Of a stretch of 64,000 bases of DNA, positions 1 to 64,000 are shown one piece after another. The position numbers were made by a program, and so were the translations under genes. Below the pieces are notes generated by a model. The model worked only from the letters and a program-made list of their open reading frames with translations, was not told the origin of the DNA and ran no database searches. The DNA is from Mycobacteroides chelonae. GTDB taxonomy: Bacteria; Actinomycetota; Actinomycetes; Mycobacteriales; Mycobacteriaceae. The DNA lies in the NCBI RefSeq assembly GCF_016767715.1, contig NZ_CP050145.1:682001-746000 (forward strand), written 5' to 3'. Position 1 is the stretch's first letter. Each line of letters opens with the position of its first letter.

Positions 1-810
1 GAGACATTGCGGGTCAATCCGCGCCTTGCCGTACATGAGGGGCCCGGTGGCGAGCTCAGGTATATCGTCTTCAATCTCAAGACCATGCCGGGCGGCACGG
101 ATGCCCAGAAGCTCGCCGTCCGCAAGGCAGTGTCCTCGTTGGTCGACCGTGAAGCACTGTCCCGCAACGTGTACAAGGGAATCTATACCCCGGCCTATTC
201 GGTGGTGCCGGACTCCATGGCAGGTGCTACCGAATCATTCAAGACGCTCTATGGGGCCAAACCCAACGTAGATTTGGCTCGAAGGTTCTTGTCCGATGCC
301 AAGGTTTCAGTCCCGGTGCTGATTAATCTGCAGTACAACCCGGATCATTACGGCAGCAATTCATCGGAGGAGTACGCGGCGGTCAAGGGACAACTCGAGT
401 CGTCCGGCCTTTTTCGGGTCGACTTGCAGTCGACAGAGTGGGTCGCCTACCAGGAGAGGCGGTCATCGGACTCGTATCCCGTATATCAGTTCGGTTGGTT
501 TCCCGATTTCCCCGATCCTGACAACTATCTGACGCCATTCTTCATGCCGGACAACATGGTCGTGAACCATTTCGAGAACGACACCATCACGCGGCTCATC
601 ACCGCCGAGGCCACCGAACCTGACCGGGCCAAGCGCCTGAGCATCATCGGCCAGATCCAGGACATGATGGCACGGGACCACATTTCGACGCTGCCGCTGC
701 TGACTGGGAAACAGATTGCGGTGTCGGTGAAGAATGTCGACGGGATCAAGCTCGGCCCCTCATTCAAATTCCAGTTCACTCCGCTGAAGAAGACAGGCAG
801 CGCCGCATGA
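1..810 (+). CDS. ABC transporter substrate-binding protein, family 5 (3' part only)
   Basis: C-terminal part of an extracellular solute-binding protein of the dipeptide/oligopeptide family (SBP_bac_5). The frame is open to the first base, so the signal peptide, lipobox and N-terminal lobe lie outside the window. The PDFPDPDNYLTPFF stretch and the closing basic segment are typical of this family, which captures peptides or similar solutes outside the membrane and hands them to the permeases. The TGA overlaps the next ATG by 4 bp (ATGA), so it is translationally coupled to the permease genes. The substrate cannot be told from this fragment. Confidence 0.85.
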   Translation, partial: ETLRVNPRLAVHEGPGGELRYIVFNLKTMPGGTDAQKLAVRKAVSSLVDREALSRNVYKGIYTPAYSVVPDSMAGATESFKTLYGAKPNVDLARRFLSDAKVSVPVLINLQYNPDHYGSNSSEEYAAVKGQLESSGLFRVDLQSTEWVAYQERRSSDSYPVYQFGWFPDFPDPDNYLTPFFMPDNMVVNHFENDTITRLITAEATEPDRAKRLSIIGQIQDMMARDHISTLPLLTGKQIAVSVKNVDGIKLGPSFKFQFTPLKKTGSAA

Positions 811-1832
811 GCACCACGCTGCTGCGCTATCTCGGGGTACGTCTGGCACTGATCATTCCGACGGCATGGATCCTGATGACGCTGGTGTTCGTGCTCATGC
901 GCGGTATCGGCGATCCCATCACCGCACAGGCTGGTGGGCGGCTCACACCCGCAGAGATCGCCAAACGCAAGGCCGAGGCGGGGTTCGACCGGCCCATCTG
1001 GACCCAATATTGGGAGTACCTCAGCGGCGTGCTGCGCGGGGACTTTGGGCGCACATTGACCGACAAGCGATCGATCACCGACATCATCGTGGTCAACGGT
1101 GCCGCCACCCTCGAGCTTGCCACCGGTGCGATCCTCTTGGCCCTGCTGGTGGGTATTCCCTTGGGGCGGCTGGCGGCGACGCATCGTGACAAGGTCACCG
1201 ACGTGTCGTTGCGGCTGGCGGCGGTGTTCTTCTACGCGGCCCCGGTGTTCTTCGTCGCGATCCTGCTCAAGCTCTTCTTCTCGGTGAAACTGGGATGGTT
1301 GCCGGCCTCGGGGCGCAGCACCGTAGGGACCGAGATCGCGCTGGATGCCATGCCGCACCGCACCCACCTGCTGCTGGTGGACACCGTGTTGTACGGCAAC
1401 AGTGGATATTTCATGGACGCGCTCAAACATTTGGTGCTACCGGTGCTGGCGCTCGGGCTGCTGACCGCGGGGGTGTTCCTGCGATTGGTGCGCGTCAATC
1501 TCCTGCAGACGTTGCGTGCGGGGTATGTGGACGCGGCCCGCGCCCGTGGGCTTTCGGAGAGAGTCGTCGTGGGGAGGCACGCCTTCCGGAACTCACTGGT
1601 GCCGGTGGTCACGGTGATGGGTATGCAGATTGCCATGCTGCTCGCCGGTGCTGTGCTGACCGAAACGGCCTTCGAATGGAATGGATTGGGCTCACAACTG
1701 GCGCACTATCTTTCGGCGCGTGACTTCGTCGCCGTGCAGGGCATCGTCACCGTGATCGCGATCATCGTCGCGGTGATGAGTTTCGTCATCGATGTGGTGG
1801 TCGCCTTTATCGACCCGAGGGTGAGGTTCTGA
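807..1832 (+). CDS. ABC transporter permease, DppB/OppB type
   Basis: Inner-membrane permease of a peptide-type importer, 341 aa, about six membrane segments with the first at the N-terminus (residues ~10-30) and a large external loop after it. The cytoplasmic EAA loop (ARGLSERVVVGRHAFRNSL, before the last two helices) is the docking site for the ATPase in this family. The start is fixed by a 4-bp ATGA overlap with the binding-protein gene. Length and topology match DppB-like proteins; the substrate is unknown. Confidence 0.9.
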   Translation: MSTTLLRYLGVRLALIIPTAWILMTLVFVLMRGIGDPITAQAGGRLTPAEIAKRKAEAGFDRPIWTQYWEYLSGVLRGDFGRTLTDKRSITDIIVVNGAATLELATGAILLALLVGIPLGRLAATHRDKVTDVSLRLAAVFFYAAPVFFVAILLKLFFSVKLGWLPASGRSTVGTEIALDAMPHRTHLLLVDTVLYGNSGYFMDALKHLVLPVLALGLLTAGVFLRLVRVNLLQTLRAGYVDAARARGLSERVVVGRHAFRNSLVPVVTVMGMQIAMLLAGAVLTETAFEWNGLGSQLAHYLSARDFVAVQGIVTVIAIIVAVMSFVIDVVVAFIDPRVRF

Positions 1833-2773
1833 TGACGGCATCGGTCAGGACACCTCTGGGGGACCGGCTGCGCGGCGTGCCGGGTGTGGGTCTGTTGCGT
1901 TCCACGCATGGCCTGCAGCGGTTCACACTGGTGGCCGGTCTGGTCCTGGTCGCGGTGTTCATTCTCGTTGCGATACTGGCGCCCCTGTTGGCGCCGTACG
2001 GATTCGCCCAGACCAGTGCGGACGGTGTCGATTTTGTCCGTCAGCAGGCACCATCATGGCAGCACTGGTTCGGGACTTCGGTGCGTGGTGAAGATGTGTT
2101 CTCGCGGGTGCTGTTTGGTGCCCGCACCGCACTGCTGGTCATAGTGACCTCGCTGGTGGTGTCCCTGCCGGTGGGCGTGGCGCTGGGTCTGACCTCCGGT
2201 TACCTGGGCGGCTGGCTGGACCGGGTGCTGGTGCTGGTGATGGACGCGCTGTACGCGATGCCCTCACTGCTGCTGGCCATCGTGGTGTCGATAGCGGTCA
2301 CTGGCGGTCAATCCAGTACCGGCGGAGGCATTCTCGCCGCAGCCATTGCCATCATGGCCGTCTTCGTGCCCCAGTACTTCCGGGTGGTACGCAACGCCAC
2401 CGTTGGCGTCAAACAAGAGCCGTTCGTTGACGCCGCACGGGTCACCGGTGCCAGCACTCCACGAATCCTGTTCCGGCACATCCTGTCCAATGTCACCTCG
2501 TCGCTACCGGTGATCATCACCCTCAACGGCGCCGAGGCCATCCTGACGCTGGCAGGACTGGGGTTCCTCGGCTTCGGTATCGAGCCCACCCAAGCCGCCG
2601 AATGGGGCTATGACCTGAACAAAGCGCTATCGGATGTCGCGAACGGCATTTGGTGGACGGGCGTCTTTCCCGGTACGGCGATTGTGCTGGTGGTGCTCGG
2701 GATGACGCTGGTGGGCGAGAGTCTCAACGAGATCATCAACCCGCTCCTGCGGACCAGGCGGGGGGAAGCATGA
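1832..2773 (+). CDS. ABC transporter permease, DppC/OppC type
   Basis: Second permease (313 aa) of the same importer. It has an N-terminal cytoplasmic tail, a first helix at about residues 30-50, an external loop and then the five-helix permease core. Its EAA loop reads AARVTGASTPRILFRHILSN. The ATG shares a base with the stop of the previous gene (TGATG), and the ATPase start overlaps its own stop, so the genes form one transcript and assemble one heterodimeric channel. Substrate not predictable. Confidence 0.9.
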   Translation: MTASVRTPLGDRLRGVPGVGLLRSTHGLQRFTLVAGLVLVAVFILVAILAPLLAPYGFAQTSADGVDFVRQQAPSWQHWFGTSVRGEDVFSRVLFGARTALLVIVTSLVVSLPVGVALGLTSGYLGGWLDRVLVLVMDALYAMPSLLLAIVVSIAVTGGQSSTGGGILAAAIAIMAVFVPQYFRVVRNATVGVKQEPFVDAARVTGASTPRILFRHILSNVTSSLPVIITLNGAEAILTLAGLGFLGFGIEPTQAAEWGYDLNKALSDVANGIWWTGVFPGTAIVLVVLGMTLVGESLNEIINPLLRTRRGEA

Positions 2774-4428
2774 GCGAGAAGGAACCGTTGGCTGCTCTGT
2801 CGTTCCGGTCGCTATCGGTGACCTTCAGCACCGACAGCGGCTCCGTAGCCGCCGTCGAAGATGTGTCATTCGACGTCAGGCCGGGAGAGGTGCTGGCAGT
2901 CGTCGGGGAGTCGGGCTCGGGCAAGTCGGTGTCCTCGCGTACTGCCATCCGGCTGCTCCCCGAGACCGCGCGCATTACCGGTTCAGTCCTGCTCGACGGC
3001 CGCGACGTGACCACGTTGTCGGCTCGCGAGCTGACTGCTATGCGCGGCAAGGACATCGCCATGGTTTTCCAGGAGCCGGGTGCGGCACTGGATCCACTGT
3101 TCACCATCGGATACCAAGTGAGTGAGGCAGTCCGCGCGCACTCGGATATGACACGCGCACAGGCCCGCGCACGTGTCATCGAACTACTGAAGCTTGTACA
3201 GCTGCCCGATCCGGAGCGTCGTTACGACTGCTATCCGCATCAGCTCTCCGGTGGCCAGAAACAGCGCGTGGTCATCGCGATCGCCATCGCGTGTGACCCC
3301 ACGGTCATCATCGCCGATGAACCGACCACGGCCCTGGACGTGACGGTGCAGGCCGAAATCCTGGAACTCCTCAGAGATCTGCGTGACAGGATCGGCAGTG
3401 CGATCGTGCTCATCACCCACAACATGGGTGTGGTGGCCGATATCGCGGACCGAGTCGTCGTCATGAAACAGGGGAAGGTCGTCGAAATAGCGCCGGTGGA
3501 ACAGCTTTTCGCTGAACCAGCCGAACCGTACACCCGGGCCTTGCTGGCGGCGGTCCCGCACCTGGGACAGGGAGATCCCGAACATGCTCCCACCCAGGCC
3601 GGGGAACCGGCCGAGCCTGTCCTGGAGGTGTCCGGACTGGTCGTGGAATTCCCCGGCCTGCTGGGTCGCTCGTCCTTCCGTGCGGTCGATGATGTGAGCT
3701 TCAGTATCGGTCGTGGGAAAACCCTTGGGCTGGTGGGGGAGTCGGGCTCCGGAAAGTCGACCATCGGGCGATGCGTGGCCGCGCTGCAGCAGCCTGCCTC
3801 GGGTTCGGTGCGGATGCTCGGGCAGGAGCTTGTGGGCATGAGCCAACGCAAGCTGCGTCCGCTGCGCGCCAAGTTCGGGTTCGTCTTTCAGGACCCCGCA
3901 ACCTCGCTGAATCCGAAAATGCGTGTGGGTGACTGTATTGCCGAGCCCATGCGGGTACACCGATACGGCGATCAGCGCAAGATTCTCACCCGCGTGGCCG
4001 AGTTGATCGATGCCGTACAGCTTCCGGCCGGCACGGAAAACCGTTATCCCCATGAACTGTCCGGGGGGCAACGCCAGCGTGCCAACCTGGCCCGGGCGCT
4101 TGCCCTGGGACCCGACCTGTTGGTCGCCGACGAGCCCACCAGCGCGCTTGACGTGTCGGTGCAGGCGGCCGTCCTGGACCTGTTCGAGGAACTGCAGCGT
4201 CAGTGGCAGTTCGCCTGCCTGTTCATCAGTCACGATCTGGCCGTGGTGGATCGACTGGCCGACGAGGTTGCGGTGCTGCGCCATGGTGTCCTGGAAGAGT
4301 TGGGTCCGCGCCGCGAGATTCTGCATAACCCCTCCACCGAATACACCCGCACATTGGTTGCCGCGGTGCCGGTTCCGGATCCGATAGAGCAACGCGAGCG
4401 CCAACGTAGTCGCCAGCGCAGCCTTTAA
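2770..4428 (+). CDS. Fused double ATPase of peptide-type ABC importer (DppD-DppF fusion)
   Basis: 552 aa with two complete nucleotide-binding domains in one chain. Domain 1 has Walker A GESGSGKS (residues 46-53), signature LSGGQ (159-163) and Walker B VIIADEP (179-185). Domain 2 has a second GESGSGKS (323-330), LSGGQRQR and LLVADEPTSALD. It powers the permeases just upstream. The ATG at 2770 overlaps the permease stop (ATGA); an upstream in-frame start at 2650 would lie inside the permease and is rejected. Its TAA overlaps the stop of the convergent lipase gene by 4 bp. Such fusions are common in mycobacteria. Confidence 0.92.
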   Translation: MSEKEPLAALSFRSLSVTFSTDSGSVAAVEDVSFDVRPGEVLAVVGESGSGKSVSSRTAIRLLPETARITGSVLLDGRDVTTLSARELTAMRGKDIAMVFQEPGAALDPLFTIGYQVSEAVRAHSDMTRAQARARVIELLKLVQLPDPERRYDCYPHQLSGGQKQRVVIAIAIACDPTVIIADEPTTALDVTVQAEILELLRDLRDRIGSAIVLITHNMGVVADIADRVVVMKQGKVVEIAPVEQLFAEPAEPYTRALLAAVPHLGQGDPEHAPTQAGEPAEPVLEVSGLVVEFPGLLGRSSFRAVDDVSFSIGRGKTLGLVGESGSGKSTIGRCVAALQQPASGSVRMLGQELVGMSQRKLRPLRAKFGFVFQDPATSLNPKMRVGDCIAEPMRVHRYGDQRKILTRVAELIDAVQLPAGTENRYPHELSGGQRQRANLARALALGPDLLVADEPTSALDVSVQAAVLDLFEELQRQWQFACLFISHDLAVVDRLADEVAVLRHGVLEELGPRREILHNPSTEYTRTLVAAVPVPDPIEQRERQRSRQRSL

Positions 4429-6356
4429 GAGTTGCCCGCGGCGTGTTCGTGGGATGGCCCGTCCGTGGACTTCTTGTGGTCGCCGGAATCCGGGCGGGAG
4501 CCCGCACCCGAATGTCCCGCCTTGCTGTCGCCGCTACCCGCTGCCGATCTAGGGCCTGATCCCGACGTGCTTGTGGTCGCCTTCGGTGTGGAGGACTGTT
4601 GCCCGCCAAGGCTGCTCGATGATCCGGTGCGTGTGGATGTGCCGTTGGTGGCATGCAGCCCGGTGCCGGTGCCTGTGGTCGCCGTGCCGCTCGTCGCGCT
4701 ATCCGTCGGCGACTTCGCAGTCTTCGAGGTCTTCGTAGACGGCGAATCGGTTGCGGTGCCGCCAGTCGGGTGCTCTGCGGGTTTGGTGCCCGTCGTTGTC
4801 CCGCTGCGCTCGGTCACTCCATTGGCACCGATGCCGATTTTCGGTGTGATTCCCGTGGGCTGGGGCGCCGAGGGCTTCTGGTCCGCCTTGGCGGGGTGAT
4901 CCGCCGGTGCGGAGCTCTTGGTGCTCGGCGCCCGTTCGGCAGGGGTGCTGGCGACTGTCACACCGTGCGCTTCGCTGATGGAGACCGATTGACCATTGCG
5001 CTTCAGCGTGACATCGCGCCCCGCTACCTCGAGTGTCGCTCCCGAGGGCGTGGTGACCGTGGTGCCGGTGACGGACTTGCCAACCGGTTCACGAGATTGC
5101 TTGGCAGGGTTCTGTTGTGCAGTCCCGGGTTGCTCGTCGATAGTCGCGACGACCTTCCCGCCTTCGGACACGGTTGTCGTGCCACCGTCCCGGGTGAGCG
5201 TGGTACCCGGATTGGCCTTGACCTGATCGGCCGTGCGCGGCGCCGACTGGCCGGACTTGAGGTAGTTGGTCACCGCCGAGATGACGTCTCCGGTGTTCAG
5301 GCCGTGGTCTACCGCCCCATCTTGCGGCACGCCGGGCAAGGAATGTACTTCGATGTTGACCGCGGTGGAACCCGGTGTCGCTGTGATGAATTGAGCTCGG
5401 TACGGCGTGGCCACCACATCGTCCTTGGTGCTCACCACCAGATAGTCGACACCAGGTTTGGTGTCCGGAAGTTTGTCGAGCTTCTCAAGAAATCGGCTGC
5501 CGACGGTTTGTTGCGCTAACGACGGCCACGCCAATGTGCTTGCGGCCGTGTAGATCACGTCTTTGACGGGCTTCCAGCCGTTGATATCGACGGAATTGCC
5601 GACGGGGCCGATGAAGTCCGCAAGCCCGCTGAAGGTGGTGCCGTGAGTCGACGGCGCCAACTGAACGACGTTGGCGACCCTGTCAGATTTGTCCTGCGCC
5701 ACGAAATTTTTGATCAGGAGGCCGCCCTGTGAGTGGCCCACCAGGTCTACCTTGCCCGCGCCGGTTCGGTCCAAGACTGTCGCTACTTCGTCGGCGAGTT
5801 GTTGGGTGGACACCTCGACGTCACCGAATCCGCGCAGCCCGATCTTTTGTCCGATCGACCCGACGAGACCCTGGAATCCCTTCTGTCCGTATTCGAAAGT
5901 GAACGCAGTCATTCCGGCATCGTGCAGACTTGTCGTCATCGCGTCCCAGTACTTTTGATTCTCGGCGGTCCCGTGTACCAAGACCACCGGAATACTCCCG
6001 GGTGTGGGACTGCCGGTTTCGGAGGGGGACGTGAGGGATTCGGACGTGATGACCGCGTCGAGCCCCCGGCCGTTCTCGCCCGGGTTCAGTGAAACGGTGG
6101 CGCGCCGGGTGATCGTCAAGCTTTCCAGAGGTGTCGAGCTGGAGGTCAGGGAGATGAAACCCGATTCGACCGTCAGTGTCACCGGACCGGCCACTGGCTG
6201 CCCGGGCCTTACCCGCAGGGCAGTAGGCGTTCCGTCTGTGACAACCAATGATGCGACCAGTGCCGCGGCCAGCAGGACGCGCAGCCTGCGTGCACGCGGG
6301 TGATGTGAAGACGGATTCCGGAGGTCACTGCTCGCGCGGTGCGACGCCGTCGGCAT
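4425..6356 (-). CDS. Secreted lipase/esterase (class 2 lipase fold) with long Ser/Thr/Gly-rich tail
   Basis: 643 aa alpha/beta hydrolase. Residues ~22-42 form a hydrophobic export signal after a basic stretch. The catalytic domain starts near residue 120 with the oxyanion-type motif VLVHGT (126-131) and carries the nucleophile elbow GHSQGG (Ser209), as in EstA/LipA lipases acting on short-chain esters or lipids outside the cell. Residues ~430-643 are low-complexity, rich in Thr, Ser, Gly, Ala and Pro, with no recognisable domain; this may be a wall-spanning or glycosylated linker (inference). It is transcribed towards the ABC operon with a 4-bp stop overlap. The exact substrate is unknown. 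Confidence 0.82.
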   Translation of the reverse strand: MPTASHRASSDLRNPSSHHPRARRLRVLLAAALVASLVVTDGTPTALRVRPGQPVAGPVTLTVESGFISLTSSSTPLESLTITRRATVSLNPGENGRGLDAVITSESLTSPSETGSPTPGSIPVVLVHGTAENQKYWDAMTTSLHDAGMTAFTFEYGQKGFQGLVGSIGQKIGLRGFGDVEVSTQQLADEVATVLDRTGAGKVDLVGHSQGGLLIKNFVAQDKSDRVANVVQLAPSTHGTTFSGLADFIGPVGNSVDINGWKPVKDVIYTAASTLAWPSLAQQTVGSRFLEKLDKLPDTKPGVDYLVVSTKDDVVATPYRAQFITATPGSTAVNIEVHSLPGVPQDGAVDHGLNTGDVISAVTNYLKSGQSAPRTADQVKANPGTTLTRDGGTTTVSEGGKVVATIDEQPGTAQQNPAKQSREPVGKSVTGTTVTTPSGATLEVAGRDVTLKRNGQSVSISEAHGVTVASTPAERAPSTKSSAPADHPAKADQKPSAPQPTGITPKIGIGANGVTERSGTTTGTKPAEHPTGGTATDSPSTKTSKTAKSPTDSATSGTATTGTGTGLHATNGTSTRTGSSSSLGGQQSSTPKATTSTSGSGPRSAAGSGDSKAGHSGAGSRPDSGDHKKSTDGPSHEHAAGNS

Positions 6357-6460
6357 GAAGACGACGGTAGGTGTTCAACCGGCCGATCGCATGTCGAGAA
6401 CGCCAATTTTGTTGCAACACTGACAGTTTGTGACTGGCATCACGGTGGACGTGCGGTTGG

Positions 6461-7876
6461 CTAGCCCAGAAGTGAGAAGGGCCGCGCCTCCTCGATCTCC
6501 AATGCCAACTCGAGCAACGTGCGCTCACTGCCGCGACGGCCACTGAACATGACCCCGATAGGCAGGCCGTCGCGATCCTGGCCGAGCGGCAGCGATATTG
6601 CCGGAGCACCGGATGCGTTGTGCACCGGAGTGAATCCCACATAGGAGCTCAGCTTGTCCAGCAACACCTCGGGATCCTGGTCCGGGGTGAGGTACCCGAT
6701 CCGCGGCGTGGTGTGGGTCAGCACCGGAGTGAGCACCGCGTCGATGCCGGTGGTAAATCCGCGCTCGTACACCCGGGCCGATGCGGCCAGCCGGGCCAAG
6801 AACAGCGGCGTGCGATACGACCGCCGGACAAACCTGCGGCTGAGCCCGACCGTGAGCGGATCCAGCCGGGAGGCGTCGAACCCGTCGAATAACCGGGGGC
6901 CGCCCTTGGCGACCGCGAACGCCAAGAAGGACCAGTAATCCTCGAAGTCGACCTTGAAAGAGGGCAGCACCGCCGGTGCGTACGGCTCGACGGTGTGGCC
7001 AAGGGATTCAAGCAATTCCGCCGCGGAATTCACCGCTTGCCGGGTCGCGGTATCCGTGGCCGGAGTGAACGGGGAATCCATGCACAACCCGATGCGCAGC
7101 CGCTGCTGCACCGGGCGATCCACGCGGCCGATCGGCGTCAGCTTGGGGTTGCGATAGTGCAGCTCGGCCGCCTCGAAGAACCGTGCGCAGTCGCGGACGC
7201 TGCGCACCAGCACCCCGTCGGCGACGATCTTCACGGGCGCTGAGCTGCTCGACGGATCGCCCAAAAGCCTTCCGCGACTGGGTTTGAGGCCTACCAGACC
7301 GCAAGCCGCGGCAGGAATCCGGATGGAACCGCCGCCGTCGTTACCGTGCGCGATCGGTATCACCCCGGCGGCCACCAGTGCTGCCGAGCCGCCCGAGGAT
7401 CCTCCGGCCGAGAAGTCGGTATGCCAGGGGTTGCGGGTGACCGAGCCGCCCGAACGTTCCGTACTGGCCGACCAGCCGTACTCGGGCATGGTTGTCGATG
7501 CGATGGGGACCACCCCGGTGCTGAGGAACTGCTGCGTGAATGGCCCGTCTGCGGTCTGCAGTATCGGTGTAATCGCCGCGGAGCCTTCGGTCAGCGGCAT
7601 GCCGGCGACATGGATGTTGCACTTTGTCGCGGTGGGTACCCCCCGAAAAGCGGCGGAGTCTTCGGCGGCGTCCTCGATCTGTTGTGCGCGTTCCCGTGCC
7701 CGCGGAAAATCCTTGAACTCGACCGCATTGAGCGCAGGGTTGACGCGCTCCAGGCGCACGATGGCGGCGTCGGCACACTCTGCGGCGGTGACCTCTCCCG
7801 AGGCGATCCGCTCCGCAACCCCGGTGGCATCCAGGTCGCCCAGGGCGTCCTCGGTGAATGCGTGCACGCGTGTCAT
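6461..7876 (-). CDS. Amidase (amidase signature family)
   Basis: 471 aa amidase-signature hydrolase (carboxamide to acid plus ammonia). The Ser-Ser-Lys triad is visible: Lys in TATKCNIHVAG, and the two serines in the Gly/Ser-rich block GGSSGGS and DGGGSIRIPAA. The ATG at 7876 follows a clear AGGAGGT ribosome site and overlaps the TGA of the upstream TetR gene (ATGA), which rules out a longer reading frame inside that gene. Cotranscription with the TetR gene suggests regulated catabolism of an amide. Amino-acid amides, nitrile-derived amides or aryl acylamides are all possible. Confidence 0.88.
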   Translation of the reverse strand: MTRVHAFTEDALGDLDATGVAERIASGEVTAAECADAAIVRLERVNPALNAVEFKDFPRARERAQQIEDAAEDSAAFRGVPTATKCNIHVAGMPLTEGSAAITPILQTADGPFTQQFLSTGVVPIASTTMPEYGWSASTERSGGSVTRNPWHTDFSAGGSSGGSAALVAAGVIPIAHGNDGGGSIRIPAAACGLVGLKPSRGRLLGDPSSSSAPVKIVADGVLVRSVRDCARFFEAAELHYRNPKLTPIGRVDRPVQQRLRIGLCMDSPFTPATDTATRQAVNSAAELLESLGHTVEPYAPAVLPSFKVDFEDYWSFLAFAVAKGGPRLFDGFDASRLDPLTVGLSRRFVRRSYRTPLFLARLAASARVYERGFTTGIDAVLTPVLTHTTPRIGYLTPDQDPEVLLDKLSSYVGFTPVHNASGAPAISLPLGQDRDGLPIGVMFSGRRGSERTLLELALEIEEARPFSLLG

Positions 7877-8496
7877 GCGTGACCTCCTAAGTAGGCGACG
7901 ATCGCGTTGGTCAGCCCTCGGCGGGCCTCCTCCAGATCCGAATAGGTTCCCAGCTGCTTTTCCGACACAAGTCCACGCATGGCACCGGGAATGAAGGCTG
8001 CCACCTCGCGCACCCGGACGGGATCCACATCCAAGCCGTCGAACGCCAGTTGACACGCCAGCGCCCAACGATGCTTCCATGAGGCCAGCTCGGCGGCGGT
8101 ATGGGGGTACAGCCGTTCCAACTCGGCAGATTCATGGGGCAGTGCCCGGCGCAGGTTCTCGATGGCCCGGGAGTCAGGCGACGTCAACCCTCGATAGAGG
8201 GTTTCGACGATCTTGCTGACCCGGCGATCCAGCGGGCCTTCGGGATCGGACCGCCACGGCTGGTCGCCGCGACGCTCGGCGGTGCGCTGCAACACCGCAG
8301 CCCACAGGCCGTCGATATCACCGAACTGGTACTTCACCGCGCCCCAGGTGGCACCGCACTCCTTGGCGATTCTGTTCGCCGACACGGCGGTGGGATCACC
8401 CGAGGCAAGTACCCGCAGCGCGGCATCGAGCATGCTCTCCCGGGTCGCCAGGCCGCGACGGTTGGCGCGCCGCCCCGTGGCTACCCCTTCGCTCAT
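7873..8496 (-). CDS. TetR-family transcriptional regulator
   Basis: 207 aa repressor with an N-terminal helix-turn-helix (ESMLDAALRVL ... VSANRIAKECGATWGAVKYQFG) and a ligand-binding all-helical C-terminus. The ATG at 8496 is preferred because TAGCAT (8504-8509, minus strand) sits 7 nt upstream, the arrangement of a leaderless mycobacterial transcript; an in-frame ATG at 8529 would lie inside the operator palindrome. It is coupled to the downstream amidase by an ATGA overlap and divergent from the Rieske oxygenase, so it probably controls both directions. The ligand is unknown. Confidence 0.85.
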   Translation of the reverse strand: MSEGVATGRRANRRGLATRESMLDAALRVLASGDPTAVSANRIAKECGATWGAVKYQFGDIDGLWAAVLQRTAERRGDQPWRSDPEGPLDRRVSKIVETLYRGLTSPDSRAIENLRRALPHESAELERLYPHTAAELASWKHRWALACQLAFDGLDVDPVRVREVAAFIPGAMRGLVSEKQLGTYSDLEEARRGLTNAIVAYLGGHA

Positions 8497-8521
8497 CTCA
8501 GTGATGCTAGCCGCCGAAGAA

Positions 8522-8547
8522 TTTTTCATAGAAGTCTCTGTGAAAAA
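8522..8547. promoter_or_regulatory. Palindromic operator between TetR-amidase and Rieske operons
   Basis: Inverted repeat with arms TTTTTCATAGA and TCTGTGAAAAA (10 of 11 positions complementary) around the 4-base centre AGTC. It lies in the divergent intergenic region, about 26 bp upstream of the TetR ATG and 40 bp upstream of the Rieske gene ATG. Size and position fit a TetR dimer site that would act on both promoters. Binding is inferred from position only. Confidence 0.65.
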
Positions 8548-8587
8548 TGCGCGGAGTGGATTACTGTCGCCGCGTAGGGAGGTGCCG

Positions 8588-9595
8588 ATGCCGAAGCCGC
8601 CGTTGTCGATGAAGCCCACGGGATGGTTCCAGGTCGCATGGTCGGCGGAGATCGCCGTCGGTGCCGTGCACCGGATGACCTACTTCGGGCGCGAGATGGT
8701 GGCCTGGCGCGCGCACTCGGGTGAACTCGCCGTCATGGATGCCTACTGCGAGCACCTCGGCGCGCACCTCGGGCACGGTGGACATGTCGAGGGCGATCGC
8801 ATCGTCTGTCCCTTTCACGGCTGGGAATGGAACCGCGACGGCAAGAACGTGTGCATCCCCTACGAAAAGCGGCCGAATCCGTTGCGGCGCATCAGAAGCT
8901 ACCCGGTCATCGAACGCAACGAGGCCGTGTACATCTGGCACGACGTCGATGGCCTCGACCCGTATTTCGACGTCCCGGACGTCTTCACCGGATTCGAAGA
9001 CGGCAGCAGCGCCCGGGACTACTACCCGGGATATCCGCACAGCACCCTGTATCGCGAACGCCTCCAACTACATCCGCAGTACGTTCTCGAAAACGGCGTT
9101 GACTTCGCGCATTTCAAATACGTGCACAAAACTCCCTTCATTCCGAAGTTCACCCGGCAGGAGTTCGAGCGGCCCGTCTCCTATGTCGACTTCACCATCG
9201 CCTTCGACGAGGTGCCGGGCATGTCTGCCGAAGACATGAGAAGTGGTGTGCGGGCCATCAACGGCGGACTGGGTGTCGCCGTTACCAAGAGCTGGGGGAT
9301 GATCGACAACCGCACCGTCTCGGCGGTGACCCCCGTCGACGACGAGACCTGTGACGTCAGATTCACCGTCTTCATCGGAAGGCCGCGCGAGGGGGAGCCC
9401 GGCGGCGCGGAGGAACCCCCGCAGAACGCAAAGGCCTTTGCGCAGGCCATCATCGACCAGTTTCTTGCCGATATCCACATCTGGTCGCATCAGCGTTACT
9501 CGGACCCGCCCGCGCTGGTGCGGGCCGAATACGAAGGCTTCATCGCCCTGCGGAAATGGGCGGCCCAGTTCTATCCGGAGGATGTCCGAGCATGA
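8588..9595 (+). CDS. Rieske non-heme iron oxygenase, terminal oxygenase component
   Basis: 335 aa. The Rieske [2Fe-2S] site is C54-x-H56 and C74-x2-H77 (YCEHLG ... CPFHGW). The mononuclear iron site is D172-x2-H175-x4-H180 (DFAHFKYVH). The family inserts oxygen into aromatic rings or steroids using electrons from a separate reductase, and no reductase gene lies nearby. It shares features with KshA/cholesterol-desaturase-like mycobacterial oxygenases, but the substrate is unproven. The ATG at 8588 follows AGGGAGGTG. The stop overlaps the next gene (ATGA), so the two are co-translated. Probably repressed by the divergent TetR. Confidence 0.85.
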   Translation: MPKPPLSMKPTGWFQVAWSAEIAVGAVHRMTYFGREMVAWRAHSGELAVMDAYCEHLGAHLGHGGHVEGDRIVCPFHGWEWNRDGKNVCIPYEKRPNPLRRIRSYPVIERNEAVYIWHDVDGLDPYFDVPDVFTGFEDGSSARDYYPGYPHSTLYRERLQLHPQYVLENGVDFAHFKYVHKTPFIPKFTRQEFERPVSYVDFTIAFDEVPGMSAEDMRSGVRAINGGLGVAVTKSWGMIDNRTVSAVTPVDDETCDVRFTVFIGRPREGEPGGAEEPPQNAKAFAQAIIDQFLADIHIWSHQRYSDPPALVRAEYEGFIALRKWAAQFYPEDVRA

Positions 9596-10665
9596 GTGGA
9601 ATCAGGGTCTTTCAGGTGGCGACTGGAAACGTCGGCACTGAGATGATCAAACGTATCGCCCGGCATCCCGACCTCGAGCTGGCCGGATTGCATTGTTACT
9701 CAAGAGAAAAGGTTGGCCGAGACGCCGGTGAGTTGGTGGGTCTGGAAGCCAATGGCGTGATCGCCACCGGTACCGTCGAAGAGATCATTGCCGCCAAACC
9801 CGATGTGCTGACCTTCCACGGTGTGTTCCCCGACGAGGATCTGTATGTGAAGGTGCTCGAAGCGGGCATCGACATCGTCACCACCGCCGACTGGATCACC
9901 GGACACCACCGCGACCAGAACCACCCGCATCCGTCGGGGCGGCCGACAACCGAGGTGCTGCAAGATGCGTGCGAGCGTGGCGGATCCACCTTCTATGGCA
10001 CCGGGATGAACCCGGGGCTCACGCAGATCCTGGGCGTCATCCACTCCTGTGATGTCGCGGAGATCGAAAACGTGACGGTCATCGAATCGGTGGATGTGTC
10101 CTGTCATCACTCGGTGGACTCCTGGGAGATGGTCGGGTACGGACGCCCCATCGAAGACCCGGAGATCCCGGCACTCCTGGAGAAGGGCACCCGTGTCTTC
10201 GCCGACGGCGTGTACCTGATGGCCGACTGTTTCGGCCTCGAGCTCGACGACGTCACGTTTTCCTATGAGCTGGGCGCGTGCACCGAAGATATCGACCTCG
10301 GTTGGTACCGATTGCCCAAGGGCTCCCTGGGTGCCAATTATCTGAAGTATCAGGGGATTGTGGGCGGCATTCCCAAGGTCGAGGTGCATGTCGAATGGCA
10401 GATGACCCCCAAGACACAGCCGCATTGGAACGTCAAGGGCTGCTACATCACAAAGATCCAGGGTGACCCCTGCGTGTACAGCAAACACATGGTCATTCCC
10501 CGGCCTGGCACCGATTTCTCCGACCCGGCCGCCTTCGCATCTGTCGGAATGACCGTCACCGGGCTGCCCGCGCTCAACGCCATCCGGAGCGTCATCGATG
10601 CCCCGCCCGGCATCCTCACCTCGGCCGACCTGCCGCTGCGTGGATTCGCGGGACGGTTCAAGTAG
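9592..10665 (+). CDS. NAD(P)-binding dehydrogenase, dihydrodipicolinate-reductase / diaminopentanoate-dehydrogenase-like
   Basis: 357 aa. The N-terminus (IRVFQVATGNVGTEMIKRI) is a Rossmann fold with a G-x-G-x-x-G-like turn, followed by a long substrate domain (GTGMNPGLTQILGVIHS). Mycobacterial relatives are usually labelled dihydrodipicolinate reductase by fold. It is far longer than true DapB (~245 aa) and sits with an oxygenase, so a catabolic oxidoreductase acting on the oxygenase product is more likely (inference). The start at 9592 is fixed by the ATGA overlap with the Rieske gene. Confidence 0.75.
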   Translation: MSGIRVFQVATGNVGTEMIKRIARHPDLELAGLHCYSREKVGRDAGELVGLEANGVIATGTVEEIIAAKPDVLTFHGVFPDEDLYVKVLEAGIDIVTTADWITGHHRDQNHPHPSGRPTTEVLQDACERGGSTFYGTGMNPGLTQILGVIHSCDVAEIENVTVIESVDVSCHHSVDSWEMVGYGRPIEDPEIPALLEKGTRVFADGVYLMADCFGLELDDVTFSYELGACTEDIDLGWYRLPKGSLGANYLKYQGIVGGIPKVEVHVEWQMTPKTQPHWNVKGCYITKIQGDPCVYSKHMVIPRPGTDFSDPAAFASVGMTVTGLPALNAIRSVIDAPPGILTSADLPLRGFAGRFK

Positions 10666-10714
10666 GGCTGTGCGGACACCGCTGCCAGCTGGGACAGGTA
10701 GCCTAAGGCCCGAT

Positions 10715-11794
10715 ATGAGCGAGCGAGCCGACAAACCCAGTAACTCGTACGCCGCGGCCGGTGTGGATATCGAAGCCGGCGACCGGGCGGTCGAGCTGTT
10801 CAAGAAATCCGTCGCCAAGACCCACCGCCCCGAGGTGCTGGGGGGTATCGGCGGCTTCGCCGGGCTGTTCGCCCTCAAGGGCGGGTACCGCGAGCCAGTG
10901 CTCGCGGCCTCCACCGATGGCGTCGGCACCAAGATCGCCGTCGCGCAGGCCATGGATAAACGCAACACCGTCGGCCTGGACCTAGTGGCCATGGTCGTCG
11001 ATGACCTCGTGGTGTGCGGTGCCGAGCCGCTCTTCCTGCAGGACTACATCGCCGTCGGCAAGGTGGTGCCCGAACGCGTCAGTGAGCTGGTCGCCGGCAT
11101 CGCCGAAGGATGCGCCATTGCAGGCTGCGCGCTGCTCGGTGGCGAGACCGCCGAGCATCCGGGTCTGATGGCTCCCGATGATTTCGACCTGTCGGCCACC
11201 GGTGTCGGCATCGTCGAAGCGGACCGGGTGCTGGGACCCGACCGGGTGCGTCCGGGCGATGTCGTGATCGCGATGAGGTCCTCGGGCCTGCATTCCAACG
11301 GGTACTCATTGGCGCGGCACGTGCTGCTGGAGATCGACCGGATGGACCTGTTCGGCCAGGTCGAGGAGTTCGGCCGCACCCTCGGCGAGGAACTCCTCGA
11401 GCCCACCCGCATCTACGCCAAGGACTGCCTGGCGCTGGCGGCCGAGACCGAGGTGCGGACCTTCTGCCATGTCACCGGTGGCGGACTCGCGGGCAACCTG
11501 GCCCGGGTCATTCCCGACGGATTGGTCGCCGAGCTCGAGCGCGGTAGTTGGACCCCGGGCCCGATCTTCGCGATGATCGCCCAGCGCGGCCGGATCGAGC
11601 GTGCCGAGATGGAGAAGACCTTCAACATGGGCGTCGGTATGGTCGCCGTCGTCGCACCCGAAGACGTGGACAGGGCGCTCGCCGTCCTGACCGCACGGCA
11701 TATCGACTGCTGGACCCTCGGCACGATCAAGAAGTCGGGCAAGGATTCGGGCAGCGAAAATGCGGTGCTGGTGGGCCAGCACCCGAGGTTCTAG
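10715..11794 (+). CDS. purM: Phosphoribosylformylglycinamidine cyclo-ligase (AIR synthetase)
   Basis: 359 aa. PurM makes aminoimidazole ribotide from FGAM with ATP, the fifth step of purine synthesis. Family marks include the N-terminal SYAAAGVDIEAGDRAVE, the ATP/Mg motif STDGVGTKIAVA, GGETAEHPG and the C-terminal HVTGGGLAGNLARV. The ATG at 10715 starts the conserved N-terminus; upstream in-frame codons overlap the preceding gene. Followed convergently by DUF3073, as in M. tuberculosis (Rv0809/Rv0810c). Confidence 0.96.
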   Translation: MSERADKPSNSYAAAGVDIEAGDRAVELFKKSVAKTHRPEVLGGIGGFAGLFALKGGYREPVLAASTDGVGTKIAVAQAMDKRNTVGLDLVAMVVDDLVVCGAEPLFLQDYIAVGKVVPERVSELVAGIAEGCAIAGCALLGGETAEHPGLMAPDDFDLSATGVGIVEADRVLGPDRVRPGDVVIAMRSSGLHSNGYSLARHVLLEIDRMDLFGQVEEFGRTLGEELLEPTRIYAKDCLALAAETEVRTFCHVTGGGLAGNLARVIPDGLVAELERGSWTPGPIFAMIAQRGRIERAEMEKTFNMGVGMVAVVAPEDVDRALAVLTARHIDCWTLGTIKKSGKDSGSENAVLVGQHPRF

Positions 11795-11815
11795 GGAGAA
11801 GAGATACCTGGAGCC

Positions 11816-11995
11816 TTAGCGGCGCCAGGCGTCCTCGTCTTCAGTCCAGCGATCGCCGGTGCGGTCATCGTCCGGCTGAGATACCGGAGCCCCCGAAAGC
11901 TCACGGCGGAGTTGCTCGAGATCCGTGTTAGGAGAGCTGTATTTCAGCTCGCGAGCAACCTTGGTCTGCTTTGCCTTTGCCCGGCCGCGGCCCAT
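11816..11995 (-). CDS. DUF3073 family small protein
   Basis: 59 aa basic-then-acidic protein starting MGRGRAKAKQTKVARELKYS and ending in an acidic/Trp-rich tail (DRWTEDEDAWRR). This matches the actinobacterial DUF3073 family found next to purM (Rv0810c position). The basic N-terminus suggests nucleic-acid contact, but no function is established. The gene converges with purM, with 21 bp between stops. The ATG at 11995 begins the conserved motif. Confidence 0.9.
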   Translation of the reverse strand: MGRGRAKAKQTKVARELKYSSPNTDLEQLRRELSGAPVSQPDDDRTGDRWTEDEDAWRR

Positions 11996-12110
11996 GGGGG
12001 AACCCCCTCGCGCAATAGCGGAGCGGCCCGATTTCAGGGCGGCTCCGGTGGAGTTTGTTTATCGATCCTGACGATAGTTTAGCGTGCCGATCCACCAACT
12101 GCTGCACGCC

Positions 12111-13205
12111 CTAACCGCCCGGTTGGGCCGAACCCTGTCGCAGACGGTTGACGGCCTCGCGCCCAGGCTGCTGACCATGCAGTTCGGGCAGTAGATCGAG
12201 GTCGATCGCGGCCGCCGCCGGCCCGGCCGTGAGGGGCGTCTGATCGCCCTTGGCGAGGGCCTCGACCACCGGACGTTTGAGCAGAGCCAGGGCTATGGGG
12301 CCCAGGTCAACATGGTCGACCACCGAGCCCACCCGGCCCACCGAACGCCCGCCGGCAGCCACCTCGTCACCGGTGGATGGGCGATCGGCAGAGCCATCAA
12401 GATGTAGCAACACCAGCACCCGTGGTGGCTTGCCCAGATTGTGGACCCGGGCCACGGTCTCCTGCCCGCGGTAGCAGCCCTTGGCCAGATGGACGGCTCG
12501 GGGATCGTCGTCGACCGCGATCCACGCCACCTCATGCGGGATAGTCCGCTCGTCGGTGTCCAGGGACAGTCGTGGCCGCGCGGCGGCGACGCGAAGCGCC
12601 TCGAATGCCCACAGCCCGGCGGGGCGTAGGCCAAGGCGTTCGGGGAGGTCGTGACCGGGGGGCACCAGCAGGTCGAATGTCGCATCGGGCAGTGGCCACG
12701 GCATGCGCCTGATGAGGCCGCCGCCGGGCAGCGCGACCGCACGGTCGAATCCGGGGAGCGCCGTGATGCCCAGCTTTCCGGCCAGGCCGGAGGTGTCCGG
12801 TCCCAGCAGGGTGAAGAGCGTCAGTTCGGACGACGAGACCTCGACCTTCGCCCAGAACACCATCTTGGTGAGGAAATCCTTCAGTGCCTGGCCCCGCCAT
12901 GGCTCGGTATCCAGATACGTGACGCCGTCCAGATCGGTTTGCACCCAGTGGTCCTCCACACGTCCCTGCCCGTCGAGACTGAGATTCTCGCGCGTCTGGC
13001 CGTCCTGCAGATCGGCGACATGCTGACTGGAGATCGTGTGCAACCAGCTCAGCCGTTCGGCGCCGGTCAGGGTGATGACGGGACGCGTCGATCGATCGAC
13101 AAGAACGGCACCGGTCAGGGCGGCCCGCTGCTCGCCGAGTGGGTCGCCGTAGTGCCACACCGCACCGGTGTCGGGGTTACCTTCAGGGACGTAGATGGCC
13201 GTCAT
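12111..13205 (-). CDS. ygfZ: YgfZ/GcvT-domain folate-binding protein (Fe-S cluster maintenance)
   Basis: 364 aa. The aminomethyltransferase-like fold carries the hallmark KGCYRGQETVARV motif of YgfZ proteins, which bind folate and help keep certain Fe-S enzymes active. The GcvT catalytic context is absent, so it is not the glycine cleavage enzyme. The ATG at 13205 (MTAIYVPEGNPDTGAV) is chosen because longer readings run into the divergent pabC gene. Only about 37 bp separate the two starts, so the promoters are back to back. Matches Rv0811c by position. Confidence 0.88.
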   Translation of the reverse strand: MTAIYVPEGNPDTGAVWHYGDPLGEQRAALTGAVLVDRSTRPVITLTGAERLSWLHTISSQHVADLQDGQTRENLSLDGQGRVEDHWVQTDLDGVTYLDTEPWRGQALKDFLTKMVFWAKVEVSSSELTLFTLLGPDTSGLAGKLGITALPGFDRAVALPGGGLIRRMPWPLPDATFDLLVPPGHDLPERLGLRPAGLWAFEALRVAAARPRLSLDTDERTIPHEVAWIAVDDDPRAVHLAKGCYRGQETVARVHNLGKPPRVLVLLHLDGSADRPSTGDEVAAGGRSVGRVGSVVDHVDLGPIALALLKRPVVEALAKGDQTPLTAGPAAAAIDLDLLPELHGQQPGREAVNRLRQGSAQPGG

Positions 13206-13242
13206 GATGTTTTCAACTCTACGACCGCTAATCTCATTGCCC

Positions 13243-14103
13243 ATGGCGGTAGCGGTGCTGGTCACACTCGACGGTGAAGTGCACGACCCGACGGTGCCGT
13301 TGTTGTATGCCGATGAGCTCGCCGCCGTTCGTGGCGATGGCGCGTTCGAGACGCTGTTGGTGCGGGGCGGTGTCGTCTGCAAGCTGGAGGCGCATCTGGA
13401 CCGGATGGCCGCGTCGGCCGCAGCGATGGATCTATCCGAACCTGATCGGCCCGCCTGGCGCACGGCGGTAGAGATTGGTGTGCGGCAATGGAACTCGACA
13501 TCAAGCGCGGATGCGATGCTACGCCTGGTGTACACCCGTGGGCGTGAAAGTGGCGGGGGTGCAACGGCATATCTGACCATCGCGCCGGTGCCCGAGCGGT
13601 CGCTGCTGGCGCGTCGCGATGGCGTCTCGGTGATCACCCTGGATCGTGGGCTGCCCGCGCAGCCCGCCGATCCGCTGCCCTGGTTGCTGTCGGGGGCCAA
13701 GACATTGTCCTACGCAGTCAACATGTCCGCCCTGCGGTACGCCGAAACTCAAGGGGCTCAGGACGTCATCTTCGTCAGTTCGGACGGATTCGTGCTGGAG
13801 GGCCCACGCTCGACGGTCATCGTGGACACCGGTGACGCACTGGTCACCCCTTTTCCGGAGCACGGAATCTTGCACGGAACCACTCAGCGTGCGCTCTTCG
13901 AAGTGGCTGCGGCCGAGGGCATCCCATGCCGGTACGAGGCCGTGAAGCCCGCTGATCTAGTTGCCGCCCAAGATGTTTGGATGCTGGCCAGCATCACGCT
14001 TGCGGCCCGGGTGCGTACGCTCGACGGTGCCGACCGTCCCGCGGGGCCGCTGGCGGCGCGGCTGCCCGAGCTGGTCGACAAGGCCATCACGCTCGAGTTC
14101 TGA
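13243..14103 (+). CDS. pabC: Aminodeoxychorismate lyase, class IV aminotransferase fold
   Basis: 286 aa PLP enzyme. The fold-type IV pattern is seen in RGDGAFETLLVRGG near the start and in SGAKTLSYAVNMSALRYA, which provides the PLP-site lysine. EGPRSTVIV lies in the cofactor-binding half. PabC converts 4-amino-4-deoxychorismate to p-aminobenzoate and pyruvate for folate synthesis; a branched-chain or D-amino-acid transaminase of the same fold cannot be excluded. The ATG at 13243 is preferred because the frame upstream overlaps the divergent ygfZ start. Corresponds to Rv0812. Confidence 0.82.
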   Translation: MAVAVLVTLDGEVHDPTVPLLYADELAAVRGDGAFETLLVRGGVVCKLEAHLDRMAASAAAMDLSEPDRPAWRTAVEIGVRQWNSTSSADAMLRLVYTRGRESGGGATAYLTIAPVPERSLLARRDGVSVITLDRGLPAQPADPLPWLLSGAKTLSYAVNMSALRYAETQGAQDVIFVSSDGFVLEGPRSTVIVDTGDALVTPFPEHGILHGTTQRALFEVAAAEGIPCRYEAVKPADLVAAQDVWMLASITLAARVRTLDGADRPAGPLAARLPELVDKAITLEF

Positions 14104-14135
14104 TCGCCAGTTCGGATCGCCGCAGAATAAATCGG

Positions 14136-14164
14136 TTGTCGCACACGCTCTTGCGTCGTACCGT
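14136..14164 (+). promoter_or_regulatory. SigA-type promoter of the orphan micro-gene
   Basis: TTGTCG (14136-14141) and TACCGT (14159-14164) are separated by exactly 17 bp, a good fit to a housekeeping -35/-10 pair. It starts 33 bp after the pabC stop and would begin transcription near 14171, just before a perfect Shine-Dalgarno. Predicted from spacing only. Confidence 0.5.
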
Positions 14165-14198
14165 CGTCGGTACACAAGGAAGGAGGTGGTCCGACAAA

Positions 14199-14237
14199 TT
14201 GATTGCTTATTGGACATGTGAGGTGGCTGCTCGCTAG
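14199..14237 (+). CDS. Putative 12-residue micro-peptide with perfect Shine-Dalgarno
   Basis: TTG start and TAG stop enclose 12 codons translating to (M)IAYWTCEVAAR. AAGGAGGT at 14180-14187 is a full match to the anti-Shine-Dalgarno, 11 nt before the TTG. The segment from promoter to hairpins looks like an independent transcription unit: no plus-strand gene follows it, because nitrobindin is encoded on the other strand. Alternatively the reading frame is a leader whose translation controls folding of the hairpins at 14222-14350. I do not recognise a named family. Confidence 0.5.
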   Translation: MIAYWTCEVAAR

Positions 14238-14350
14238 CTGCAGCCATGTGCTGCGGTGGGCAAATCCACGGCAGCCACCCGGCCCCCGAACCCTCGATTA
14301 GTCCGATCGAGCCGAACGGTTCGGGGGCCGCCCCCTTTTCTGGGGCGGCC
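14222..14350 (+). ncRNA. Structured 3' region of the micro-gene: three hairpins, two mutually exclusive
   Basis: Hairpin 1 pairs GGTGGCTGC (14222-14230) with GCAGCCACC (14271-14279). Hairpin 2 pairs GGCCCCCGAACC (14281-14292) with GGTTCGGGGGCC (14318-14329) and is extended inside by CTCGAT (14293-14298) with ATCGAG (14306-14311). Hairpin 3 pairs GGCCGCCCC (14326-14334) with GGGGCGGCC (14342-14350) around the loop CTTTTCT. All stems are perfect. Hairpins 2 and 3 share bases 14326-14329, so they compete at the base, an attenuator-like layout. The left half of hairpin 1 overlaps the micro-ORF. It could be a terminator, a regulatory RNA, or both. Confidence 0.5.
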
Positions 14351-14400
14351 GGAAAGACGTCACTGAGGTACCCGGCTACGAGCCGACAGGCGGGGAAGTT

Positions 14401-15018
14401 CTAGCCCGCGAAACGCGACAACCGTGCCGACAGATGCGGTGACAGACCGCCGTCGGCGCCCACTCGCTCTTCGACATAGGCCAGGTCGCCACCGTCGACG
14501 ATGCCGTATAGACGCTTGGCCCCGCCGATGAGTGCTCCGGACTTACTCCGGGCCAGCGCATCGGTGACCAACTCCCAGGACGAGGCATTGCGCGGATAGC
14601 CATAGAACAGCTCGACGAAACCCGCGGCATGTGCCAGCACCAGTTCGATGGCCTGTTTTTCATCGGGATCATCGGGATCGGGCGCGAACCGCCAGAATCC
14701 GCTCTCGCGCAGGGTCAGCCTCTCGAAATGTCCGTCGGCATCCAGACGCCATGAGCGCGAATCCCACGTGAGATAGTCGCTGCCGTCGTGCGCGACGACG
14801 ATCTGCTGTCCAAAGCGGTAGTCGCCGTCGGCATCCCTGCCTTCGCCCTCGCCGCGCCACACCCCGACCAGGGGCAGCAGCGCAAGCATTGCCTGGTTGA
14901 GGTCCGGGCCCTCGCGCAGGTTCGCGGTATCGGCAGGGGCGGGAAGGTCTTGAAAGGTGGGGACGTTCCGGCCCACCGATGGCCGCGGCTCGGCGGCGGT
15001 CGGATCTGGTTCCGTCAC
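14401..15018 (-). CDS. Nitrobindin-family heme protein (FABP-like beta-barrel)
   Basis: 205 aa. The barrel opens with [14 protein letters not shown], the typical nitrobindin glycine-rich strand, and continues with alternating beta strands to the C-terminus. In the family (Rv0813c by position) the barrel holds a ferric heme and isomerises peroxynitrite or binds NO. The GTG at 15018 is preferred; it overlaps the TGA of the upstream microprotein (GTGA), indicating coupling. The first ~35 residues are Pro/Ala-rich and probably disordered. Confidence 0.88.
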
Positions 15019-15113
15019 GACTCGTCGGTGATCAGCCGGTACAGCGCGTACAGCGCGAACCAGGTGATGACGACAACGGCAGCCACCAACGCGATCTCGA
15101 AGAAGAGCACCAC
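15015..15113 (-). CDS. 32-residue single-pass membrane microprotein upstream of nitrobindin
   Basis: Starts with two GTG codons; 32 residues reading [18 protein letters not shown] and then [14 protein letters not shown]. It forms one hydrophobic helix with a short charged C-terminal tail. Its TGA overlaps the nitrobindin GTG, so the pair is translationally coupled. A TAAGCT -10-like hexamer (15122-15127) lies 8 nt upstream of the first GTG and no ribosome site is seen, suggesting a leaderless start. Membrane recruitment or stress signalling with nitrobindin is a guess. Confidence 0.7.
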
Positions 15114-15194
15114 GGAAAGGGAGCTTACCTGGGACAACGGTGTGACCCACAACTCGCCGGGTAACGTCACATTCAGCTACTGCGATGGAGGGGT

Positions 15195-15740
15195 GTGAGG
15201 ATCTTGTGGAGCCGATTCTTAGCTGCGTTTTTCGCGCCCTTTGCGGTGTCTGTGGGGCTTGTGGCAGCGCCCGTAGCGAATGCGCAACCACCCAAGTTCC
15301 CGGACGTCGACTCCTATCCCGCGGTCGACCTCGGCGACTACCGGGTGATCGGCGCGCACCCGAGCATGTCGGGCTGGGTGTTCAGCACTCCCGGCGGCCT
15401 CGCCTGCCAGAGCAACATGATCGCGGATCTGGGGGTGTCGTGCACCGGGCGGATCGTGGGAGCCGGCCAGGGCATGAACTCGGTGGCGGTGTCATTGACC
15501 AAGCCGGGTCTCATCGCACAGTACGACCAGACGCCCGACGATCGCGCCTACCCGCTGTTGCCGACCGGGTCCAAGATCGCGCCGGGTAACGGCGTCGTCT
15601 GTGCGGTCCTCGCCGAGGATGCGCTGGCCTGCCAGGCCAAGAAACCCGATTCCTGGGCAAAGGACACTCCGGACCCGCCGGACCGGCATTACGGCGAGCA
15701 CGGATTCGTCGTGCAGCCCTCCGGCAGCTGGTCCTACTAG
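15195..15740 (+). CDS. Exported protein of unknown function
   Basis: 181 aa. A classic signal peptide covers residues 1-30 (basic start, hydrophobic core, cleavage after VANA). The mature part has a few cysteines (LACQSN, VSCTGR, VVCAVL, LACQAK) that could form two disulfides, as in small secreted mycobacterial proteins. The GTG at 15195 follows GGAGGGG closely. It is followed by another exported gene in the same direction. No enzyme motif is recognised. Confidence 0.75.
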
Positions 15741-15839
15741 CGCACGCTCCGGATCTTTGGGGGTAATCCCCCATGAACATTGGGTGTCCGTCTGGATGCC
15801 CGCTGCCGGTACACACAGGACGATTGCCCGGTGGGCGTC

Positions 15840-16241
15840 GTGAATAAGAAATCAACTGTGTGGCAATCAAAATCAGTACTCCGGGGCATCGGCATGGGTC
15901 TGGTCAGTCTCGCGCTCGTGGTGGCGACGCCGGGTCTTGCGTATGCGGCGACCGACAAGCCCACCCCGGTGCCATCGCCGAACCACGATGGTGAATGGCT
16001 CGATGGAGGCATGGCCCCGTCCGAAGCGCAGCAACCGCGCGACAGTGCCGGTGGTTGGGTCGACCATCCCGATGGCACCGGGCCACAGTGCATGGACAGG
16101 GGCGTCATCTGCCGTACGGGAATCTGGTACCCCGACCAGGTTCAGAGCCAGCGCGGCCAGCCCGAATGGGCACAGCTGCCTGACGCCACCGGTCCCGAAT
16201 GTGAGAACCCGGGTGTTGTCTGTGGAAACACCGCGTCATAG
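15840..16241 (+). CDS. Small exported protein with two Cys-containing repeats
   Basis: 133 aa from the GTG at 15840 (VNKKSTVWQSK). Signal peptide to about residue 37, with cleavage near LAYAATD. The mature region has two related units: GTGPQCMDRGVICRTG and ATGPECENPGVVCGN, each G-P-x-C-x3-G-V-x-C, likely one disulfide each. A longer start at 15780 would add a non-hydrophobic extension before the signal peptide and is less likely. Function unknown. Confidence 0.7.
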   Translation: MNKKSTVWQSKSVLRGIGMGLVSLALVVATPGLAYAATDKPTPVPSPNHDGEWLDGGMAPSEAQQPRDSAGGWVDHPDGTGPQCMDRGVICRTGIWYPDQVQSQRGQPEWAQLPDATGPECENPGVVCGNTAS

Positions 16242-16286
16242 GTCGGCCGGAAAACCTTCGGGGACAGTCGATTTACTTGGCCAGGG

Positions 16287-16940
16287 TCAGCTGCCCGCCA
16301 GGAAGGTGATCACCGCCAGCACCCGGCGGTGATACTCGTCGGTTTCGGTGAGATTCAACTTCGTCATCACATTGTGGACGTGCTTTTCAACAGTGCTCTC
16401 CGTAATCCACAGTCTGCGGGCGATACCGGCATTCGAGTAGCCCTCGGCCATCACCCCCAGTACCTCCCGTTCCCGTTGGCTCAGGGCGTCGATCGGGTGA
16501 TCCTGGCGGCGCGTCACCACCAGCTCTCTGACCAGTGCCGGATCCAGTACCGCGGCCCCGCCGGCAATCCGGTTCAGTGCGTCAAGGAACTCCGCGACAT
16601 CGCCGATGCGACTCTTGAGGAGGTAGCCACGCCCACCGCCGGTGGCTACGAGCTCGATCGCGTACTCCACTTCCACATGTGCGGAAAGGACCAGCACCCC
16701 GATTCCGGGGAATTCCTTGTGTATCGCCCGGGCCGCGTCGAGTCCCTCCGTGGTGTGCGTCGGCGGCATCCGGATATCCGTGACGACGAGGTCGGGCCGT
16801 TGAGCCCTGACCAAGGCCATCAGGTTGACGGCATCGCGTGCCTGGCCGACAACCTCGAAACTCGAACGTTCGAGAAGGCTGGCAATCCCTTCACGAAGGA
16901 GTACGTCATCATCGGCGATTACCACCCGCAAGGCGACCAC
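16287..16940 (-). CDS. Two-component response regulator, NarL/LuxR type
   Basis: 217 aa. Receiver domain with acidic pocket VVIADDDVLLREG, phospho-acceptor Asp in LVVTDIRMPP and the conserved Lys in YLLKSRI, followed by a LuxR-type helix-turn-helix (LSQREREVLGVMAEGYSNAGIARRLWITESTVEKHV). The GTG at 16940 is chosen because TACCCT (16947-16952) lies 6 nt before it, a leaderless pattern. It is divergent from the histidine kinase at 17027, which should phosphorylate it. Candidate targets are the neighbouring exported and porin genes. Confidence 0.9.
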   Translation of the reverse strand: MVALRVVIADDDVLLREGIASLLERSSFEVVGQARDAVNLMALVRAQRPDLVVTDIRMPPTHTTEGLDAARAIHKEFPGIGVLVLSAHVEVEYAIELVATGGGRGYLLKSRIGDVAEFLDALNRIAGGAAVLDPALVRELVVTRRQDHPIDALSQREREVLGVMAEGYSNAGIARRLWITESTVEKHVHNVMTKLNLTETDEYHRRVLAVITFLAGS

Positions 16941-17026
16941 AGCGACAGGGTAGCCGCGCAACCTGCGTGGCTATATTCGAAGTGGCGGGACGTATCTGGG
17001 TCCCGGAGGTAAGGAAGTTTCCCGAC

Positions 17027-18529
17027 GTGACCCCCACCATCTCAACGCTGCCGCTGGGGCGGTCCAGGGTGGCCGGCGACGCGGTCGGCGATGACCGCCG
17101 CGCGTCGTCACCCAGACTGCGGGGGTGGCTGACCCTGCCTTTCCGGCCGGGTGCGCCCCCTTCGGCGACTCTGGGAATCCTGGTGGCCGCAGGCTTTCTC
17201 GTCTGCGAAACCGTTGCCGCGCTGCTGCTGCGGCAGATCGCGCCCACCGAACGCATGGGCACTATCTACCTTCTGGGCATCCTGGTCGTGTCGGCGATCT
17301 GGGGCCTGCGGCTCGCGGTGCTCACCTCCATCGCCAGTGCCATCACGTTCGACTATGTCCGGGATTGGCCGAACGGTCACGTGCTGTCGGTTGAGCTGCA
17401 AAACGGCGTGGTCCACGTGATTTTCCTGGTTGCCGCGCTGGTCGCCAATGGGTTGGCAAGCCTGGCCCGTGCACGCACCAACGAGGTCGAAGCGCGCCGC
17501 CAGGAGGCGGCCGCTATCGCCGAGCAACAGGCCGGGTTGCGCCGAATAGCGACCCTGGTCGCGCGTGAGGTACCGCCGGCGGAGGTCTTCGCGGCGTTGG
17601 TCGACGAGATGGTTCATTGTCTGCACGCCGACACCGCGGTTCTGTTGCGTTACGAGGCGGGCAACAACGTCACCGTCGTTGCGGCATCCGGCGAGGTAGG
17701 GATCGGCCACGTCCCGGGAACCCAGCTCACGCTGGATGACGATGTGCCTCCCGAAGAAGCGCTGGGATTCGGTGCCAGCTTGTCTACCCCGATCCGTGTC
17801 GGCGGGAACACCTGGGGGGCCGCGGTCTTACGGGGGGACGGCCTTGAGGTTGCGCCCGTCAATGACTTCGCCGATCTGGCGGCCACCGCCATCGCGAACG
17901 CTCACACCCGCGAAGAGCTCACGGCCTCTCGCGCGCGGATCGTGACAGCAGCCGATGAGGCACGTCGTCGCCTGGAGCGCGATTTGCACGACGGTGTCCA
18001 GCAGCGCCTGGCCTCGCTGCGACTGCGGCTCGGCATGATGACAGCGGAGCTGCCCGTCGGTGTTCCGGACCTGGCCAGCCAACTGGCCGAGTTGAATGCC
18101 GGGTTGGTCGGCGTCGCCGAAGATCTTCAGGAATTCTCGCGGGGTGTTCACCCGGCGATCCTGTCCAGCGGCTTGCGGCCCGCATTGTGCACGCTGGCCC
18201 GGCGTTCGGCTGTTCCGGTCACCATCGAGGTGAATGTGGACGGTGCCGTGGGCGAGTCGGTGGAGATGGCTGCCTACTACGTGCTGGCGGAGGCACTTGC
18301 CAACGCCGCCAAACACTCCGCGGCCAGTGGGGTGCGGGTTTCGGTGCGATGCGAGGGGCCCAACCTCCGTATGGTCATTCGCGATGACGGGGTGGGTGGG
18401 GCCAATCCCCGTAAAGGTTCGGGACTCGTTGGGCTGACGGACAGGGTCGAAGCACTCGGTGGGCAGTTGAGCGTGTCCAGCCCTGTCGGGCGCGGCACTT
18501 CCCTGGATATTTCGATTCCGATCCGCTGA
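17027..18529 (+). CDS. Membrane sensor histidine kinase, HisKA_3 type
   Basis: 500 aa. Three to four membrane segments (residues ~45-140, DUF4118-like) are followed by a GAF domain (~175-300), a dimerisation/phospho-acceptor helix with His in ERDLHDGVQQRLASLRL, and a HATPase_c domain (N box EALANAAKHS, G1 box DDGVGG, G2 box KGSGLVGLTDRVEALGG). This is the NarX/DevS-like class that pairs with NarL regulators. The GTG at 17027 follows GGAGGTAAGG. Its partner is the divergent regulator 87 bp away. The GAF domain could sense a small ligand; no heme or Fe-S residues are obvious. Confidence 0.9.
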   Translation: MTPTISTLPLGRSRVAGDAVGDDRRASSPRLRGWLTLPFRPGAPPSATLGILVAAGFLVCETVAALLLRQIAPTERMGTIYLLGILVVSAIWGLRLAVLTSIASAITFDYVRDWPNGHVLSVELQNGVVHVIFLVAALVANGLASLARARTNEVEARRQEAAAIAEQQAGLRRIATLVAREVPPAEVFAALVDEMVHCLHADTAVLLRYEAGNNVTVVAASGEVGIGHVPGTQLTLDDDVPPEEALGFGASLSTPIRVGGNTWGAAVLRGDGLEVAPVNDFADLAATAIANAHTREELTASRARIVTAADEARRRLERDLHDGVQQRLASLRLRLGMMTAELPVGVPDLASQLAELNAGLVGVAEDLQEFSRGVHPAILSSGLRPALCTLARRSAVPVTIEVNVDGAVGESVEMAAYYVLAEALANAAKHSAASGVRVSVRCEGPNLRMVIRDDGVGGANPRKGSGLVGLTDRVEALGGQLSVSSPVGRGTSLDISIPIR

Positions 18530-18851
18530 TTGGGTTGCCGCAGCGAGTGCGTGTGGGGGGTAACCCCACCTGCCCAATAGTGGCAAACCGCAACAAATTT
18601 CGCGTTTAGTCTCCGTTAACCGAGATTCGAGACGGCGTTAACGGCTCTCTAGCTAGATGAGATCCGTTCAATGGGAGAGCGTTTATCGGGCAATGGGCGC
18701 AGCATTTTAATTTCTGGATCTCTTTGCGAATCCTTCCTGGTGGGCAAATTGTGCCCGAAGCATGAACCGGAATAGCGGCTGAATTATGCCTGCCTGAATG
18801 GGTGCTTCTCATTGACGTGTTGCAGATGTCGAAACCATTGGAAAGGTTCAC
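18530..18851 (+). promoter_or_regulatory. 322-bp AT-rich upstream region of the porin gene, with an inverted repeat
   Basis: This gap has no credible gene. It is clearly richer in A and T than its neighbours, as expected for a strong or heavily regulated promoter. CCGTTAAC (18613-18620) and GTTAACGG (18637-18644) form a perfect 8-bp inverted repeat with a 16-bp spacer, a plausible dimeric regulator site; the two-component regulator next door is a candidate. The remaining ~200 bp up to the ATG would be a long 5' leader or contain a second promoter. Confidence 0.5.
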
Positions 18852-19508
18852 ATGGCGGGAATGCTGGATCGATTTACACGCGCTGCATGTGTTGTGGCAG
18901 TGCTCTGCTCCATGGCGGCAATGGAAGCGCCCGCGGCATTAGCGGAACCGGTGACCATGCTGCCGGAGGACCTGGATCAGGTGACGCCGGATGGCTGGCA
19001 TATTCATTTGAACAGTTACAACGAGGTCGTCAACTCGATCCCAAACCTCGCCAATGCCACGAACTCCCGTGAGGCCTTCGTCAACCTCTACTCTTCGGCG
19101 ACCGTCAGCGGCGGGCAGGGCTCGATTCTCGACAGCCTCTTCATCATGGGATACCAGTTGGGCTGTCAGTCCGACGTGTCCAGCGGGCTGCAGCTGGGTG
19201 GTGCCGTGTCTGGGGGTGTGAGCGGCACGGGCTCGCTAGGCTCGAGCAACTCCATCGGCGGATCGGCAGGAGCCGGTGCCACGGGATACGTGCAGACAGA
19301 TCTGGAACCCGGCGTCATCGTTGATCTGCCGATGTCGAACATGGCGCTCAATCCCGCGGGCCGGGCAACATTGGATGTGACGAACCTGCATGTCAAGGTG
19401 GACGCCTGCGGTGGGGACGTCACCATCCGGTCCTACGGCTACCTGCGGATCTCGACCACCAATGCCCATTCCTCGTACGCCATCTATGGCGAACCCATCA
19501 AGATCTAG
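18852..19508 (+). CDS. MspA-family outer-membrane porin
   Basis: 218 aa with a signal peptide (cleavage after ALAEP, residue ~31). The family signature is recognisable: LGYQLGC-like strand, a Gly/Ser-rich loop, LEPGVIVDLP and the C-terminal TTNAHSSYAIYGEP, which parallels the YGEP end of MspA. MspA porins form octameric channels in the mycobacterial outer membrane for small hydrophilic solutes. It has a longer Gly/Ser loop (residues ~115-142) than classical MspA and paired cysteines (GCQSD and DACGG), so it is a divergent paralogue. Confidence 0.82.
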   Translation: MAGMLDRFTRAACVVAVLCSMAAMEAPAALAEPVTMLPEDLDQVTPDGWHIHLNSYNEVVNSIPNLANATNSREAFVNLYSSATVSGGQGSILDSLFIMGYQLGCQSDVSSGLQLGGAVSGGVSGTGSLGSSNSIGGSAGAGATGYVQTDLEPGVIVDLPMSNMALNPAGRATLDVTNLHVKVDACGGDVTIRSYGYLRISTTNAHSSYAIYGEPIKI

Positions 19509-19526
19509 ACGAGGACGGTCACCCGA

Positions 19527-20105
19527 ATGGCATCACGCATCGGCAAGAGCACGGGAGTGCTCGTCGCTCTCCTCGGCGCGGGTCTTGTCCTCGCACCGAC
19601 CGCACTCGCCGCCCCGTCGCCACCTGTCCCTCCGGGGCCGCCGCCGGGGTACGACGGGCTCCCGTACCACAACATGCCGGGCCGGATCGGCCACCAGCCC
19701 GGCGCTTACACCTACATCCTCGGCTTCTGGATGCGGCCGCGCCGCGTCCTGGACGCGGCCGGCACCAGCGCCATGAGCAATACCGATTCGGCGTCGGCCG
19801 AGTACGGAATGCCCGGCTCGGAACTCGGTGTCGAACCGCTGCGCAACTCGACGCTGGGAGTCGCGCCGGGTGTGCGGCCGGAATCGCCGATGGACTCGAT
19901 CGGTGCGCCCGATCCCTCCGCCGGTGTGGTGCCGGGTGCCAGCCCGCCCGGTGGCGTCCCAGGTGGCCTGGAAGATCCCGTCCCGGGCACCCATCAACCA
20001 CTACCGGCTGCCGACAGCGAGTCCGTCCAGCCGAAGGACAACGGAACCATCGCGCCTGGCTCACTCAACAGTGGACCGGACCTCGGCTCTGCCGCATCGC
20101 ACTGA
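19527..20105 (+). CDS. Exported proline-rich protein, tandem paralogue 1
   Basis: 192 aa, signal peptide to about residue 28 (ALAAPSPP). Mature protein is Pro/Gly-rich with the segment RVLDAAGTSAMSNTD followed by YGMPGSELGVEPL, which recurs in the next gene. No catalytic motif. It begins 18 bp after the porin stop, so the porin and both paralogues probably form an operon and act together at the cell envelope. Confidence 0.72.
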   Translation: MASRIGKSTGVLVALLGAGLVLAPTALAAPSPPVPPGPPPGYDGLPYHNMPGRIGHQPGAYTYILGFWMRPRRVLDAAGTSAMSNTDSASAEYGMPGSELGVEPLRNSTLGVAPGVRPESPMDSIGAPDPSAGVVPGASPPGGVPGGLEDPVPGTHQPLPAADSESVQPKDNGTIAPGSLNSGPDLGSAASH

Positions 20106-20145
20106 ATTGTCCTGCACCGCAATCCAACACGAGGGATCTGAGAGT

Positions 20146-20715
20146 ATGAGAGCTCGAATTCGTCAGGCCGGTGTCATCGCGGTGTTCGTGGGCGCCGGCG
20201 TACTGGGCGCGCCCATCGCCGCAGCCGACCCGTCCGTTCCGGGGGACCCCACCGGGCAGATCTACACGCCGCCCGGATACATCGGCTATTACCCCGGTGT
20301 CTATGGGTTGCAGTCCATTTGGTCGTTGACTCCGCCACCCCGAGTCCGCGACGCCGGCGGCACCAGGGCGATGACCAACGCCGACCCCATGTCATCCCAT
20401 GTGGGTATGCCGGGCGATCGGCTGGGTGTGCAACTGAAGCATGTGACGGTCAAGCCCCATGAAGCCGGTCCGCTCGGGCAGGTGTTTGGCGCCCGTCCGT
20501 CGTCGCCCATGCAGCGGACCGACGCACCGGAGGCCGCCGGAGGTACCGCGCCGGGGGCGACGGCCGCCACCGGCCGGCAGAACATCCCTACCGGGCAGCC
20601 CCTCGGTCTGGAGAATCCGGCCCCCACGGGGACCGTGCCGGATGCGCCGATACCCGGCTTGGAGGCTCGGCAACCGGCCCGGAGCGCGGTCGCCGCGCCG
20701 GACACCGCGAACTGA
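20146..20715 (+). CDS. Exported proline-rich protein, tandem paralogue 2
   Basis: 189 aa from the ATG at 20146, preceded by GAGGGATCTGAGA. Signal peptide cleaved near AAADPS (residue ~26). It shares with the upstream gene the block RVRDAGGTRAMTNAD then GMPGDRLGVQL, the PGVY/PGAY repeat-like start and a disordered Pro/Ala tail, so the pair arose by duplication. Function unknown; the genetic link to the MspA-like porin suggests an envelope role. A longer frame upstream overlaps paralogue 1 and is rejected. Confidence 0.72.
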   Translation: MRARIRQAGVIAVFVGAGVLGAPIAAADPSVPGDPTGQIYTPPGYIGYYPGVYGLQSIWSLTPPPRVRDAGGTRAMTNADPMSSHVGMPGDRLGVQLKHVTVKPHEAGPLGQVFGARPSSPMQRTDAPEAAGGTAPGATAATGRQNIPTGQPLGLENPAPTGTVPDAPIPGLEARQPARSAVAAPDTAN

Positions 20716-20745
20716 ATCCGTCGGGCGGTCAGCTGCTGACACGAA

Positions 20746-20793
20746 AAGGCACCCAGGTACGTGATCCGGGCTGAATACGTACCTGGGTGCCTT
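20746..20793. terminator. Bidirectional terminator between porin operon and sulfur operon
   Basis: A perfect 17-bp inverted repeat (AAGGCACCCAGGTACGT at 20746-20762 and its complement at 20777-20793) with a 14-nt loop lies exactly between the convergent genes ending at 20715 and 20818. The arm ends are A-rich/T-rich on both strands, so it can stop transcription from either side. Confidence 0.8.
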
Positions 20794-20817
20794 ATCGAGA
20801 TAGAGCGAAAAGGGCGC

Positions 20818-21123
20818 TCAGCTTTCGATCTTGATGTCGACCTCGTGGATCCCGGCGCCGGTGGGGCTCACCGTCGCGGTGCCGTTCCCGGCCGAGGACA
20901 ACGCCCGCAGCGTCCAGTCGCCCGGTGCGGCGAAGAACCGGAAGTCGCCGGTCGCCGACGCCACCACCTCGGCGGTGAACTCATCGGAGGAATCCAGCAG
21001 GCGCACAAAAGCACCGCCCACCGTCTGGCCGTTGCCATCGACCACGCGGCCGGTGATCACGGTTTCCTTCTCCACGTCGACGCCCGCCGGAATGGCCAGG
21101 CCCTGCTTCGGTGCACTGCACAT
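20818..21123 (-). CDS. sseC: SseC-like DUF1416 protein
   Basis: 101 aa. Starts MCSAPKQGLAIPAGVDVEKE and forms one Ig/CNA-B-like beta domain (VVDGNGQTVGGAFVRLLDSS). It matches the mycobacterial SseC proteins encoded next to the thiosulfate sulfurtransferase CysA2, thought to assist sulfur transfer, with no proven activity. The N-terminal Cys is conserved in the family. The ATG at 21123 lies 2 bp after the cysA2 stop, showing cotranscription. Confidence 0.88.
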   Translation of the reverse strand: MCSAPKQGLAIPAGVDVEKETVITGRVVDGNGQTVGGAFVRLLDSSDEFTAEVVASATGDFRFFAAPGDWTLRALSSAGNGTATVSPTGAGIHEVDIKIES

Positions 21124-21125
21124 AA

Positions 21126-21959
21126 CTAGCTTCCCAACTCGATCGGGGCTCCCACCAGAGAGCCGTATTCGGTCCAACTGCCGTCGTAGTTCGTCACGTT
21201 CTGGTGTCCCAGGAGTTCCTGCAACACGAACCAGGTGTGCGAGGAACGCTCACCGATACGGCAGTACGCGATGGTTTCCTTTTCACCGTCCAGCCCCGCG
21301 TCGGCGTAGAGCTTGGCCAGCTCTTCATCCGACTTGAAGGTGCCGTCTTCGTTGGCTGCCTTGCTCCACGGGACGTTGATGGCGCCGGGGACGTGCCCGG
21401 GGCGCTGGCTCTGCTCCTGCGGGAGGTGCGCGGGAGCCAGGATCTTGCCGGAGAACTCGTCGGGCGAACGCACGTCGACCAGGTTCTTGGCACCGATGGC
21501 GGCGATCACCTCGTCGCGGAAAGCGCGGATGGAGTTATCCGGGGCGGCGGCCTGGTAGGACGTCGCGGGCCGGGACACGGTGTCGGTGGACAGCGCGCGG
21601 CCATCCAGCTCCCACTTCTTGCGGCCGCCGTCGAGCAGCTTCACGTCCTGGTGCCCGTACAGCTTGAAGTACCAGTAGGCGTACGCGGCGAACCAGTTGT
21701 TGTTGCCGCCGTAGAGGACCACGGTGTCGTCATTGCTGATGCCCTTGTCGGACAGCAGCTTCGAGAACTGCTGCTGGTCGACGAAGTCACGCTTGACCGC
21801 GTCCTGCAGATCGGTCTTCCAGTCCAGCCTGACGGCGCCCTCGATGTGGCCGACGTCGTACGCGCTGGTGTCCTCGTCCACCTCCACGAACACCGTGTTA
21901 GGGGCGGAAAGGTTGTCTTGCGCCCATTGGGCGGAGACCAGTACGTCAGAGCGTGCCAT
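21126..21959 (-). CDS. cysA2: Thiosulfate sulfurtransferase (rhodanese) CysA2-type
   Basis: 277 aa, the exact length of mycobacterial CysA2. Two rhodanese domains: the N-terminal one is catalytically silent, and the C-terminal one carries the persulfide Cys in AYCRIGERSSHTW. The enzyme moves sulfane sulfur from thiosulfate to thiol acceptors or cyanide. VDVRSPDEFSG is the family CH2A-like motif. The ATG at 21959 follows AAAGGAAG. It sits in the order thioredoxin - poly-Cys leader - DUF4395 - cysA2 - sseC, and expression is expected to follow cysteine supply. Confidence 0.94.
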   Translation of the reverse strand: MARSDVLVSAQWAQDNLSAPNTVFVEVDEDTSAYDVGHIEGAVRLDWKTDLQDAVKRDFVDQQQFSKLLSDKGISNDDTVVLYGGNNNWFAAYAYWYFKLYGHQDVKLLDGGRKKWELDGRALSTDTVSRPATSYQAAAPDNSIRAFRDEVIAAIGAKNLVDVRSPDEFSGKILAPAHLPQEQSQRPGHVPGAINVPWSKAANEDGTFKSDEELAKLYADAGLDGEKETIAYCRIGERSSHTWFVLQELLGHQNVTNYDGSWTEYGSLVGAPIELGS

Positions 21960-22014
21960 AAAGGGCTTCCTTTCAGGGTAATTAGTTGGTTTTGTCGGGT
22001 TACTGAGCCGACGG

Positions 22015-22473
22015 TTATGTGCGGCGAAAACGGGTGACGAGAGGGTACAGCTGGCAGCCCAGGCAGATGCCGAAGGCGGCGTTCAAGAAGGCAGCGCCCA
22101 GCGCGAACGCCGTCGCGATCAAGCCGAGCAATGTGACGCCGGTGGCGAAACCGATGGTTCCGACCGCGGCGAAGGTGAAGCCCAGCAGTTGGGCGAACTG
22201 CAGCGGCGGGATGGGCTCGCGCTCGGTCACCGGGCTCAGCCTGGGCTGAATCAGCGTCCGGAAGATAGTCCCGTAGGGGCCGCGATGCGGCCCGAGTAGT
22301 GCGCCGATCGCGAAGACCACCGTCTGGAGCCCCAGGATCACCGCTGCCGCCGTCGGCGACACGGCGGACACCGCCAGGGTGACGATGAGAACGGTGGTGG
22401 TGACCCAGGCGGAGAAACGAGGGCCGCGGACATCAACCTGACTGATTGCAGGCGTTGAGTTGGCAGTGGTCAT
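22015..22473 (-). CDS. DUF4395 membrane protein of the sulfur operon
   Basis: 152 aa, four predicted membrane helices (about residues 22-45, 45-65, 90-112 and 112-135). The N-terminal ISQVDVRGPRFSAWVTTTVL and a C-terminal FGICLGCQLY, with two cysteines, are typical of DUF4395 proteins that accompany rhodanese and thioredoxin genes. A transporter or membrane thiol-relay role is plausible but unproven. The ATG follows TTAGGAGCAC. It is the first gene after the poly-Cys leader, so it is the direct attenuation target. Confidence 0.85.
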   Translation of the reverse strand: MTTANSTPAISQVDVRGPRFSAWVTTTVLIVTLAVSAVSPTAAAVILGLQTVVFAIGALLGPHRGPYGTIFRTLIQPRLSPVTEREPIPPLQFAQLLGFTFAAVGTIGFATGVTLLGLIATAFALGAAFLNAAFGICLGCQLYPLVTRFRRT

Positions 22474-22542
22474 GGTTTGTTGTGCTCCTAAGGGTGGCGG
22501 ATATGGCTACACCTGTTACGGCACACTCGAAGGTGGCCGCGA

Positions 22543-22629
22543 TTAGCAGCAACAACAGCAGCAGCCCGCGACGCGGCACAGATCGACTGCGCGTCGTTTG
22601 GTGAGCATCGGCTCAAGGCGGGCTTGCAC
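22543..22629 (-). CDS. Leaderless poly-cysteine leader peptide (cysteine attenuator)
   Basis: 28 codons from the GTG at 22629 (an internal ATG is at 22608). It ends in six consecutive Cys codons (TGC TGC TGT TGT TGC TGC) directly before TAA; another Cys is 11 residues into the shorter form (MLTKRRAVDLCRVAG then Cys6). Poly-Cys leaderless short ORFs upstream of the cysA2 operon are known mycobacterial cysteine-responsive attenuators: ribosome stalling under Cys shortage raises downstream expression. No ribosome site is present, and the -10 box ends 7 nt before the GTG. Confidence 0.88.
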   Translation of the reverse strand: MQARLEPMLTKRRAVDLCRVAGCCCCCC

Positions 22630-22636
22630 GGCGACG

Positions 22637-22642
22637 AGTTTA
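22637..22642 (-). promoter_or_regulatory. -10 element of the poly-Cys leader, overlapping the thioredoxin stop codon
   Basis: TAAACT on the minus strand, separated by 7 nt (CGTCGCC) from the GTG of the leader peptide. This spacing places transcription start on the start codon itself, as in leaderless mycobacterial genes. The first three bases are also the TAA stop of the thioredoxin gene, so the operon has an internal promoter. Confidence 0.7.
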
Positions 22643-23107
22643 CCCCGGCTGCGTCAGGCCTTGCAGGGCAGTGCGCAGGTCCGCGGCCTTCGGCACTCCC
22701 GAGACTCGATATGCCTGCCGTCCGGTGGCATCGAAGATGAAGGTGGTCGGCAGTGACAAGACCGACAGGGTCCGAGCCGCGTCGGGGTTTGCGTCGATAT
22801 CGACCTCTATATGCGCCACCTCGGGCTGCTCGGCCGAGACCTGGTCCACGACGCGACGGACCGCCGCGCACGGGCCACACCACACCGCGCTGAAGTGCAC
22901 GATTGTCGGTCCGGTGGCCGATAGTGCGATACCTGGCGGGGCCTGCGCCTCGTCCGCGCCACCGGGGCCGGCACGCAGCTTGCCGGACTTGCTCTTGATG
23001 GCGACCGCGATGAGGCTCGACGCCAGCAGCGCGACCGCGATCGCAATGACCGCGGTCACCAATGGCGATGAGCCGCTCGCCGGAAGAGCGGACAAATCTG
23101 GCGTCAT
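22640..23107 (-). CDS. Membrane-anchored thioredoxin-like protein
   Basis: 155 aa. One N-terminal membrane helix (residues ~16-40, VTAVIAIAVALLASSLIAVAI) precedes a thioredoxin fold with the redox motif WCGPC (VWCGPCAAVRR) and the conserved cis-Pro segment LSLPTTFIF. It corresponds to the ThiX position in the M. tuberculosis sulfur operon (Rv0816c). It probably keeps a sulfur-transfer partner reduced. The ATG at 23107 overlaps the stop of the LmeA-like gene (ATGA), so both are cotranscribed, while the genes below are partly under the leader-peptide promoter. Confidence 0.88.
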   Translation of the reverse strand: MTPDLSALPASGSSPLVTAVIAIAVALLASSLIAVAIKSKSGKLRAGPGGADEAQAPPGIALSATGPTIVHFSAVWCGPCAAVRRVVDQVSAEQPEVAHIEVDIDANPDAARTLSVLSLPTTFIFDATGRQAYRVSGVPKAADLRTALQGLTQPG

Positions 23108-23976
23108 GACTGCTTGAACGCGTCCAGGGAGATGGTTACTCCCTTGGCGATACCTTCGATGATCACATCTGATCCACGTGCGCCGACCGTTGTTGGTTCG
23201 ATAGCAAAGGGGAGCTTCTGCCGGGGGACAACCTTGGTGAACGCGGCGAACACACCCGCCTGCTGTTCCTCGGGCACGTCGCGGTCGGCCGTTCCCGGGC
23301 CTGTGACCACGGATGTGGCGACGAACTGAAGGTCTGTCTTGTCGCGTCCCCCGACGGAGACGTCTACGGACACGGTCACCTTATGTTGGAAATCACCCGT
23401 CTTCGGAGTGCCGGTGAACAGCAGACCGGTTCCGGTGGAGATGCCCGATTCGGTGGTGCCGCCGGTGGCGTCGTTCTGTTCTTTCGGAGGTGGTTCGACG
23501 GCGAGGTCGTTGATCCCCATGAATCGACCCAGGTGATTGGAGTCGATGATGATCCGGCTCTCCACCCGATCCACCCGCAGCGGGGAGTCCGGGCGGATCA
23601 ACCAGGACGCCTGGGAGATATCGATGCCGTGCAGCGTGCCTTCCAGCGTTGCCTTCCCCGTTTCGGCGTGGTCCACGCCATGCGCCTTGATCTCTACTTC
23701 CTTGTACCGGTGCGCCAGAGCCTGGGGGATGAACGGGAACACCAAGATGGCGACGGACGGATCGGAGCTCAGGTTCGCCTCGGCGCGCAGGGTCCGGGAC
23801 AGCCGGTATTCGGCGTAAATCGCAAACCCGAAATCGGTGCCGGTGGCCACGATTGCCAGTGCACATACCGCCGCGATAGTGGCGATCAGGGGTTTGCGCA
23901 TCTGCACATTCTGGCGTACTCCCGCGCGTTCGCGGTTCTCGGCCACGGACTGCTGGTGTTCATGCAGGCGGCTCAT
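23104..23976 (-). CDS. lmeA: LmeA-like phospholipid-binding exported protein (DUF2993)
   Basis: 290 aa. One N-terminal membrane/signal segment (residues ~30-52) is followed by a DUF2993 beta-rich domain ([24 protein letters not shown] and a C-terminal GVTISLDAF). Its position next to the thioredoxin and opposite the GlnR-family gene equals Rv0817c. The M. smegmatis homologue LmeA binds phospholipid and supports lipomannan mannan elongation. A start at the internal Met 23901 ([12 protein letters not shown]) is equally possible and would give 265 aa. Confidence 0.8.
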
Positions 23977-24051
23977 CCACGCTTACAAGCAGGTGGCGCG
24001 GTACATTATGGAACACCTGGAGACCGAAGCACCCGGGTGTTGGAGGGCTCG

Positions 24052-24870
24052 TTGGACCTGTTGCTGCTGACCGCTGACCCAAATCCGGACGCGGTGCTGC
24101 CGTCCTTGTCGCTGCTCGCCCATACCGTGCGACCAGTGCCCAGCGAGGTGTCCTCGCTGTTAGAGGCGGGCTCCGCCGACGTGGCGATCGTCGATGCGCG
24201 CACCGATCTGGCGTCGGCGCGCGGACTGTGCCGACTGCTGGGCGCGGCCGGATCTTCGGTTCCGGTGGTCGCCGTGGTCAACGAAGGCAGCCTGGTGGCA
24301 GTCAACGTCGACTGGGGTCTGGACGACATCCTGCTGCCCGGGACGGGACCCGCCGAGATCGACGCGCGGCTGCGTCTGCTGGTGGGGCGCCGTGCTGGCG
24401 CGGTCAACGTGGAGAACGCCAGCAAGGTGGTGCTCGGCGAACTGGTCATCGATGAGGGCACGTACACCGCGCGGTTGCGTGGCCGCCCGCTCGACCTCAC
24501 CTACAAGGAGTTCGAGCTGCTCAAGTATCTGGCGCAGCATGCCGGCCGGGTATTCACCAGGGCCCAGCTGCTTCAAGAGGTGTGGGGATACGACTTCTTC
24601 GGTGGCACCCGCACCGTGGACGTCCATGTGCGACGGCTGCGCGCCAAACTGGGCGGTGAGTACGAATCGCTCATCGGCACCGTGCGCAATGTCGGTTACA
24701 AGGCGGTGCGCCCGCCGCGCGCGAAGGGTGATGCCGGCGGATCCGAGAGTGCCGGTGCCGTGGACTCTGATGACGACGCTGAACTGGACGACGACGTGCT
24801 CGATGACGTGGATGATGACGGCGCCGACGAGGACATCACCGCCGAACCAGGGGCGCGCAACGCGGGCTGA
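24052..24870 (+). CDS. GlnR/OmpR-family transcriptional regulator
   Basis: 272 aa from the TTG at 24052 ([19 protein letters not shown]), chosen by family N-terminus and GGAGGG 4 nt upstream; GTG 24037 is the alternative. An atypical receiver-like N-domain is followed by a winged-helix DNA-binding domain ([19 protein letters not shown] ... [21 protein letters not shown]), then a strongly acidic Asp/Glu tail (~residues 235-272). Position matches Rv0818, a GlnR paralogue/orthologue linked to nitrogen control. The acidic tail is unusual in length. Confidence 0.85.
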
Positions 24871-24890
24871 ATCACGACTAGCGTGGCGGT

Positions 24891-25784
24891 ATGACCGAAT
24901 GGGTCCCGCTTCTTGATGATCAGCGCCAATTGCAGATACGTGAGTTGATCGTCGAGGCCACTCGCGTCGACGGCATTGCCCCGGTGGGGGAGCAGGTGCT
25001 GCGGGAACTGCGTGGAACCGGGGCCAAGCATCTGGTCGCCGAGGACGGCGACGATGTGGCGGGGTACCTGAACTTGGTGCTGCCCGATGAGGGCGCCGCC
25101 GACGAGAATGCCACGGCGATGGCCGAATTGGTGGTCGCGCCGGGGGCACGGCGCCGGGGAATCGGCTCGGCGATGATCCGGCTTGCCCTCGCGGAGGGCG
25201 GTGACGGTACCCGGATCTGGGCGCATGGCGACCTTCCGCCCGCCCGCGCACTGGCCGCGACGCTCGGACTGGTCGCGTTGCGGCGACTGCACCAGATGCG
25301 CCGACCGCTGGCAGATCTGCCTGCCATCTCCGCCGATGCGAGTGTCGTAATCCGCCATTATGCTGGGCCGCAAGATGATTCGGATATTCTGCGGGTCAAC
25401 AATGCCGCATTCGCCTGGCATCCGGAGCAGGGAGGCTGGGGTCAGGACGATCTGTCCGCCCGGTTTGCCGAACCGTGGTTCGATCCGGGTGGTTTGTTCC
25501 TCGCGCACGACGCGCAAACCGGCGATCTTCTCGGATTTCATTGGACCAAAACGCATTTGGACAAGCCCGGAGTGGGCGAGGTGTACGTCGTCGGGGTTGA
25601 CCCAGCCGCGCAGGGGCGGGGGCTAGGCCATCTGCTGACTCTGGTGGGGCTGCACCATCTGGCTGACGCCGGTCTGGGCACCGTGTTGCTGTACGTCGAG
25701 TCGGACAATGGCGCGGCCCTGCGGACGTATGAGCGGCTGGGATTTGCGGTGTTCCACACCGACGCGGCATACGGTCGGGCCTGA
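24891..25784 (+). CDS. mshD: Mycothiol synthase
   Basis: 297 aa with two GNAT acetyltransferase domains. Domain 1 has [18 protein letters not shown], domain 2 [20 protein letters not shown], both carrying the acetyl-CoA pyrophosphate loop. MshD acetylates the Cys-GlcN-inositol intermediate in the last step of mycothiol formation. Only the C-terminal domain is catalytic in characterised enzymes. The gene lies 20 bp after the regulator gene, in the conserved Rv0818-Rv0819 order. Confidence 0.95.
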
Positions 25785-25828
25785 CAAGGCGTTTACCTGC
25801 GATAACGACCGGACTGTCAAGTCTGTGA

Positions 25829-25850
25829 GTTCACTTTCCGTTCACCTGCG
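25829..25850 (+). promoter_or_regulatory. PHO-type direct repeat upstream of pstS
   Basis: Two 11-bp units, GTTCACTTTCC and GTTCACCTGCG, sit head to tail 102 bp before the pstS start. GTTCAC units with 11-bp spacing are the recognition pattern of actinobacterial PhoP/RegX3-type response regulators. Phosphate-starvation control of the pst operon through SenX3-RegX3 is expected from this site. Confidence 0.7.
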
Positions 25851-25952
25851 GTCGGGTGCCCGTCCATCGTCTGCCTTTAGTTTCCGGGGTGCGCGTAGAA
25901 GATCCACCCCCATCACCCGTCTTCCCATCACTCATGCGAGAAAGCGAGAGCC

Positions 25953-27092
25953 GTGAACCTCAAGGCCGTGAATCTTAAAAGCACCGGCACCACGATCTTC
26001 GCGGCAGCCGCCGCGGTCGCCTTGACCGCCGGCCTCGCCGCCTGCGGCAGCGACAACACCACGGGAGGCTCCTCCTCGAGCGCATCGGGCGCTGCTTCCG
26101 GCTCGGGTGAGTGTGCGGGCAAGGCCAAGCTGAGCGCCGAGGGTTCGTCGGCCCAGAAGAACGCCTTCGACATCTTCGCCAACGAGTACTCGACCGCGTG
26201 CTCCGGCAAGTCGATCAACTACAACCCCACCGGCTCGGGTAAGGGACGCGATAACTTCATCGCCGGACAGGTCGACATCGGCGGCTCCGACTCGGCGCTG
26301 TCCGAAGAAGAAGCGGGCAAGGCAAAGGAGCGCTGCAGCGGCAACGAGGCGTGGAACCTGCCCGTCGTCTTCGGCCCAATTGCCTTGGCGTACAACCTTC
26401 CCGGTGTCGACAAGCTGGTTCTGAACGCGGACGCGGCCGCCAAGATCTTCACCGGCGCCATCACTACCTGGAACGACCCGGCCATCGCCGCCCTCAACCC
26501 GGGTGTGACGCTGCCGGACACCAAGGTCACCCCCGTGTACCGCAAGGACAAGTCCGGTACCAGTGAGAACTTCGGCAAGTACCTCACCACCGCCGCGCCG
26601 GAGAGCTGGACCAAGGGCAGCAGCGGTACCTGGGAGGGCGGCGCCGGTGAGAGCGCCGAGAAGTCCTCGGGTGTGGCCGAGAAGGTCAAGGCTCTGCCCG
26701 GTGCCATCACCTACGTGGAGAAGGGCTACGCCGACGACCTCAAGATGCCGTACGCCCAGATCGACAGCGGTGCCGGCGCCGTCGCGCTGACCCCGGAGAC
26801 CGCTGCCGCCTCGGTGGAGACCGCCAAGTTCGCGGGCGAGGGCAACGACCTCAAGCTGGACCTGGCCTCGATCTATGGGACCAAGACAGCCGGTGCCTAC
26901 CCGATCGTGCTGGCCACCTACGAGATCGTCTGCTCCAAGGGCTACAAGGACGCTGACGTCGCCGCCGCGGTGAAGTCGTTCCTGACGGTCGCGGTGAACC
27001 AGGGCCAGAAGGGTCTGGCCGATGTCGGCTACGCCCCGCTGCCCACGCAGTTCAAGTCCCGTCTGGAGACGGCCATCAAGGCGCTCTCTTAG
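25953..27092 (+). CDS. pstS: Phosphate-binding lipoprotein PstS
   Basis: 379 aa with GTG start. Lipoprotein signal with lipobox LAAC (Cys31), followed by a flexible Ser/Gly linker and the type II periplasmic binding fold. Typical PstS elements are LSAEGSSAQKNAFDIF, NYNPTGSGKGRDNF, VDIGGSDSAL and YRKDKSGTSENF, which make up the phosphate pocket. It catches inorganic phosphate outside the membrane for PstCAB. A hairpin after the gene probably makes it more abundant than the downstream products. Confidence 0.95.
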   Translation: MNLKAVNLKSTGTTIFAAAAAVALTAGLAACGSDNTTGGSSSSASGAASGSGECAGKAKLSAEGSSAQKNAFDIFANEYSTACSGKSINYNPTGSGKGRDNFIAGQVDIGGSDSALSEEEAGKAKERCSGNEAWNLPVVFGPIALAYNLPGVDKLVLNADAAAKIFTGAITTWNDPAIAALNPGVTLPDTKVTPVYRKDKSGTSENFGKYLTTAAPESWTKGSSGTWEGGAGESAEKSSGVAEKVKALPGAITYVEKGYADDLKMPYAQIDSGAGAVALTPETAAASVETAKFAGEGNDLKLDLASIYGTKTAGAYPIVLATYEIVCSKGYKDADVAAAVKSFLTVAVNQGQKGLADVGYAPLPTQFKSRLETAIKALS

Positions 27093-27101
27093 CAGCTGAT
27101 T

Positions 27102-27141
27102 CGTCCCCACCCGGTGAGCTTGGGTGACCCGGGTGGGGACG
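27102..27141 (+). terminator. Intercistronic hairpin between pstS and pstC
   Basis: CGTCCCCACCCGG (27102-27114) pairs perfectly with CCGGGTGGGGACG (27129-27141) around a 14-nt loop. There is no U-tract, so it is likely a leaky terminator or an mRNA-stabilising structure that lets PstS exceed the channel subunits. Confidence 0.6.
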
Positions 27142-27260
27142 TACCATCAACGACATAGACAGCGAGTTCAATGAGCAGCCAGACCAGCGGGATCGATCCC
27201 GTGGGGGTAGCCCGTCCGGCGGATCTTGACGGATCGGTCTTCGAGGAGAAGCCACAACCC

Positions 27261-28247
27261 ATGAGCGACGAGGGCGACCATCAGCCACCCGCCAAGGCCA
27301 CCAATACGGTCACGAAGACGGTCACCCGTCCCGGCGACCGCATCTTCTCCGGACTCGCCAAGGGGTCAGGTGTATTTGTTGTCGCGCTCATCGGTCTGGT
27401 GGCCGTATTCCTGATCCTGCGTGCCGTGCCGGCGCTGAGTAACGACGACGAGAACTTCTTCCTCTACAACGGGCCATGGCGCACTGACGACACGGCGCAC
27501 ATGCAATTCGGCGTGCTCGATCTGTTCCAGGTCACCGTCTTCGTCTCGGTCTTCGCGCTCTTACTCGCGATGCCGGTGGCTCTGGGCATCGCGATCTACC
27601 TGACCGAGTACGCACCCGCGCGGGTGCGTGGTCCGCTTGCCTACGTCATCGATCTACTGGCCGCGGTGCCGTCCATCGTCTACGGCCTGTGGGGCATCTA
27701 CGTACTGGCTCCGGCGATCGCGCCGGTTGCCCTGTGGCTCAACAGAAATCTCGGATTCATCCCGCTCTTCGCCGATAGCCCCGTGAACATCGGAGGCGGC
27801 GGCAACCTGTTCACCGGCGGCATTGTGCTGGCGGTGATGATCCTGCCGATCATCGCGGCCGTGACGCGCGAGGTCTTCATTCAGACCCCCAAGGGGCAGA
27901 TCGAGGCCGCGCTTGCGCTGGGTGCCACCAAATGGGAAGTGGTGCGCACCACCATCATTCCTTTCGGTACCTCCGGATATATCAGCGGTTCCATGCTGGG
28001 GCTCGGCCGTGCGCTGGGCGAGACTATCGCGCTGATGCTGATCCTGTCGGGCACCTCGGTGGCGTTCGGATGGTCGCTGTTCGACAGCGGAAGCACCTTT
28101 GCAACCCATATCGCTTCCAACGCATCGGAATTCAATAACGAACTAGAGGCCGGAGCATACATCGCGGCGGGGCTGGTGCTGTTCGTGCTGACATTCCTGG
28201 TGAACTCGGCGGCCCGTGCCGTCGTCGGCGGAAAGGGCCGGGCATGA
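27261..28247 (+). CDS. pstC: Phosphate ABC transporter permease PstC
   Basis: 328 aa from the ATG at 27261 (MSDEGDHQPPAKA); an in-frame ATG at 27171 would extend it to 358 aa, but its upstream sequence has no ribosome site, whereas GAGGAG precedes 27261. Six membrane helices, with EAA loop IEAALALGATKWEVVRTTI. Forms the channel with PstA. Its stop overlaps the pstA ATG (ATGA). Confidence 0.9.
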   Translation: MSDEGDHQPPAKATNTVTKTVTRPGDRIFSGLAKGSGVFVVALIGLVAVFLILRAVPALSNDDENFFLYNGPWRTDDTAHMQFGVLDLFQVTVFVSVFALLLAMPVALGIAIYLTEYAPARVRGPLAYVIDLLAAVPSIVYGLWGIYVLAPAIAPVALWLNRNLGFIPLFADSPVNIGGGGNLFTGGIVLAVMILPIIAAVTREVFIQTPKGQIEAALALGATKWEVVRTTIIPFGTSGYISGSMLGLGRALGETIALMLILSGTSVAFGWSLFDSGSTFATHIASNASEFNNELEAGAYIAAGLVLFVLTFLVNSAARAVVGGKGRA

Positions 28248-29152
28248 CCTCGACTCTCGACAGGCCCGTGAAGGAGCCCGCCTTCCATCCGCTCTCGGGC
28301 CGGCGCAAGGCCACCAACGCCCTTGCCACGGTGTTGGTCTCGGCCGCGGTGCTGATCGCGCTGATCCCGCTGGTGTGGGTGCTGTACACGGTGTTCGACC
28401 GTGGATTCACCGCCGTCCTCAGTGCGGACTGGTGGTTCAAATCGCAGAACATGATGACCAACCGGATCGCGGGCGGCGGTGCCTATCACGCCATCGTCGG
28501 CACGCTGTTCCAAGGTCTGTTCTGCGCGATCATCTCGGTGCCCATCGGCATCTTCGTGGCCATCTACCTGGTCGAGTACGGTGCGAACTCCCGGTTGGCC
28601 AAGGTCACCACGTTCATGGTCGACATCCTGACCGGTGTGCCGTCCATCGTCGCCGCGCTCTTCATCTACGCCCTGTGGGTGGCCACGCTCGGGCTGCCGC
28701 GGTCGGGCCTTGCGGTCTCACTGGCCTTGGTGCTGTTGATGATTCCGGTGGTGGTGCGTTCCTCGGAGGAAATGCTCAAGATCGTCCCGAATGATCTGCG
28801 CGAAGCCTCCTTTGCCCTGGGCGTGCCCAAGTGGAAGACCATCGCGCGCATCGTGCTGCCGACGGCACTCTCGGGTGTGGTCACCGGTGTGATGCTGGCG
28901 CTGGCACGCGTCATGGGCGAGACCGCGCCGCTGCTCGTGCTCGTCGGTTACAGCAAGCTGATCAACTACGACATGTTCGGCGGGGAGATGGCCTCACTCC
29001 CGGGCATGATGCTCGATCAGCGCAGTGGTTCGGTGGTGGGTCTTGCCGAGTCCCGGCTCTGGGGCGCTGCCCTCACCCTCATCTTGTTGGTCGCGATTCT
29101 CAACGTGATCGCCAAACTCATTTCGCGTTTCTTCGCGCCCAAAAAGGTCTAG
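28244..29152 (+). CDS. pstA: Phosphate ABC transporter permease PstA
   Basis: 302 aa, six membrane helices, first at residues ~28-50. EAA loop [20 protein letters not shown]; the conserved VEYG and [10 protein letters not shown] blocks are typical of PstA. Partners PstC in the high-affinity phosphate channel. The start is fixed by ATGA overlap with pstC. pstB begins 11 bp downstream, after AGGAAGG. Confidence 0.94.
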
Positions 29153-29162
29153 GAAGGTAGTC

Positions 29163-29939
29163 ATGGCCAAGCGTCTCGATCTCAAGGACGTCAACATCTA
29201 CTACGGCAAGTTTCATGCCGTTCAGGATGTCGCGCTGTCGGTTCCGCCCCGCAGCGTGACGGCGTTCATCGGCCCGTCCGGTTGCGGCAAGTCGACGGTG
29301 CTGCGCACCCTCAACCGGATGCACGAGGTGACGCCCGGTGCCCGCGTCGAGGGTTCGGTGCTGCTCGATGGAGCCGACATCTACGGTGCCGGGGTTGACC
29401 CGGTGTCGGTGCGTAAGACCATCGGCATGGTGTTTCAACGGCCAAACCCATTCCCCACCATGTCGATTCGCGACAACGTGGTGGCCGGCCTGCGGTTGCA
29501 GGGTGTGCGCAGCAAGAAGACCCTTGACGAGGTCGCTGAGCGTTCGCTGCAGGGCGCCAACCTGTGGAACGAGGTCAAGGACCGTCTCGACCGCCCGGGC
29601 GGCGGGCTCTCCGGCGGTCAGCAGCAGCGTCTGTGCATCGCCAGAGCCATCGCCGTGCAGCCGGACGTGCTGCTGATGGACGAGCCGTGCTCGGCCTTGG
29701 ACCCCATCTCCACGCTGGCCATCGAGGATCTGATCTCCGAGCTCAAGCAGGAGTTCACCATCGTCATCGTCACGCACAACATGCAGCAGGCCGCCCGCGT
29801 CAGTGATCAGACCGCGTTCTTCAACCTGGAGGCCGCAGGCAAGCCGGGCATGCTGGTGGAAATCGACGACACCGAGAAGATCTTCTCCAACCCCAGCCAG
29901 AAGGCCACCGAGGACTACATCTCCGGTCGTTTCGGCTGA
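29163..29939 (+). CDS. pstB: Phosphate ABC transporter ATPase PstB (PhoT)
   Basis: 258 aa. Walker [10 protein letters not shown] (residues ~37-45), Q-loop VFQRPNPFP, signature LSGGQQQR, Walker [13 protein letters not shown] and switch His in VTHNM. PRPNPFP is diagnostic of PstB. It drives phosphate import through PstCA and also transmits phosphate status to PhoU and the sensor kinase. Last gene of the pst operon, followed by a strong inverted repeat. Confidence 0.96.
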
Positions 29940-29957
29940 TCCAGATCGCACGATTGG

Positions 29958-30019
29958 CGCCGAGTCTGCATCTCACGACGGTTTTGTGCCTCGAAACGTC
30001 GTGAGACGCAGACTCGGCG
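29958..30019. repeat. Long imperfect hairpin after pstB
   Basis: A 23-bp stem with one mismatch: CGCCGAGTCTGC starts the left arm (29958-29980) and its complement GCAGACTCGGCG ends the right arm (29997-30019), around a 16-nt loop. It can end pst transcription. Because the element has no U-tract and resembles short intergenic palindromes scattered in mycobacterial genomes, it may be a repeated mobile-type element rather than a simple terminator. Confidence 0.6.
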
Positions 30020-30053
30020 GAATACCTAGGGCCGTGCCACTGTCTTAGTCGGC

Positions 30054-30980
30054 ATGACAAGGGCAGTGCAGTTCGACCAGTACGGCGACATCGATGTCCT
30101 GCAGGTGCGTGAGGTGCCGCGTCCAGCACCCGGGCCCACGGACGTGCTTGTGCAGGTGCGGGCCGCGGGAATCAACCCCGGTGAGGCGAAGATCCGTACC
30201 GGGATGCTGCACGACCGTTTCCCTGCCACCTTCCCCTCCGGGCAGGGCAGCGACCTGGCGGGTGTCGTGGTGGAGGTCGGCCACAGCGTGGCGCGTTTTG
30301 CACCAGGGGACGAGGTGTTCGGCTATACCGACGATCGGGCCAGTCACGCCGAGCTCGTCGTTGTTCCGGCCAGCCAGCTGGTGACCAAGCCCGAGAGTTT
30401 GTCGTGGGAGGTGGCGGGCAGTCTGTTCGTCGCGGGTACCACCGCCTACGCCGCGGTCGGCTCGGTTGATCTGGCTCCGGGTGACGTGGTTGCCGTCTCT
30501 GGCGCGGCGGGTGGAGTGGGCACCATCGCCGTACAGCTCGCCAAGGCCGCTGGTGCGACCGTGATCGGTATCGCGGGGCCGGGTAACGACGAGTGGCTCA
30601 CCGCGCATGGCGTCATCCCGGTCAACTACGGCGACGGGCTGGCGGACCGCATCAAGGCAGCAGCGCCCGAGGGGCGGGTCGACGCCTTCCTCGACCTCTT
30701 CGGCGGGGGCTACGTGGAGCTGGCGCTCAATGAGCTTGGAGTGGAGCTGCGGCGAATCGACACCATCATCGATTTCGCGGCGATCGAGCGATACGGCGTG
30801 CAAAGTGTGGGAAACGCCGAAGGCGCCTCTGCGCAGGTGCTCGCCGAGCTGGCCGCACTGATTGTCGACGGAAAGCTGGATGTGATTGTCGCGCAGACGT
30901 TCCCGCTGGACGAGGTGCGCAATGCGTACGAACTTCTAGAGCGGCAGCACACCCGGGGAAAGATCGTTTTGGTGCCTTAG
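30054..30980 (+). CDS. NADPH:quinone oxidoreductase, zinc-independent MDR family
   Basis: 308 aa medium-chain reductase. N-terminal GroES-like fold (TRAVQFDQYGDIDVLQVREV), then a Rossmann domain with the NADP loop AVSGAAGGVGTIAVQLAKAAG. The zinc ligands of alcohol dehydrogenases are missing, as in quinone reductases (QOR/zeta-crystallin type). It ends 4 bp before the convergent phoU stop. It may detoxify quinones or reduce enones; the substrate is unknown. Confidence 0.85.
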   Translation: MTRAVQFDQYGDIDVLQVREVPRPAPGPTDVLVQVRAAGINPGEAKIRTGMLHDRFPATFPSGQGSDLAGVVVEVGHSVARFAPGDEVFGYTDDRASHAELVVVPASQLVTKPESLSWEVAGSLFVAGTTAYAAVGSVDLAPGDVVAVSGAAGGVGTIAVQLAKAAGATVIGIAGPGNDEWLTAHGVIPVNYGDGLADRIKAAAPEGRVDAFLDLFGGGYVELALNELGVELRRIDTIIDFAAIERYGVQSVGNAEGASAQVLAELAALIVDGKLDVIVAQTFPLDEVRNAYELLERQHTRGKIVLVP

Positions 30981-30984
30981 CCGC

Positions 30985-31662
30985 TCAGAGCGACGTCAGG
31001 TGGTCGTGGCCCTGTCCCTCGGGCGGCAGGGCGCCGGTTACCTGGAAGATGACCCGGCGGGCGACCTCGACCGCGTGATCGGCGAAGCGCTCGTAGAAGC
31101 GGCCCAGCAGCGTCACGTCGACGGCGGCCGCCACTCCGTGCTTCCACTCGCGGTCCATGAGCACGGTGAACAAATGCCGGTGCAGGTCATCCATCGCATC
31201 GTCTTCCTCGTTGATGCGAGCGGCCTTCTCCGGGTCGCGAGTCAGCAGCACCTCTTGCGCACTGTTACCCAAATCGACCGCGACGCGGCCCATTTCGGCA
31301 AAGTATCCGTTGACCTCTTCGGGCAGTGCGTGCTGCGGATGGCGGCGCCGGGCGATCTTGGCGACGTGCAGCGCCAGAGCGCCCATCCGGTCCACGTCGG
31401 CGACGATCTGGATGCTGCTGACAACCTCGCGGAGGTCTCCGGCCACGGGAGCCTGCAGGGCCAAGATGGCGAAGGCATTCTCCTCGGCGGCGGCGCTCAT
31501 CGCGGTGATCTGCTCGTGGTCGGAGATGACCTGCTCGGCGAGCACGAGATCGGCCTGCAGCAGTGCACGAGTGGCCCGCTCCATGGCGGCTCCGGCCAAC
31601 CCACACATCTCCCCCAGCTGTGCCGATAGTGAGGACAGCTGCTCCTGAAACGCGGTACGCAT
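30985..31662 (-). CDS. phoU: Phosphate regulatory protein PhoU (PhoY-type)
   Basis: 225 aa, made of two three-helix PhoU repeats (about residues 15-105 and 118-205), each with an acidic metal-binding strip ([19 protein letters not shown] and [16 protein letters not shown]). PhoU links PstB to the phosphate sensor kinase and keeps the Pho regulon off in phosphate-rich conditions; the M. tuberculosis counterpart PhoY2 affects persister formation. The ATG at 31662 is the first in frame and begins the conserved [12 protein letters not shown]. Confidence 0.94.
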
Positions 31663-31774
31663 GGATCAAGCCTACGGACCCGCCGTCGTTGAGTCATGGC
31701 CCTGGCGTGAACGGCGAGTGAATGCCGCCACAGGTTCCGTGAAAGAAACTGAGATCAGCGTCTAAATAGACGGA

Positions 31775-34078
31775 CTATCCGCAGGTAGCGTCGCCGGCAT
31801 TGACGACCGTCAGGTCCATGGGGAGCTCGGCGGGCGCCATCGCGCCCGAGGACAGCTGTAACGGCACGGTCGAGCCGGCGGCGGGCGGAGCCTGCAAGTT
31901 CGCGGTGGAGGCGTAGTCACTGCCCAGGACCACACGCACGGTGGTTTGCGCGCCGTTGATTCGCTGGAGCTTGGCACCGCCGAAGGAGGCGGCAACGGTC
32001 GCGGCCTGCTGCTCGTGCCCCGGCGAGAAAAAGACTGTGGTGGAGGGCAGGGCGGACGGATAGTCATCGGTAGTGGTGATGCCGAATCCATAGTGGGTCA
32101 ATTGGCTCGCAGCCGACGCTGCCAGGCCCGTTTGGCCCGTGCTGTTGGACACGTGCACATTGATCTCGCTGGGCTCGGTGGTTACCAGATCGACGGGCTC
32201 GCTTGGTGTGGCGGCCGGAGTTGGTGTGGCGGTGGATGTTTCGCCGAGCTCGCTTGCTGCTCCGTGCTCGCTGGACGCCAACGTGGTGTCCTGGGTGGTG
32301 GTGCCGGGCATCGGAACGCGGGTGCCGTCGGGCTGCAGCTCGCCGGGCAGCGGATCGTCATTGATGATGGCGTCGAAGATCTTTCGGATATCCGTGGTGC
32401 GGGGCGTCTCATTGCCTTCGGAATCGGTGCCGTCGGTCGGCACCGTCAGGAAGGTGATTCGGCCGGCCTTCACGTCCTGGAGCGACTGCCCCAGGTCCAC
32501 AAGGTCTTTGGTCCTGATGTTGTCGACGTAGGAGTCGTCGATGAAGGTGTTCACCACGTTGTTGAGCTTGCTCAACGAGAAGAACGTGTTGTGCGAGATC
32601 ATCGAACGCAGCAGGGACGACAGGAACAACTGCTGGCGCTTGATGCGTCCGTAGTCGCCGTTGTATTCGGTGGTGACCTGGCGTGCGCGCACGTACTGCA
32701 GGGCGGTGTGCCCGTCAATCGTTTGGCGCCCAGCGTTTTCCAGCACGGTGCCCAGCTCGTAGTCTTCGATCGGCGTGGGCGTGCACACCTCGACGCCGCC
32801 GAGCGCGTCGACCATCTTGGAGAAGCCGGCGAAGTCCACCCCGAGGAAGCGGTTGATGTTCAACCCCGACATCTTCTGGATGACCTTGACCAGACACTTG
32901 GGTCCGCCGTATGCGAATGCCGAATTGAGTTTGGTTTCGGTGTATGCCTTATCGGGTCCGTAGGACCGGGTGTCCTCGTTCCAGACCTCGCACAGTGTCG
33001 GCTGGATCGCCAGATCACGCGGGAAGGACACCACCGCGACACGCTTACGGTTCGCCGGGATGTTGACCAACATGATGGTGTCCGAGCGGGTGCCCTCGGC
33101 GTCGGAGGTGTCTCCGGCTCCCATGTTGCTATTGGCGCCTGCCCGGGTGTCCACGCCGATGATCAGGAAGTTCTCGTCGCCGTATTGAGCGTTGGGATCG
33201 CGAATATCGTGAGAGTTGGGGTCCAGCGCCTCGACGCGGTTGAGTCGGTTGTTCTTGACGTTGCTCCACTGCCACGCACCGCCGGTCAGCGCCAGGGAGC
33301 ACACCGCGACGACGGCGGCGATGGAGCGTCCGAGGTAGATGGGCCGCCGCGAGCGCTTGGGTTCAGGTTCCCGAACAGAGGCTTCCGGATTGCCCACCCG
33401 GATCGGAATGGCGCGGGTGTCGATGTTGTCGTCCAGATTCGATGCCCGTACGCGGCCCGCGGCGGCCTTGTCATAGAGGGGGGCGTCGTCCGGGTAGTCC
33501 ACAAAGTCGGGGTGTTCATCGGGGTGGTGATCGAGATGGGGCATGTCCTGCGGCACCTGCGGCAGGACATCGGTGTGGCTCTCGTCGGCGATCGGGCCGG
33601 GAGTGGGCTCCTCGGCGCGGTCCTCGTCCTCTGAGCGAGCGTGCCGCCTCGATCGGCGCCCACCGCCAGCACCCTCGCGGGCCAGGAGGTCGGCCACGGA
33701 CAGGGAGTGCGAGCCGGTCTCGTGTGCCGACGGCGCGGTCTCCTCCGGCGCGGGAGTTGGCTTGGCTCCGCTGGGAGCCGGTCGGGGAGGCCGTGCGGCC
33801 TGTCCCGGTGCGGGCCGGGGAGAACGTGACGACGGCTCGGCGCGCAGCGTCTCGCGGACCGACTGCTCGATCTCCAAGCGCCGGGTCCACTCGTCGTCGG
33901 TGGGGTCAGGCAGCGAGTGATTCAGGGCCGGCGGTGGTGTCCACGGTGTGTTGGATCGTTCCGGCGCCACGTCGATGTCAGGATGACTGCCAACGGGCTC
34001 GATGGCGCGTTCCCATGGGGCCGCGCCATATGCGCGTGGTTGGGCAGGAGTGGCGTTGGGGCCATCACCCATGTTCAA
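31775..34078 (-). CDS. LytR-CpsA-Psr family cell-wall ligase (CpsA-like)
   Basis: 767 aa. Residues 1-245 are cytoplasmic, Pro/Arg/Glu-rich and disordered. A single membrane helix (~250-272, GRSIAAVVAVCSLALTGGAW) leads to the extracytoplasmic LCP domain (IIGVDTRAG, VSFPRDLAI, DFAGFSKMVDALGGVEVC, ALQYVRARQV). A C-terminal LytR_C domain follows (INVHVSNSTGQTGLA). LCP enzymes attach arabinogalactan to peptidoglycan. Position equals Rv0822c; the long cytoplasmic tail suggests phosphorylation or scaffold contacts. A second ATG at 34072 is an alternative start. Confidence 0.9.
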   Translation of the reverse strand: MNMGDGPNATPAQPRAYGAAPWERAIEPVGSHPDIDVAPERSNTPWTPPPALNHSLPDPTDDEWTRRLEIEQSVRETLRAEPSSRSPRPAPGQAARPPRPAPSGAKPTPAPEETAPSAHETGSHSLSVADLLAREGAGGGRRSRRHARSEDEDRAEEPTPGPIADESHTDVLPQVPQDMPHLDHHPDEHPDFVDYPDDAPLYDKAAAGRVRASNLDDNIDTRAIPIRVGNPEASVREPEPKRSRRPIYLGRSIAAVVAVCSLALTGGAWQWSNVKNNRLNRVEALDPNSHDIRDPNAQYGDENFLIIGVDTRAGANSNMGAGDTSDAEGTRSDTIMLVNIPANRKRVAVVSFPRDLAIQPTLCEVWNEDTRSYGPDKAYTETKLNSAFAYGGPKCLVKVIQKMSGLNINRFLGVDFAGFSKMVDALGGVEVCTPTPIEDYELGTVLENAGRQTIDGHTALQYVRARQVTTEYNGDYGRIKRQQLFLSSLLRSMISHNTFFSLSKLNNVVNTFIDDSYVDNIRTKDLVDLGQSLQDVKAGRITFLTVPTDGTDSEGNETPRTTDIRKIFDAIINDDPLPGELQPDGTRVPMPGTTTQDTTLASSEHGAASELGETSTATPTPAATPSEPVDLVTTEPSEINVHVSNSTGQTGLAASAASQLTHYGFGITTTDDYPSALPSTTVFFSPGHEQQAATVAASFGGAKLQRINGAQTTVRVVLGSDYASTANLQAPPAAGSTVPLQLSSGAMAPAELPMDLTVVNAGDATCG

Positions 34079-34219
34079 CCTCGCTTAAAACGTCTGGACA
34101 GTTGCAAGTACACGGCACACCGGCAGCACATAGCGCCGTGCCCGGGGCACGGTCGTCGTCACATGCTACTGAGCATTGCCGCAGATCACCATGCCCAGTG
34201 ACCGAGATGTGACCCCACG

Positions 34220-35395
34220 TCACCCGCCAGAGTGCATGACATCGGCGGCCGAGGGAACAGTGCAATCGTCGGGGTCATTGAGCCAGCCATCGGGTAGCGA
34301 CACCTTGCCCGGTGACCCCTGGCGCCCGCGGGGGCCGTTTCCGCCTTCGGGGAAAGGAGCCGTGGCGTCCAGCTGATGGAGAAGGGTGTCCAGCTCGGCG
34401 AGGGTACTGACGAGCGCGAGCGCCCGGCGGAGGTCTCCACCGGCCGGGAAGCCGTGCAGATACCACGCGATGTGCTTGCGCATATCGCGCAACGCCTTGT
34501 TCTCCCCAAAATGGTCGACGAGCAACACCGCATGACGCCGCATGATGTCCGTGACCTGACCGAGATTCGGGGGCTCGGGAATCGTCTGACCGTTGAATAC
34601 GGCACTCAACTCGGCGAAGAGCCAGGGTCGGCCGAGGCAACCGCGACCGATGACAACACCGTCGCAGCCCGTCTGCTCCATCATGACGACCGCATCGGAG
34701 GCATCGAAAATGTCGCCGTTCCCGAGAACGGGGATGGTTGTGACGTGATTCTTGAGTGCAGCGATCTGGTTCCAGTCGGCGGCCCCGGAGTAACGCTGAG
34801 AGGCGGTGCGCGCGTGTAGTGCGACGGCCGCGGCGCCCTCTGCCTCGGCGATGGCTCCGGCATCCAGATGGGTGTGGTGGTCGTCGTCGATGCCGACGCG
34901 GAACTTGACCGTCACCGGTATGTCGGTGCCCTCGGTGGCCCGTACGGCGGCGGAGACGATCTGGCCGAACAGTCGCCGTTTATAGGGAAGCGCGGCGCCT
35001 CCGCCATTTCGGGTGACCTTGGGTACCGGGCAGCCGAAGTTCATATCGATGTGGTCGGCGAGATTCTCGTCGACCACCATCTTGGCGGCGCGGTAGGTCG
35101 TTTCCGGATCCACCGAGTAGAGCTGCAGCGAGCGTGGCGACTCTTCGGGGGAGAAGGTCGTCATGTGCAGGGTGACGGGGTGGCGTTCGGCGAGTGCCCG
35201 TGCGGTCACCATCTCGCAGACATACAGTCCGCTCACGGTGCCGGTGGTGGCCAGCTCGAGCTCCCGGCACAACGTCCGGAACGCCACGTTGGTGACACCC
35301 GCCATCGGCGCCAGTACGACCGGGCTAGGCAATGCCAAAGACCCGATCCGCAGTTCGCGGGATCGGGCCTTCGGGAGGTCGACGGATGCGGTCAC
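34220..35395 (-). CDS. dusB: tRNA-dihydrouridine synthase
   Basis: 391 aa FMN enzyme reducing uridine in the tRNA D-loop. Conserved marks: VLAPMAGVTNVAFR at the start, catalytic Cys in MNFGCPVPKVTRNGGGAAL, and the FMN phosphate loop VVIGRGCLGRPW. The NifR3-type family includes DusB. The ATG at 35395 starts MTASVDLPKAR. It is encoded 11 bp downstream of desA1 on the same strand, as in Rv0823c-Rv0824c, so it may share the desA1 transcript. Confidence 0.94.
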   Translation of the reverse strand: MTASVDLPKARSRELRIGSLALPSPVVLAPMAGVTNVAFRTLCRELELATTGTVSGLYVCEMVTARALAERHPVTLHMTTFSPEESPRSLQLYSVDPETTYRAAKMVVDENLADHIDMNFGCPVPKVTRNGGGAALPYKRRLFGQIVSAAVRATEGTDIPVTVKFRVGIDDDHHTHLDAGAIAEAEGAAAVALHARTASQRYSGAADWNQIAALKNHVTTIPVLGNGDIFDASDAVVMMEQTGCDGVVIGRGCLGRPWLFAELSAVFNGQTIPEPPNLGQVTDIMRRHAVLLVDHFGENKALRDMRKHIAWYLHGFPAGGDLRRALALVSTLAELDTLLHQLDATAPFPEGGNGPRGRQGSPGKVSLPDGWLNDPDDCTVPSAADVMHSGG

Positions 35396-35406
35396 GTGTC
35401 AGTCGA

Positions 35407-36411
35407 TTAGACGCTGACCGCTTCCCTGGCTGCCTTGGCGGCGTTGCGTTCGGCGCGTTTGGCCTGGCGCTCCAGGTACTTGGCTTTGACTTCCTCGAAG
35501 TCTTCGGAGGTCTTCCTGAGGTCACCGATGATGCGTTCGACACCCTCGCGGTACTCGTCGCCCTCGCCGTTGATGTCGTCACGATCGAAGATGCGCCACT
35601 TGCGCAGCACCGGCAGCACCACCTCGTCGAGGTGTGACTGCGGGTCGTAGACGCCGCCGGTGGCGATGGTGACCGCGTTACGGCGGAAGCCCGGAATCGT
35701 GTAGCCGGGCATCTTGAAGTTGTCGAGCACCCGGAAGATGGACTTCATGGCCTGGTTCGGGGCGATCTTGAGACCGGCCTCGACCATGTTGCGGTAGAAG
35801 ATCATGTGCAGGTTCTCGTCGGTGGAGATGCGCTTGAGCAGCTCATCGGCGATGGGCTCGGCGCAGGCCTTGCCGGTGTTGCGGTGCGAGACGCGGGTGG
35901 CCAGCTCCTGGAACGTCACGTACACCACCGAGTCGAACAGGCTCTCGGCGAAGAGTTCCTCGCCGCCCTGGCGGTTCTGGCCGGGGGAGAATCCGCGGGT
36001 CATCTGCTCCACGCGCAGCTTCTCGAGTTCGAACGGGTCCACCGAACGGGTGACCACCAGGTAGTCGCGGATGGCGATACCGTGCCGGTTTTCCTCGGCG
36101 GTCCACCGGTTCACCCAGGTGCCCCACGGTCCGTCCATGGTGAAGTTCATGGCGATCTCGCGGTGATACGAGGGCAGGTTGTCCTCGGTCAGCAGGTTCG
36201 TGATCATGGCGACCTTGGCCACCTCGGAGAGCTTGGACTGCTCAGGATCCCAGTCCTGACCACCTAGAGCCTTGTAGTTCTTGCCCTCAGACCAGGGGAC
36301 ATAGTCATGCGGGTTCCAGTCCTTGGTGACGCCGAGGTGGCGATGGACATTCTCCTCGACCACGGGCTCAAGCTCATGGAGCAGCTCCAGGTCGGTGAAT
36401 TCCTTCTGCAT
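35407..36411 (-). CDS. desA1: Acyl-ACP desaturase DesA1
   Basis: 334 aa soluble di-iron desaturase. Both metal-ligand motifs are visible: EENRHG in the first pair and DENLHM in the second, with further Glu ligands between. DesA1 introduces a double bond in the mero-chain during mycolic acid synthesis and is essential in M. smegmatis. The 212-bp upstream region carries several ATCTGTA-like direct repeats that may be regulator sites. The basic C-terminal tail is Ala/Lys/Arg-rich. Confidence 0.93.
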   Translation of the reverse strand: MQKEFTDLELLHELEPVVEENVHRHLGVTKDWNPHDYVPWSEGKNYKALGGQDWDPEQSKLSEVAKVAMITNLLTEDNLPSYHREIAMNFTMDGPWGTWVNRWTAEENRHGIAIRDYLVVTRSVDPFELEKLRVEQMTRGFSPGQNRQGGEELFAESLFDSVVYVTFQELATRVSHRNTGKACAEPIADELLKRISTDENLHMIFYRNMVEAGLKIAPNQAMKSIFRVLDNFKMPGYTIPGFRRNAVTIATGGVYDPQSHLDEVVLPVLRKWRIFDRDDINGEGDEYREGVERIIGDLRKTSEDFEEVKAKYLERQAKRAERNAAKAAREAVSV

Positions 36412-36623
36412 GGATATCCCTCAGGTTCGACAGAGTTATCTGTATCTGGAAGTTGCAGTCAATATATCTGTAAACGACGGTTGCATACAAGTGGACGGAC
36501 TGTGGCGCACAACAACGTGCCCGCGGGTCCTCTGGCGTGCGAATGAAGGCATTTCTCGCTCGAGCTGCGAGGCCTGTACACCCGCAGTATGCTTGCTGAC
36601 AACCCAAGATGGAGGTGTAACCA

Positions 36624-36971
36624 GTGAAGTCGGTAGTGAACGCGGCCATTGTCACGGTTGCGGGTGCGGGTTTTTCGTTGGCGATGGCGGGGCTGGCCCA
36701 TGCGGGTGGTCCGACCGATACCACCGGGCAGTTCTACAGCGACGCCTCCTCGACCCTCAAGGGTGAGGGCTACACGGTCGTTGTGGCCGGCCGTTCCGGT
36801 GATCAGGTAGGCCTGGACGACTGTCTTGTCTCGCACCAGGAAGCATTCACCGTCAAGAAGGGTCAAGACGACCGCGGAAAGATGGTTCATGTGACCCTGC
36901 GCTGCTACAAGGTGGAGGTCGCGGCGGCTAAGAAGGCTGCCGAGGAGAAGGCGAAGTCTGCGGCGGCGTAG
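36624..36971 (+). CDS. Small exported protein of unknown function
   Basis: 115 aa from the GTG at 36624 after GGAGGTGT. Signal peptide to about residue 27 (GLAHAGG). The mature part contains two cysteines (DDCLVS and LRCYK) that may pair, then an Ala/Lys/Glu helix (AAAKKAAEEKAKSAAA). No known domain is recognised. Its 3' end overlaps the convergent TetR gene by 44 bp, an unusually long coding overlap. Confidence 0.72.
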   Translation: MKSVVNAAIVTVAGAGFSLAMAGLAHAGGPTDTTGQFYSDASSTLKGEGYTVVVAGRSGDQVGLDDCLVSHQEAFTVKKGQDDRGKMVHVTLRCYKVEVAAAKKAAEEKAKSAAA

Positions 36972-37581
36972 TCGTCCCAGTCGTTGTCGTCGGCGTCGAG
37001 TTCGCGCCCTGTAGCAGTATCTGCACGCAGTAGTCCACGAACCGCTGGCGTTCCACTTTCAGCTCCTCATTCAGGTATCCCCTGAAAAGGCTTGTCAGCG
37101 CACCGACCAAACTGGTCGCGACCAGTTGTTGCTGCACCTCGTCGGCCAGATTGGTGCTGAGCTTTCCCTGCAACAACGCGACGAATCGCGGCAGCCAGTC
37201 GTAACCGGACTCCGAGAGCGTTGGCTCAAATGTCGGCGCTATCAAGAGAACTCGCCCCATGGTGGGTTCGTCCACCATCAGCCGGACGAACGCGTCGACA
37301 CCTTCGTGTGCCGACCGCGCGCCGCTGAGCGCTTCGATCGCACGAAATCCCACGTGGTCGTAGACCGCCCGGACAAAGGTGTCGCGGTCGGAGAAGTTCT
37401 CGTAGAAGTACCGCTCGGTCATGCCGGCGGATCGACATACGGCACGGACGGTGACGGCAGGCCGTGGGCTCACGCCGAGTAGCCGCACGCCGGCTGCCAT
37501 GAGCTCGCGCCGCCGCTCATCGGCGCGCTCGGCCGCCGAGATACCCGCCCAGCTACGTCGCTGCGCTTGACCGTTCGTCAC
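36928..37581 (-). CDS. TetR-family regulator
   Basis: 217 aa. Helix-turn-helix at residues ~38-60 (VTVRAVCRSAGMTERYFYENF). The C-terminal ligand domain ends in a low-complexity Thr/Pro tail (TPTTTTGTTTPPQ), where it overlaps the convergent exported-protein gene. Divergent from the MpaB-like oxygenase gene at 37656, with a palindrome in the gap, so it probably represses that gene and itself. Position equals Rv0825c. Confidence 0.85.
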   Translation of the reverse strand: MTNGQAQRRSWAGISAAERADERRRELMAAGVRLLGVSPRPAVTVRAVCRSAGMTERYFYENFSDRDTFVRAVYDHVGFRAIEALSGARSAHEGVDAFVRLMVDEPTMGRVLLIAPTFEPTLSESGYDWLPRFVALLQGKLSTNLADEVQQQLVATSLVGALTSLFRGYLNEELKVERQRFVDYCVQILLQGANSTPTTTTGTTTPPQTSPSPRQPS

Positions 37582-37606
37582 GGGCCTCCTAATCTGATAT
37601 CAAAGT

Positions 37607-37624
37607 TGACAACTCTGATTGTCA
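37607..37624. promoter_or_regulatory. Palindromic operator between TetR and MpaB-like gene
   Basis: TGACAA (37607-37612) and TTGTCA (37619-37624) form a perfect inverted repeat with a 6-bp spacer, midway in the 74-bp divergent gap. An 18-bp palindrome here fits autorepression by the neighbouring TetR protein; binding is inferred. Confidence 0.6.
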
Positions 37625-37655
37625 CTATACGTCGAACTGCAATGGAGCGTTCCGA

Positions 37656-38666
37656 ATGGTCAACGATATGTCCGAGCTCGCCCAGTCTGCCGCGGAATCC
37701 GGTGCGTTCGTGTCGGGCTGCCCGGTGAGTCACGGCGCGGCTTCGTCGACCACCGTGCCGCTCGGCCCGGAATCGTTGACGTGGAAGTACTTCGGCGATT
37801 GGCGTGGGGTGCTGCAAGGCCCCTATGCCGGGTCCATGCAGAACATGCATCCACAACTGGGCGCGGCCGTCGAACAGCACTCCCTGTTCTTCCGGGAACG
37901 TTGGCAGCGGCTCCTGCGCTCGTTGTATCCGATCGGTGGCGTCGTGTTCGACGGGGATCGCGCACCGATGACGGGTGCCGAGGTGCGCGACTATCACGTC
38001 AACATCAAGGGAGTCGACGATCAGGGGCGCCGGTACAGCGCACTTAATCCGGACGTCTTCTACTGGGCGCACGCGACCTTCTTCATGGGCACGATCGTCG
38101 TCGCAGACTGGCTCAGCGGCGGTATCGGTGAGGCCGAGAAGCGTCAGCTCTTCGATGAGCACATCACGTGGTACCGGATGTATGGCATGAGTATGCGGCC
38201 GGTGCCGAAGACCTGGGAGGATTTCCAGGGGTACTGGGATCACATGTGCACCAACGTCTTAGAGGACAACAAGGCCACGCGCGATGTGCTTGACCTGTCC
38301 ACTTTGGCGGTGCCGCCGTTTGCGCCCTGGATTCCCGAGGGGCTGTGGCGGTTCCAACGGCGTTTGGTGGCGCCGATGTTTGTCTGGCTGACCGTTGGGC
38401 TGTACCACCCGGCCGTTCGGGAACGTTTCGGCTACACCTGGTCTGCGCGCGACGAATGGTGGCACCGAAAGTTCGGGCAGGCCGTCAATGTGCTCTTCAA
38501 GTTCGTGCCCGAGCGCAAGCGCCGCCACCCCCGGGCCCGCGCCGGATGGGATCGCGCGGTTGGGCGTACACCGGCGGATGCGCCGCTGCCGCAGACCCCG
38601 GACCGCAACCTGCCGCCGCTGGATACCTGGGGCAGCCCCAACCACTACAACCCCAAGGTGTCATAG
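37656..38666 (+). CDS. MpaB-like oxygenase domain protein (DUF2236)
   Basis: 336 aa. The DUF2236/MpaB fold is recognised by MNMH-like and conserved His/Arg clusters (MQNMHPQLGAAV, DVFYWAHATFFMG, WYRMYGMSMRPVP). Family members are heme-b enzymes such as latex-clearing rubber oxygenase relatives. The C-terminus is basic and Pro-rich. Controlled probably by the divergent TetR. The natural substrate in mycobacteria is unknown. Confidence 0.75.
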   Translation: MVNDMSELAQSAAESGAFVSGCPVSHGAASSTTVPLGPESLTWKYFGDWRGVLQGPYAGSMQNMHPQLGAAVEQHSLFFRERWQRLLRSLYPIGGVVFDGDRAPMTGAEVRDYHVNIKGVDDQGRRYSALNPDVFYWAHATFFMGTIVVADWLSGGIGEAEKRQLFDEHITWYRMYGMSMRPVPKTWEDFQGYWDHMCTNVLEDNKATRDVLDLSTLAVPPFAPWIPEGLWRFQRRLVAPMFVWLTVGLYHPAVRERFGYTWSARDEWWHRKFGQAVNVLFKFVPERKRRHPRARAGWDRAVGRTPADAPLPQTPDRNLPPLDTWGSPNHYNPKVS

Positions 38667-38721
38667 CCGTTGTTCGTCTTTCGCCGGTGACAGCGCGGTC
38701 TACCTGCCATGATTTCTGCTC

Positions 38722-39396
38722 ATGGCAGGAAGTTGGGGCTCTGTCCTTACCGGACTCGTTCCGCTCGGATTGGTTGTCGCGCTCTCGCCGATCACCGTCA
38801 TCCCGGCAGTGTTGGTCTTGCAAGCGCCACGGCCACGGCCGAGTGGGCTTGCCTTCCTGGCCGGATGGCTCTTCGGCCTCGCCGCGCTCACGGCGCTGTG
38901 TGTCTCGGCCGCAGGTTTACTCGGCGGGCTACACCGATCGGCGCCGAACTGGGCCTCGTGGGTGCGGGTGGTCCTCGGATCGGTGCTGATCCTGTTCGGT
39001 ATCTATCGATGGCTGACCCGGCATCATCACACCGACTCACCGGCCTGGATGCGAACGTTCTCCACCATCGGCCCGGCCCGGGCGGCGATCACCGGGACGG
39101 CCCTGGTGCTGGTGCGGCCGGATGTCTTGTTCATTTGCGTCCCAGCCGGATTGGCGATTGGTGCCAGTGGGCTGGATCTCGCTGATCGGTGGACGGCAGC
39201 GGCGTTCTTTGTCGTTGTCGCCGCCTCGACCGTCGCTATCCCGATACTGGCCTACGCGGCGGCGGGCCACCGGCTCGATGACACGATGAGCCGGCTCAAG
39301 GATTGGATGGAGAAGAACAACGCGGCCCTGATGGCCACCATCTTGATGGTGATCGGTGTGATGGTGCTATACAACGGAATTCACGCGTTGGCCTGA
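38722..39396 (+). CDS. GAP-family membrane protein (Sap-like)
   Basis: 224 aa, six predicted helices; starts with LVPLGLVVALSPITVIPAVLVL and repeats a similar helix pair after the loop at residue ~110. Matches the GAP/Sap (sulfolipid- or peptidoglycolipid-addressing) membrane family of mycobacteria, linked to envelope lipid export. ATG at 38722. Neighbours give no clear partner here. Confidence 0.75.
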   Translation: MAGSWGSVLTGLVPLGLVVALSPITVIPAVLVLQAPRPRPSGLAFLAGWLFGLAALTALCVSAAGLLGGLHRSAPNWASWVRVVLGSVLILFGIYRWLTRHHHTDSPAWMRTFSTIGPARAAITGTALVLVRPDVLFICVPAGLAIGASGLDLADRWTAAAFFVVVAASTVAIPILAYAAAGHRLDDTMSRLKDWMEKNNAALMATILMVIGVMVLYNGIHALA

Positions 39397-39404
39397 GGCC
39401 GTGT

Positions 39405-40289
39405 TCAGCCGTGTGACGGCTTCGGGTAGTCGTTGTAGAACCCCTCGCCGGATTTCACGCCCAGCTTGCCATCATCTACATATCGCTGCAGAAGGTCCCG
39501 CGATGTGGTGGGGATATGAGGGAAGTGCTTGATGTAGTTTTCTTCGATGTCCAGCGCGACATCGAGGCCTACCTGATCGATCGCGCGAAACACACCCACC
39601 GGGCTCATATGTGCCGCGACCCAGATCCGGTCGAATTCTGTCGGTGTCGAAACGCCCTCGGCAACGACGGCCAAGGCTTCCCGCTTGATGGCAGCCCACA
39701 CCCGATTGATGATGAAACCAACACTTTCCGTGCGTGCGACGGCGGTGACGAAGCCGTGCGTAGGCAGCTCTGCACTAAGGATGTCGAAGATCCGTTCATC
39801 GGTCTGCCCGTCGGTCATCAGCTCGGCCTGCGGCGCTTCGGGAGGCTGGCCGTAGTGGGTGTTCAGAAATCTTTCTGGGTGTTTGACCTTGCTGATGAGC
39901 TCGCTGCTCATGAAGGACGACGAGTTGGTGCCGATGATCGCGTCGGGTGCGGCGATGTCATCGAGCTGGCCGAGGATATCGATTTTGAGTGCCTGCACCT
40001 CGGGAACGGATTCGACGACATACCAAGCGTCTTTCACCGCGCTGGGCAGATCGGTGAAGAACTCGACACTCGCCGGTGTGGCGCCCACATCGGCTCTGGC
40101 CTTGACCAATTCCGGAATTCTTTGATCGAGGAATTCCTTGGCCGACTTCAGTGAGTCCTCGGATACGTCGTAGAGATGCACCGCGCCGCCACGCGTTGCG
40201 AAGGTGAGGGCGATGCGGCGGCCGAGTGTGCCCGCTCCCAAGACGGTGACGGGTCGATTGGCGATGTTTGTCGGGGGTGAGTACGTCAT
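39405..40289 (-). CDS. 3-hydroxyacyl-CoA dehydrogenase
   Basis: 294 aa with N-terminal Rossmann motif VTVLGAGTLGRRIALTFATRG and the family GTNSSSFMSSELI segment and C-terminal dimer domain. Oxidises a 3-hydroxyacyl-CoA or a related hydroxy acid with NAD. It is the last gene of a three-gene minus-strand operon with a YWTD beta-propeller and a second, distinct dehydrogenase of the same superfamily. Pairing of two HCDHs suggests a dedicated degradation pathway; the substrate is unknown. Confidence 0.85.
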   Translation of the reverse strand: MTYSPPTNIANRPVTVLGAGTLGRRIALTFATRGGAVHLYDVSEDSLKSAKEFLDQRIPELVKARADVGATPASVEFFTDLPSAVKDAWYVVESVPEVQALKIDILGQLDDIAAPDAIIGTNSSSFMSSELISKVKHPERFLNTHYGQPPEAPQAELMTDGQTDERIFDILSAELPTHGFVTAVARTESVGFIINRVWAAIKREALAVVAEGVSTPTEFDRIWVAAHMSPVGVFRAIDQVGLDVALDIEENYIKHFPHIPTTSRDLLQRYVDDGKLGVKSGEGFYNDYPKPSHG

Positions 40290-40328
40290 TTTTTGTTCCG
40301 ATCTATGTTGACGATTGGCGAGTTCCGT

Positions 40329-41249
40329 TTAGATTCCAACGATTCCGGTGAGGTTGCCTTCGACTTTCGCGAACGAGCGATCGCCGCTGCCGTCGAGGTT
40401 GACGGCCCGGATTTCTCCCGCCATGTCGCTCACGTAGGCGATGTCGGCGTCCTTGTCGATTGCCAGGCCGATCGCTTCGCTGAATCCCGAAGCGAGAATC
40501 GTGACCTCTCCACCTCCCTGTCCGGGTGCAGGAATCTTGGCTCTGTTCAACGTATTGCCCGAGGGTGCTGCGCCGCGGTCGGTCCAGTAGATCAATCCGG
40601 CGTCAAGATCTAGTTCGATGTCGATCGGCTCGGGCAGGTCGGTCCATAGCACCTCTATGTCTCGGTGCTGTGGAGTCTGTCCGTAGGGGATCTCCAAGGA
40701 AGTTCTAAAGATCCGTCCATCGCCGCCCTTGGTAGGGCCCTTCTGCGTCCAGTACAGAAGTCCGTTTTGTTCGTCGACCGCCACGCCGACGCAATGATTG
40801 CGAACAATGTTGCGGTCCGATTCGTTCACCGCGACGGTCACCTCGTCGCGTAGGTCACTGCCGTCCAGCCGCGCGCTGCGGACAGCAGCGCCCTCGCGAT
40901 CGGACCAGTACAGCCGTCCGAGTGACCACGCCGCCGAAAGTTGTTTACCAGTAACAAAACTTCCTGTTGGCAGGAGGTAGGATCGCTCGGTTCCATCGAT
41001 GGCTGCTCGCTCGATGGAACCGTTCTTTCCGTAGAAGTCGAGGTTGTGCTCGGTGAGGGGTTGGTTGGCGTCGGTGAGCGTGGGCACGCCCATGTTGGTC
41101 CAGTAGATGTTCTGCCGTGCGGGGTCGACGACTATGCCGTCGGGCAGTTCGTTGAGTTCGGTCACCAATTCGGTGGGTTCCCCACCCGGGACGGGGAACT
41201 TCAGGATCGCCCTCTGGAGCTGATTCAGGGCAAGAAGGTGTCGAAACAT
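40329..41249 (-). CDS. YWTD-type beta-propeller protein
   Basis: 306 aa from the ATG at 41249, after AAGGAG. Four or more blades are marked by IYWTNMG, LYWSDREG, LYWTQKG and IYWTDRG, the LDL-receptor class-B (YWTD) repeat that makes a six-bladed propeller. No signal peptide, so probably cytoplasmic, unlike eukaryotic relatives. Lies between two hydroxyacyl-CoA dehydrogenase genes (39 and 27 bp gaps), suggesting a lactonase- or SMP30-like hydrolase of that pathway, though catalytic residues are not recognised. Confidence 0.75.
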   Translation of the reverse strand: MFRHLLALNQLQRAILKFPVPGGEPTELVTELNELPDGIVVDPARQNIYWTNMGVPTLTDANQPLTEHNLDFYGKNGSIERAAIDGTERSYLLPTGSFVTGKQLSAAWSLGRLYWSDREGAAVRSARLDGSDLRDEVTVAVNESDRNIVRNHCVGVAVDEQNGLLYWTQKGPTKGGDGRIFRTSLEIPYGQTPQHRDIEVLWTDLPEPIDIELDLDAGLIYWTDRGAAPSGNTLNRAKIPAPGQGGGEVTILASGFSEAIGLAIDKDADIAYVSDMAGEIRAVNLDGSGDRSFAKVEGNLTGIVGI

Positions 41250-41276
41250 GCTGTTCTCCTTGGGATGTCGTGCCAT

Positions 41277-42170
41277 TCAGGCATCTAGTTGATGTAGTGC
41301 CGCCAAGATCGCACGGGTGCGTTCGTTGCGTCGCGTCAGTAGCCGGTGGTAGTTCTCGTCGCCGGTCCCGTACGCGGTGTCAATTGCATCGAGGAGTTGT
41401 TCGATGATCTGTGGGTCCGATGGGGGAGTTCCCGGCGTGATCTTGCCTACCTCGGCACCGAGGCCCTTATACAGATGCCGCGCGCCCTCTGGTCCGCCGC
41501 CCAGTGCGTTTCCTTCGAACAATCCTGTTGCGGCCCAGCGTAAGCCAAGCGAGTTCTGGAGGGCGAAGTCGAGGTCCGGGACGCTGACCACACCTTCCGC
41601 GACGAGGTACAGGGCCTCGCGCGTGAGTGCTACCTGGAGCCGGTTGGCGACGAAACCGGGGACCTCGCGACGAATCACGATCGGCGCGCGGCCCAGAGCT
41701 CGATACAGTTCGAGGGCGGTCCGAAGCGTGGAATCACTCGTATGCGCTCCGGGAACCACCTCAACGAGAGGCATCAACTCGGGCGGGTTGAAAGGATGAC
41801 CGACAACGATGCGGTCGCTTGCTTCGAGGCCGTCGGCGATGAGCGTCGCGCCGATCGAGGAACTTGAGGTGGCCAACACCGCGTGCTCGGGGGCCGACTC
41901 CAGGAACTGGCCGAAAAGGTCGTGCTTGACGGCTAGGCGTTCGGGACCGTTTTCTTGGACCAAGTCTGCTTCGGCGACGACCTCGGCGAGTGTGTGGCTG
42001 GCGAACACGTCGGGGTCATCTGCGCCGAAGGTTGCTTCAACCACCGCATCGAGGTCCTCGCGGGGATCGGTTATGCCAACGCGCCACCCATGGTCACGGG
42101 CCAGCCGTGCCCACGACAGTCCGATGACGCCGGCGCCGACGACTGCCATGGTCTTCTGCTGATCGCTCAT
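41277..42170 (-). CDS. 3-hydroxyacyl-CoA dehydrogenase / carnitine dehydrogenase-like
   Basis: 297 aa from the ATG at 42170, preceded by AGGAGGAACA. N-terminal NAD-binding motif AVVGAGVIGLSWARLARD; the central HPFNPPELMPLVEVVPG is diagnostic of the HCDH superfamily and close to L-carnitine dehydrogenases. First gene of the three-gene operon, divergent from the frameshifted PucR regulator, which would have been its natural controller. Confidence 0.86.
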   Translation of the reverse strand: MSDQQKTMAVVGAGVIGLSWARLARDHGWRVGITDPREDLDAVVEATFGADDPDVFASHTLAEVVAEADLVQENGPERLAVKHDLFGQFLESAPEHAVLATSSSSIGATLIADGLEASDRIVVGHPFNPPELMPLVEVVPGAHTSDSTLRTALELYRALGRAPIVIRREVPGFVANRLQVALTREALYLVAEGVVSVPDLDFALQNSLGLRWAATGLFEGNALGGGPEGARHLYKGLGAEVGKITPGTPPSDPQIIEQLLDAIDTAYGTGDENYHRLLTRRNERTRAILAALHQLDA

Positions 42171-42394
42171 TGTTCCTCCTGCGTCTTGTGTGGCGTAGCA
42201 ACGGCAGATTCGGGTTCTTGCCTTGCCGCGCGTGCGGCGGCAATCCGGGTGGCGCCTCACCGTGCTCTATCGACGTGATTCTGACTCTGTGAACAACGTA
42301 TCTAGCTATAAGTCGCACGTCGATGGTGTACAGGCCAAGAATGGTTGTCCATTTGAACAATCCGTGACGTGGGGGAAGCAGTAGCCTGGTCACC

Positions 42395-43587
42395 GTGGGT
42401 GAGTCACTGTCGGACGCCGCGAAGGCAAATCTGAATGTTGTCGGACGTCAGCTGCTTGTTCGAGTGGACGAGATGTGCGCCGAACAATGTCGGATCATTC
42501 GTGAACGGGTCGCCGCATACCGGGATCCTGCGCTGGTCACCGATGACGATCTGTTCGCGGCCGGCCGTGACCAGATGGTGTTCGTCTTGGAGGTAATGGG
42601 AGCGGGAGCTCCCGATACGAGTGTGGCGGGGCGGGTCGGCAGGCTGCGCGCAGAACAAGGGGTGCCGTTGGCCGACGTGATGTCGGCTTACCGGGCCGGG
42701 GGACAATTTCTATGGGACCAAATCTTGCAGGCGATTGACGCAGCCGGCTTGTCACGGCAGGAATTGCGGGCCGCAGCTTCACAGGCGTGGCAGAACCAGG
42801 ACATCTATACCGACGCGATGGCCGAGGGGTACCGCGAGGTCGTCGTCGAGCAGCTCATCCACCGGGATCAGGAACGTTCTGCGCTGGTAGGTGGGCTTAT
42901 CGACGGCCGTCTGCCAGCGGGCATGACCGCAGGGGATGCGGCACATCTACTCGGGCTACCGGAATCCGGCTGCTTCGTCGTGGTTGCCATTGATTCGGGG
43001 CCGCTTGACTACCGCGCGTTGCGTGCTGCGGAGAAGACCCTGGGCGACCGTGGCTTTGCCTCCGCATGGCGGGTTGAGCCTGATATGCAGGTGGGAGTGG
43101 TTGCGCTCGTTACGCGTTCGCGGCTCGGAGAGCTGGGCGAAGCGCTACGAGGTCTTGTCGTGCAGCGAATAGGGGTTAGCCCGTTTATGACGGCTACCCT
43201 CCGCATGGTTCGGCTCTGAACTATGCGAAGGCCGCTTTGTTGGCGGCCACGGGGGACGAGGCGGTTTTGGCGTTCGACGTGAATCCCTATGCGATAGCGG
43301 CGGTTACCGATCCGCCGACCATGGAGCGATACTGCGATCTGGTGTTAGGTGGCCTCGGTGACATTGGTGCCGCGGATCGGCAATTGCTCGTGAGCACCTT
43401 TCAGCAGTGGGTCACCTGTGACGGTTCCATTCCGGCCACTGCAGGTGCGATGTTCTGCCATCCCAACACCGTGCGGTATCGGTTGCGCAGGCTCAAGCAA
43501 CTGACGGGACGCGATATCGCGCGCCCCCGTGACATCGCCGAGCTGCATCTCGCCATCGAAGCCGAGCGCCGCCTGAACCTTTCCTAG
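42395..43587 (+). pseudogene. PucR/CdaR-family regulator, frameshifted
   Basis: The N-terminal part (42395-43219) covers the first domains (RGAGQ-like scaffold, LAD VMSAYRAGG and the AAEKTL stretch). The C-terminal part (to 43587) is in a different frame and holds the HTH_30 helix-turn-helix (PNTVRYRLRRLKQLTGRDI). Near 43181 frame 2 reads SPF and then goes astray, whereas the frame of the second part reads VYDGYPPHGSALNYAKAALLA. One extra C in GCCCG would restore one ~397 aa protein. Either a real 1-bp deletion, a sequencing error in a C run, or, less likely, phase variation. It is divergent from the dehydrogenase operon. Confidence 0.8.
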
Positions 43588-44432
43588 CCGCGGACCGGCA
43601 ACGGCTCGACACCGACGAGCTCGCAACTCTTGGCATACAGGTCGTCCTGCGCCGCTTGATTTTTGGTGTAGCGCCGTACCGGGCTCGGTGTTTGTGCGGC
43701 GAGGTATTCCCCATTGCGTCCGCGGTGCTCTTCCGACACCGCCATGTCGGTGATCAGCTGACTCGGCCGCTCCGGTGTGATCAGCGCCAGCATCACCACT
43801 GACCGCACCGGCTGCGGTATCTCGCGCCAAATGTCGGATCTGACATTACCGGGATGCAGTGCGTTCGACGTGACACCTGCGGGGAGACGGCGGGCCAGCG
43901 CATTGCTGAACAGAAGATTGCCCATCTTGGACTGCGCATAGGCGGAGAAAGTGAAGTAGAAACGCCTTCCTCGCCAGGTGTTTTCGTTGATCCTGCCCAC
44001 GCTGTGGGCGACCGAAGCCAGATGGATGATGCGGGCATCGCCGGTCGGTGCGGCCTGCAACTGAGGAAGCAACAGGTGCGTCAGCAAGAAGGGGCCCAGA
44101 TAATTGGCTCCCCACTGCAGCTCGTAACCATCCTCGGTCTTCGACTGGCGCATGGGCGAGGCGCCGGCATTGTTGATCAACACATCGACCTGGGGATGCT
44201 GCGCTGCCAGCTCACTGGCGAAACGTCGGATGTGCCCGAACGAAGACAAATCCAGCGACAAGACGTCGACTCGAGCGCCTGGCGTCGCTTCCAGGATTTG
44301 ATCGCGGGCGGCGTTGGCCTTCGCTTGATTGCGGCACGCCATGACGATGGTGTGTCCATCCGCGGCCAATCGGTGCGCACTGGCCAGGCCGATTCCGGCG
44401 TTGGCGCCGGTGATGACGATCGTCTTGGGCAT
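43584..44432 (-). CDS. Short-chain dehydrogenase, retinol-dehydrogenase-like
   Basis: 282 aa. NAD(P) motif TGANAGIGLASAHRL and catalytic YAQSKMGNLLF (Tyr-x3-Lys), with NNAGAS. The family oxidises or reduces alcohols and ketones. The ATG at 44432 follows GAGGAG; GTG 44438 is the alternative. The stop overlaps the PucR stop by 4 bp in convergent orientation. Specific substrate unknown. Confidence 0.88.
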   Translation of the reverse strand: MPKTIVITGANAGIGLASAHRLAADGHTIVMACRNQAKANAARDQILEATPGARVDVLSLDLSSFGHIRRFASELAAQHPQVDVLINNAGASPMRQSKTEDGYELQWGANYLGPFLLTHLLLPQLQAAPTGDARIIHLASVAHSVGRINENTWRGRRFYFTFSAYAQSKMGNLLFSNALARRLPAGVTSNALHPGNVRSDIWREIPQPVRSVVMLALITPERPSQLITDMAVSEEHRGRNGEYLAAQTPSPVRRYTKNQAAQDDLYAKSCELVGVEPLPVRG

Positions 44433-44477
44433 GCCCACTCCTCGCTGAGATGGCTAAATGAGATCGAGTGTCACAGG

Positions 44478-44966
44478 TTAAGGGATCTGCGTCGATGTCC
44501 GCGCGCGTACTTTGGTCAATGCCCCCAGGGCAAACACCAGTGCTAGTGCCGTCACCCCAACCCGGACGAGGTTGAGCAGGTTCCATTGCAGTGCGAGACG
44601 GTGGAGCTCGTCGGGAGTTTCGCCAAGCGATCCGAAGAAGAGCGTCATGTTGAGCTTGACAATGATGTAGCTCGAGAGAGCGACCGCCGCTATCTCGGCG
44701 GCGCTCGCGATAAACAGTGAGCGCTTCTCCGGGGCCCGCCATGGGGTGCGCACGAACCAGACGATCAGCGTGACGGCGGCGATCTGGGTGAGCGGGATGT
44801 AGTAGTACACCGGGTTGGTGACCACGGTGAACTGCTGAAAGGCCCGTAGCTGTTCCTTGGTGTCACCGGCGATGTTCGGTCCGATCACGACCGCCTCGTA
44901 GAGGTTTCCGAAGAACCACATCGCGATTCCGAACACGGTGAAGTACATCAGTATCCGACGGCCCAT
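44478..44966 (-). CDS. Integral membrane protein of unknown function
   Basis: 162 aa from the ATG at 44966 (MGRRILMYFTVFG); 44972 is an equal candidate. Four helices at about residues 5-25, 50-72, 83-105 and 130-152. The sequence resembles small DUF1772-like membrane proteins (FFGNLYEAVVIGPNI). It lies between two unrelated genes with no clear partner. Confidence 0.65.
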   Translation of the reverse strand: MGRRILMYFTVFGIAMWFFGNLYEAVVIGPNIAGDTKEQLRAFQQFTVVTNPVYYYIPLTQIAAVTLIVWFVRTPWRAPEKRSLFIASAAEIAAVALSSYIIVKLNMTLFFGSLGETPDELHRLALQWNLLNLVRVGVTALALVFALGALTKVRARTSTQIP

Positions 44967-45068
44967 CGGCACATACTCCCAAGATTGTGGCGTGATACGG
45001 CCGAAAGTCGTCGAAATATGGCCAGCTGCAGGCTTTCGGCATTGCGGTAGTACCGATACCGTCTGCGC

Positions 45069-45533
45069 GTGACCAAGCTATTGCTCTCCATCCATGTGCT
45101 GGCGGTGATTCTCGCGGTGGGGCCAATCGCCGTGGCAGCCAGCATGTTTCCGGCATTCGCGCGGCGGGCCGCCGCCACGCCCGATGGTGGCGGCGAGCTG
45201 GGAAGCCTGCGCACCCTGCATCGGGTCTGCCGGGTATATGCCGTGGTAGGGATTGCGATTCCGATGTTTGGTCTGCCGCTGGCCGATCTGATGGGGGTGC
45301 TGGGCAGCCCCTGGCTGATCGCATCGCTGGTGCTCACCGGCATAGCGGCGGTGGTGCTGGTGTTTGTGATGCTGCCGCGCCAACAACGGGTGTTGGTCCA
45401 GCTGGGCGATGGTGAGTCCCTCGATGCGCGGGTATTCGCGCGGTTGGCGATGTTCACCGGGATCTTCAACCTGTTGTGGGCAGCGGTGACCGTGCTGATG
45501 ATCGTGCGCCCAGGGTCCAGTACCGGCGTCTAG
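45069..45533 (+). CDS. Membrane protein, DUF2269-like
   Basis: 154 aa, four helices (residues ~2-24, 58-78, 82-104, 128-150). The N-terminal LLSIHVLAVILAVGPIAVAAS with a conserved His is typical of DUF2269 family proteins, some of which bind heme. Downstream is an exporter gene in the same direction. Function unknown. Confidence 0.65.
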   Translation: MTKLLLSIHVLAVILAVGPIAVAASMFPAFARRAAATPDGGGELGSLRTLHRVCRVYAVVGIAIPMFGLPLADLMGVLGSPWLIASLVLTGIAAVVLVFVMLPRQQRVLVQLGDGESLDARVFARLAMFTGIFNLLWAAVTVLMIVRPGSSTGV

Positions 45534-45584
45534 ATGGCGGAAAACCGCTAGCGCGGGCGGTTGGGTGTCCTGTGGAATTGCTGG

Positions 45585-46487
45585 GTGGACACCGCGACTG
45601 CCGCCCCCGCCCGTAGCCGCTGGCTTCCCTTGAGGTTCGCCGCTCTTGCTTTGGTGTGGGGTGCGAGTTTCCTTTTCATCAAGGTCGGGCTGCACGGACT
45701 GTCGGCGCTACAGGTGGCTGCCGCGCGTTTGGACTTCGGCGCCCTGACGCTGGCATCTCTGGTTGTGCTGCTGCGTGTTTCGCTGCCGCGCGAGCGCAAG
45801 GTGTGGGGGCACATCGGCGTTGTCTCGCTGACCTTGTGCGTCATTCCGTTCGTGCTCTATCCCTGGGCTGAGCAGAGCATCGACTCGGGGCTGGCCAGCA
45901 TCTACAACGCGGCGACCCCACTGATGACCACATTGGTGACCCTTATCGCCTTGCGCGCTGAGCGACCGGGCCGGATGCAGCTGCTCGGATTGGGGCTCGG
46001 GTTTCTGGGGGTGTGCGTGGTGTTGGCCCCGTGGCAGTTGATCGGCCGCGGAGGGCCGGTGCTGGCGCAGTTCGCGTGCTTGGGGGCAACCATGAGCTAC
46101 GGGATCGGGTTTGTGTACATGCGCAAGTACGTCACGCCGCTGGGGCTACCCGCGCTTGCGGTCGCCGGTGTTCAGGTGGGTTTGGGAGCGGTGCTGATGA
46201 CCGCCGTGGTGGCGCTCGCTGACCATCACCGGATGGCGATCACCCCCGCCGTGCTGCTGAGCATGGCGGCTCTCGGGGTGCTGGGCACCGGACTGGCGTA
46301 CGTCTGGAACACCCAGATCGTCAACGGATGGGGTGCCACCGCCGCGTCCTCGGTCACCTACCTGGCCCCGGTGATCGGGGTGCTGCTGGGGGCCCTGGTC
46401 TTGAACGAGCGAATCGGATGGCATGAACCCCTGGGAGGGGCGATCGTGGTCGCAGGAATCGTATTGAGCCGCAAGCGAAGTCGCTGA
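45585..46487 (+). CDS. EamA-family drug/metabolite exporter
   Basis: 300 aa from the GTG at 45585 (an upstream start at 45561 is possible). Ten helices in two five-helix halves; the second half repeats the first. Family signatures are ALVWGASFLFIKVGL near the start and YLAPVIGVLLGALVLNERI near the end. It moves a small metabolite or drug by proton exchange. Substrate unknown. Confidence 0.85.
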   Translation: MDTATAAPARSRWLPLRFAALALVWGASFLFIKVGLHGLSALQVAAARLDFGALTLASLVVLLRVSLPRERKVWGHIGVVSLTLCVIPFVLYPWAEQSIDSGLASIYNAATPLMTTLVTLIALRAERPGRMQLLGLGLGFLGVCVVLAPWQLIGRGGPVLAQFACLGATMSYGIGFVYMRKYVTPLGLPALAVAGVQVGLGAVLMTAVVALADHHRMAITPAVLLSMAALGVLGTGLAYVWNTQIVNGWGATAASSVTYLAPVIGVLLGALVLNERIGWHEPLGGAIVVAGIVLSRKRSR

Positions 46488-46494
46488 CCGGTGG

Positions 46495-47457
46495 TCACCT
46501 GGACCGGTGCCGCATGCGCCACCGCAGCGGAGGCTCGCCGAATCGGCGCTGGAACGCCCGGCTGAACGCGGCGTCGGAGGTGTAACCGACGACTTTGCCG
46601 ACCTGGCTCACCGCGTCGGTGCTGAAGCGCAGCAGATGCGCTGCCCGGTCGAGCCGTCGCTCGGTGATGTAACTGGCGGGCGGTTGCCCCAGCAGCGCGG
46701 TGAATCGTTGGGTGAAGGCCGAGCGTGACTGCTGCGCGTGCTTGGCGAGTTCCGCGATGGACCAGGGATGCGCCAGGTTGTTGTGTATCGCGGTGAGGAC
46801 GGGTGCAAGCCGGGGATCCAGAGCCGCGGTGAGCCAGCCTGGTTCGGCGCGGTCGGAGGTCGACCACTCCCGCAGTGCGTGAATGAACAGCAGGTCCAGG
46901 ATCCGTGAGAGCATCACCCAGGAGCCCGGGCTGGGCGTGACGACTTCGGCCAGCACGAGCTGGAGAGACAGTGATAGCCATTCATGTCCTGGCTGGTCGG
47001 TCCGCACGACGATGGCTGGCGGCAGGACCGACAGTAGGGGGTCGGCGGCCTTCTTCTCCGCAGTGAATCGTCCACTGACCCAACGGGTTGCGGTGCGGCT
47101 ATCACGAGCGCTCACGTGCCCGTCTGCCGCAGAAAGATTTCGGACACAGGTTGGCTCGCCCTGGGCGAGGCGGTGCGCCGTACCCCGTGCCAGCAGCACC
47201 ATGTCCCCTGCGCCGAGGGTGTACTCGAGATCTCCGTCGATGTGCACGCGAAGGCCCGGAGTTTCTGCGATGTGCAGCACGCGCTCGTTCGGGGGTAGTG
47301 CGATGTCGAAAGGCGGTTCGGAGGAGCAACGCATGATGGTTTCTCCGCGCAACCCGATGGCGGACAAGACTCCCGAGAAGGCGTCGATATCGGGAGAATC
47401 TGAGAACCAGCTGTGTGATTTTGGCTGATCGGCAAAATATTCAGGATGATCGGTCAT
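46495..47457 (-). CDS. AraC-family regulator with cupin sensor domain
   Basis: 320 aa from the ATG at 47457 (a longer start at 47478 exists). N-terminal cupin_6-type sensor with YTLGAGDMVLLARGTAH, and C-terminal double helix-turn-helix (AELAKHAQQSRSAFTQRF and VGYTSDAAFSRAFQRRFG). The gene faces away from the alpha/beta hydrolase (start 47569), which it likely regulates. Inducer unknown. Confidence 0.88.
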   Translation of the reverse strand: MTDHPEYFADQPKSHSWFSDSPDIDAFSGVLSAIGLRGETIMRCSSEPPFDIALPPNERVLHIAETPGLRVHIDGDLEYTLGAGDMVLLARGTAHRLAQGEPTCVRNLSAADGHVSARDSRTATRWVSGRFTAEKKAADPLLSVLPPAIVVRTDQPGHEWLSLSLQLVLAEVVTPSPGSWVMLSRILDLLFIHALREWSTSDRAEPGWLTAALDPRLAPVLTAIHNNLAHPWSIAELAKHAQQSRSAFTQRFTALLGQPPASYITERRLDRAAHLLRFSTDAVSQVGKVVGYTSDAAFSRAFQRRFGEPPLRWRMRHRSR

Positions 47458-47568
47458 ACCACTTGCTCCATAGTCCAAATATGTTGGTGGGGCCCCGGTA
47501 AGTCAACAGTGCCGCCGAGAGCGGACACGGCGGGGTCGAGGTCGTCCAACATCTACTGAGAGGCAGAT

Positions 47569-48264
47569 ATGTCCAGCAAACCGGCTATTGTCCTGGTCCA
47601 CGGATTCTGGGGTGGCGCCGCACATTGGGGGAACGTGATCGTCGAGCTGCACAAGCGTGGCTACGGGGAGCTATATGCGGTCGAGAACCCATTGACGTCA
47701 CTGGCCGATGACGCTGCCCGCACACGGCAGATGGTGGAGCAGATCGACGGGCCGGTACTCCTTGTCGGGCACTCGTACGGCGGCGCGGTGATCACCGAGG
47801 CGGGCGATCTGCCAAACGTGGTGGGCCTGGTCTATGTCGCGGCGTTCGCTCCTGACGCGGGGGAGAGCCCCGGTCAGCTGACCGAGCAGCTGCCGCCTGC
47901 TGCGGCGGCCAATCTGGCCCCCGACAGCGATGGCTATCTGTGGATCAAGCAGGACAAGTTCCGTGAGAGCTTCGCGCAGGATCTGCCCGAGGATGCGGCA
48001 CTCATCATGGCCGTCACTCAAAAGGCGCCACTGGCATCGACATTCGGTGACGCCATCACGGCACCCGCATGGAAGGTCAAGCCCTCCTGGTACCAGGTGT
48101 CCACGCAAGACCGGATGATCAACCCGGATAACGAGCGCAAGATGGCGCAGCGGATCAATCCTCGCAAGACCATCGAACTGGATGCCAGCCACGCCTCCTT
48201 GGCGTCGCAACCCGTTGCCATCGCCGATCTGATCTCCGAGGCCGCTGAGGAACTCGCCGGCTAA
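47569..48264 (+). CDS. Alpha/beta hydrolase
   Basis: 231 aa. HGFWGG oxyanion-type motif (residues 11-16), nucleophile elbow GHSYGGAVI (Ser ~68) and a C-terminal catalytic His in DASHASLA. Related to small esterases often found near AraC regulators. ATG follows GAGAGGCAG. Convergent with the MFS gene through a terminator hairpin. Substrate unknown. Confidence 0.85.
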   Translation: MSSKPAIVLVHGFWGGAAHWGNVIVELHKRGYGELYAVENPLTSLADDAARTRQMVEQIDGPVLLVGHSYGGAVITEAGDLPNVVGLVYVAAFAPDAGESPGQLTEQLPPAAAANLAPDSDGYLWIKQDKFRESFAQDLPEDAALIMAVTQKAPLASTFGDAITAPAWKVKPSWYQVSTQDRMINPDNERKMAQRINPRKTIELDASHASLASQPVAIADLISEAAEELAG

Positions 48265-48279
48265 GAGAATCACACGCGT

Positions 48280-48310
48280 GGGGGCATCGGCACATGCTGC
48301 CGGTGCCCCC
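48280..48310. terminator. Convergent terminator after the hydrolase and MFS genes
   Basis: GGGGGCATCGGCA (48280-48292) pairs with TGCCGGTGCCCCC (48298-48310), one mismatch, 5-nt loop, between two convergent stops at 48264 and 48322. The stem is G/C-rich without a U-tract. Confidence 0.6.
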
Positions 48311-48321
48311 ATCGGCGTTCG

Positions 48322-49608
48322 TTAGGTCGCCAGATCTTCGGTAAAGGCCTCGTCGGCAAGGTCTTCGAGCTCCTTGCCCCTGCTTTCAGGGCCCAGCAGG
48401 TATCCGATAATCGTCAGGATCCACAGCCCGCTCAGCGCAAGATAGGGCGTTTGAATTCCGTAATGCGTTATGGCCCAGCCCACCAGGGTGGGTGCGGCGA
48501 TGGATACGACGCGACCACCGCCGACCGCGATACCGAATCCGGTGCCGCGCAAGACAGTGGGGAACAGTTCGGCGACATAGGTATCGCCGACGCCCCACAG
48601 CCAACCGAGTGTCGCGATGGAGATGGCGCCGAACACCAGATACTGCGAGAGTGAGTCTGACGTGGCTCCCAGTGCAGTAGAAGCGATTTCGATGACTGCG
48701 GCGAGGATGGCCGAGGGGCGCCGCCCTATCCAATCGGCGAGTGCGGTGCCGATGAAGACGAAGACGGCCTGCAGCAGAAAGAAGATCAGGGCATAGCGGA
48801 TCGCTTCCACCGAAGTGGCGTGGAATTTCTTGACGATGTATGTGGTCAGGAAGAGGGTCATGCCCCAGTAGCCGACCGCGTTGGCGGTGTAGACCAGCCA
48901 GCCGACAATGAGCCGTCGACGCACACCGGGGACATGCCACAGCTTGGGTTTGGTGGCGCCGCGTTCGATCTTGGCTTTCGTCTGGGTGTAGCGGTGAGAT
49001 TCCTTGATGCCTTGCCGGGCAAGGAAAAGTACGACCGCGGGCACGATCGCGACGACGAATGCGGCTTGCCAGCCGAACCGTGGTACTAGGACCAGGGCAA
49101 CGCCGGCGGCGAGCACGTATCCCAGCGAGAACAGTGAAAAGATGACGCCGCCAACGCCTATGGCGCGGGTCTTGGCCGGCCACACCTCGGCGGTGTAGGG
49201 GGCGCCGACCGCGAGCTCGCCAGCCCCGCCGACGCCCGTCAGGAACCGTAGCCCGGTGAATGCGGCGACGTTCGTGGTGAGACCTGCCAGGGCGGTCGTG
49301 ATGCCGTACAGCAGGATCGAGGCCCCGAGTGTGGTCTTGCGACCCCACCGGTCGGCAGCGAGACCGAAGCCTATGGTGCCGATGGTGTACCCGAGCAGAA
49401 AGATCGAGCCGATGTAGCCCGCCTGGGCCTCGGTGATGTGCAGCGTCTTCTTGATCTCGGGCAGCACCAGACCGTAGATGTTCACCGTATACGAGTCGAA
49501 GCCGTACCCGAGGCCCGCTGTCACGGCGACGAAGAACGCCTGCCGGAAGGTCACCGGGCGGGATTGCCGCGCGGGTGTCTCGGTGGTTTCCTCGGCTGTC
49601 GACGTCAT
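48322..49608 (-). CDS. MFS transporter (sugar/aromatic-acid porter-like)
   Basis: 428 aa, twelve helices. The MFS cytoplasmic loop motif LAADRWGRKTTLGASIL and the later RFLTGVGGAGELAVGA are visible. N-terminal residues 1-20 are polar Thr/Glu-rich. The family pattern fits organic-acid/proton symporters. The tRNA-Lys gene follows closely upstream (73 bp). Substrate unknown. Confidence 0.85.
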   Translation of the reverse strand: MTSTAEETTETPARQSRPVTFRQAFFVAVTAGLGYGFDSYTVNIYGLVLPEIKKTLHITEAQAGYIGSIFLLGYTIGTIGFGLAADRWGRKTTLGASILLYGITTALAGLTTNVAAFTGLRFLTGVGGAGELAVGAPYTAEVWPAKTRAIGVGGVIFSLFSLGYVLAAGVALVLVPRFGWQAAFVVAIVPAVVLFLARQGIKESHRYTQTKAKIERGATKPKLWHVPGVRRRLIVGWLVYTANAVGYWGMTLFLTTYIVKKFHATSVEAIRYALIFFLLQAVFVFIGTALADWIGRRPSAILAAVIEIASTALGATSDSLSQYLVFGAISIATLGWLWGVGDTYVAELFPTVLRGTGFGIAVGGGRVVSIAAPTLVGWAITHYGIQTPYLALSGLWILTIIGYLLGPESRGKELEDLADEAFTEDLAT

Positions 49609-49680
49609 TGCCCGAACGGTAGGCAGCGGGCGAGGGCCTGATAAGGCTCCTGCTCCCGCTGATCACAACCAGCGATGTGG

Positions 49681-49753
49681 TGCCCCCACCAGGGCTCGAA
49701 CCTGGGACCTGCGGATTAAAAGTCCGTAGCTCTACCAACTGAGCTATAGGGGC
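49681..49753 (-). tRNA. tRNA-Lys (anticodon UUU)
   Basis: 73 nt; 7-bp acceptor stem GCCCCTA with TGGGGGC, anticodon loop CTTTTAA (UUU), TTCGA in the T-loop. Discriminator A is followed by genomic CCA (49678-49680). Confidence 0.95.
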
Positions 49754-49892
49754 GCGGAGAGACAGGATACTGGTTGGCTCACCACGCGAGCACCGTGGTT
49801 ATCCGGTTTGGGTTCTGGGGAGGTTGTGCCCTAAGCTAAGCGAGCTCCCAACGCGACAAGCGTTGTGGGTACCCCGGAGAGATTCGGAATGG

Positions 49893-49965
49893 GCCCCCAT
49901 CGTCTAGTGGCCTAGGACGCCGCCCTTTCACGGCGGTAGCACGGGTTCGAATCCCGTTGGGGGTA
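49893..49965 (+). tRNA. tRNA-Glu (anticodon UUC)
   Basis: 73 nt, GCCCCCA acceptor, anticodon loop CTTTCAC (UUC), T-loop GGTTCGAATCC, discriminator A. First of three plus-strand tRNA genes likely in one transcript. Confidence 0.95.
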
Positions 49966-49994
49966 CGCAACCAGTCATGCTGGGAGCAGAGTAA

Positions 49995-50068
49995 GGCCCT
50001 GTGGCGCAGTTGGTTAGCGCGCCGCCCTGTCACGGCGGAGGTCGCGGGTTCGAGTCCCGTCAGGGTCG
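49995..50068 (+). tRNA. tRNA-Asp (anticodon GUC)
   Basis: 74 nt, GGCCCTG acceptor paired with CAGGGTC, anticodon loop CTGTCAC (GUC), discriminator G with genomic CCA. It lies 29 bp after tRNA-Glu. Confidence 0.95.
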
Positions 50069-50105
50069 CCAGTACGGCGAGGCAGTATCTGTGGATCTGC
50101 CGTCC

Positions 50106-50179
50106 GGCCAGGTAGCTCAGTTGGTACGAGCGTCCGCCTGAAAAGCGGAAGGTCGCCGGTTCGATCCCGGCCCTGGCCA
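50106..50179 (+). tRNA. tRNA-Phe (anticodon GAA)
   Basis: 74 nt, GGCCAGG acceptor with CCTGGCC, anticodon loop CTGAAAA (GAA), discriminator A, genomic CCA. The restriction endonuclease gene ends 22 bp beyond it, so this may be an integration point of the R-M genes. I found no repeat of the tRNA 3' end elsewhere in the window. Confidence 0.95.
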
Positions 50180-50201
50180 CCATTTTTCTCTCTACGTTGC
50201 C

Positions 50202-51530
50202 TCAGTCATTCAGGTCTGCGATGTTGTTCGTCCAGTCATCAGTGATCGGCTGGATCGGAGCGAGCCGGCCGGCGAACTGCTTGTGTGGCGTCATATGTGA
50301 GGTAAGCCCGTAGCGGAACTGCCAACATCCGGTGGCGGAGAATAGGCACGCAGCGACGACATCAAAGCCGTCAGCTGGGTAGAACCGCGAGGCGGGATCT
50401 CCCTTGGATGCGCGTGTCTTCTGTACTTCCACTTTGAATGTGCCCTTTGCGGAAGTCGTCGGGCTCGCATTCTTACACTCCACCCGCATGCGCCGCCCAT
50501 CAGTCAATGTGACGTTGAAATCGTGCATGGCATCGACATCGAGGCGTTCGACTGCGGCGATCTGCGGGGAGTCCTGGAGTAGCCGCTCGAGGTGGTACTC
50601 GGCCACCCCGCCGCGAACCGCGACGGAGAGCCGGTTACGGCCTCCGATGATGTCCAGAATCTGGGCGCTGGTGAGCGCGAACTGTTCCTCGAGGACATGT
50701 TGCTGGCGCGGGCCGTCCTTGGCTGCAGTCTTAGCGAGCGCGATGGCAGCTGAGTAGCGCAGGGGCGGGTCCAGCTGCAAGGAGGCCGCGCGGCGCTCGA
50801 AGCGTGCGTAGTCAATCAGACGATCAGGGGTGAAGGCGACTACGGTCTCTAGATTCGTCGCGGAGCGGGCCTTGTCACGCTTGTTGCCCGGCCGGTTGAC
50901 TTTTTCCCAAACGTGCCACCCTGATTCTTGCGCTCGCTGGATGTCGTCTTCCTTGGCGTAGAAGGAGATACCCATCGGCAACGGATCCCATAGATTCGCG
51001 TCTAGTCCGACTAGCACCCCATCGGCGATATCGATGCCTAGAACCATGGTGACATCCACCCCGGCGATGTCGTGCCCCACTGGATGATCGCGTTCCCAGG
51101 ACTTTTCTCCCCCATAGCGGAGTTGGCCGCGGATTTCGTCTGTTGGACGGTTTTTGATTTTATTTCGAGTTACTCGGAACGGGTAGACGCGCATGCCGAT
51201 TCGCTCGTCTGAATCCAGTTGCACAGCAAGATAGAACGGGGCATGTTTCGTCTCGCTTGCGTACAGGATGTGACCGCCGGATAACTGAATGGCATCAACG
51301 AGAAACGCATGCATGTCAGTGCGGCCCTGAAGTCGGTAGGTCTCAGGGAAAACGCGGCCTGCGATCGACTGTTCCTCCACCGTCTTTCCTCTCAGCATGG
51401 CGTCCAGAGACTGCTTGGCCAGTGTTGGGCATGTCGGTGGCTGTAGGCAGAATAACTCGACGATACTGGCCAGACGTTCGCTGCTTACGAAGGCGCGACC
51501 GCGCGTGCATGTTGAGGAACGAGGTGACAT
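50202..51530 (-). CDS. Putative type II restriction endonuclease, PD-(D/E)XK fold
   Basis: 442 aa from the ATG at 51530. Residues D337 ... E351-C-K353 (HDFNV then RVECKN) match the PD-(D/E)XK catalytic pattern with its beta-hairpin spacing. The rest has no recognised domain. It is head to head with a C5-cytosine methyltransferase: the two start codons meet in CATATG (51528-51533). That pairing is the main reason to call it a restriction enzyme. If this start is right, each promoter must lie inside the other coding sequence; a later ATG at 51398 is an alternative. Target sequence unknown. Confidence 0.7.
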   Translation of the reverse strand: MSPRSSTCTRGRAFVSSERLASIVELFCLQPPTCPTLAKQSLDAMLRGKTVEEQSIAGRVFPETYRLQGRTDMHAFLVDAIQLSGGHILYASETKHAPFYLAVQLDSDERIGMRVYPFRVTRNKIKNRPTDEIRGQLRYGGEKSWERDHPVGHDIAGVDVTMVLGIDIADGVLVGLDANLWDPLPMGISFYAKEDDIQRAQESGWHVWEKVNRPGNKRDKARSATNLETVVAFTPDRLIDYARFERRAASLQLDPPLRYSAAIALAKTAAKDGPRQQHVLEEQFALTSAQILDIIGGRNRLSVAVRGGVAEYHLERLLQDSPQIAAVERLDVDAMHDFNVTLTDGRRMRVECKNASPTTSAKGTFKVEVQKTRASKGDPASRFYPADGFDVVAACLFSATGCWQFRYGLTSHMTPHKQFAGRLAPIQPITDDWTNNIADLND

Positions 51531-52691
51531 ATGGGGGAGCAGCTCCCGGTAGTGAGTCTGTTCTCCGGCGCGGGAGGTCTTGACCTGGCTGTTGCGCGGG
51601 CCGACGGCGAACCACTCGCCTCGGGTGACCATGGAAGTGGTCTGCTGCGTGTGTCGGTCGCGACGGATTACAACCAACTCGCATTGCAGACGCTGAAGGC
51701 GAATTTCAAGGATGCCGCGACACTCACGGGCGATATCCGTGAGATTCCCACCGAACAGATACTCGACACTGCTGGACTACGTGTTAGCGAACCGGTTCTT
51801 CTGGTCGGTGGCCCGCCGTGTACCCCGTTCTCGAAGTCCGGGTTTTGGCTCGAGCAGAAGCGGGAGAGCCGTGATCCCAATGCATCCTTGCTCGATGAGT
51901 ACGTCCGTGTCGTGCGCGAAGCGCGACCGACAGCATTTGTCCTGGAGAACGTTCAGGGATTGACCTACAAGACTCATAAGGCTCAGTTCGATCGACTACT
52001 AAATGGTCTGAGTGAGTTGGGGTATAACCCGCAGTGGAAGGTGCTACTCGCAGCTGACTACGGGGTGCCGCAGTTGCGCCGCCGTGTATTCGTAGTTGGG
52101 CGCCGCGACGGGAAGAAGTTCGAGTTCCCAGAGCCAACGCACTCCGGTTGGAGCGAGCGGGACCGCAAGATTGATGACACCAAGATTCCGCACGTCAGTG
52201 CTGCGCAAGCGTTTGCAGATCTGCCCCGACTCGCATCCGCGTCCTTGGACGAAATCGTAGACGGACGATATGCGGAACTTGCGGCGGAGGTGCCACCTGG
52301 GCAAAACTACCTGTGGCATACCGATCGTTATGGCGGCCGCAACCACTTCGAATGGCGAAGTCGATACTGGACGTTTCTGCTCCGTCTCGACCCCGATCGG
52401 CCGTCCACCACCCTTCAGGCCCAGCCAGGACCGTGGGTGGGTCCGTTCCACTGGGAGAATGTTCGCACCGCTGCCGGTGAGGAGAGAGTCCGCCGACTAC
52501 GTGTGAATGAAATGTTGCGGCTCATGTCCTTCCCGGATGATTTCAAGATCGATGGCAGTCGTTCAGATGTCCAACGCCAACTCGGCAACGCCGTCCCGTT
52601 AGAACTTGGGAAGGCTGTAGTGCGTAGCCTCATGGGCCAGCTCGGGTACATCGGAGGTAAGCGAGTCGCTCGCAAGGTTGTCTTCGCCTGA
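51531..52691 (+). CDS. DNA (cytosine-5-)-methyltransferase of R-M system
   Basis: 386 aa. Motif I SLFSGAGGLDLA (residues 9-20), motif IV GGPPCTPFSKSG with nucleophile Cys97, motif VI ENVQG (139-143), motif VIII QLRRRVFVVGRR, motif IX LRVNEMLRLMSFPDDF and motif X QLGNAVPLELG. All C5-MTase motifs are present, so it is active by sequence. It protects the cognate site from the neighbouring nuclease. GAGGTGACAT precedes the ATG. A DNA-modifying island next to tRNA-Phe, suggesting acquisition by transfer (inference). Confidence 0.95.
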   Translation: MGEQLPVVSLFSGAGGLDLAVARADGEPLASGDHGSGLLRVSVATDYNQLALQTLKANFKDAATLTGDIREIPTEQILDTAGLRVSEPVLLVGGPPCTPFSKSGFWLEQKRESRDPNASLLDEYVRVVREARPTAFVLENVQGLTYKTHKAQFDRLLNGLSELGYNPQWKVLLAADYGVPQLRRRVFVVGRRDGKKFEFPEPTHSGWSERDRKIDDTKIPHVSAAQAFADLPRLASASLDEIVDGRYAELAAEVPPGQNYLWHTDRYGGRNHFEWRSRYWTFLLRLDPDRPSTTLQAQPGPWVGPFHWENVRTAAGEERVRRLRVNEMLRLMSFPDDFKIDGSRSDVQRQLGNAVPLELGKAVVRSLMGQLGYIGGKRVARKVVFA

Positions 52692-52826
52692 TTCGAACGC
52701 AGGCTCCACGACGCTGGACACGACCTTAATCGGAATTACGACCCGCACCTGTGTCTGCCGCCGCCGAGCGCTCAACTGTCGGGGGTGTCGCGACTGTCAG
52801 CGAAGTTGCCTTGGTGGCGTTCGCAG

Positions 52827-54308
52827 CTAGTCAGATTGGCTGCCTTTCTCCGGGTCCCAGGTGTTGGGAATCATCGGCGCCCGAGCGCCCTCACTGAAGT
52901 CGTCCTCGCGGCCCAATGTGGCCAATCCGGTTGCCGCCAGGCCTGTTCTGGGCGCCGTACCGGTGAATCCCATGGGCCCAGCCGCGCGGCCGGAGGCCAT
53001 CACGTCAGCTTTGGTATGCGAGACCGCTGCCGGGGTGGCGTCCATTTCCATGTATTCGACGGCGCGGCCTTCTTGCTTGCTCCGATCGCGTCGTCGGCGT
53101 GCCTGTCGCGCTGCGGCCGTCGCCGCCGTCCCCGCCCGTTCTGATGCTGAGTTCCTGGCTGACGTACTGGCTCTCGTGTGGACCTGGCTCGCCAGAGCCA
53201 ATCGGGCGCCGATGCGGGGGCCTCCACCGACCCCGTACGGGAACGAGAAACCTGGATCGCCGACGGGTGGGGGAGGAGACGACGGCGCAGGCGCGGTACC
53301 TGGTGCGGATGGCGCTGGTGCGCCGGAGGGGGCCGGTGCGGGAGCCGACGGCGATGAACTAGAGGCGGGGGCTGTCCCAGCAGCCGCCGCGGTGGGAGGT
53401 TCCGGGACGGGGTTCGGTTCCGTCGCAACGATTTCAGGCGACGGCTGGATGCCGGCCAGGCCTGCCAACCCGACCATTGAGCTCAGGCTCGCGATCGCTA
53501 GAGCAAGCGCGGGCTGGATCAGCACCGGGGCGAACTGGCCGATTGTCGAAGCCAATTGTGCGGCATGAAAAGCGACATCCGCCAACACCAACGGAAGGTT
53601 GGTCAACAGTGCTGCCGGATCGGTCAGCAGGTTGTTCCACAGCAGCTTGAGATGCTCGACCATCTCACCGGCCACGTGGACCCACCACTCCGGGTTGGTG
53701 GGGTCCAGGTCTCCGTGACCGTGGTCGTCGTCATGGCCGTGCTCGTGATCGTGATCGTCATGCTCATGGTCATGCAGGATCGACGGAGGCGGTGTAGAAG
53801 GCGGTGTAGACGCCAGGGCGACCTCGGAGGCGGTTTGGTACACCGTCATCGTCGTGGCGGCCTGAATCCACATGCGGACGTAGTCCGCCTCGGTGGCAAC
53901 GATGGGAATTGTGTTGATACCGAAGAAGTTTGTTGCCAACAATGCCGCGTGCGTGGCGTGGTTGGCGGCCAGCTCGGCAAGAGTGGGCATGATTGCCAGC
54001 GCGGTGCTGTATGCGCCCGCGGCGGTACCATGCTGAGCGGCACGGGCATTGCTTTCGATGGCGCCTTGGGTCAGCCATTCCAGGTACGGAATGTGCGCCG
54101 CCACATACGTGTCTGCACTGGGACCCTGCCACGTTGCCGCATGGGTGGCGGCCAGAATTGCCCGGAGCTCATCGGCCGTCGCGGTGTAATGCGCCCCCAG
54201 CGAGGACCATTCGGCTGCGGCGGCGAGCAGCGGTCCGGGGCCCGGACCTGCGCTGAGCAGAGTCGAATGCACCTCCGGCGGCGAAGCCATCCACACCGGC
54301 ATAGCCAC
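52827..54308 (-). CDS. PPE-family protein (PPE-PPW-like) with His/Asp-rich segment
   Basis: 493 aa from GTG 54308 (ATG 54302 also possible). PPE motif at residues 10-12 (SPPEVHS), WQG at 60-62, helical PPE domain to ~165. Residues 179-200 consist only of His, Asp, Glu and Gly, with nine His. A hydrophobic helical block, a Pro/Ala/Ser-rich linker and a C-terminal MGFTGTA ... TWDP region typical of PPE-PPW proteins follow. Secreted by type VII systems, usually with a PE partner, which is not encoded here. The His-rich part could bind Zn or Ni; upstream is a Zur-like site. Confidence 0.9.
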
Positions 54309-54336
54309 TCCGCACCCTCCACCGCACTAACGACAA

Positions 54337-54351
54337 CGATAACGATATTCA
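54337..54351 (-). promoter_or_regulatory. Zur-like binding site upstream of the PPE gene
   Basis: On the minus strand TGAATATCGTTATCG, resembling the palindromic core TGA-N-AAT-N-ATT-N-TCA of mycobacterial zinc-uptake (Zur) sites at 9 of 12 fixed positions, in a strongly AT-rich patch (54330-54360) unlike its surroundings. It sits 29-43 bp before the PPE start, over a likely promoter. Predicted only. Confidence 0.5.
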
Positions 54352-54513
54352 TTTACATTAGCGTGTGGGATGGGAGGCCATGCTGGTACCCCACAGGGGT
54401 TTGGATTGTTTGGTCCCGGGATTGACGGAGTTGATGCCAAAGACCCTGGAGAGCCGTTGTCGGCCAGACGTATTCAGAGACTTGGTGCGCTAGATCCGGC
54501 CGTCAGGCGTCGA

Positions 54514-55404
54514 TCAAATGAGCGCGCCCTGCAGACTTCGGCAGGCCTTGGCCACGAAGTCCTTCGACACCCCGGCCCACGGTACGAATCTGTCGAAGCC
54601 GTGGAAAGCGCCCTCCACGACTTCCAGCTCGCAGGGCACTCCGGCGGCACGCAGACGTTCGGCGTAGAGGAGGTCCTCGTCGTGAAACAGGTCGGCCGTC
54701 CCGATGCCCAACCAGGCCGGCGCCACTCCGGCTAAGTCCGACCGCCGACCCGGTACGGCGACATTGCGGTCGGTGTCCCCCAGGTACGAGTCCCAGCCAA
54801 ACCGGTTACTTTTGGTGCTCCACATCCGCAGGTTGGTTTCGTCGACGTCGGTGCGCGTGGTGGTGCGGTCGTCGAGCATCGGGTAGACCAGCAGCTGCGC
54901 CGCCGGTGCGACCTCGCCCCGGTCACGCGCCAGCAGCGCAAGTGCTGCGGTCAGTCCGCCGCCGGCGCTGGCGCCGCCAATGGCGATGCGTGTTGGGTCG
55001 ATCCAACCTTGCACCGATAGCCAGCGCAGCGCCGCATAGCAGTCCTCGACGGGTGTCGGATAGGGATGTTCGGGTGCCAGCCGATAGTCGACCGACACGA
55101 CGGGAAGCCCCGTTTCCCGCATGACCTTGCGGCAGAAGAAGTCATCCTGACGTGCCGTGCCCATCACATAACCGCCGCCGTGAATCCACAGCAGAGCCGG
55201 GGACGGCTCGGTCAGGTTCTTGGGAACGTGTGCACGAACCGTCACGTCGTCGTTCACCGCCACGGTCCGCACCCCAAATCTGGGAAACAGCCCCGAGGCG
55301 CGGATCAATCCGCGCAGGGTGGAAAGGGTTCGTGGCAGGCCGACCTGTCGTGGAAATACCTTGGCCGCCAAACGGAGGCTGGGGTGAATGTCAGGTGACG
55401 ACAC
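54514..55404 (-). CDS. Alpha/beta hydrolase-3 lipase/esterase (HSL family)
   Basis: 296 aa from GTG 55404 (VSSPDIHPSLRLAAK). HSL-family motifs are clear: oxyanion HGGGYVMG, GASAGGG with nucleophile Ser, and C-terminal GAFHGFD with the catalytic His. Mycobacterial LipH/LipI-type enzymes hydrolyse short acyl esters. Divergent from the SDR at 55511. Confidence 0.88.
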   Translation of the reverse strand: MSSPDIHPSLRLAAKVFPRQVGLPRTLSTLRGLIRASGLFPRFGVRTVAVNDDVTVRAHVPKNLTEPSPALLWIHGGGYVMGTARQDDFFCRKVMRETGLPVVSVDYRLAPEHPYPTPVEDCYAALRWLSVQGWIDPTRIAIGGASAGGGLTAALALLARDRGEVAPAAQLLVYPMLDDRTTTRTDVDETNLRMWSTKSNRFGWDSYLGDTDRNVAVPGRRSDLAGVAPAWLGIGTADLFHDEDLLYAERLRAAGVPCELEVVEGAFHGFDRFVPWAGVSKDFVAKACRSLQGALI

Positions 55405-55510
55405 ACAGCGAGTATGCCGGTGGGAGGCGCATAACGTGGCGGTTTGGCATGACGGGGAATGTTTCGGACCCGAGTCCACTTGACCCGTGCGTACCTACGG
55501 AAGGACCACC

Positions 55511-56254
55511 ATGACTCCACCACTGAAGGGTCGCCGCGCGTTTGTCACCGGCGGATCGCGCGGAATAGGCGCAGCCATCGTGCGCAGGCTCGCCGAAGAT
55601 GGTGCGCGTGTCGTCTTCACGTTCTCGAGTTCACCGCAACCGGCCGCGGACGTCGTGGCCGATGTCAAGGAGGACGGCGGCTGGGCGCTGGCGGTCAAGG
55701 CCGACGTATCCGACCCGGCACAGCTCACGGCTGCGGTCAACGAGGCGGCCGAACACCTTGGCGGACTGGATATTCTGGTCAACAATGCCGGCATCGCATC
55801 CTTTGGCGACGTGGATACCGCGACCTTGGAAGACTTCGACGCGATCGTCGCGGTGAACGTGCGGGCTGTTTTCGCGGCCATCAAGGCGGCCTCCCCGCAT
55901 CTGGCCGAGGGAGGCAGGATCGTCACCATCGGCAGCATCAACGGCGACCATTCGCCTACCCCCAACGCATCGCTGTACTCGATGTCGAAGGCGGCCGTCG
56001 CAGGCCTGACGCGCGGGCTGGCGCGCGAATTCGGCCCCCGGGGCATCACGATCAACAACGTTCAGCCGGGCCCGGTGGACACGGATATGAACCCAGAGAA
56101 TGGCGAGCTGGCGCAGATCCTGCTCCCCAACATCGCGGTAGGGCGCTATGGCCAGCCTCGCGATATCGCCAGCTTGGTGAGCTATCTGGCATCGGATGAG
56201 GCCTGGTACATCACGGGAACCGCGATCAACATCGACGGGGGATTCACCGTCTAG
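55511..56254 (+). CDS. Short-chain dehydrogenase/reductase, FabG-like
   Basis: 247 aa. NAD(P) loop TGGSRGIGAAIVRRL, NNAGI, and catalytic Ser-Tyr-Lys (GSINGD and YSMSKAAVAG); C-terminal NIDGGFTV. Reduces a 3-oxo or related carbonyl. The ATG at 55511 follows AAGGACC. Followed 28 bp later by an SRPBCC gene in the same direction. Confidence 0.88.
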   Translation: MTPPLKGRRAFVTGGSRGIGAAIVRRLAEDGARVVFTFSSSPQPAADVVADVKEDGGWALAVKADVSDPAQLTAAVNEAAEHLGGLDILVNNAGIASFGDVDTATLEDFDAIVAVNVRAVFAAIKAASPHLAEGGRIVTIGSINGDHSPTPNASLYSMSKAAVAGLTRGLAREFGPRGITINNVQPGPVDTDMNPENGELAQILLPNIAVGRYGQPRDIASLVSYLASDEAWYITGTAINIDGGFTV

Positions 56255-56282
56255 CGCTCGCGAGGTCGCTAGGGTCAGGTCC

Positions 56283-56720
56283 ATGGCCACTAGCGACACC
56301 CGGGAAATAGTCATCGAGGCGACCCCCGCGCAGATTATGGATGTCATCGCAGACTTCGAGGTTCTGCCGAAATGGTCTTCGGCGCATCAGAGTTCGACGG
56401 TGCTGACCACGGGCGACGACGGTAGACCGCACGAGGTGAAGATGAAGGTGAAGACGGCGGGCATCACCGACGAACAAACCGTCGCCTACACCTGGGGCGC
56501 CGATACGGTCAGCTGGACCCTGGTGAAGGCCAGTCAGCAGCGCCGTCAGGACGGTAAGTACACCTTCACGCCCAAGGGTGACAAGACGCACGTGAAGTTC
56601 GAGCTGACGGTCGACCCGCTGATCCCGCTGCCCGGATTCGTGCTGAAGCGGGCCATCAAGGGCGCCATGGAAACCGCCACCGATGGACTGCGCAAGCAGG
56701 TCCTCGCCACCTACCGGTAG
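56283..56720 (+). CDS. SRPBCC/polyketide-cyclase-like lipid-binding protein
   Basis: 145 aa, a START-like helix-grip fold (EIVIEATPAQIMDVIADF and a C-terminal helix ending TDGLRKQVLA). Such proteins bind hydrophobic ligands; a few act as cyclases or aromatases. The ATG at 56283 is preferred over an earlier frame inside the SDR. Catalytic role unknown. Confidence 0.82.
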   Translation: MATSDTREIVIEATPAQIMDVIADFEVLPKWSSAHQSSTVLTTGDDGRPHEVKMKVKTAGITDEQTVAYTWGADTVSWTLVKASQQRRQDGKYTFTPKGDKTHVKFELTVDPLIPLPGFVLKRAIKGAMETATDGLRKQVLATYR

Positions 56721-56739
56721 ACCCTTCCCTCCGCCAAGC

Positions 56740-56778
56740 CTCCCTAGTATCGTTATTCCGAATATCGAAACTAGGGAG
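56740..56778. promoter_or_regulatory. 39-bp palindromic operator upstream of TetR operon
   Basis: Left arm CTCCCTAGTATCGTTATTC (56740-56758), central C 56759, right arm 56760-56778; 17 of 19 positions are complementary. The site ends 10 bp before the GTG of the TetR gene. A palindrome of this length could hold two TetR dimers. It is very likely the autoregulatory site of the TetR-SDR-crotonase operon. Confidence 0.75.
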
Positions 56779-56788
56779 TCTTGGGATA

Positions 56789-57388
56789 GTGGATAGACGC
56801 CAGGGGGGACGTCCCCGCGATCCGGACAAGGATGACGCGGTGCGCGAGACCGTGCGCCAGATGTTGGCGACCGAGGGGTATCAGGGCACCACCATCCCCG
56901 CCGTGGCCCGCGTCGCAGGCATCGGTGCTCCCACGATTTACCGGCGTTGGTCAACGCAGGCCGCCATGGTGGAGAGCGCGATCGCGGACCGCCCGTGGCC
57001 CGCGGCCCTCGCCGATCGCGGCGAATTCCAGGACTATCTGCCCGTGGTGGTGCGCGCTGTGGTCGAGTACTTTGCCGATCCCGCTACCCGCGCCGCGATG
57101 CCGGGACTCCTCGTCGAGTACCACCGCGAACCGGGGCAGTATGCGGATTTGGTCACGCGCACTGAAATGCCTCTGCGCGAAGCGTTCCGGACGGCACACG
57201 CCGAGGCTGTCGCCGCCGGCCGGCGTGCGGACCGGCCCGGGGCGGATGCGCTCTTCGACACCGTTGTGGGTATGGCCGTCTACCACGGCGTCTTGCGCGG
57301 CACCGCCGACGAAGCGCTCATCGAGCAGATTCTTGGTGTGGTGGGCGCGGCGAGCATTGTGGACCAGCGAAAAGTGAGGAAACGATGA
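56789..57388 (+). CDS. TetR-family regulator
   Basis: 199 aa, GTG start at 56789 after the large palindrome. Helix-turn-helix TTIPAVARVAGIGAPTIYRRW at residues ~30-50; C-terminal ligand domain with YHREPGQYADLV. ATGA overlap with the SDR at 57385 shows translation coupling. It should regulate this operon in response to an acyl-CoA- or alcohol-type ligand (inference). Confidence 0.87.
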   Translation: MDRRQGGRPRDPDKDDAVRETVRQMLATEGYQGTTIPAVARVAGIGAPTIYRRWSTQAAMVESAIADRPWPAALADRGEFQDYLPVVVRAVVEYFADPATRAAMPGLLVEYHREPGQYADLVTRTEMPLREAFRTAHAEAVAAGRRADRPGADALFDTVVGMAVYHGVLRGTADEALIEQILGVVGAASIVDQRKVRKR

Positions 57389-58155
57389 ACCGAGAAACCT
57401 TCTCCAGCCTGTTCGACCTCACGGGGCGTACGGCCATCGTCACCGGGGGCACCCGTGGGATCGGGCGATCTCTCGCCGAAGGTTATGCCTACGCAGGCGC
57501 CAATGTGGTTGTCGCAAGCCGCAAACCGGAAGCGTGCGCCGAGGCGGCCGAGCATCTGCGCTCCCTGGGCGGCCGGGCGCTGGGCGTACCGACGCACACG
57601 GGCGATATCGAATCCCTGGAGCACCTGGTGCGGGCCGCCGTCGAGGAGTTCGGCGGTGTCGACATCGTGGTGAACAACGCCGCCAATGCACTCACCGAAC
57701 CGGTGGGTGCCTTCACCGTCGACGGGTGGGACAAGTCTTTCGGTGTGAACCTGCGGGGGCCGGTGTTTCTGGTGCAAGCCGCGCTGCCGCATTTGGTGAA
57801 CAGTTCACACGCGGCAGTGCTCAACGTTGTCTCGGTGGGCGCTTTCATGTTTGGCCAAGGGGTCTCCATGTACTCGGCGGCCAAGGCGGCGCTGGTCTCA
57901 TACACGCGGTCAGCGGCGGCCGAGCTCGCTTCGCGGGGTGTGCGTGTCAACGCACTCGCCCCCGGCGCGATCGACACCGACATGGTGCGCAAGACCCCGC
58001 CCGCCGAGGTGGAACGGATGGCCAATGCCAATCATCTTAAACGGCTCGGAGTTCCCGACGAAATGGTAGGTACCGCACTGCTTTTGACATCCGATGCGGG
58101 CAGTTACATCACCGGTCAGACCATCATCGCCGACGGGGGGTTGGTGGCCCGATGA
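57385..58155 (+). CDS. Short-chain dehydrogenase/reductase
   Basis: 256 aa. TGGTRGIGRSLAEG cofactor loop, NNAANAL variant of NNAG, catalytic YSAAKAALVSY and C-terminal ADGGLV. Its stop overlaps the crotonase ATG (ATGA). In this operon it would oxidise the hydroxyacyl product of hydration or reduce an enone; substrate unknown. Confidence 0.88.
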   Translation: MNRETFSSLFDLTGRTAIVTGGTRGIGRSLAEGYAYAGANVVVASRKPEACAEAAEHLRSLGGRALGVPTHTGDIESLEHLVRAAVEEFGGVDIVVNNAANALTEPVGAFTVDGWDKSFGVNLRGPVFLVQAALPHLVNSSHAAVLNVVSVGAFMFGQGVSMYSAAKAALVSYTRSAAAELASRGVRVNALAPGAIDTDMVRKTPPAEVERMANANHLKRLGVPDEMVGTALLLTSDAGSYITGQTIIADGGLVAR

Positions 58156-58964
58156 TTCACACGGAGCATCGCGACAACGGAATCCTGGTGGTCACGATCG
58201 ATCGTCCCGAGCGCCGTAATGCACTGGACCCGCAGACCGTGGCCGAGCTGCACTCCGTGGTCGAGAAGACCGATGGTGACCCCAAGGTGCGGGTGGTGGT
58301 TCTCACCGCCGTCGGCGCATCATTTTGTGCCGGAGCCGATCTGAAGTCGCTGCCCACTGATTTCACCAATATCGGGGCGACCTCCACGGCCGCGCTGCTC
58401 GGTGCCACCGACTCGGAGCTGGTGCGGACGCTGGCGGCCCAGGAGTTGATGGCCTCGCTGTTCGAACGGATTCACCGGATGCGTCAGCCGGTCATCGCTG
58501 CTGTCAATGGACACGCGGTCGGTGGCGGGTTCGCATTGGCGCTAGCCTGCGATATCCGATTCGCCTGCCCGGAGGCCTCATTCGGCGCCGTGTTTATCCG
58601 TCATGGGGTATCCAACTGCGATATGGGAACCAGCTATCACCTGCCGCGGTTGGTGGGCGCGGCGCGCGCCGCAGAGCTGATGTTGACCGGACGGGTATTC
58701 GGCGCCGACGAGGCGCAACGGATCGGCTTGATCTTCGACGTGGTGCCCACTGAAACCCTCCTTGAGGCGGCGCTCGCGAAGGCCGAAGAAATCGCCGTGC
58801 ACTCACCGTTGGCGGTATGGATGACGAAAGAGACGATGTGGCAGACGGTCGACGCGCCGAGCTTGCGTCATGCGCTGGACCTGGAAAACAGGACTCAGGT
58901 GATGTGTACTGCCACCGGCGAATTGCGCCGGTCCTTCGACGCTTTCAGGGAGGGGCGTGCCTAG
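58152..58964 (+). CDS. Enoyl-CoA hydratase/isomerase
   Basis: 270 aa crotonase fold: RPERRNALDPQTV, CAGADLKSL oxyanion region and GGGFALALACDIRFA, with ASFGAVFIRHGV where the acid residue of hydratases would lie. The usual second Glu is not obvious (VFIRHG rather than PEV/ELG), so the exact reaction is uncertain. The stop overlaps the TetR gene on the other strand by 4 bp (58961-58964). Confidence 0.82.
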   Translation: MIHTEHRDNGILVVTIDRPERRNALDPQTVAELHSVVEKTDGDPKVRVVVLTAVGASFCAGADLKSLPTDFTNIGATSTAALLGATDSELVRTLAAQELMASLFERIHRMRQPVIAAVNGHAVGGGFALALACDIRFACPEASFGAVFIRHGVSNCDMGTSYHLPRLVGAARAAELMLTGRVFGADEAQRIGLIFDVVPTETLLEAALAKAEEIAVHSPLAVWMTKETMWQTVDAPSLRHALDLENRTQVMCTATGELRRSFDAFREGRA

Positions 58965-59605
58965 TTCTCTGCCGGAGGTCCGGCCAGGATGGCGGTCACC
59001 ATGTCGATGAGCTGCGCATTCATCTGCCCGTCGTCGAGATAGGTGCCGCTCAGGGACATCAGTCGATTGGTGTGCGCGATGTCGCCCAGAACTACGCAGG
59101 TCAGTGTGACCGCCTGGGTGACCCCGAATCGGATCGACGGCAGTGAGGCCTTCGGGCGCAGCCGTACGATCAGTTCCTGTAGTCGCGCGGCCTGAGGCTG
59201 AAAGCTCACGCTCATCGGGATAAGCGCGGGGTGCCCGCTGATGAGGAGCTTGCCGAGGGTGGAAAGCCATGCGGTTCCGCCCTCTTCGCCGATCTCGGAC
59301 AGCGGGACGACGATCGCCTCGGCAATGGCGCGCAGTGTCCCGGCCCTTTCGGCGATGTCCAGCAACGCGAACCGGCGCTTTTCGAGCTGATTCAGGTATT
59401 TATCGAGCAGCGCCTCGATGAGACGTTCCTTGGATCCGAAGTGATAGTGCACCGACGCGACATTGGTGCCCGCTGCCGCCATGATGGCGCGCAGTGACAC
59501 CGCATCCACGCCACGCTCGGCGAACAGGCGCTCGGCGGCACTGAGCAATCGCTGATCGGTGGAATCATGTGCGGAGGTGTCTGTTTCAGATGCGATGTTG
59601 GTCAT
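58961..59605 (-). CDS. TetR-family regulator
   Basis: 214 aa from the ATG at 59605. HTH SLRAIMAAAGTNVASVHYHFG (residues ~40-60). Overlaps the crotonase gene upstream (ATGA at 59602-59605). It is the last gene of the thiolase/DUF35 operon, so it probably regulates its own pathway; the palindrome at 63540-63576 upstream of the first gene is a candidate site. Confidence 0.87.
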   Translation of the reverse strand: MTNIASETDTSAHDSTDQRLLSAAERLFAERGVDAVSLRAIMAAAGTNVASVHYHFGSKERLIEALLDKYLNQLEKRRFALLDIAERAGTLRAIAEAIVVPLSEIGEEGGTAWLSTLGKLLISGHPALIPMSVSFQPQAARLQELIVRLRPKASLPSIRFGVTQAVTLTCVVLGDIAHTNRLMSLSGTYLDDGQMNAQLIDMVTAILAGPPAEN

Positions 59606-60387
59606 TGGCCGGTGAACCGCGCCTCTCTCTTCTCGCGGAATGCGGACAACCCCTCGCGTGCATCGGCAGAGCTGATCACCTGGCGGGTAAGGCGGGCTTC
59701 GATCGCGCGGGCGTCTTCCTCGGCGATCCAACCGCTGTGCACCACGGCTTCCTTGGCATTGCGTACCGCGAGAGGTCCGTTGCGCGCCACGCGTTCGGCG
59801 AGGCTCCGCGCCTTGTCCAATGCGGTGCCCGCCGGCACCACGTGGCCCACCAGGCCGAAATGATAGGCCTCCTGGGCGGTCAGCGGCTCGCCCGTGAGGA
59901 TCATTTCCATGGCCTTGGTGTAGGGAATCTGCCGTTTGAGCCGGACCATGGAGCCGGCACCGGGCACCAGCCCACGCTGCACCTCCGGAAGACCGAACGT
60001 GGCCCGATCATCGGCAACACGGATATCGGTCTGCTGCAACATTTCACATCCGCCACCCAGGCACGCACCGTTGACCGCCGCGATGAGCGGTTTGGTCAGG
60101 GTGTGGGTGAGTAGCAGTCCTTTGCCTATGGCGGCGGGATCGAGTGGCGGTGCGGAGCCGTCCCGGACCATCCAGCCGTCGCTGAGATCACCTCCTACGC
60201 AGTAGGCGCTACCGGCGCCGGTGATGATGGCCGCCCGGATACCGTCGTCCCCGTCGATCTCGTCCCAGGCCTGGGCGAGCTGTCCCACCATATTGGTAGA
60301 CAATGCATTTCGCCGATGCGGACGGTTCATGGTCAAGATGACGATCGGGCCGTCCCGCTCGACGAGAAGTTCTCGATCTTCGGTCAT
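59602..60387 (-). CDS. Enoyl-CoA hydratase/isomerase
   Basis: 261 aa from the ATG at 60387 (longer frame overlaps the thiolase-like gene). Crotonase elements RPHRRNALSTNMV, GGGCEMLQQTDIRVA and FGLPEVQRGLVPGAG, where the Glu of PEV is the likely catalytic base. Translation is coupled to the TetR gene by an ATGA overlap. It would hydrate an enoyl-CoA made in this pathway. Confidence 0.88.
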   Translation of the reverse strand: MTEDRELLVERDGPIVILTMNRPHRRNALSTNMVGQLAQAWDEIDGDDGIRAAIITGAGSAYCVGGDLSDGWMVRDGSAPPLDPAAIGKGLLLTHTLTKPLIAAVNGACLGGGCEMLQQTDIRVADDRATFGLPEVQRGLVPGAGSMVRLKRQIPYTKAMEMILTGEPLTAQEAYHFGLVGHVVPAGTALDKARSLAERVARNGPLAVRNAKEAVVHSGWIAEEDARAIEARLTRQVISSADAREGLSAFREKREARFTGQ

Positions 60388-61538
60388 GGTTTCTCGCTCC
60401 CCACCACCCATAAAGCATGGAACTGCGATGCGCCGCCCATGGCGTGGCCTATCGCGCGTCGGGCACCGTCGACCTGATGTTCTCCCGCCAGCCCCCGCAC
60501 CTGCAAAGCGGCCTCGGCGAATCGAAGCAGGCCGGTCGCGCCGGTGGGGTTGCCCGAGAGCACACCACCGGACGGGTTGATCGGGTGTCTGCCCCCGAAC
60601 GCGGTGTGGCCCTCGTCGACGGCGCGCCAGCCCGATCCCTCGGGAGCCAGCCCGATGTTCTCCATCCACATCGGCTCGTACCAGCTGTAGGGGATGTAGA
60701 GCTCGGATACATCGGCCTCGGTGGCCGGGTCGGTGATCCCCGCCTCGCGGTACGCCGCAGCGGCGCACTCCTGCCCGGCGCGTGGATTCACCTCATCGCG
60801 GCCCGCGAAATGGCCTGTCTCGGTTCGCCACCCGGTGCCGTGAATCCAGGCGGGCGGTCGTGGCGCATGCGTCGCGAACAGTTCGGAAGAAACGACGACC
60901 GCACACGAGCCGTCGGATGACGGGCACGATTCCAGGAACCGGATGGGATCCCAGAGCATCGGGGAGCTGCGCACCTCCTCGACGGTGATATCGGGCTTGT
61001 GGATATGTGCGTATGGGTTACGGATGGCGTTGAGGCGATGATTCACCGCGACTTGCCAGCCGATGTGTTCCGGGGCGCCCGAGCGGCGGATGTACTCACG
61101 GATGACGGGTGCGAAATGCCCACCCGCGCCGGCACCCAGCTGGGCACTGAACGGTAGCGGCCGGGACAGCGCCCAGGTGAAGTTGCCCTCTGACTCCTTG
61201 GAGTACGCGACGACCAGCACCCTTCCGGCAAGTCCGGCTTGCACCAGATGTGCGGCATAGATGGCCGCGTGCCCTCCGACGCTGCCACCGGTGAACACCC
61301 GGGTGACCGGCAGTCCGCGCGCGCCCATCGCGTCGGCGAGGTATAGCTCCGGATTCATCACGCCGTCGAAGAGATCGGGGGTCTTCGCGAGCACGATCGC
61401 ATCGATATCACCGAACGTCAGCTCCGCGTCGGCCAGCGCGCCGTCCACCGCCTCGCGCACCAGCGCCGCGATGCTGACCTCACGCTTCTTGGCCTGCTTG
61501 CTTTGGCCGACACCGACTACGGCGACACGGGCGCTCAT
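60384..61538 (-). CDS. Thiolase-like protein lacking the nucleophilic Cys
   Basis: 384 aa of thiolase/lipid-transfer type (MSARVAVVGVGQSKQ start, NPSGGVLSGNPTGATGLLRF, GHAMGGASQFHALW end). At the position of the usual nucleophilic Cys it reads GGS86VGGHAA, so Ser replaces Cys. The catalytic partner may be the thiolase-like gene just upstream in the operon, which keeps Cys89. Such Cys-less forms also act as aldolases in steroid degradation. The start overlaps its neighbour's stop by 4 bp. Confidence 0.82.
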   Translation of the reverse strand: MSARVAVVGVGQSKQAKKREVSIAALVREAVDGALADAELTFGDIDAIVLAKTPDLFDGVMNPELYLADAMGARGLPVTRVFTGGSVGGHAAIYAAHLVQAGLAGRVLVVAYSKESEGNFTWALSRPLPFSAQLGAGAGGHFAPVIREYIRRSGAPEHIGWQVAVNHRLNAIRNPYAHIHKPDITVEEVRSSPMLWDPIRFLESCPSSDGSCAVVVSSELFATHAPRPPAWIHGTGWRTETGHFAGRDEVNPRAGQECAAAAYREAGITDPATEADVSELYIPYSWYEPMWMENIGLAPEGSGWRAVDEGHTAFGGRHPINPSGGVLSGNPTGATGLLRFAEAALQVRGLAGEHQVDGARRAIGHAMGGASQFHALWVVGSEKP

Positions 61539-62605
61539 CCGCTCGCCTCCATGAGACACACCAGATTGTGCTGCAGTGCAGCGCCGTTGGTGGCGTGGGC
61601 AAGTGCTCGAGTGGCGCGGCCCTGCATGATGGCGCGAGCCGATTCACCGATGCGGATCAACCCGGTAGCGGTAGCGGGCGCACCCGCCAGCGGCCCACCG
61701 GATGGATTCACGAGCACGTTGTCGATGCCCAAGGCTTTGGTCAGTAGCGGTTCCACATAGCTGTACTCGGTGTGCAGCTCGGCGACTTCCACACTGGCGG
61801 CAGTGAAACCGGCCATAGCTGCTGCCTTGTCGGCGGCGATGCGCGCCGAGTCCACTACCGTGAGATCCCGCGAGCCGGGGTAGTGCGTGTCCATCCGGTG
61901 ATCGATCGCCCTGATCCACGCCGGACGCCGGGCCAGGCGGCGTGCCACATCACCGGTGGCCAGGATCAGTACCGCGGCGCCGTCACCGACCGGCGCCACA
62001 TCGTGTGGACGCAGTGGCGAGGCGATGTACGGCTGATCCAGCAGCGATTCGACTCCCGGAGCACCTGCCCTGAGCGCGAAGGGATTCGACAACGCATCGG
62101 TCAGCGATTGGTTCACCACATCGGCCATCTCTCGCTCTGTGGTGATACCGGCCTCGACGACGGCCGCCGCCTGCAGACCGGCGATCGCATGCCGATGCGG
62201 ATGAAGGGGAGTCAGGTAGTAGGGGTCCAGTGAAGCGGGCGCCACCTGATCCAGGTCGGTGGGCAGCGCGCCGCGGCCGATGCCGTACACCAGGGCGATA
62301 TCACCGTGGCCCAGTTGGAGCCATGACCAGGCCTCGTAACACGCCCATGCGGCGTCCATTTCGACATGGGATTCCGATATCGGCGGCCAGGCGCCGACAG
62401 CGTCGAGGGACTCGATGTACGCGAAGGTACGGCCCTCGAAGAAGTCATGGCTGCCTGATGCGTAGAAGTCGATGTCCTCGCGGCGCAGTCCTACCTGTTC
62501 GAGGGCCTCGCGGACCACGGGTAGCAGGATCTCGGCCATATCGTCACGAAGATTTGCTGCAGTACAAGCCGATTGGGAAAAAGAAACCACGGCAACATCA
62601 CGCAT
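61535..62605 (-). CDS. Thiolase-like protein with Cys nucleophile
   Basis: 356 aa from the ATG at 62605 (MRDVAVVSFSQSACT). The DAAWAC89YEAWSW segment matches the nucleophile helix of thiolases. VNPSGGPLAGAPATATGLIRI is the CoA-side motif. Short for a thiolase (classical ~390 aa), as in SCP2-type lipid-transfer thiolases. Forms a probable heteromeric unit with the next gene product and the OB-fold protein(s) before it. Confidence 0.82.
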   Translation of the reverse strand: MRDVAVVSFSQSACTAANLRDDMAEILLPVVREALEQVGLRREDIDFYASGSHDFFEGRTFAYIESLDAVGAWPPISESHVEMDAAWACYEAWSWLQLGHGDIALVYGIGRGALPTDLDQVAPASLDPYYLTPLHPHRHAIAGLQAAAVVEAGITTEREMADVVNQSLTDALSNPFALRAGAPGVESLLDQPYIASPLRPHDVAPVGDGAAVLILATGDVARRLARRPAWIRAIDHRMDTHYPGSRDLTVVDSARIAADKAAAMAGFTAASVEVAELHTEYSYVEPLLTKALGIDNVLVNPSGGPLAGAPATATGLIRIGESARAIMQGRATRALAHATNGAALQHNLVCLMEASG

Positions 62606-63074
62606 GGGCGGCCTTGCCTGGCACTGGCCGGAAGTAGCGGATGCTCTGCATGCTGGCACCGAGCTCCTCATCGGTCACCCAGACCGGCTCTACGGTCATG
62701 CCGATGTGAACGAGGTCTGGCGCGGTGTCTCCGATCATGTGCATGAGTCTGTTGTCGGCGCCGTGCAACTGGATGTGCGCCACTGCGTAGGGCGGCGCGA
62801 ACACTTGTCCCGGAAAGGGGAAGCTCACGATGCAGAAGGTCTCCACCGTTCCCGTCCCCGCGAGGGGGAACGGTTCACCCAGTTCCGTCAGGCATCGTGA
62901 ACAGAATTGCGGCGCAGGACAGTACGCGCGTTGACAGCCAGGGCATCGGCGTGCCAGCAGGCGCCTGTGCGCCAGCCCGCGCAGGAAGATGGAACGACCG
63001 GATCCCGCCACATACGTGTAGTCCATGCGGAACGGGCTGGCGATCGAAGAGACCGGTTCGGGTAGTGCGGTCAC
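62598..63074 (-). CDS. DUF35 OB-fold acyl-CoA-associated protein with zinc ribbon
   Basis: 158 aa from GTG 63074. Zinc ribbon CPGCQRAYCPAPQFCSRC (Cys-x2-Cys pairs) at residues ~37-54, followed by an OB-fold (GTVETFCIVSFPFPGQ). DUF35 proteins bind acyl-CoA and activate partner thiolase-like aldolases, as ChsH2-type domains do in steroid side-chain cleavage. Stop overlaps the thiolase start by 8 bp; GTGA couples it to the upstream gene. Confidence 0.85.
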   Translation of the reverse strand: MTALPEPVSSIASPFRMDYTYVAGSGRSIFLRGLAHRRLLARRCPGCQRAYCPAPQFCSRCLTELGEPFPLAGTGTVETFCIVSFPFPGQVFAPPYAVAHIQLHGADNRLMHMIGDTAPDLVHIGMTVEPVWVTDEELGASMQSIRYFRPVPGKAAHA

Positions 63075-63526
63075 TGCGGGCCCACCGGTTCGAAGCAGAC
63101 GATATCGGTGATGGCGCCGACACGGTCCGGGCGCCATCGTGCGACGACGGGCAGTCCCGTTTTCATGGTCAGGGGATTCCCGCCGACATCGACGGCGTGG
63201 AACATCGCGTTAGTGGTTCCGTCGATGCGGATAAGCGCCCATGCGAAATCGTCCTGCAACTCGTCTGCCGGCCGCGACCGTACCCAGGTCCATTGCAGGA
63301 CAACGCCCTTCGGTTCGAGTTCTACCAGCTCGCCGGTAGGGCCGGCATCGGCCGGGTCGAACTCGAGCACCGGGCACAAGACCTGACCATGGATTGTCCG
63401 TACTCCGAAAAGTCGCGCGTCCCGCAGTCCGCCGAGGAAGGTGCCGATCTTGGGGCCGACGGTGCGCTCGAATCCGAACTCGATCGTGTACGGCGCGCGC
63501 AGGGATTCGGAGGATTGGTCGCTCAC
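63071..63526 (-). CDS. DUF35/OB-fold protein without zinc ribbon
   Basis: 151 aa. OB-fold region similar to the DUF35 neighbour (GTFLGGLRDARLFGVRTIHG, then LEPKGVVLQWTWV), but lacking the Cys-x2-Cys pairs. First gene of the operon, with ATG at 63526 and the palindrome 63540-63576 upstream. Pairs of DUF35 genes with thiolase-like pairs suggest a 2+2 complex. Exact function unproven. Confidence 0.75.
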   Translation of the reverse strand: MSDQSSESLRAPYTIEFGFERTVGPKIGTFLGGLRDARLFGVRTIHGQVLCPVLEFDPADAGPTGELVELEPKGVVLQWTWVRSRPADELQDDFAWALIRIDGTTNAMFHAVDVGGNPLTMKTGLPVVARWRPDRVGAITDIVCFEPVGPQ

Positions 63527-63539
63527 AGCCCTCCCGACG

Positions 63540-63576
63540 CGGTTCTATCAATTGATTGAATCGAGCGATAGGACCG
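63540..63576. promoter_or_regulatory. Inverted repeat upstream of thiolase/DUF35 operon
   Basis: CGGTTCTATC (63540-63549) and GATAGGACCG (63567-63576) are complementary at 9 of 10 positions with a 17-bp AT-rich spacer that holds TCAATTGA. It lies 14 bp before the first gene of the operon, in the promoter position, and may bind the operon's own TetR. Inferred. Confidence 0.5.
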
Positions 63577-63637
63577 TAACACGGGAGTGATGGCGGCCAC
63601 AGATTTACGTGGACACCAATGCGGCGAGGGATGGCGG

Positions 63638-64000
63638 TTATCGCGGAGGGGGTGGCTTCAGGGCCTTTTCGAGCTGGGGTGTCAGTTGTTCGAGGGCATA
63701 GATCCGGGCTAGCGGGCCTCCGAGCCGAAGGGCGCTCACCACCGGGCTGTCCGCCGGGATGTAGACAGCGCGCCCCTCGGTGACGGCACGCAAATCGGCG
63801 AGACCGTTCGTGGACTTCGCCTGCTGTTCAGTGGCTCCCACCACCACCAGGAGGTCCTCGTCGGCCTTGGCCTTCAGCTCGTTATCCGGCACCGGGCCGG
63901 AGTATCGCTGGCTGAGGAACCCCAGACCGTCGAACACCGCGCGGCGTGGGTCGCGGAAACCCAAGAGGAAGGTGCCTTGTCCGTCGGCGACCCAATCGAC
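63638..64000 (-). CDS. Probable iron/siderophore ABC substrate-binding protein (N-terminal part missing)
   Basis: C-terminal 120 residues only; the frame runs open to the window edge. The motif DGQGTFLLGFRDPRRAVF and later EGRAVYIPADSPVVSALRL fit the C-lobe of TroA/FecB-type periplasmic binding proteins. Ends in a Pro-rich LKPPPPR tail. It would capture a metal chelate outside the membrane. Upstream part and lipoprotein signal cannot be seen. Confidence 0.65.
   Translation of the reverse strand, partial: VDWVADGQGTFLLGFRDPRRAVFDGLGFLSQRYSGPVPDNELKAKADEDLLVVVGATEQQAKSTNGLADLRAVTEGRAVYIPADSPVVSALRLGGPLARIYALEQLTPQLEKALKPPPPR

Follow-up and report, generated by a model that had tools for sequence, protein, structure and literature searches.

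The window analysed here is a 64,000-nucleotide stretch of the Mycobacteroides chelonae genome, in which positions 14172-14336 of the forward strand form the local copy of the Rfam family RF02471 (Ms_IGR-5); a covariance-model search matched the locus over model positions 1-184 with 158.1 bits, compared to a curated cut-off of 45 bits. The locus is a small structured RNA belonging to an actinobacterial sRNA family, and the description "orphan" given to it in the initial annotation is therefore incorrect. A gene for a pabC-like aminotransferase of class IV (PF01063) lies upstream on the same strand (13243..14103), and a nitrobindin-like gene (PF08768; 14401..15018, reverse strand) converges from the other side, leaving no same-strand gene downstream, as originally noted.

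The RNA is preceded by a predicted promoter, with a -35 hexamer TTGTCG (14136-14141) and a -10 hexamer TACCGT (14159-14164) separated by a 17-nt spacer, from which the RNA would be transcribed. The initial annotation had placed a promoter here, and its form is widely kept: of 182 non-identical copies, among them the window's own, 161 have TTGnnn-16..18-TAnnnT no more than 45 nt upstream, compared to 1.2 in shuffles. Relatives of the RNA are reported as transcripts in M. smegmatis (PMC10454040), S. lividans (PMC8079986) and S. avermitilis (PMC8780764). Ribosome-protected reads on Ms_IGR-5 are likewise reported for M. abscessus and M. smegmatis, with the caveat, in the same paper, that such reads occur on many ncRNAs (PMC4974804). 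No description of a function for Ms_IGR-5 was found in the literature searched.

The 5' UTR of the M. tuberculosis nitrobindin gene, Rv0813c, contains a predicted membrane smORF according to one report (PMC11133741), at the opposite end of the gene from the Ms_IGR-5 RNA. Elsewhere in the window, positions 36026-36093 (forward strand) match Rfam RF01781 (ASdes TB sRNA) with 77 bits (cut-off 40), and four tRNA genes, one of them on the other strand, are clustered at 49681-50179.

Distribution and genomic context

In a sample of 201 genomes from the window's family, RF02471 was found in 150, with 134 scoring above the cut-off; in a sample of 394 from its class, which overlaps with the first, it was found in 249, with 247 above. 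From these, 107 loci were read, comprising the best 30 family-draw matches, 17 further best class-draw matches and 60 chosen for diversity, with the window's own copy among them. The set of 182 non-identical RNAs consists of these loci and 75 from named species, one of which (L196) is a spirochaete; for the 75, the search pattern itself demanded codons 8-9 of the reading frame described below and part of the Shine-Dalgarno (SD) sequence.

Sequence patterns and two models of 65 nt extended the search. With a strict pattern of SD and ORF core, matches were obtained in 13 of 296 genomes sampled across the phylum, with one copy each and all within the class, while the reversed pattern gave no matches in the same 296 genomes. 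A looser pattern, run over the genomes of named species, found at least 120 stretches and, among the matches listed, one in a record titled Spirochaetia (L196). The first model, which covers the initial 65 nt of the RNA and was built from 46 sequences, matched 10 of 247 genomes sampled from the spirochaete phylum of L196. The second, to which the spirochaete loci had been added, gave matches in 128 of 296 Actinomycetota genomes; by our own tally, these include 109 of the 270 genomes that lie outside the class. Its E-values are rough and approach 1e-3 for the weakest matches. Fifty loci outside the class were read, namely 40 of the 109 Actinomycetota matches and all 10 spirochaete matches; copies outside the class fall mostly below the RF02471 cut-off. 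In the spirochaete loci, which range from 28 to 66% G+C, the SD is accompanied by a short frame, GAGGTG and a hairpin, with a T-run after the hairpin in most of them, and by eye TTGAC lies upstream in seven of the ten. Relatives of the RNA thus occur both in Actinomycetota and in a phylum of spirochaetes.

Absence and variation were also seen. The second model likewise found nothing in twenty genomes that lack an Rfam match, including three from the window's genus, in a run made without a positive control; the double absence suggests that these genomes have lost the RNA. Copies from three genera of the window's family (L048-L056) are short forms, with matches of about 130-150 nt and a different leader, and several of them have a local hairpin over the stop codon. 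A phage origin was considered and rejected, as the six viral contigs containing the pattern are chance matches. One unverified and unannotated record titled 'Bacteriophage sp.' (MT835602.1; L244, 3001-3065) holds a full copy of the 5' domain, read as MISDRTCEVARR, and is perhaps misassigned bacterial DNA. Among plasmids, the pattern was found in one Nocardia record; searches with the spirochaete version gave no match in plasmids (L250) or in phages (L249).

The genes around the RNA differ from lineage to lineage. Across the 107 loci, a convergent nitrobindin gene lies downstream in 51, a pabC-like gene is present in 27 and a YgfZ-like gene in 32, and 46 loci have none of the three in the stretch examined. 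Where nitrobindin is missing, the next gene varies in both kind and strand. The ten spirochaete loci share no downstream ORF of at least 90 aa (one, L253, has almost no downstream sequence), and upstream genes are common to three of them. Because its neighbours vary in this way, the RNA looks like a free-standing unit with its own promoter.

Predicted ribosome-binding motifs and reading frame

The strong SD of the initial annotation, AAGGAGGT at 14180-14187, is part of a longer complementarity, AAGGAGGTGGTCC at 14180-14192, and the full motif AGGAAGGAGGTGGTCC (14177..14192) could base-pair along the entire 16-nt 3' tail of the 16S RNA. The core of this motif, AAGGAGGTGRTCC, occurs only twice in the 5.06 Mb genome, at this locus and antisense to the 16S 3' end. 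When pairing with the window's 16S tail GGAUCACCUCCUUUCU was scored with G-U allowed, all 16 nt could pair in 157 of the 182 RNAs, fifteen in 22, fourteen in one and only three in two. The SD contains a first GAGGTG, located 8-10 nt ahead of the start codon in 172 of 174 RNAs. A second, SD-like GAGGTG forms codons 8-9 (14220..14225) and stands 9 nt ahead of the stop in all 182; these two codons are invariant throughout the set, though the search pattern demanded them in 75.

The 12-codon ORF described at the outset runs from a TTG start at 14199 to a TAG stop at 14235-14237 (14199..14237, forward strand; MIAYWTCEVAAR), and its frame is conserved across relatives. In 105 of the 107 loci a canonical start (ATG 34, GTG 8, TTG 63) precedes the stop by 12 codons, or by 11 in three loci; the remaining two, inspected by eye, have ATT and CTG at the position of the 12-codon start. 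Every locus has an in-frame stop (TAG 93, TGA 8, TAA 6). The rule used favours the 12-codon start where several are available; taking the first start instead gave the same lengths in the 91 loci parsed. TTG, the most frequent of these starts, initiates weakly and is usually rare in this role, and starts like it are of the kind that IF3 discriminates against.

The looser pattern provides a fairer test of the frame, since it required neither a start nor a stop. After two of its stretches (L172 and L224) were set aside as chance matches in coding sequence, all 118 true copies among the matches listed had an in-frame start and stop. The stop always came five codons from the GAG codon on, and ATG, GTG or TTG stood exactly 12 codons before it in 114 copies; the other four had ATG at 11, 13, 13 and 14. 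Outside the class, 37 of 50 loci (27 Actinomycetota, 10 spirochaete) had a canonical start and an in-frame stop, compared to a mean of 2.8 and a maximum of 8 in shuffled sequences. With near-cognate starts admitted the count was 50 of 50, against 7.0 (maximum 13), although it includes two loci of doubtful frame, L316 and L318, for which the rule gave a spurious ACG frame. By eye, an ATA start is possible in both, as it is in L319; all three lack the GAC motif and the leader pairing P0 described below, and their membership in the family is doubtful. Several loci outside the class have CTG, ATT or ATC at the start position, codons likewise of the kind that IF3 disfavours.

Pairings within the RNA

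In the Rfam consensus, as read here, the first 13 nt have no partner and the SD is paired to codons 10-11; the Rfam text consulted describes an sRNA and makes no mention of an ORF. Comparison of the copies supports four pairings beyond this consensus, designated P0, P1, P2 and a pseudoknot. Together with the hairpin P2b over the stop (14233-14235 with 14259-14261 and 14237-14244 with 14250-14257, within 14233..14261), which is in the consensus, they would take up most of codons 5-12.

P0 would join CACA of the leader (14173..14176) to UGUG (14217..14220), which comprises codon 7 and the first base of codon 8. Across the 182 RNAs, leader and partner read ACAC/GTG in 155, ACGC/GCG in 16 and ACGC/GTG in 2, with another leader in 9, and the adjacent pair is Watson-Crick in 139 of 173, compared to 84 in shuffles (0 of 5000 as high). 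None of 1000 permutations reached the observed pairing, either in the 182-RNA set (4.14 vs 3.77) or outside the class (4.25 vs 3.26), with the proviso that the permutation tests for pairings take no account of relatedness. Outside the class, versions range from CCAG/CTGG to CCGAGG/CCTCGG and CGTGAG/CTCACG. Inspected by eye, 37 of the 40 Actinomycetota loci have P0, but it is clear in only 4 of the 10 spirochaete loci.

P1 is the pairing of GTCC at the end of the SD (14189..14192) with GGAC of codons 5-6 (14212..14215), and can form, with G-U allowed, in 104 of the 107 loci. When P0 and P1 were scored jointly on the 46 aligned sequences, 96.6% of cells paired, compared to 52.2% for the best slid arrangement, and 19 cells had changed on both sides (5.7 in shuffles, 0 of 500 as high). 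Two of the five covariation measures did not exceed shuffles, namely the number of pairs so changed (3; 238/500) and the number of pair types (8; 263/500).

The same GGAC could instead pair with GTCC (14301..14304) in the loop of P3, a long, G+C-rich, terminator-like hairpin (14280..14330), forming the pseudoknot. P1 and the pseudoknot are mutually exclusive, as both use these bases. In the 166 RNAs scored (12 without P3 by the rule and 4 without RTCC were left out), ORF and loop read GGAC/GTCC in 151, GGAT/ATCC in 10, GGAT/GTCC in 3 and GGAC/ATCC in 2, and the adjoining pair is Watson-Crick in 83, compared to 48 in shuffles (0 of 5000). Outside the class, where 47 of the 50 loci could be tested, own partners formed 6.17 bp and swapped partners 5.52 (0 of 1000). 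Within the class, an unanchored version of the test gave a weak result (6.13 for own and 6.01 for swapped partners, with 20 of 200 permutations as high).

P2 corresponds to the first of three stems in the initial annotation, all of which lie where they were placed. Its 10 bp (14222-14231 with 14270-14279) connect codons 8-11 to the strand before the terminator-like hairpin; its own score of 9.08 of 10 exceeds the permuted value of 8.40 (0 of 1000), and two-sided changes occur at six positions. The earlier suggestion that translation of the overlapping ORF would open this stem thus gains from its covariation. The second stem (14281-14292 with 14318-14329) belongs to P3. The third (14326-14334 with 14342-14350) does share 14326-14329 with the second, but it is local: of 170 copies scored, only the window's own and one other have a 9-bp stem at that place, and competition between the two stems is not supported as the switch. 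In sum, the comparison with other genomes proposed in the initial annotation found the ORF, SD, promoter and main stems conserved, with covariation in P0, P2 and the pseudoknot.

Between P2b and the 3' strand of P2 lies a single-stranded linker (14262-14269) in which (G)AAUCC recurs in both phyla by eye (also in L014, L249 and L280); it is a possible binding site.

Possible roles of the RNA

There are several potential explanations for a conserved 12-codon frame within a structured RNA. The initial annotation offered a self-contained micropeptide or RNA gene, and the promoter, SD and frame it relied on are all supported. A micropeptide with a function of its own, encoded by a small mRNA or by a dual-function sRNA, would account for the preservation of start, stop and length, and both phyla show a recurring T-x-E-V core, so some selection on the peptide is possible. 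Codon 6 (Thr, ACN) also varies most at its third position. However, the other eight of the nine variable codons show no excess of third-position variation (182 RNAs), Thr gives way to Met or Ile where GGAC becomes GGAT, and in L309 and L310 the frame differs relative to GAGGTG while start and stop still agree. The core residues, moreover, coincide with bases of P0, P1/pseudoknot and P2. The amino acids thus appear largely to follow constraints on the RNA, the peptide being mostly not conserved while the frame is kept, and a functional micropeptide is considered unlikely. SgrS and RNAIII are dual-function regulatory RNAs that likewise contain a short ORF; their peptides are functional, whereas that of Ms_IGR-5 is mostly not conserved. 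It is also possible, if rather unlikely, that the RNA is a trans-acting, base-pairing sRNA whose ORF tunes stability or frees a seed. The family is filed as sRNA, and C-rich unpaired stretches are available, including the linker seen by eye. However, where the ORF has GGAT the P3 loop tends to have ATCC, and such joint change would be expected if the loop pairs in cis, not if it serves as a seed in trans.

Two further readings are much less probable. The CreT RNA toxins of haloarchaea are small RNAs with a mini-ORF, a stem-loop and, in one type, a strong SD, and are reported to act through translation components (PMC8501985). A similar RNA trapping a tRNA through rare codons would fit the resemblance and the A+T-rich codons 2-4 (69%, compared to 29% in the flanks). 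Yet these codons vary, TTA, AGA or ATA (counted singly) occurs among them in only 51 of 182 copies, there is no general rare-codon pair, fold and organisms differ, and CreT has an efficient AUG where most copies here have TTG; tRNA trapping was rejected as a general mechanism on the rare-codon count, and a CreT-like role is very improbable. A leader or attenuator for a downstream gene, or the remnant of one, is nearly excluded. A short ORF does overlap exclusive pairings ahead of a terminator-like hairpin, but nitrobindin is convergent where kept, the next gene otherwise varies, the spirochaete loci have no common downstream gene, and the terminator competition of stems 2 and 3 is not conserved; the remnant reading of the initial annotation also sits poorly with a conserved promoter.

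The reading preferred here, at a little under an even chance, is a free-standing Ms_IGR-5 RNA whose 12-codon frame is probably translated to open the fold, and which would act via ribosomes and not via its peptide. It is preferred because an extreme SD, weak starts and a largely peptide-independent frame are kept together, and because helices that translation would open are kept in the same free-standing unit; that the frame persists while the peptide changes likewise makes it likely that the RNA engages ribosomes rather than makes a peptide. P0, with P1 or the pseudoknot, would present the SD in a closed loop, where the 16S tail could bind it. An initiating ribosome would then disrupt P1 or the pseudoknot, an elongating one P0 and P2, and the second SD-like motif may delay its departure from the stop. 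Holding or sensing of ribosomes would be the most likely output. 6S RNA, a structured RNA that occupies RNA polymerase by mimicking its ligand, offers an analogy only, with the ribosome as the proposed partner of Ms_IGR-5. The RNA also resembles tmRNA, which likewise stands alone, is pseudoknotted and contains a short reading frame closed by a stop of its own; unlike tmRNA, it has its own SD and start, and no tRNA-like part was noticed.

A more specific proposal is tentative and may well prove wrong: Ms_IGR-5 could represent a new RNA regulator, a pseudoknotted stand-alone mini-mRNA of Actinomycetota and a spirochaete phylum in which a 16S-tail antisense in a closed loop captures small subunits and a peptide-independent 12-codon frame serves as the release switch, making it a ribosome counterpart of 6S RNA. 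A widespread family filed as non-coding sRNA carries an apparently ancient reading frame and covarying, mutually exclusive pairings, along with the only full anti-16S core in the genome outside the antisense of the 16S gene itself. The consensus structure and range of RF02471 can now be revised and, regardless of the reading adopted, the start codon, the peptide and each helix can be changed separately. Should the RNA indeed hold or sense ribosomes, translation would have its own equivalent of 6S RNA, and the matching of ribosomes to growth in actinobacteria and some spirochaetes could be approached through it.
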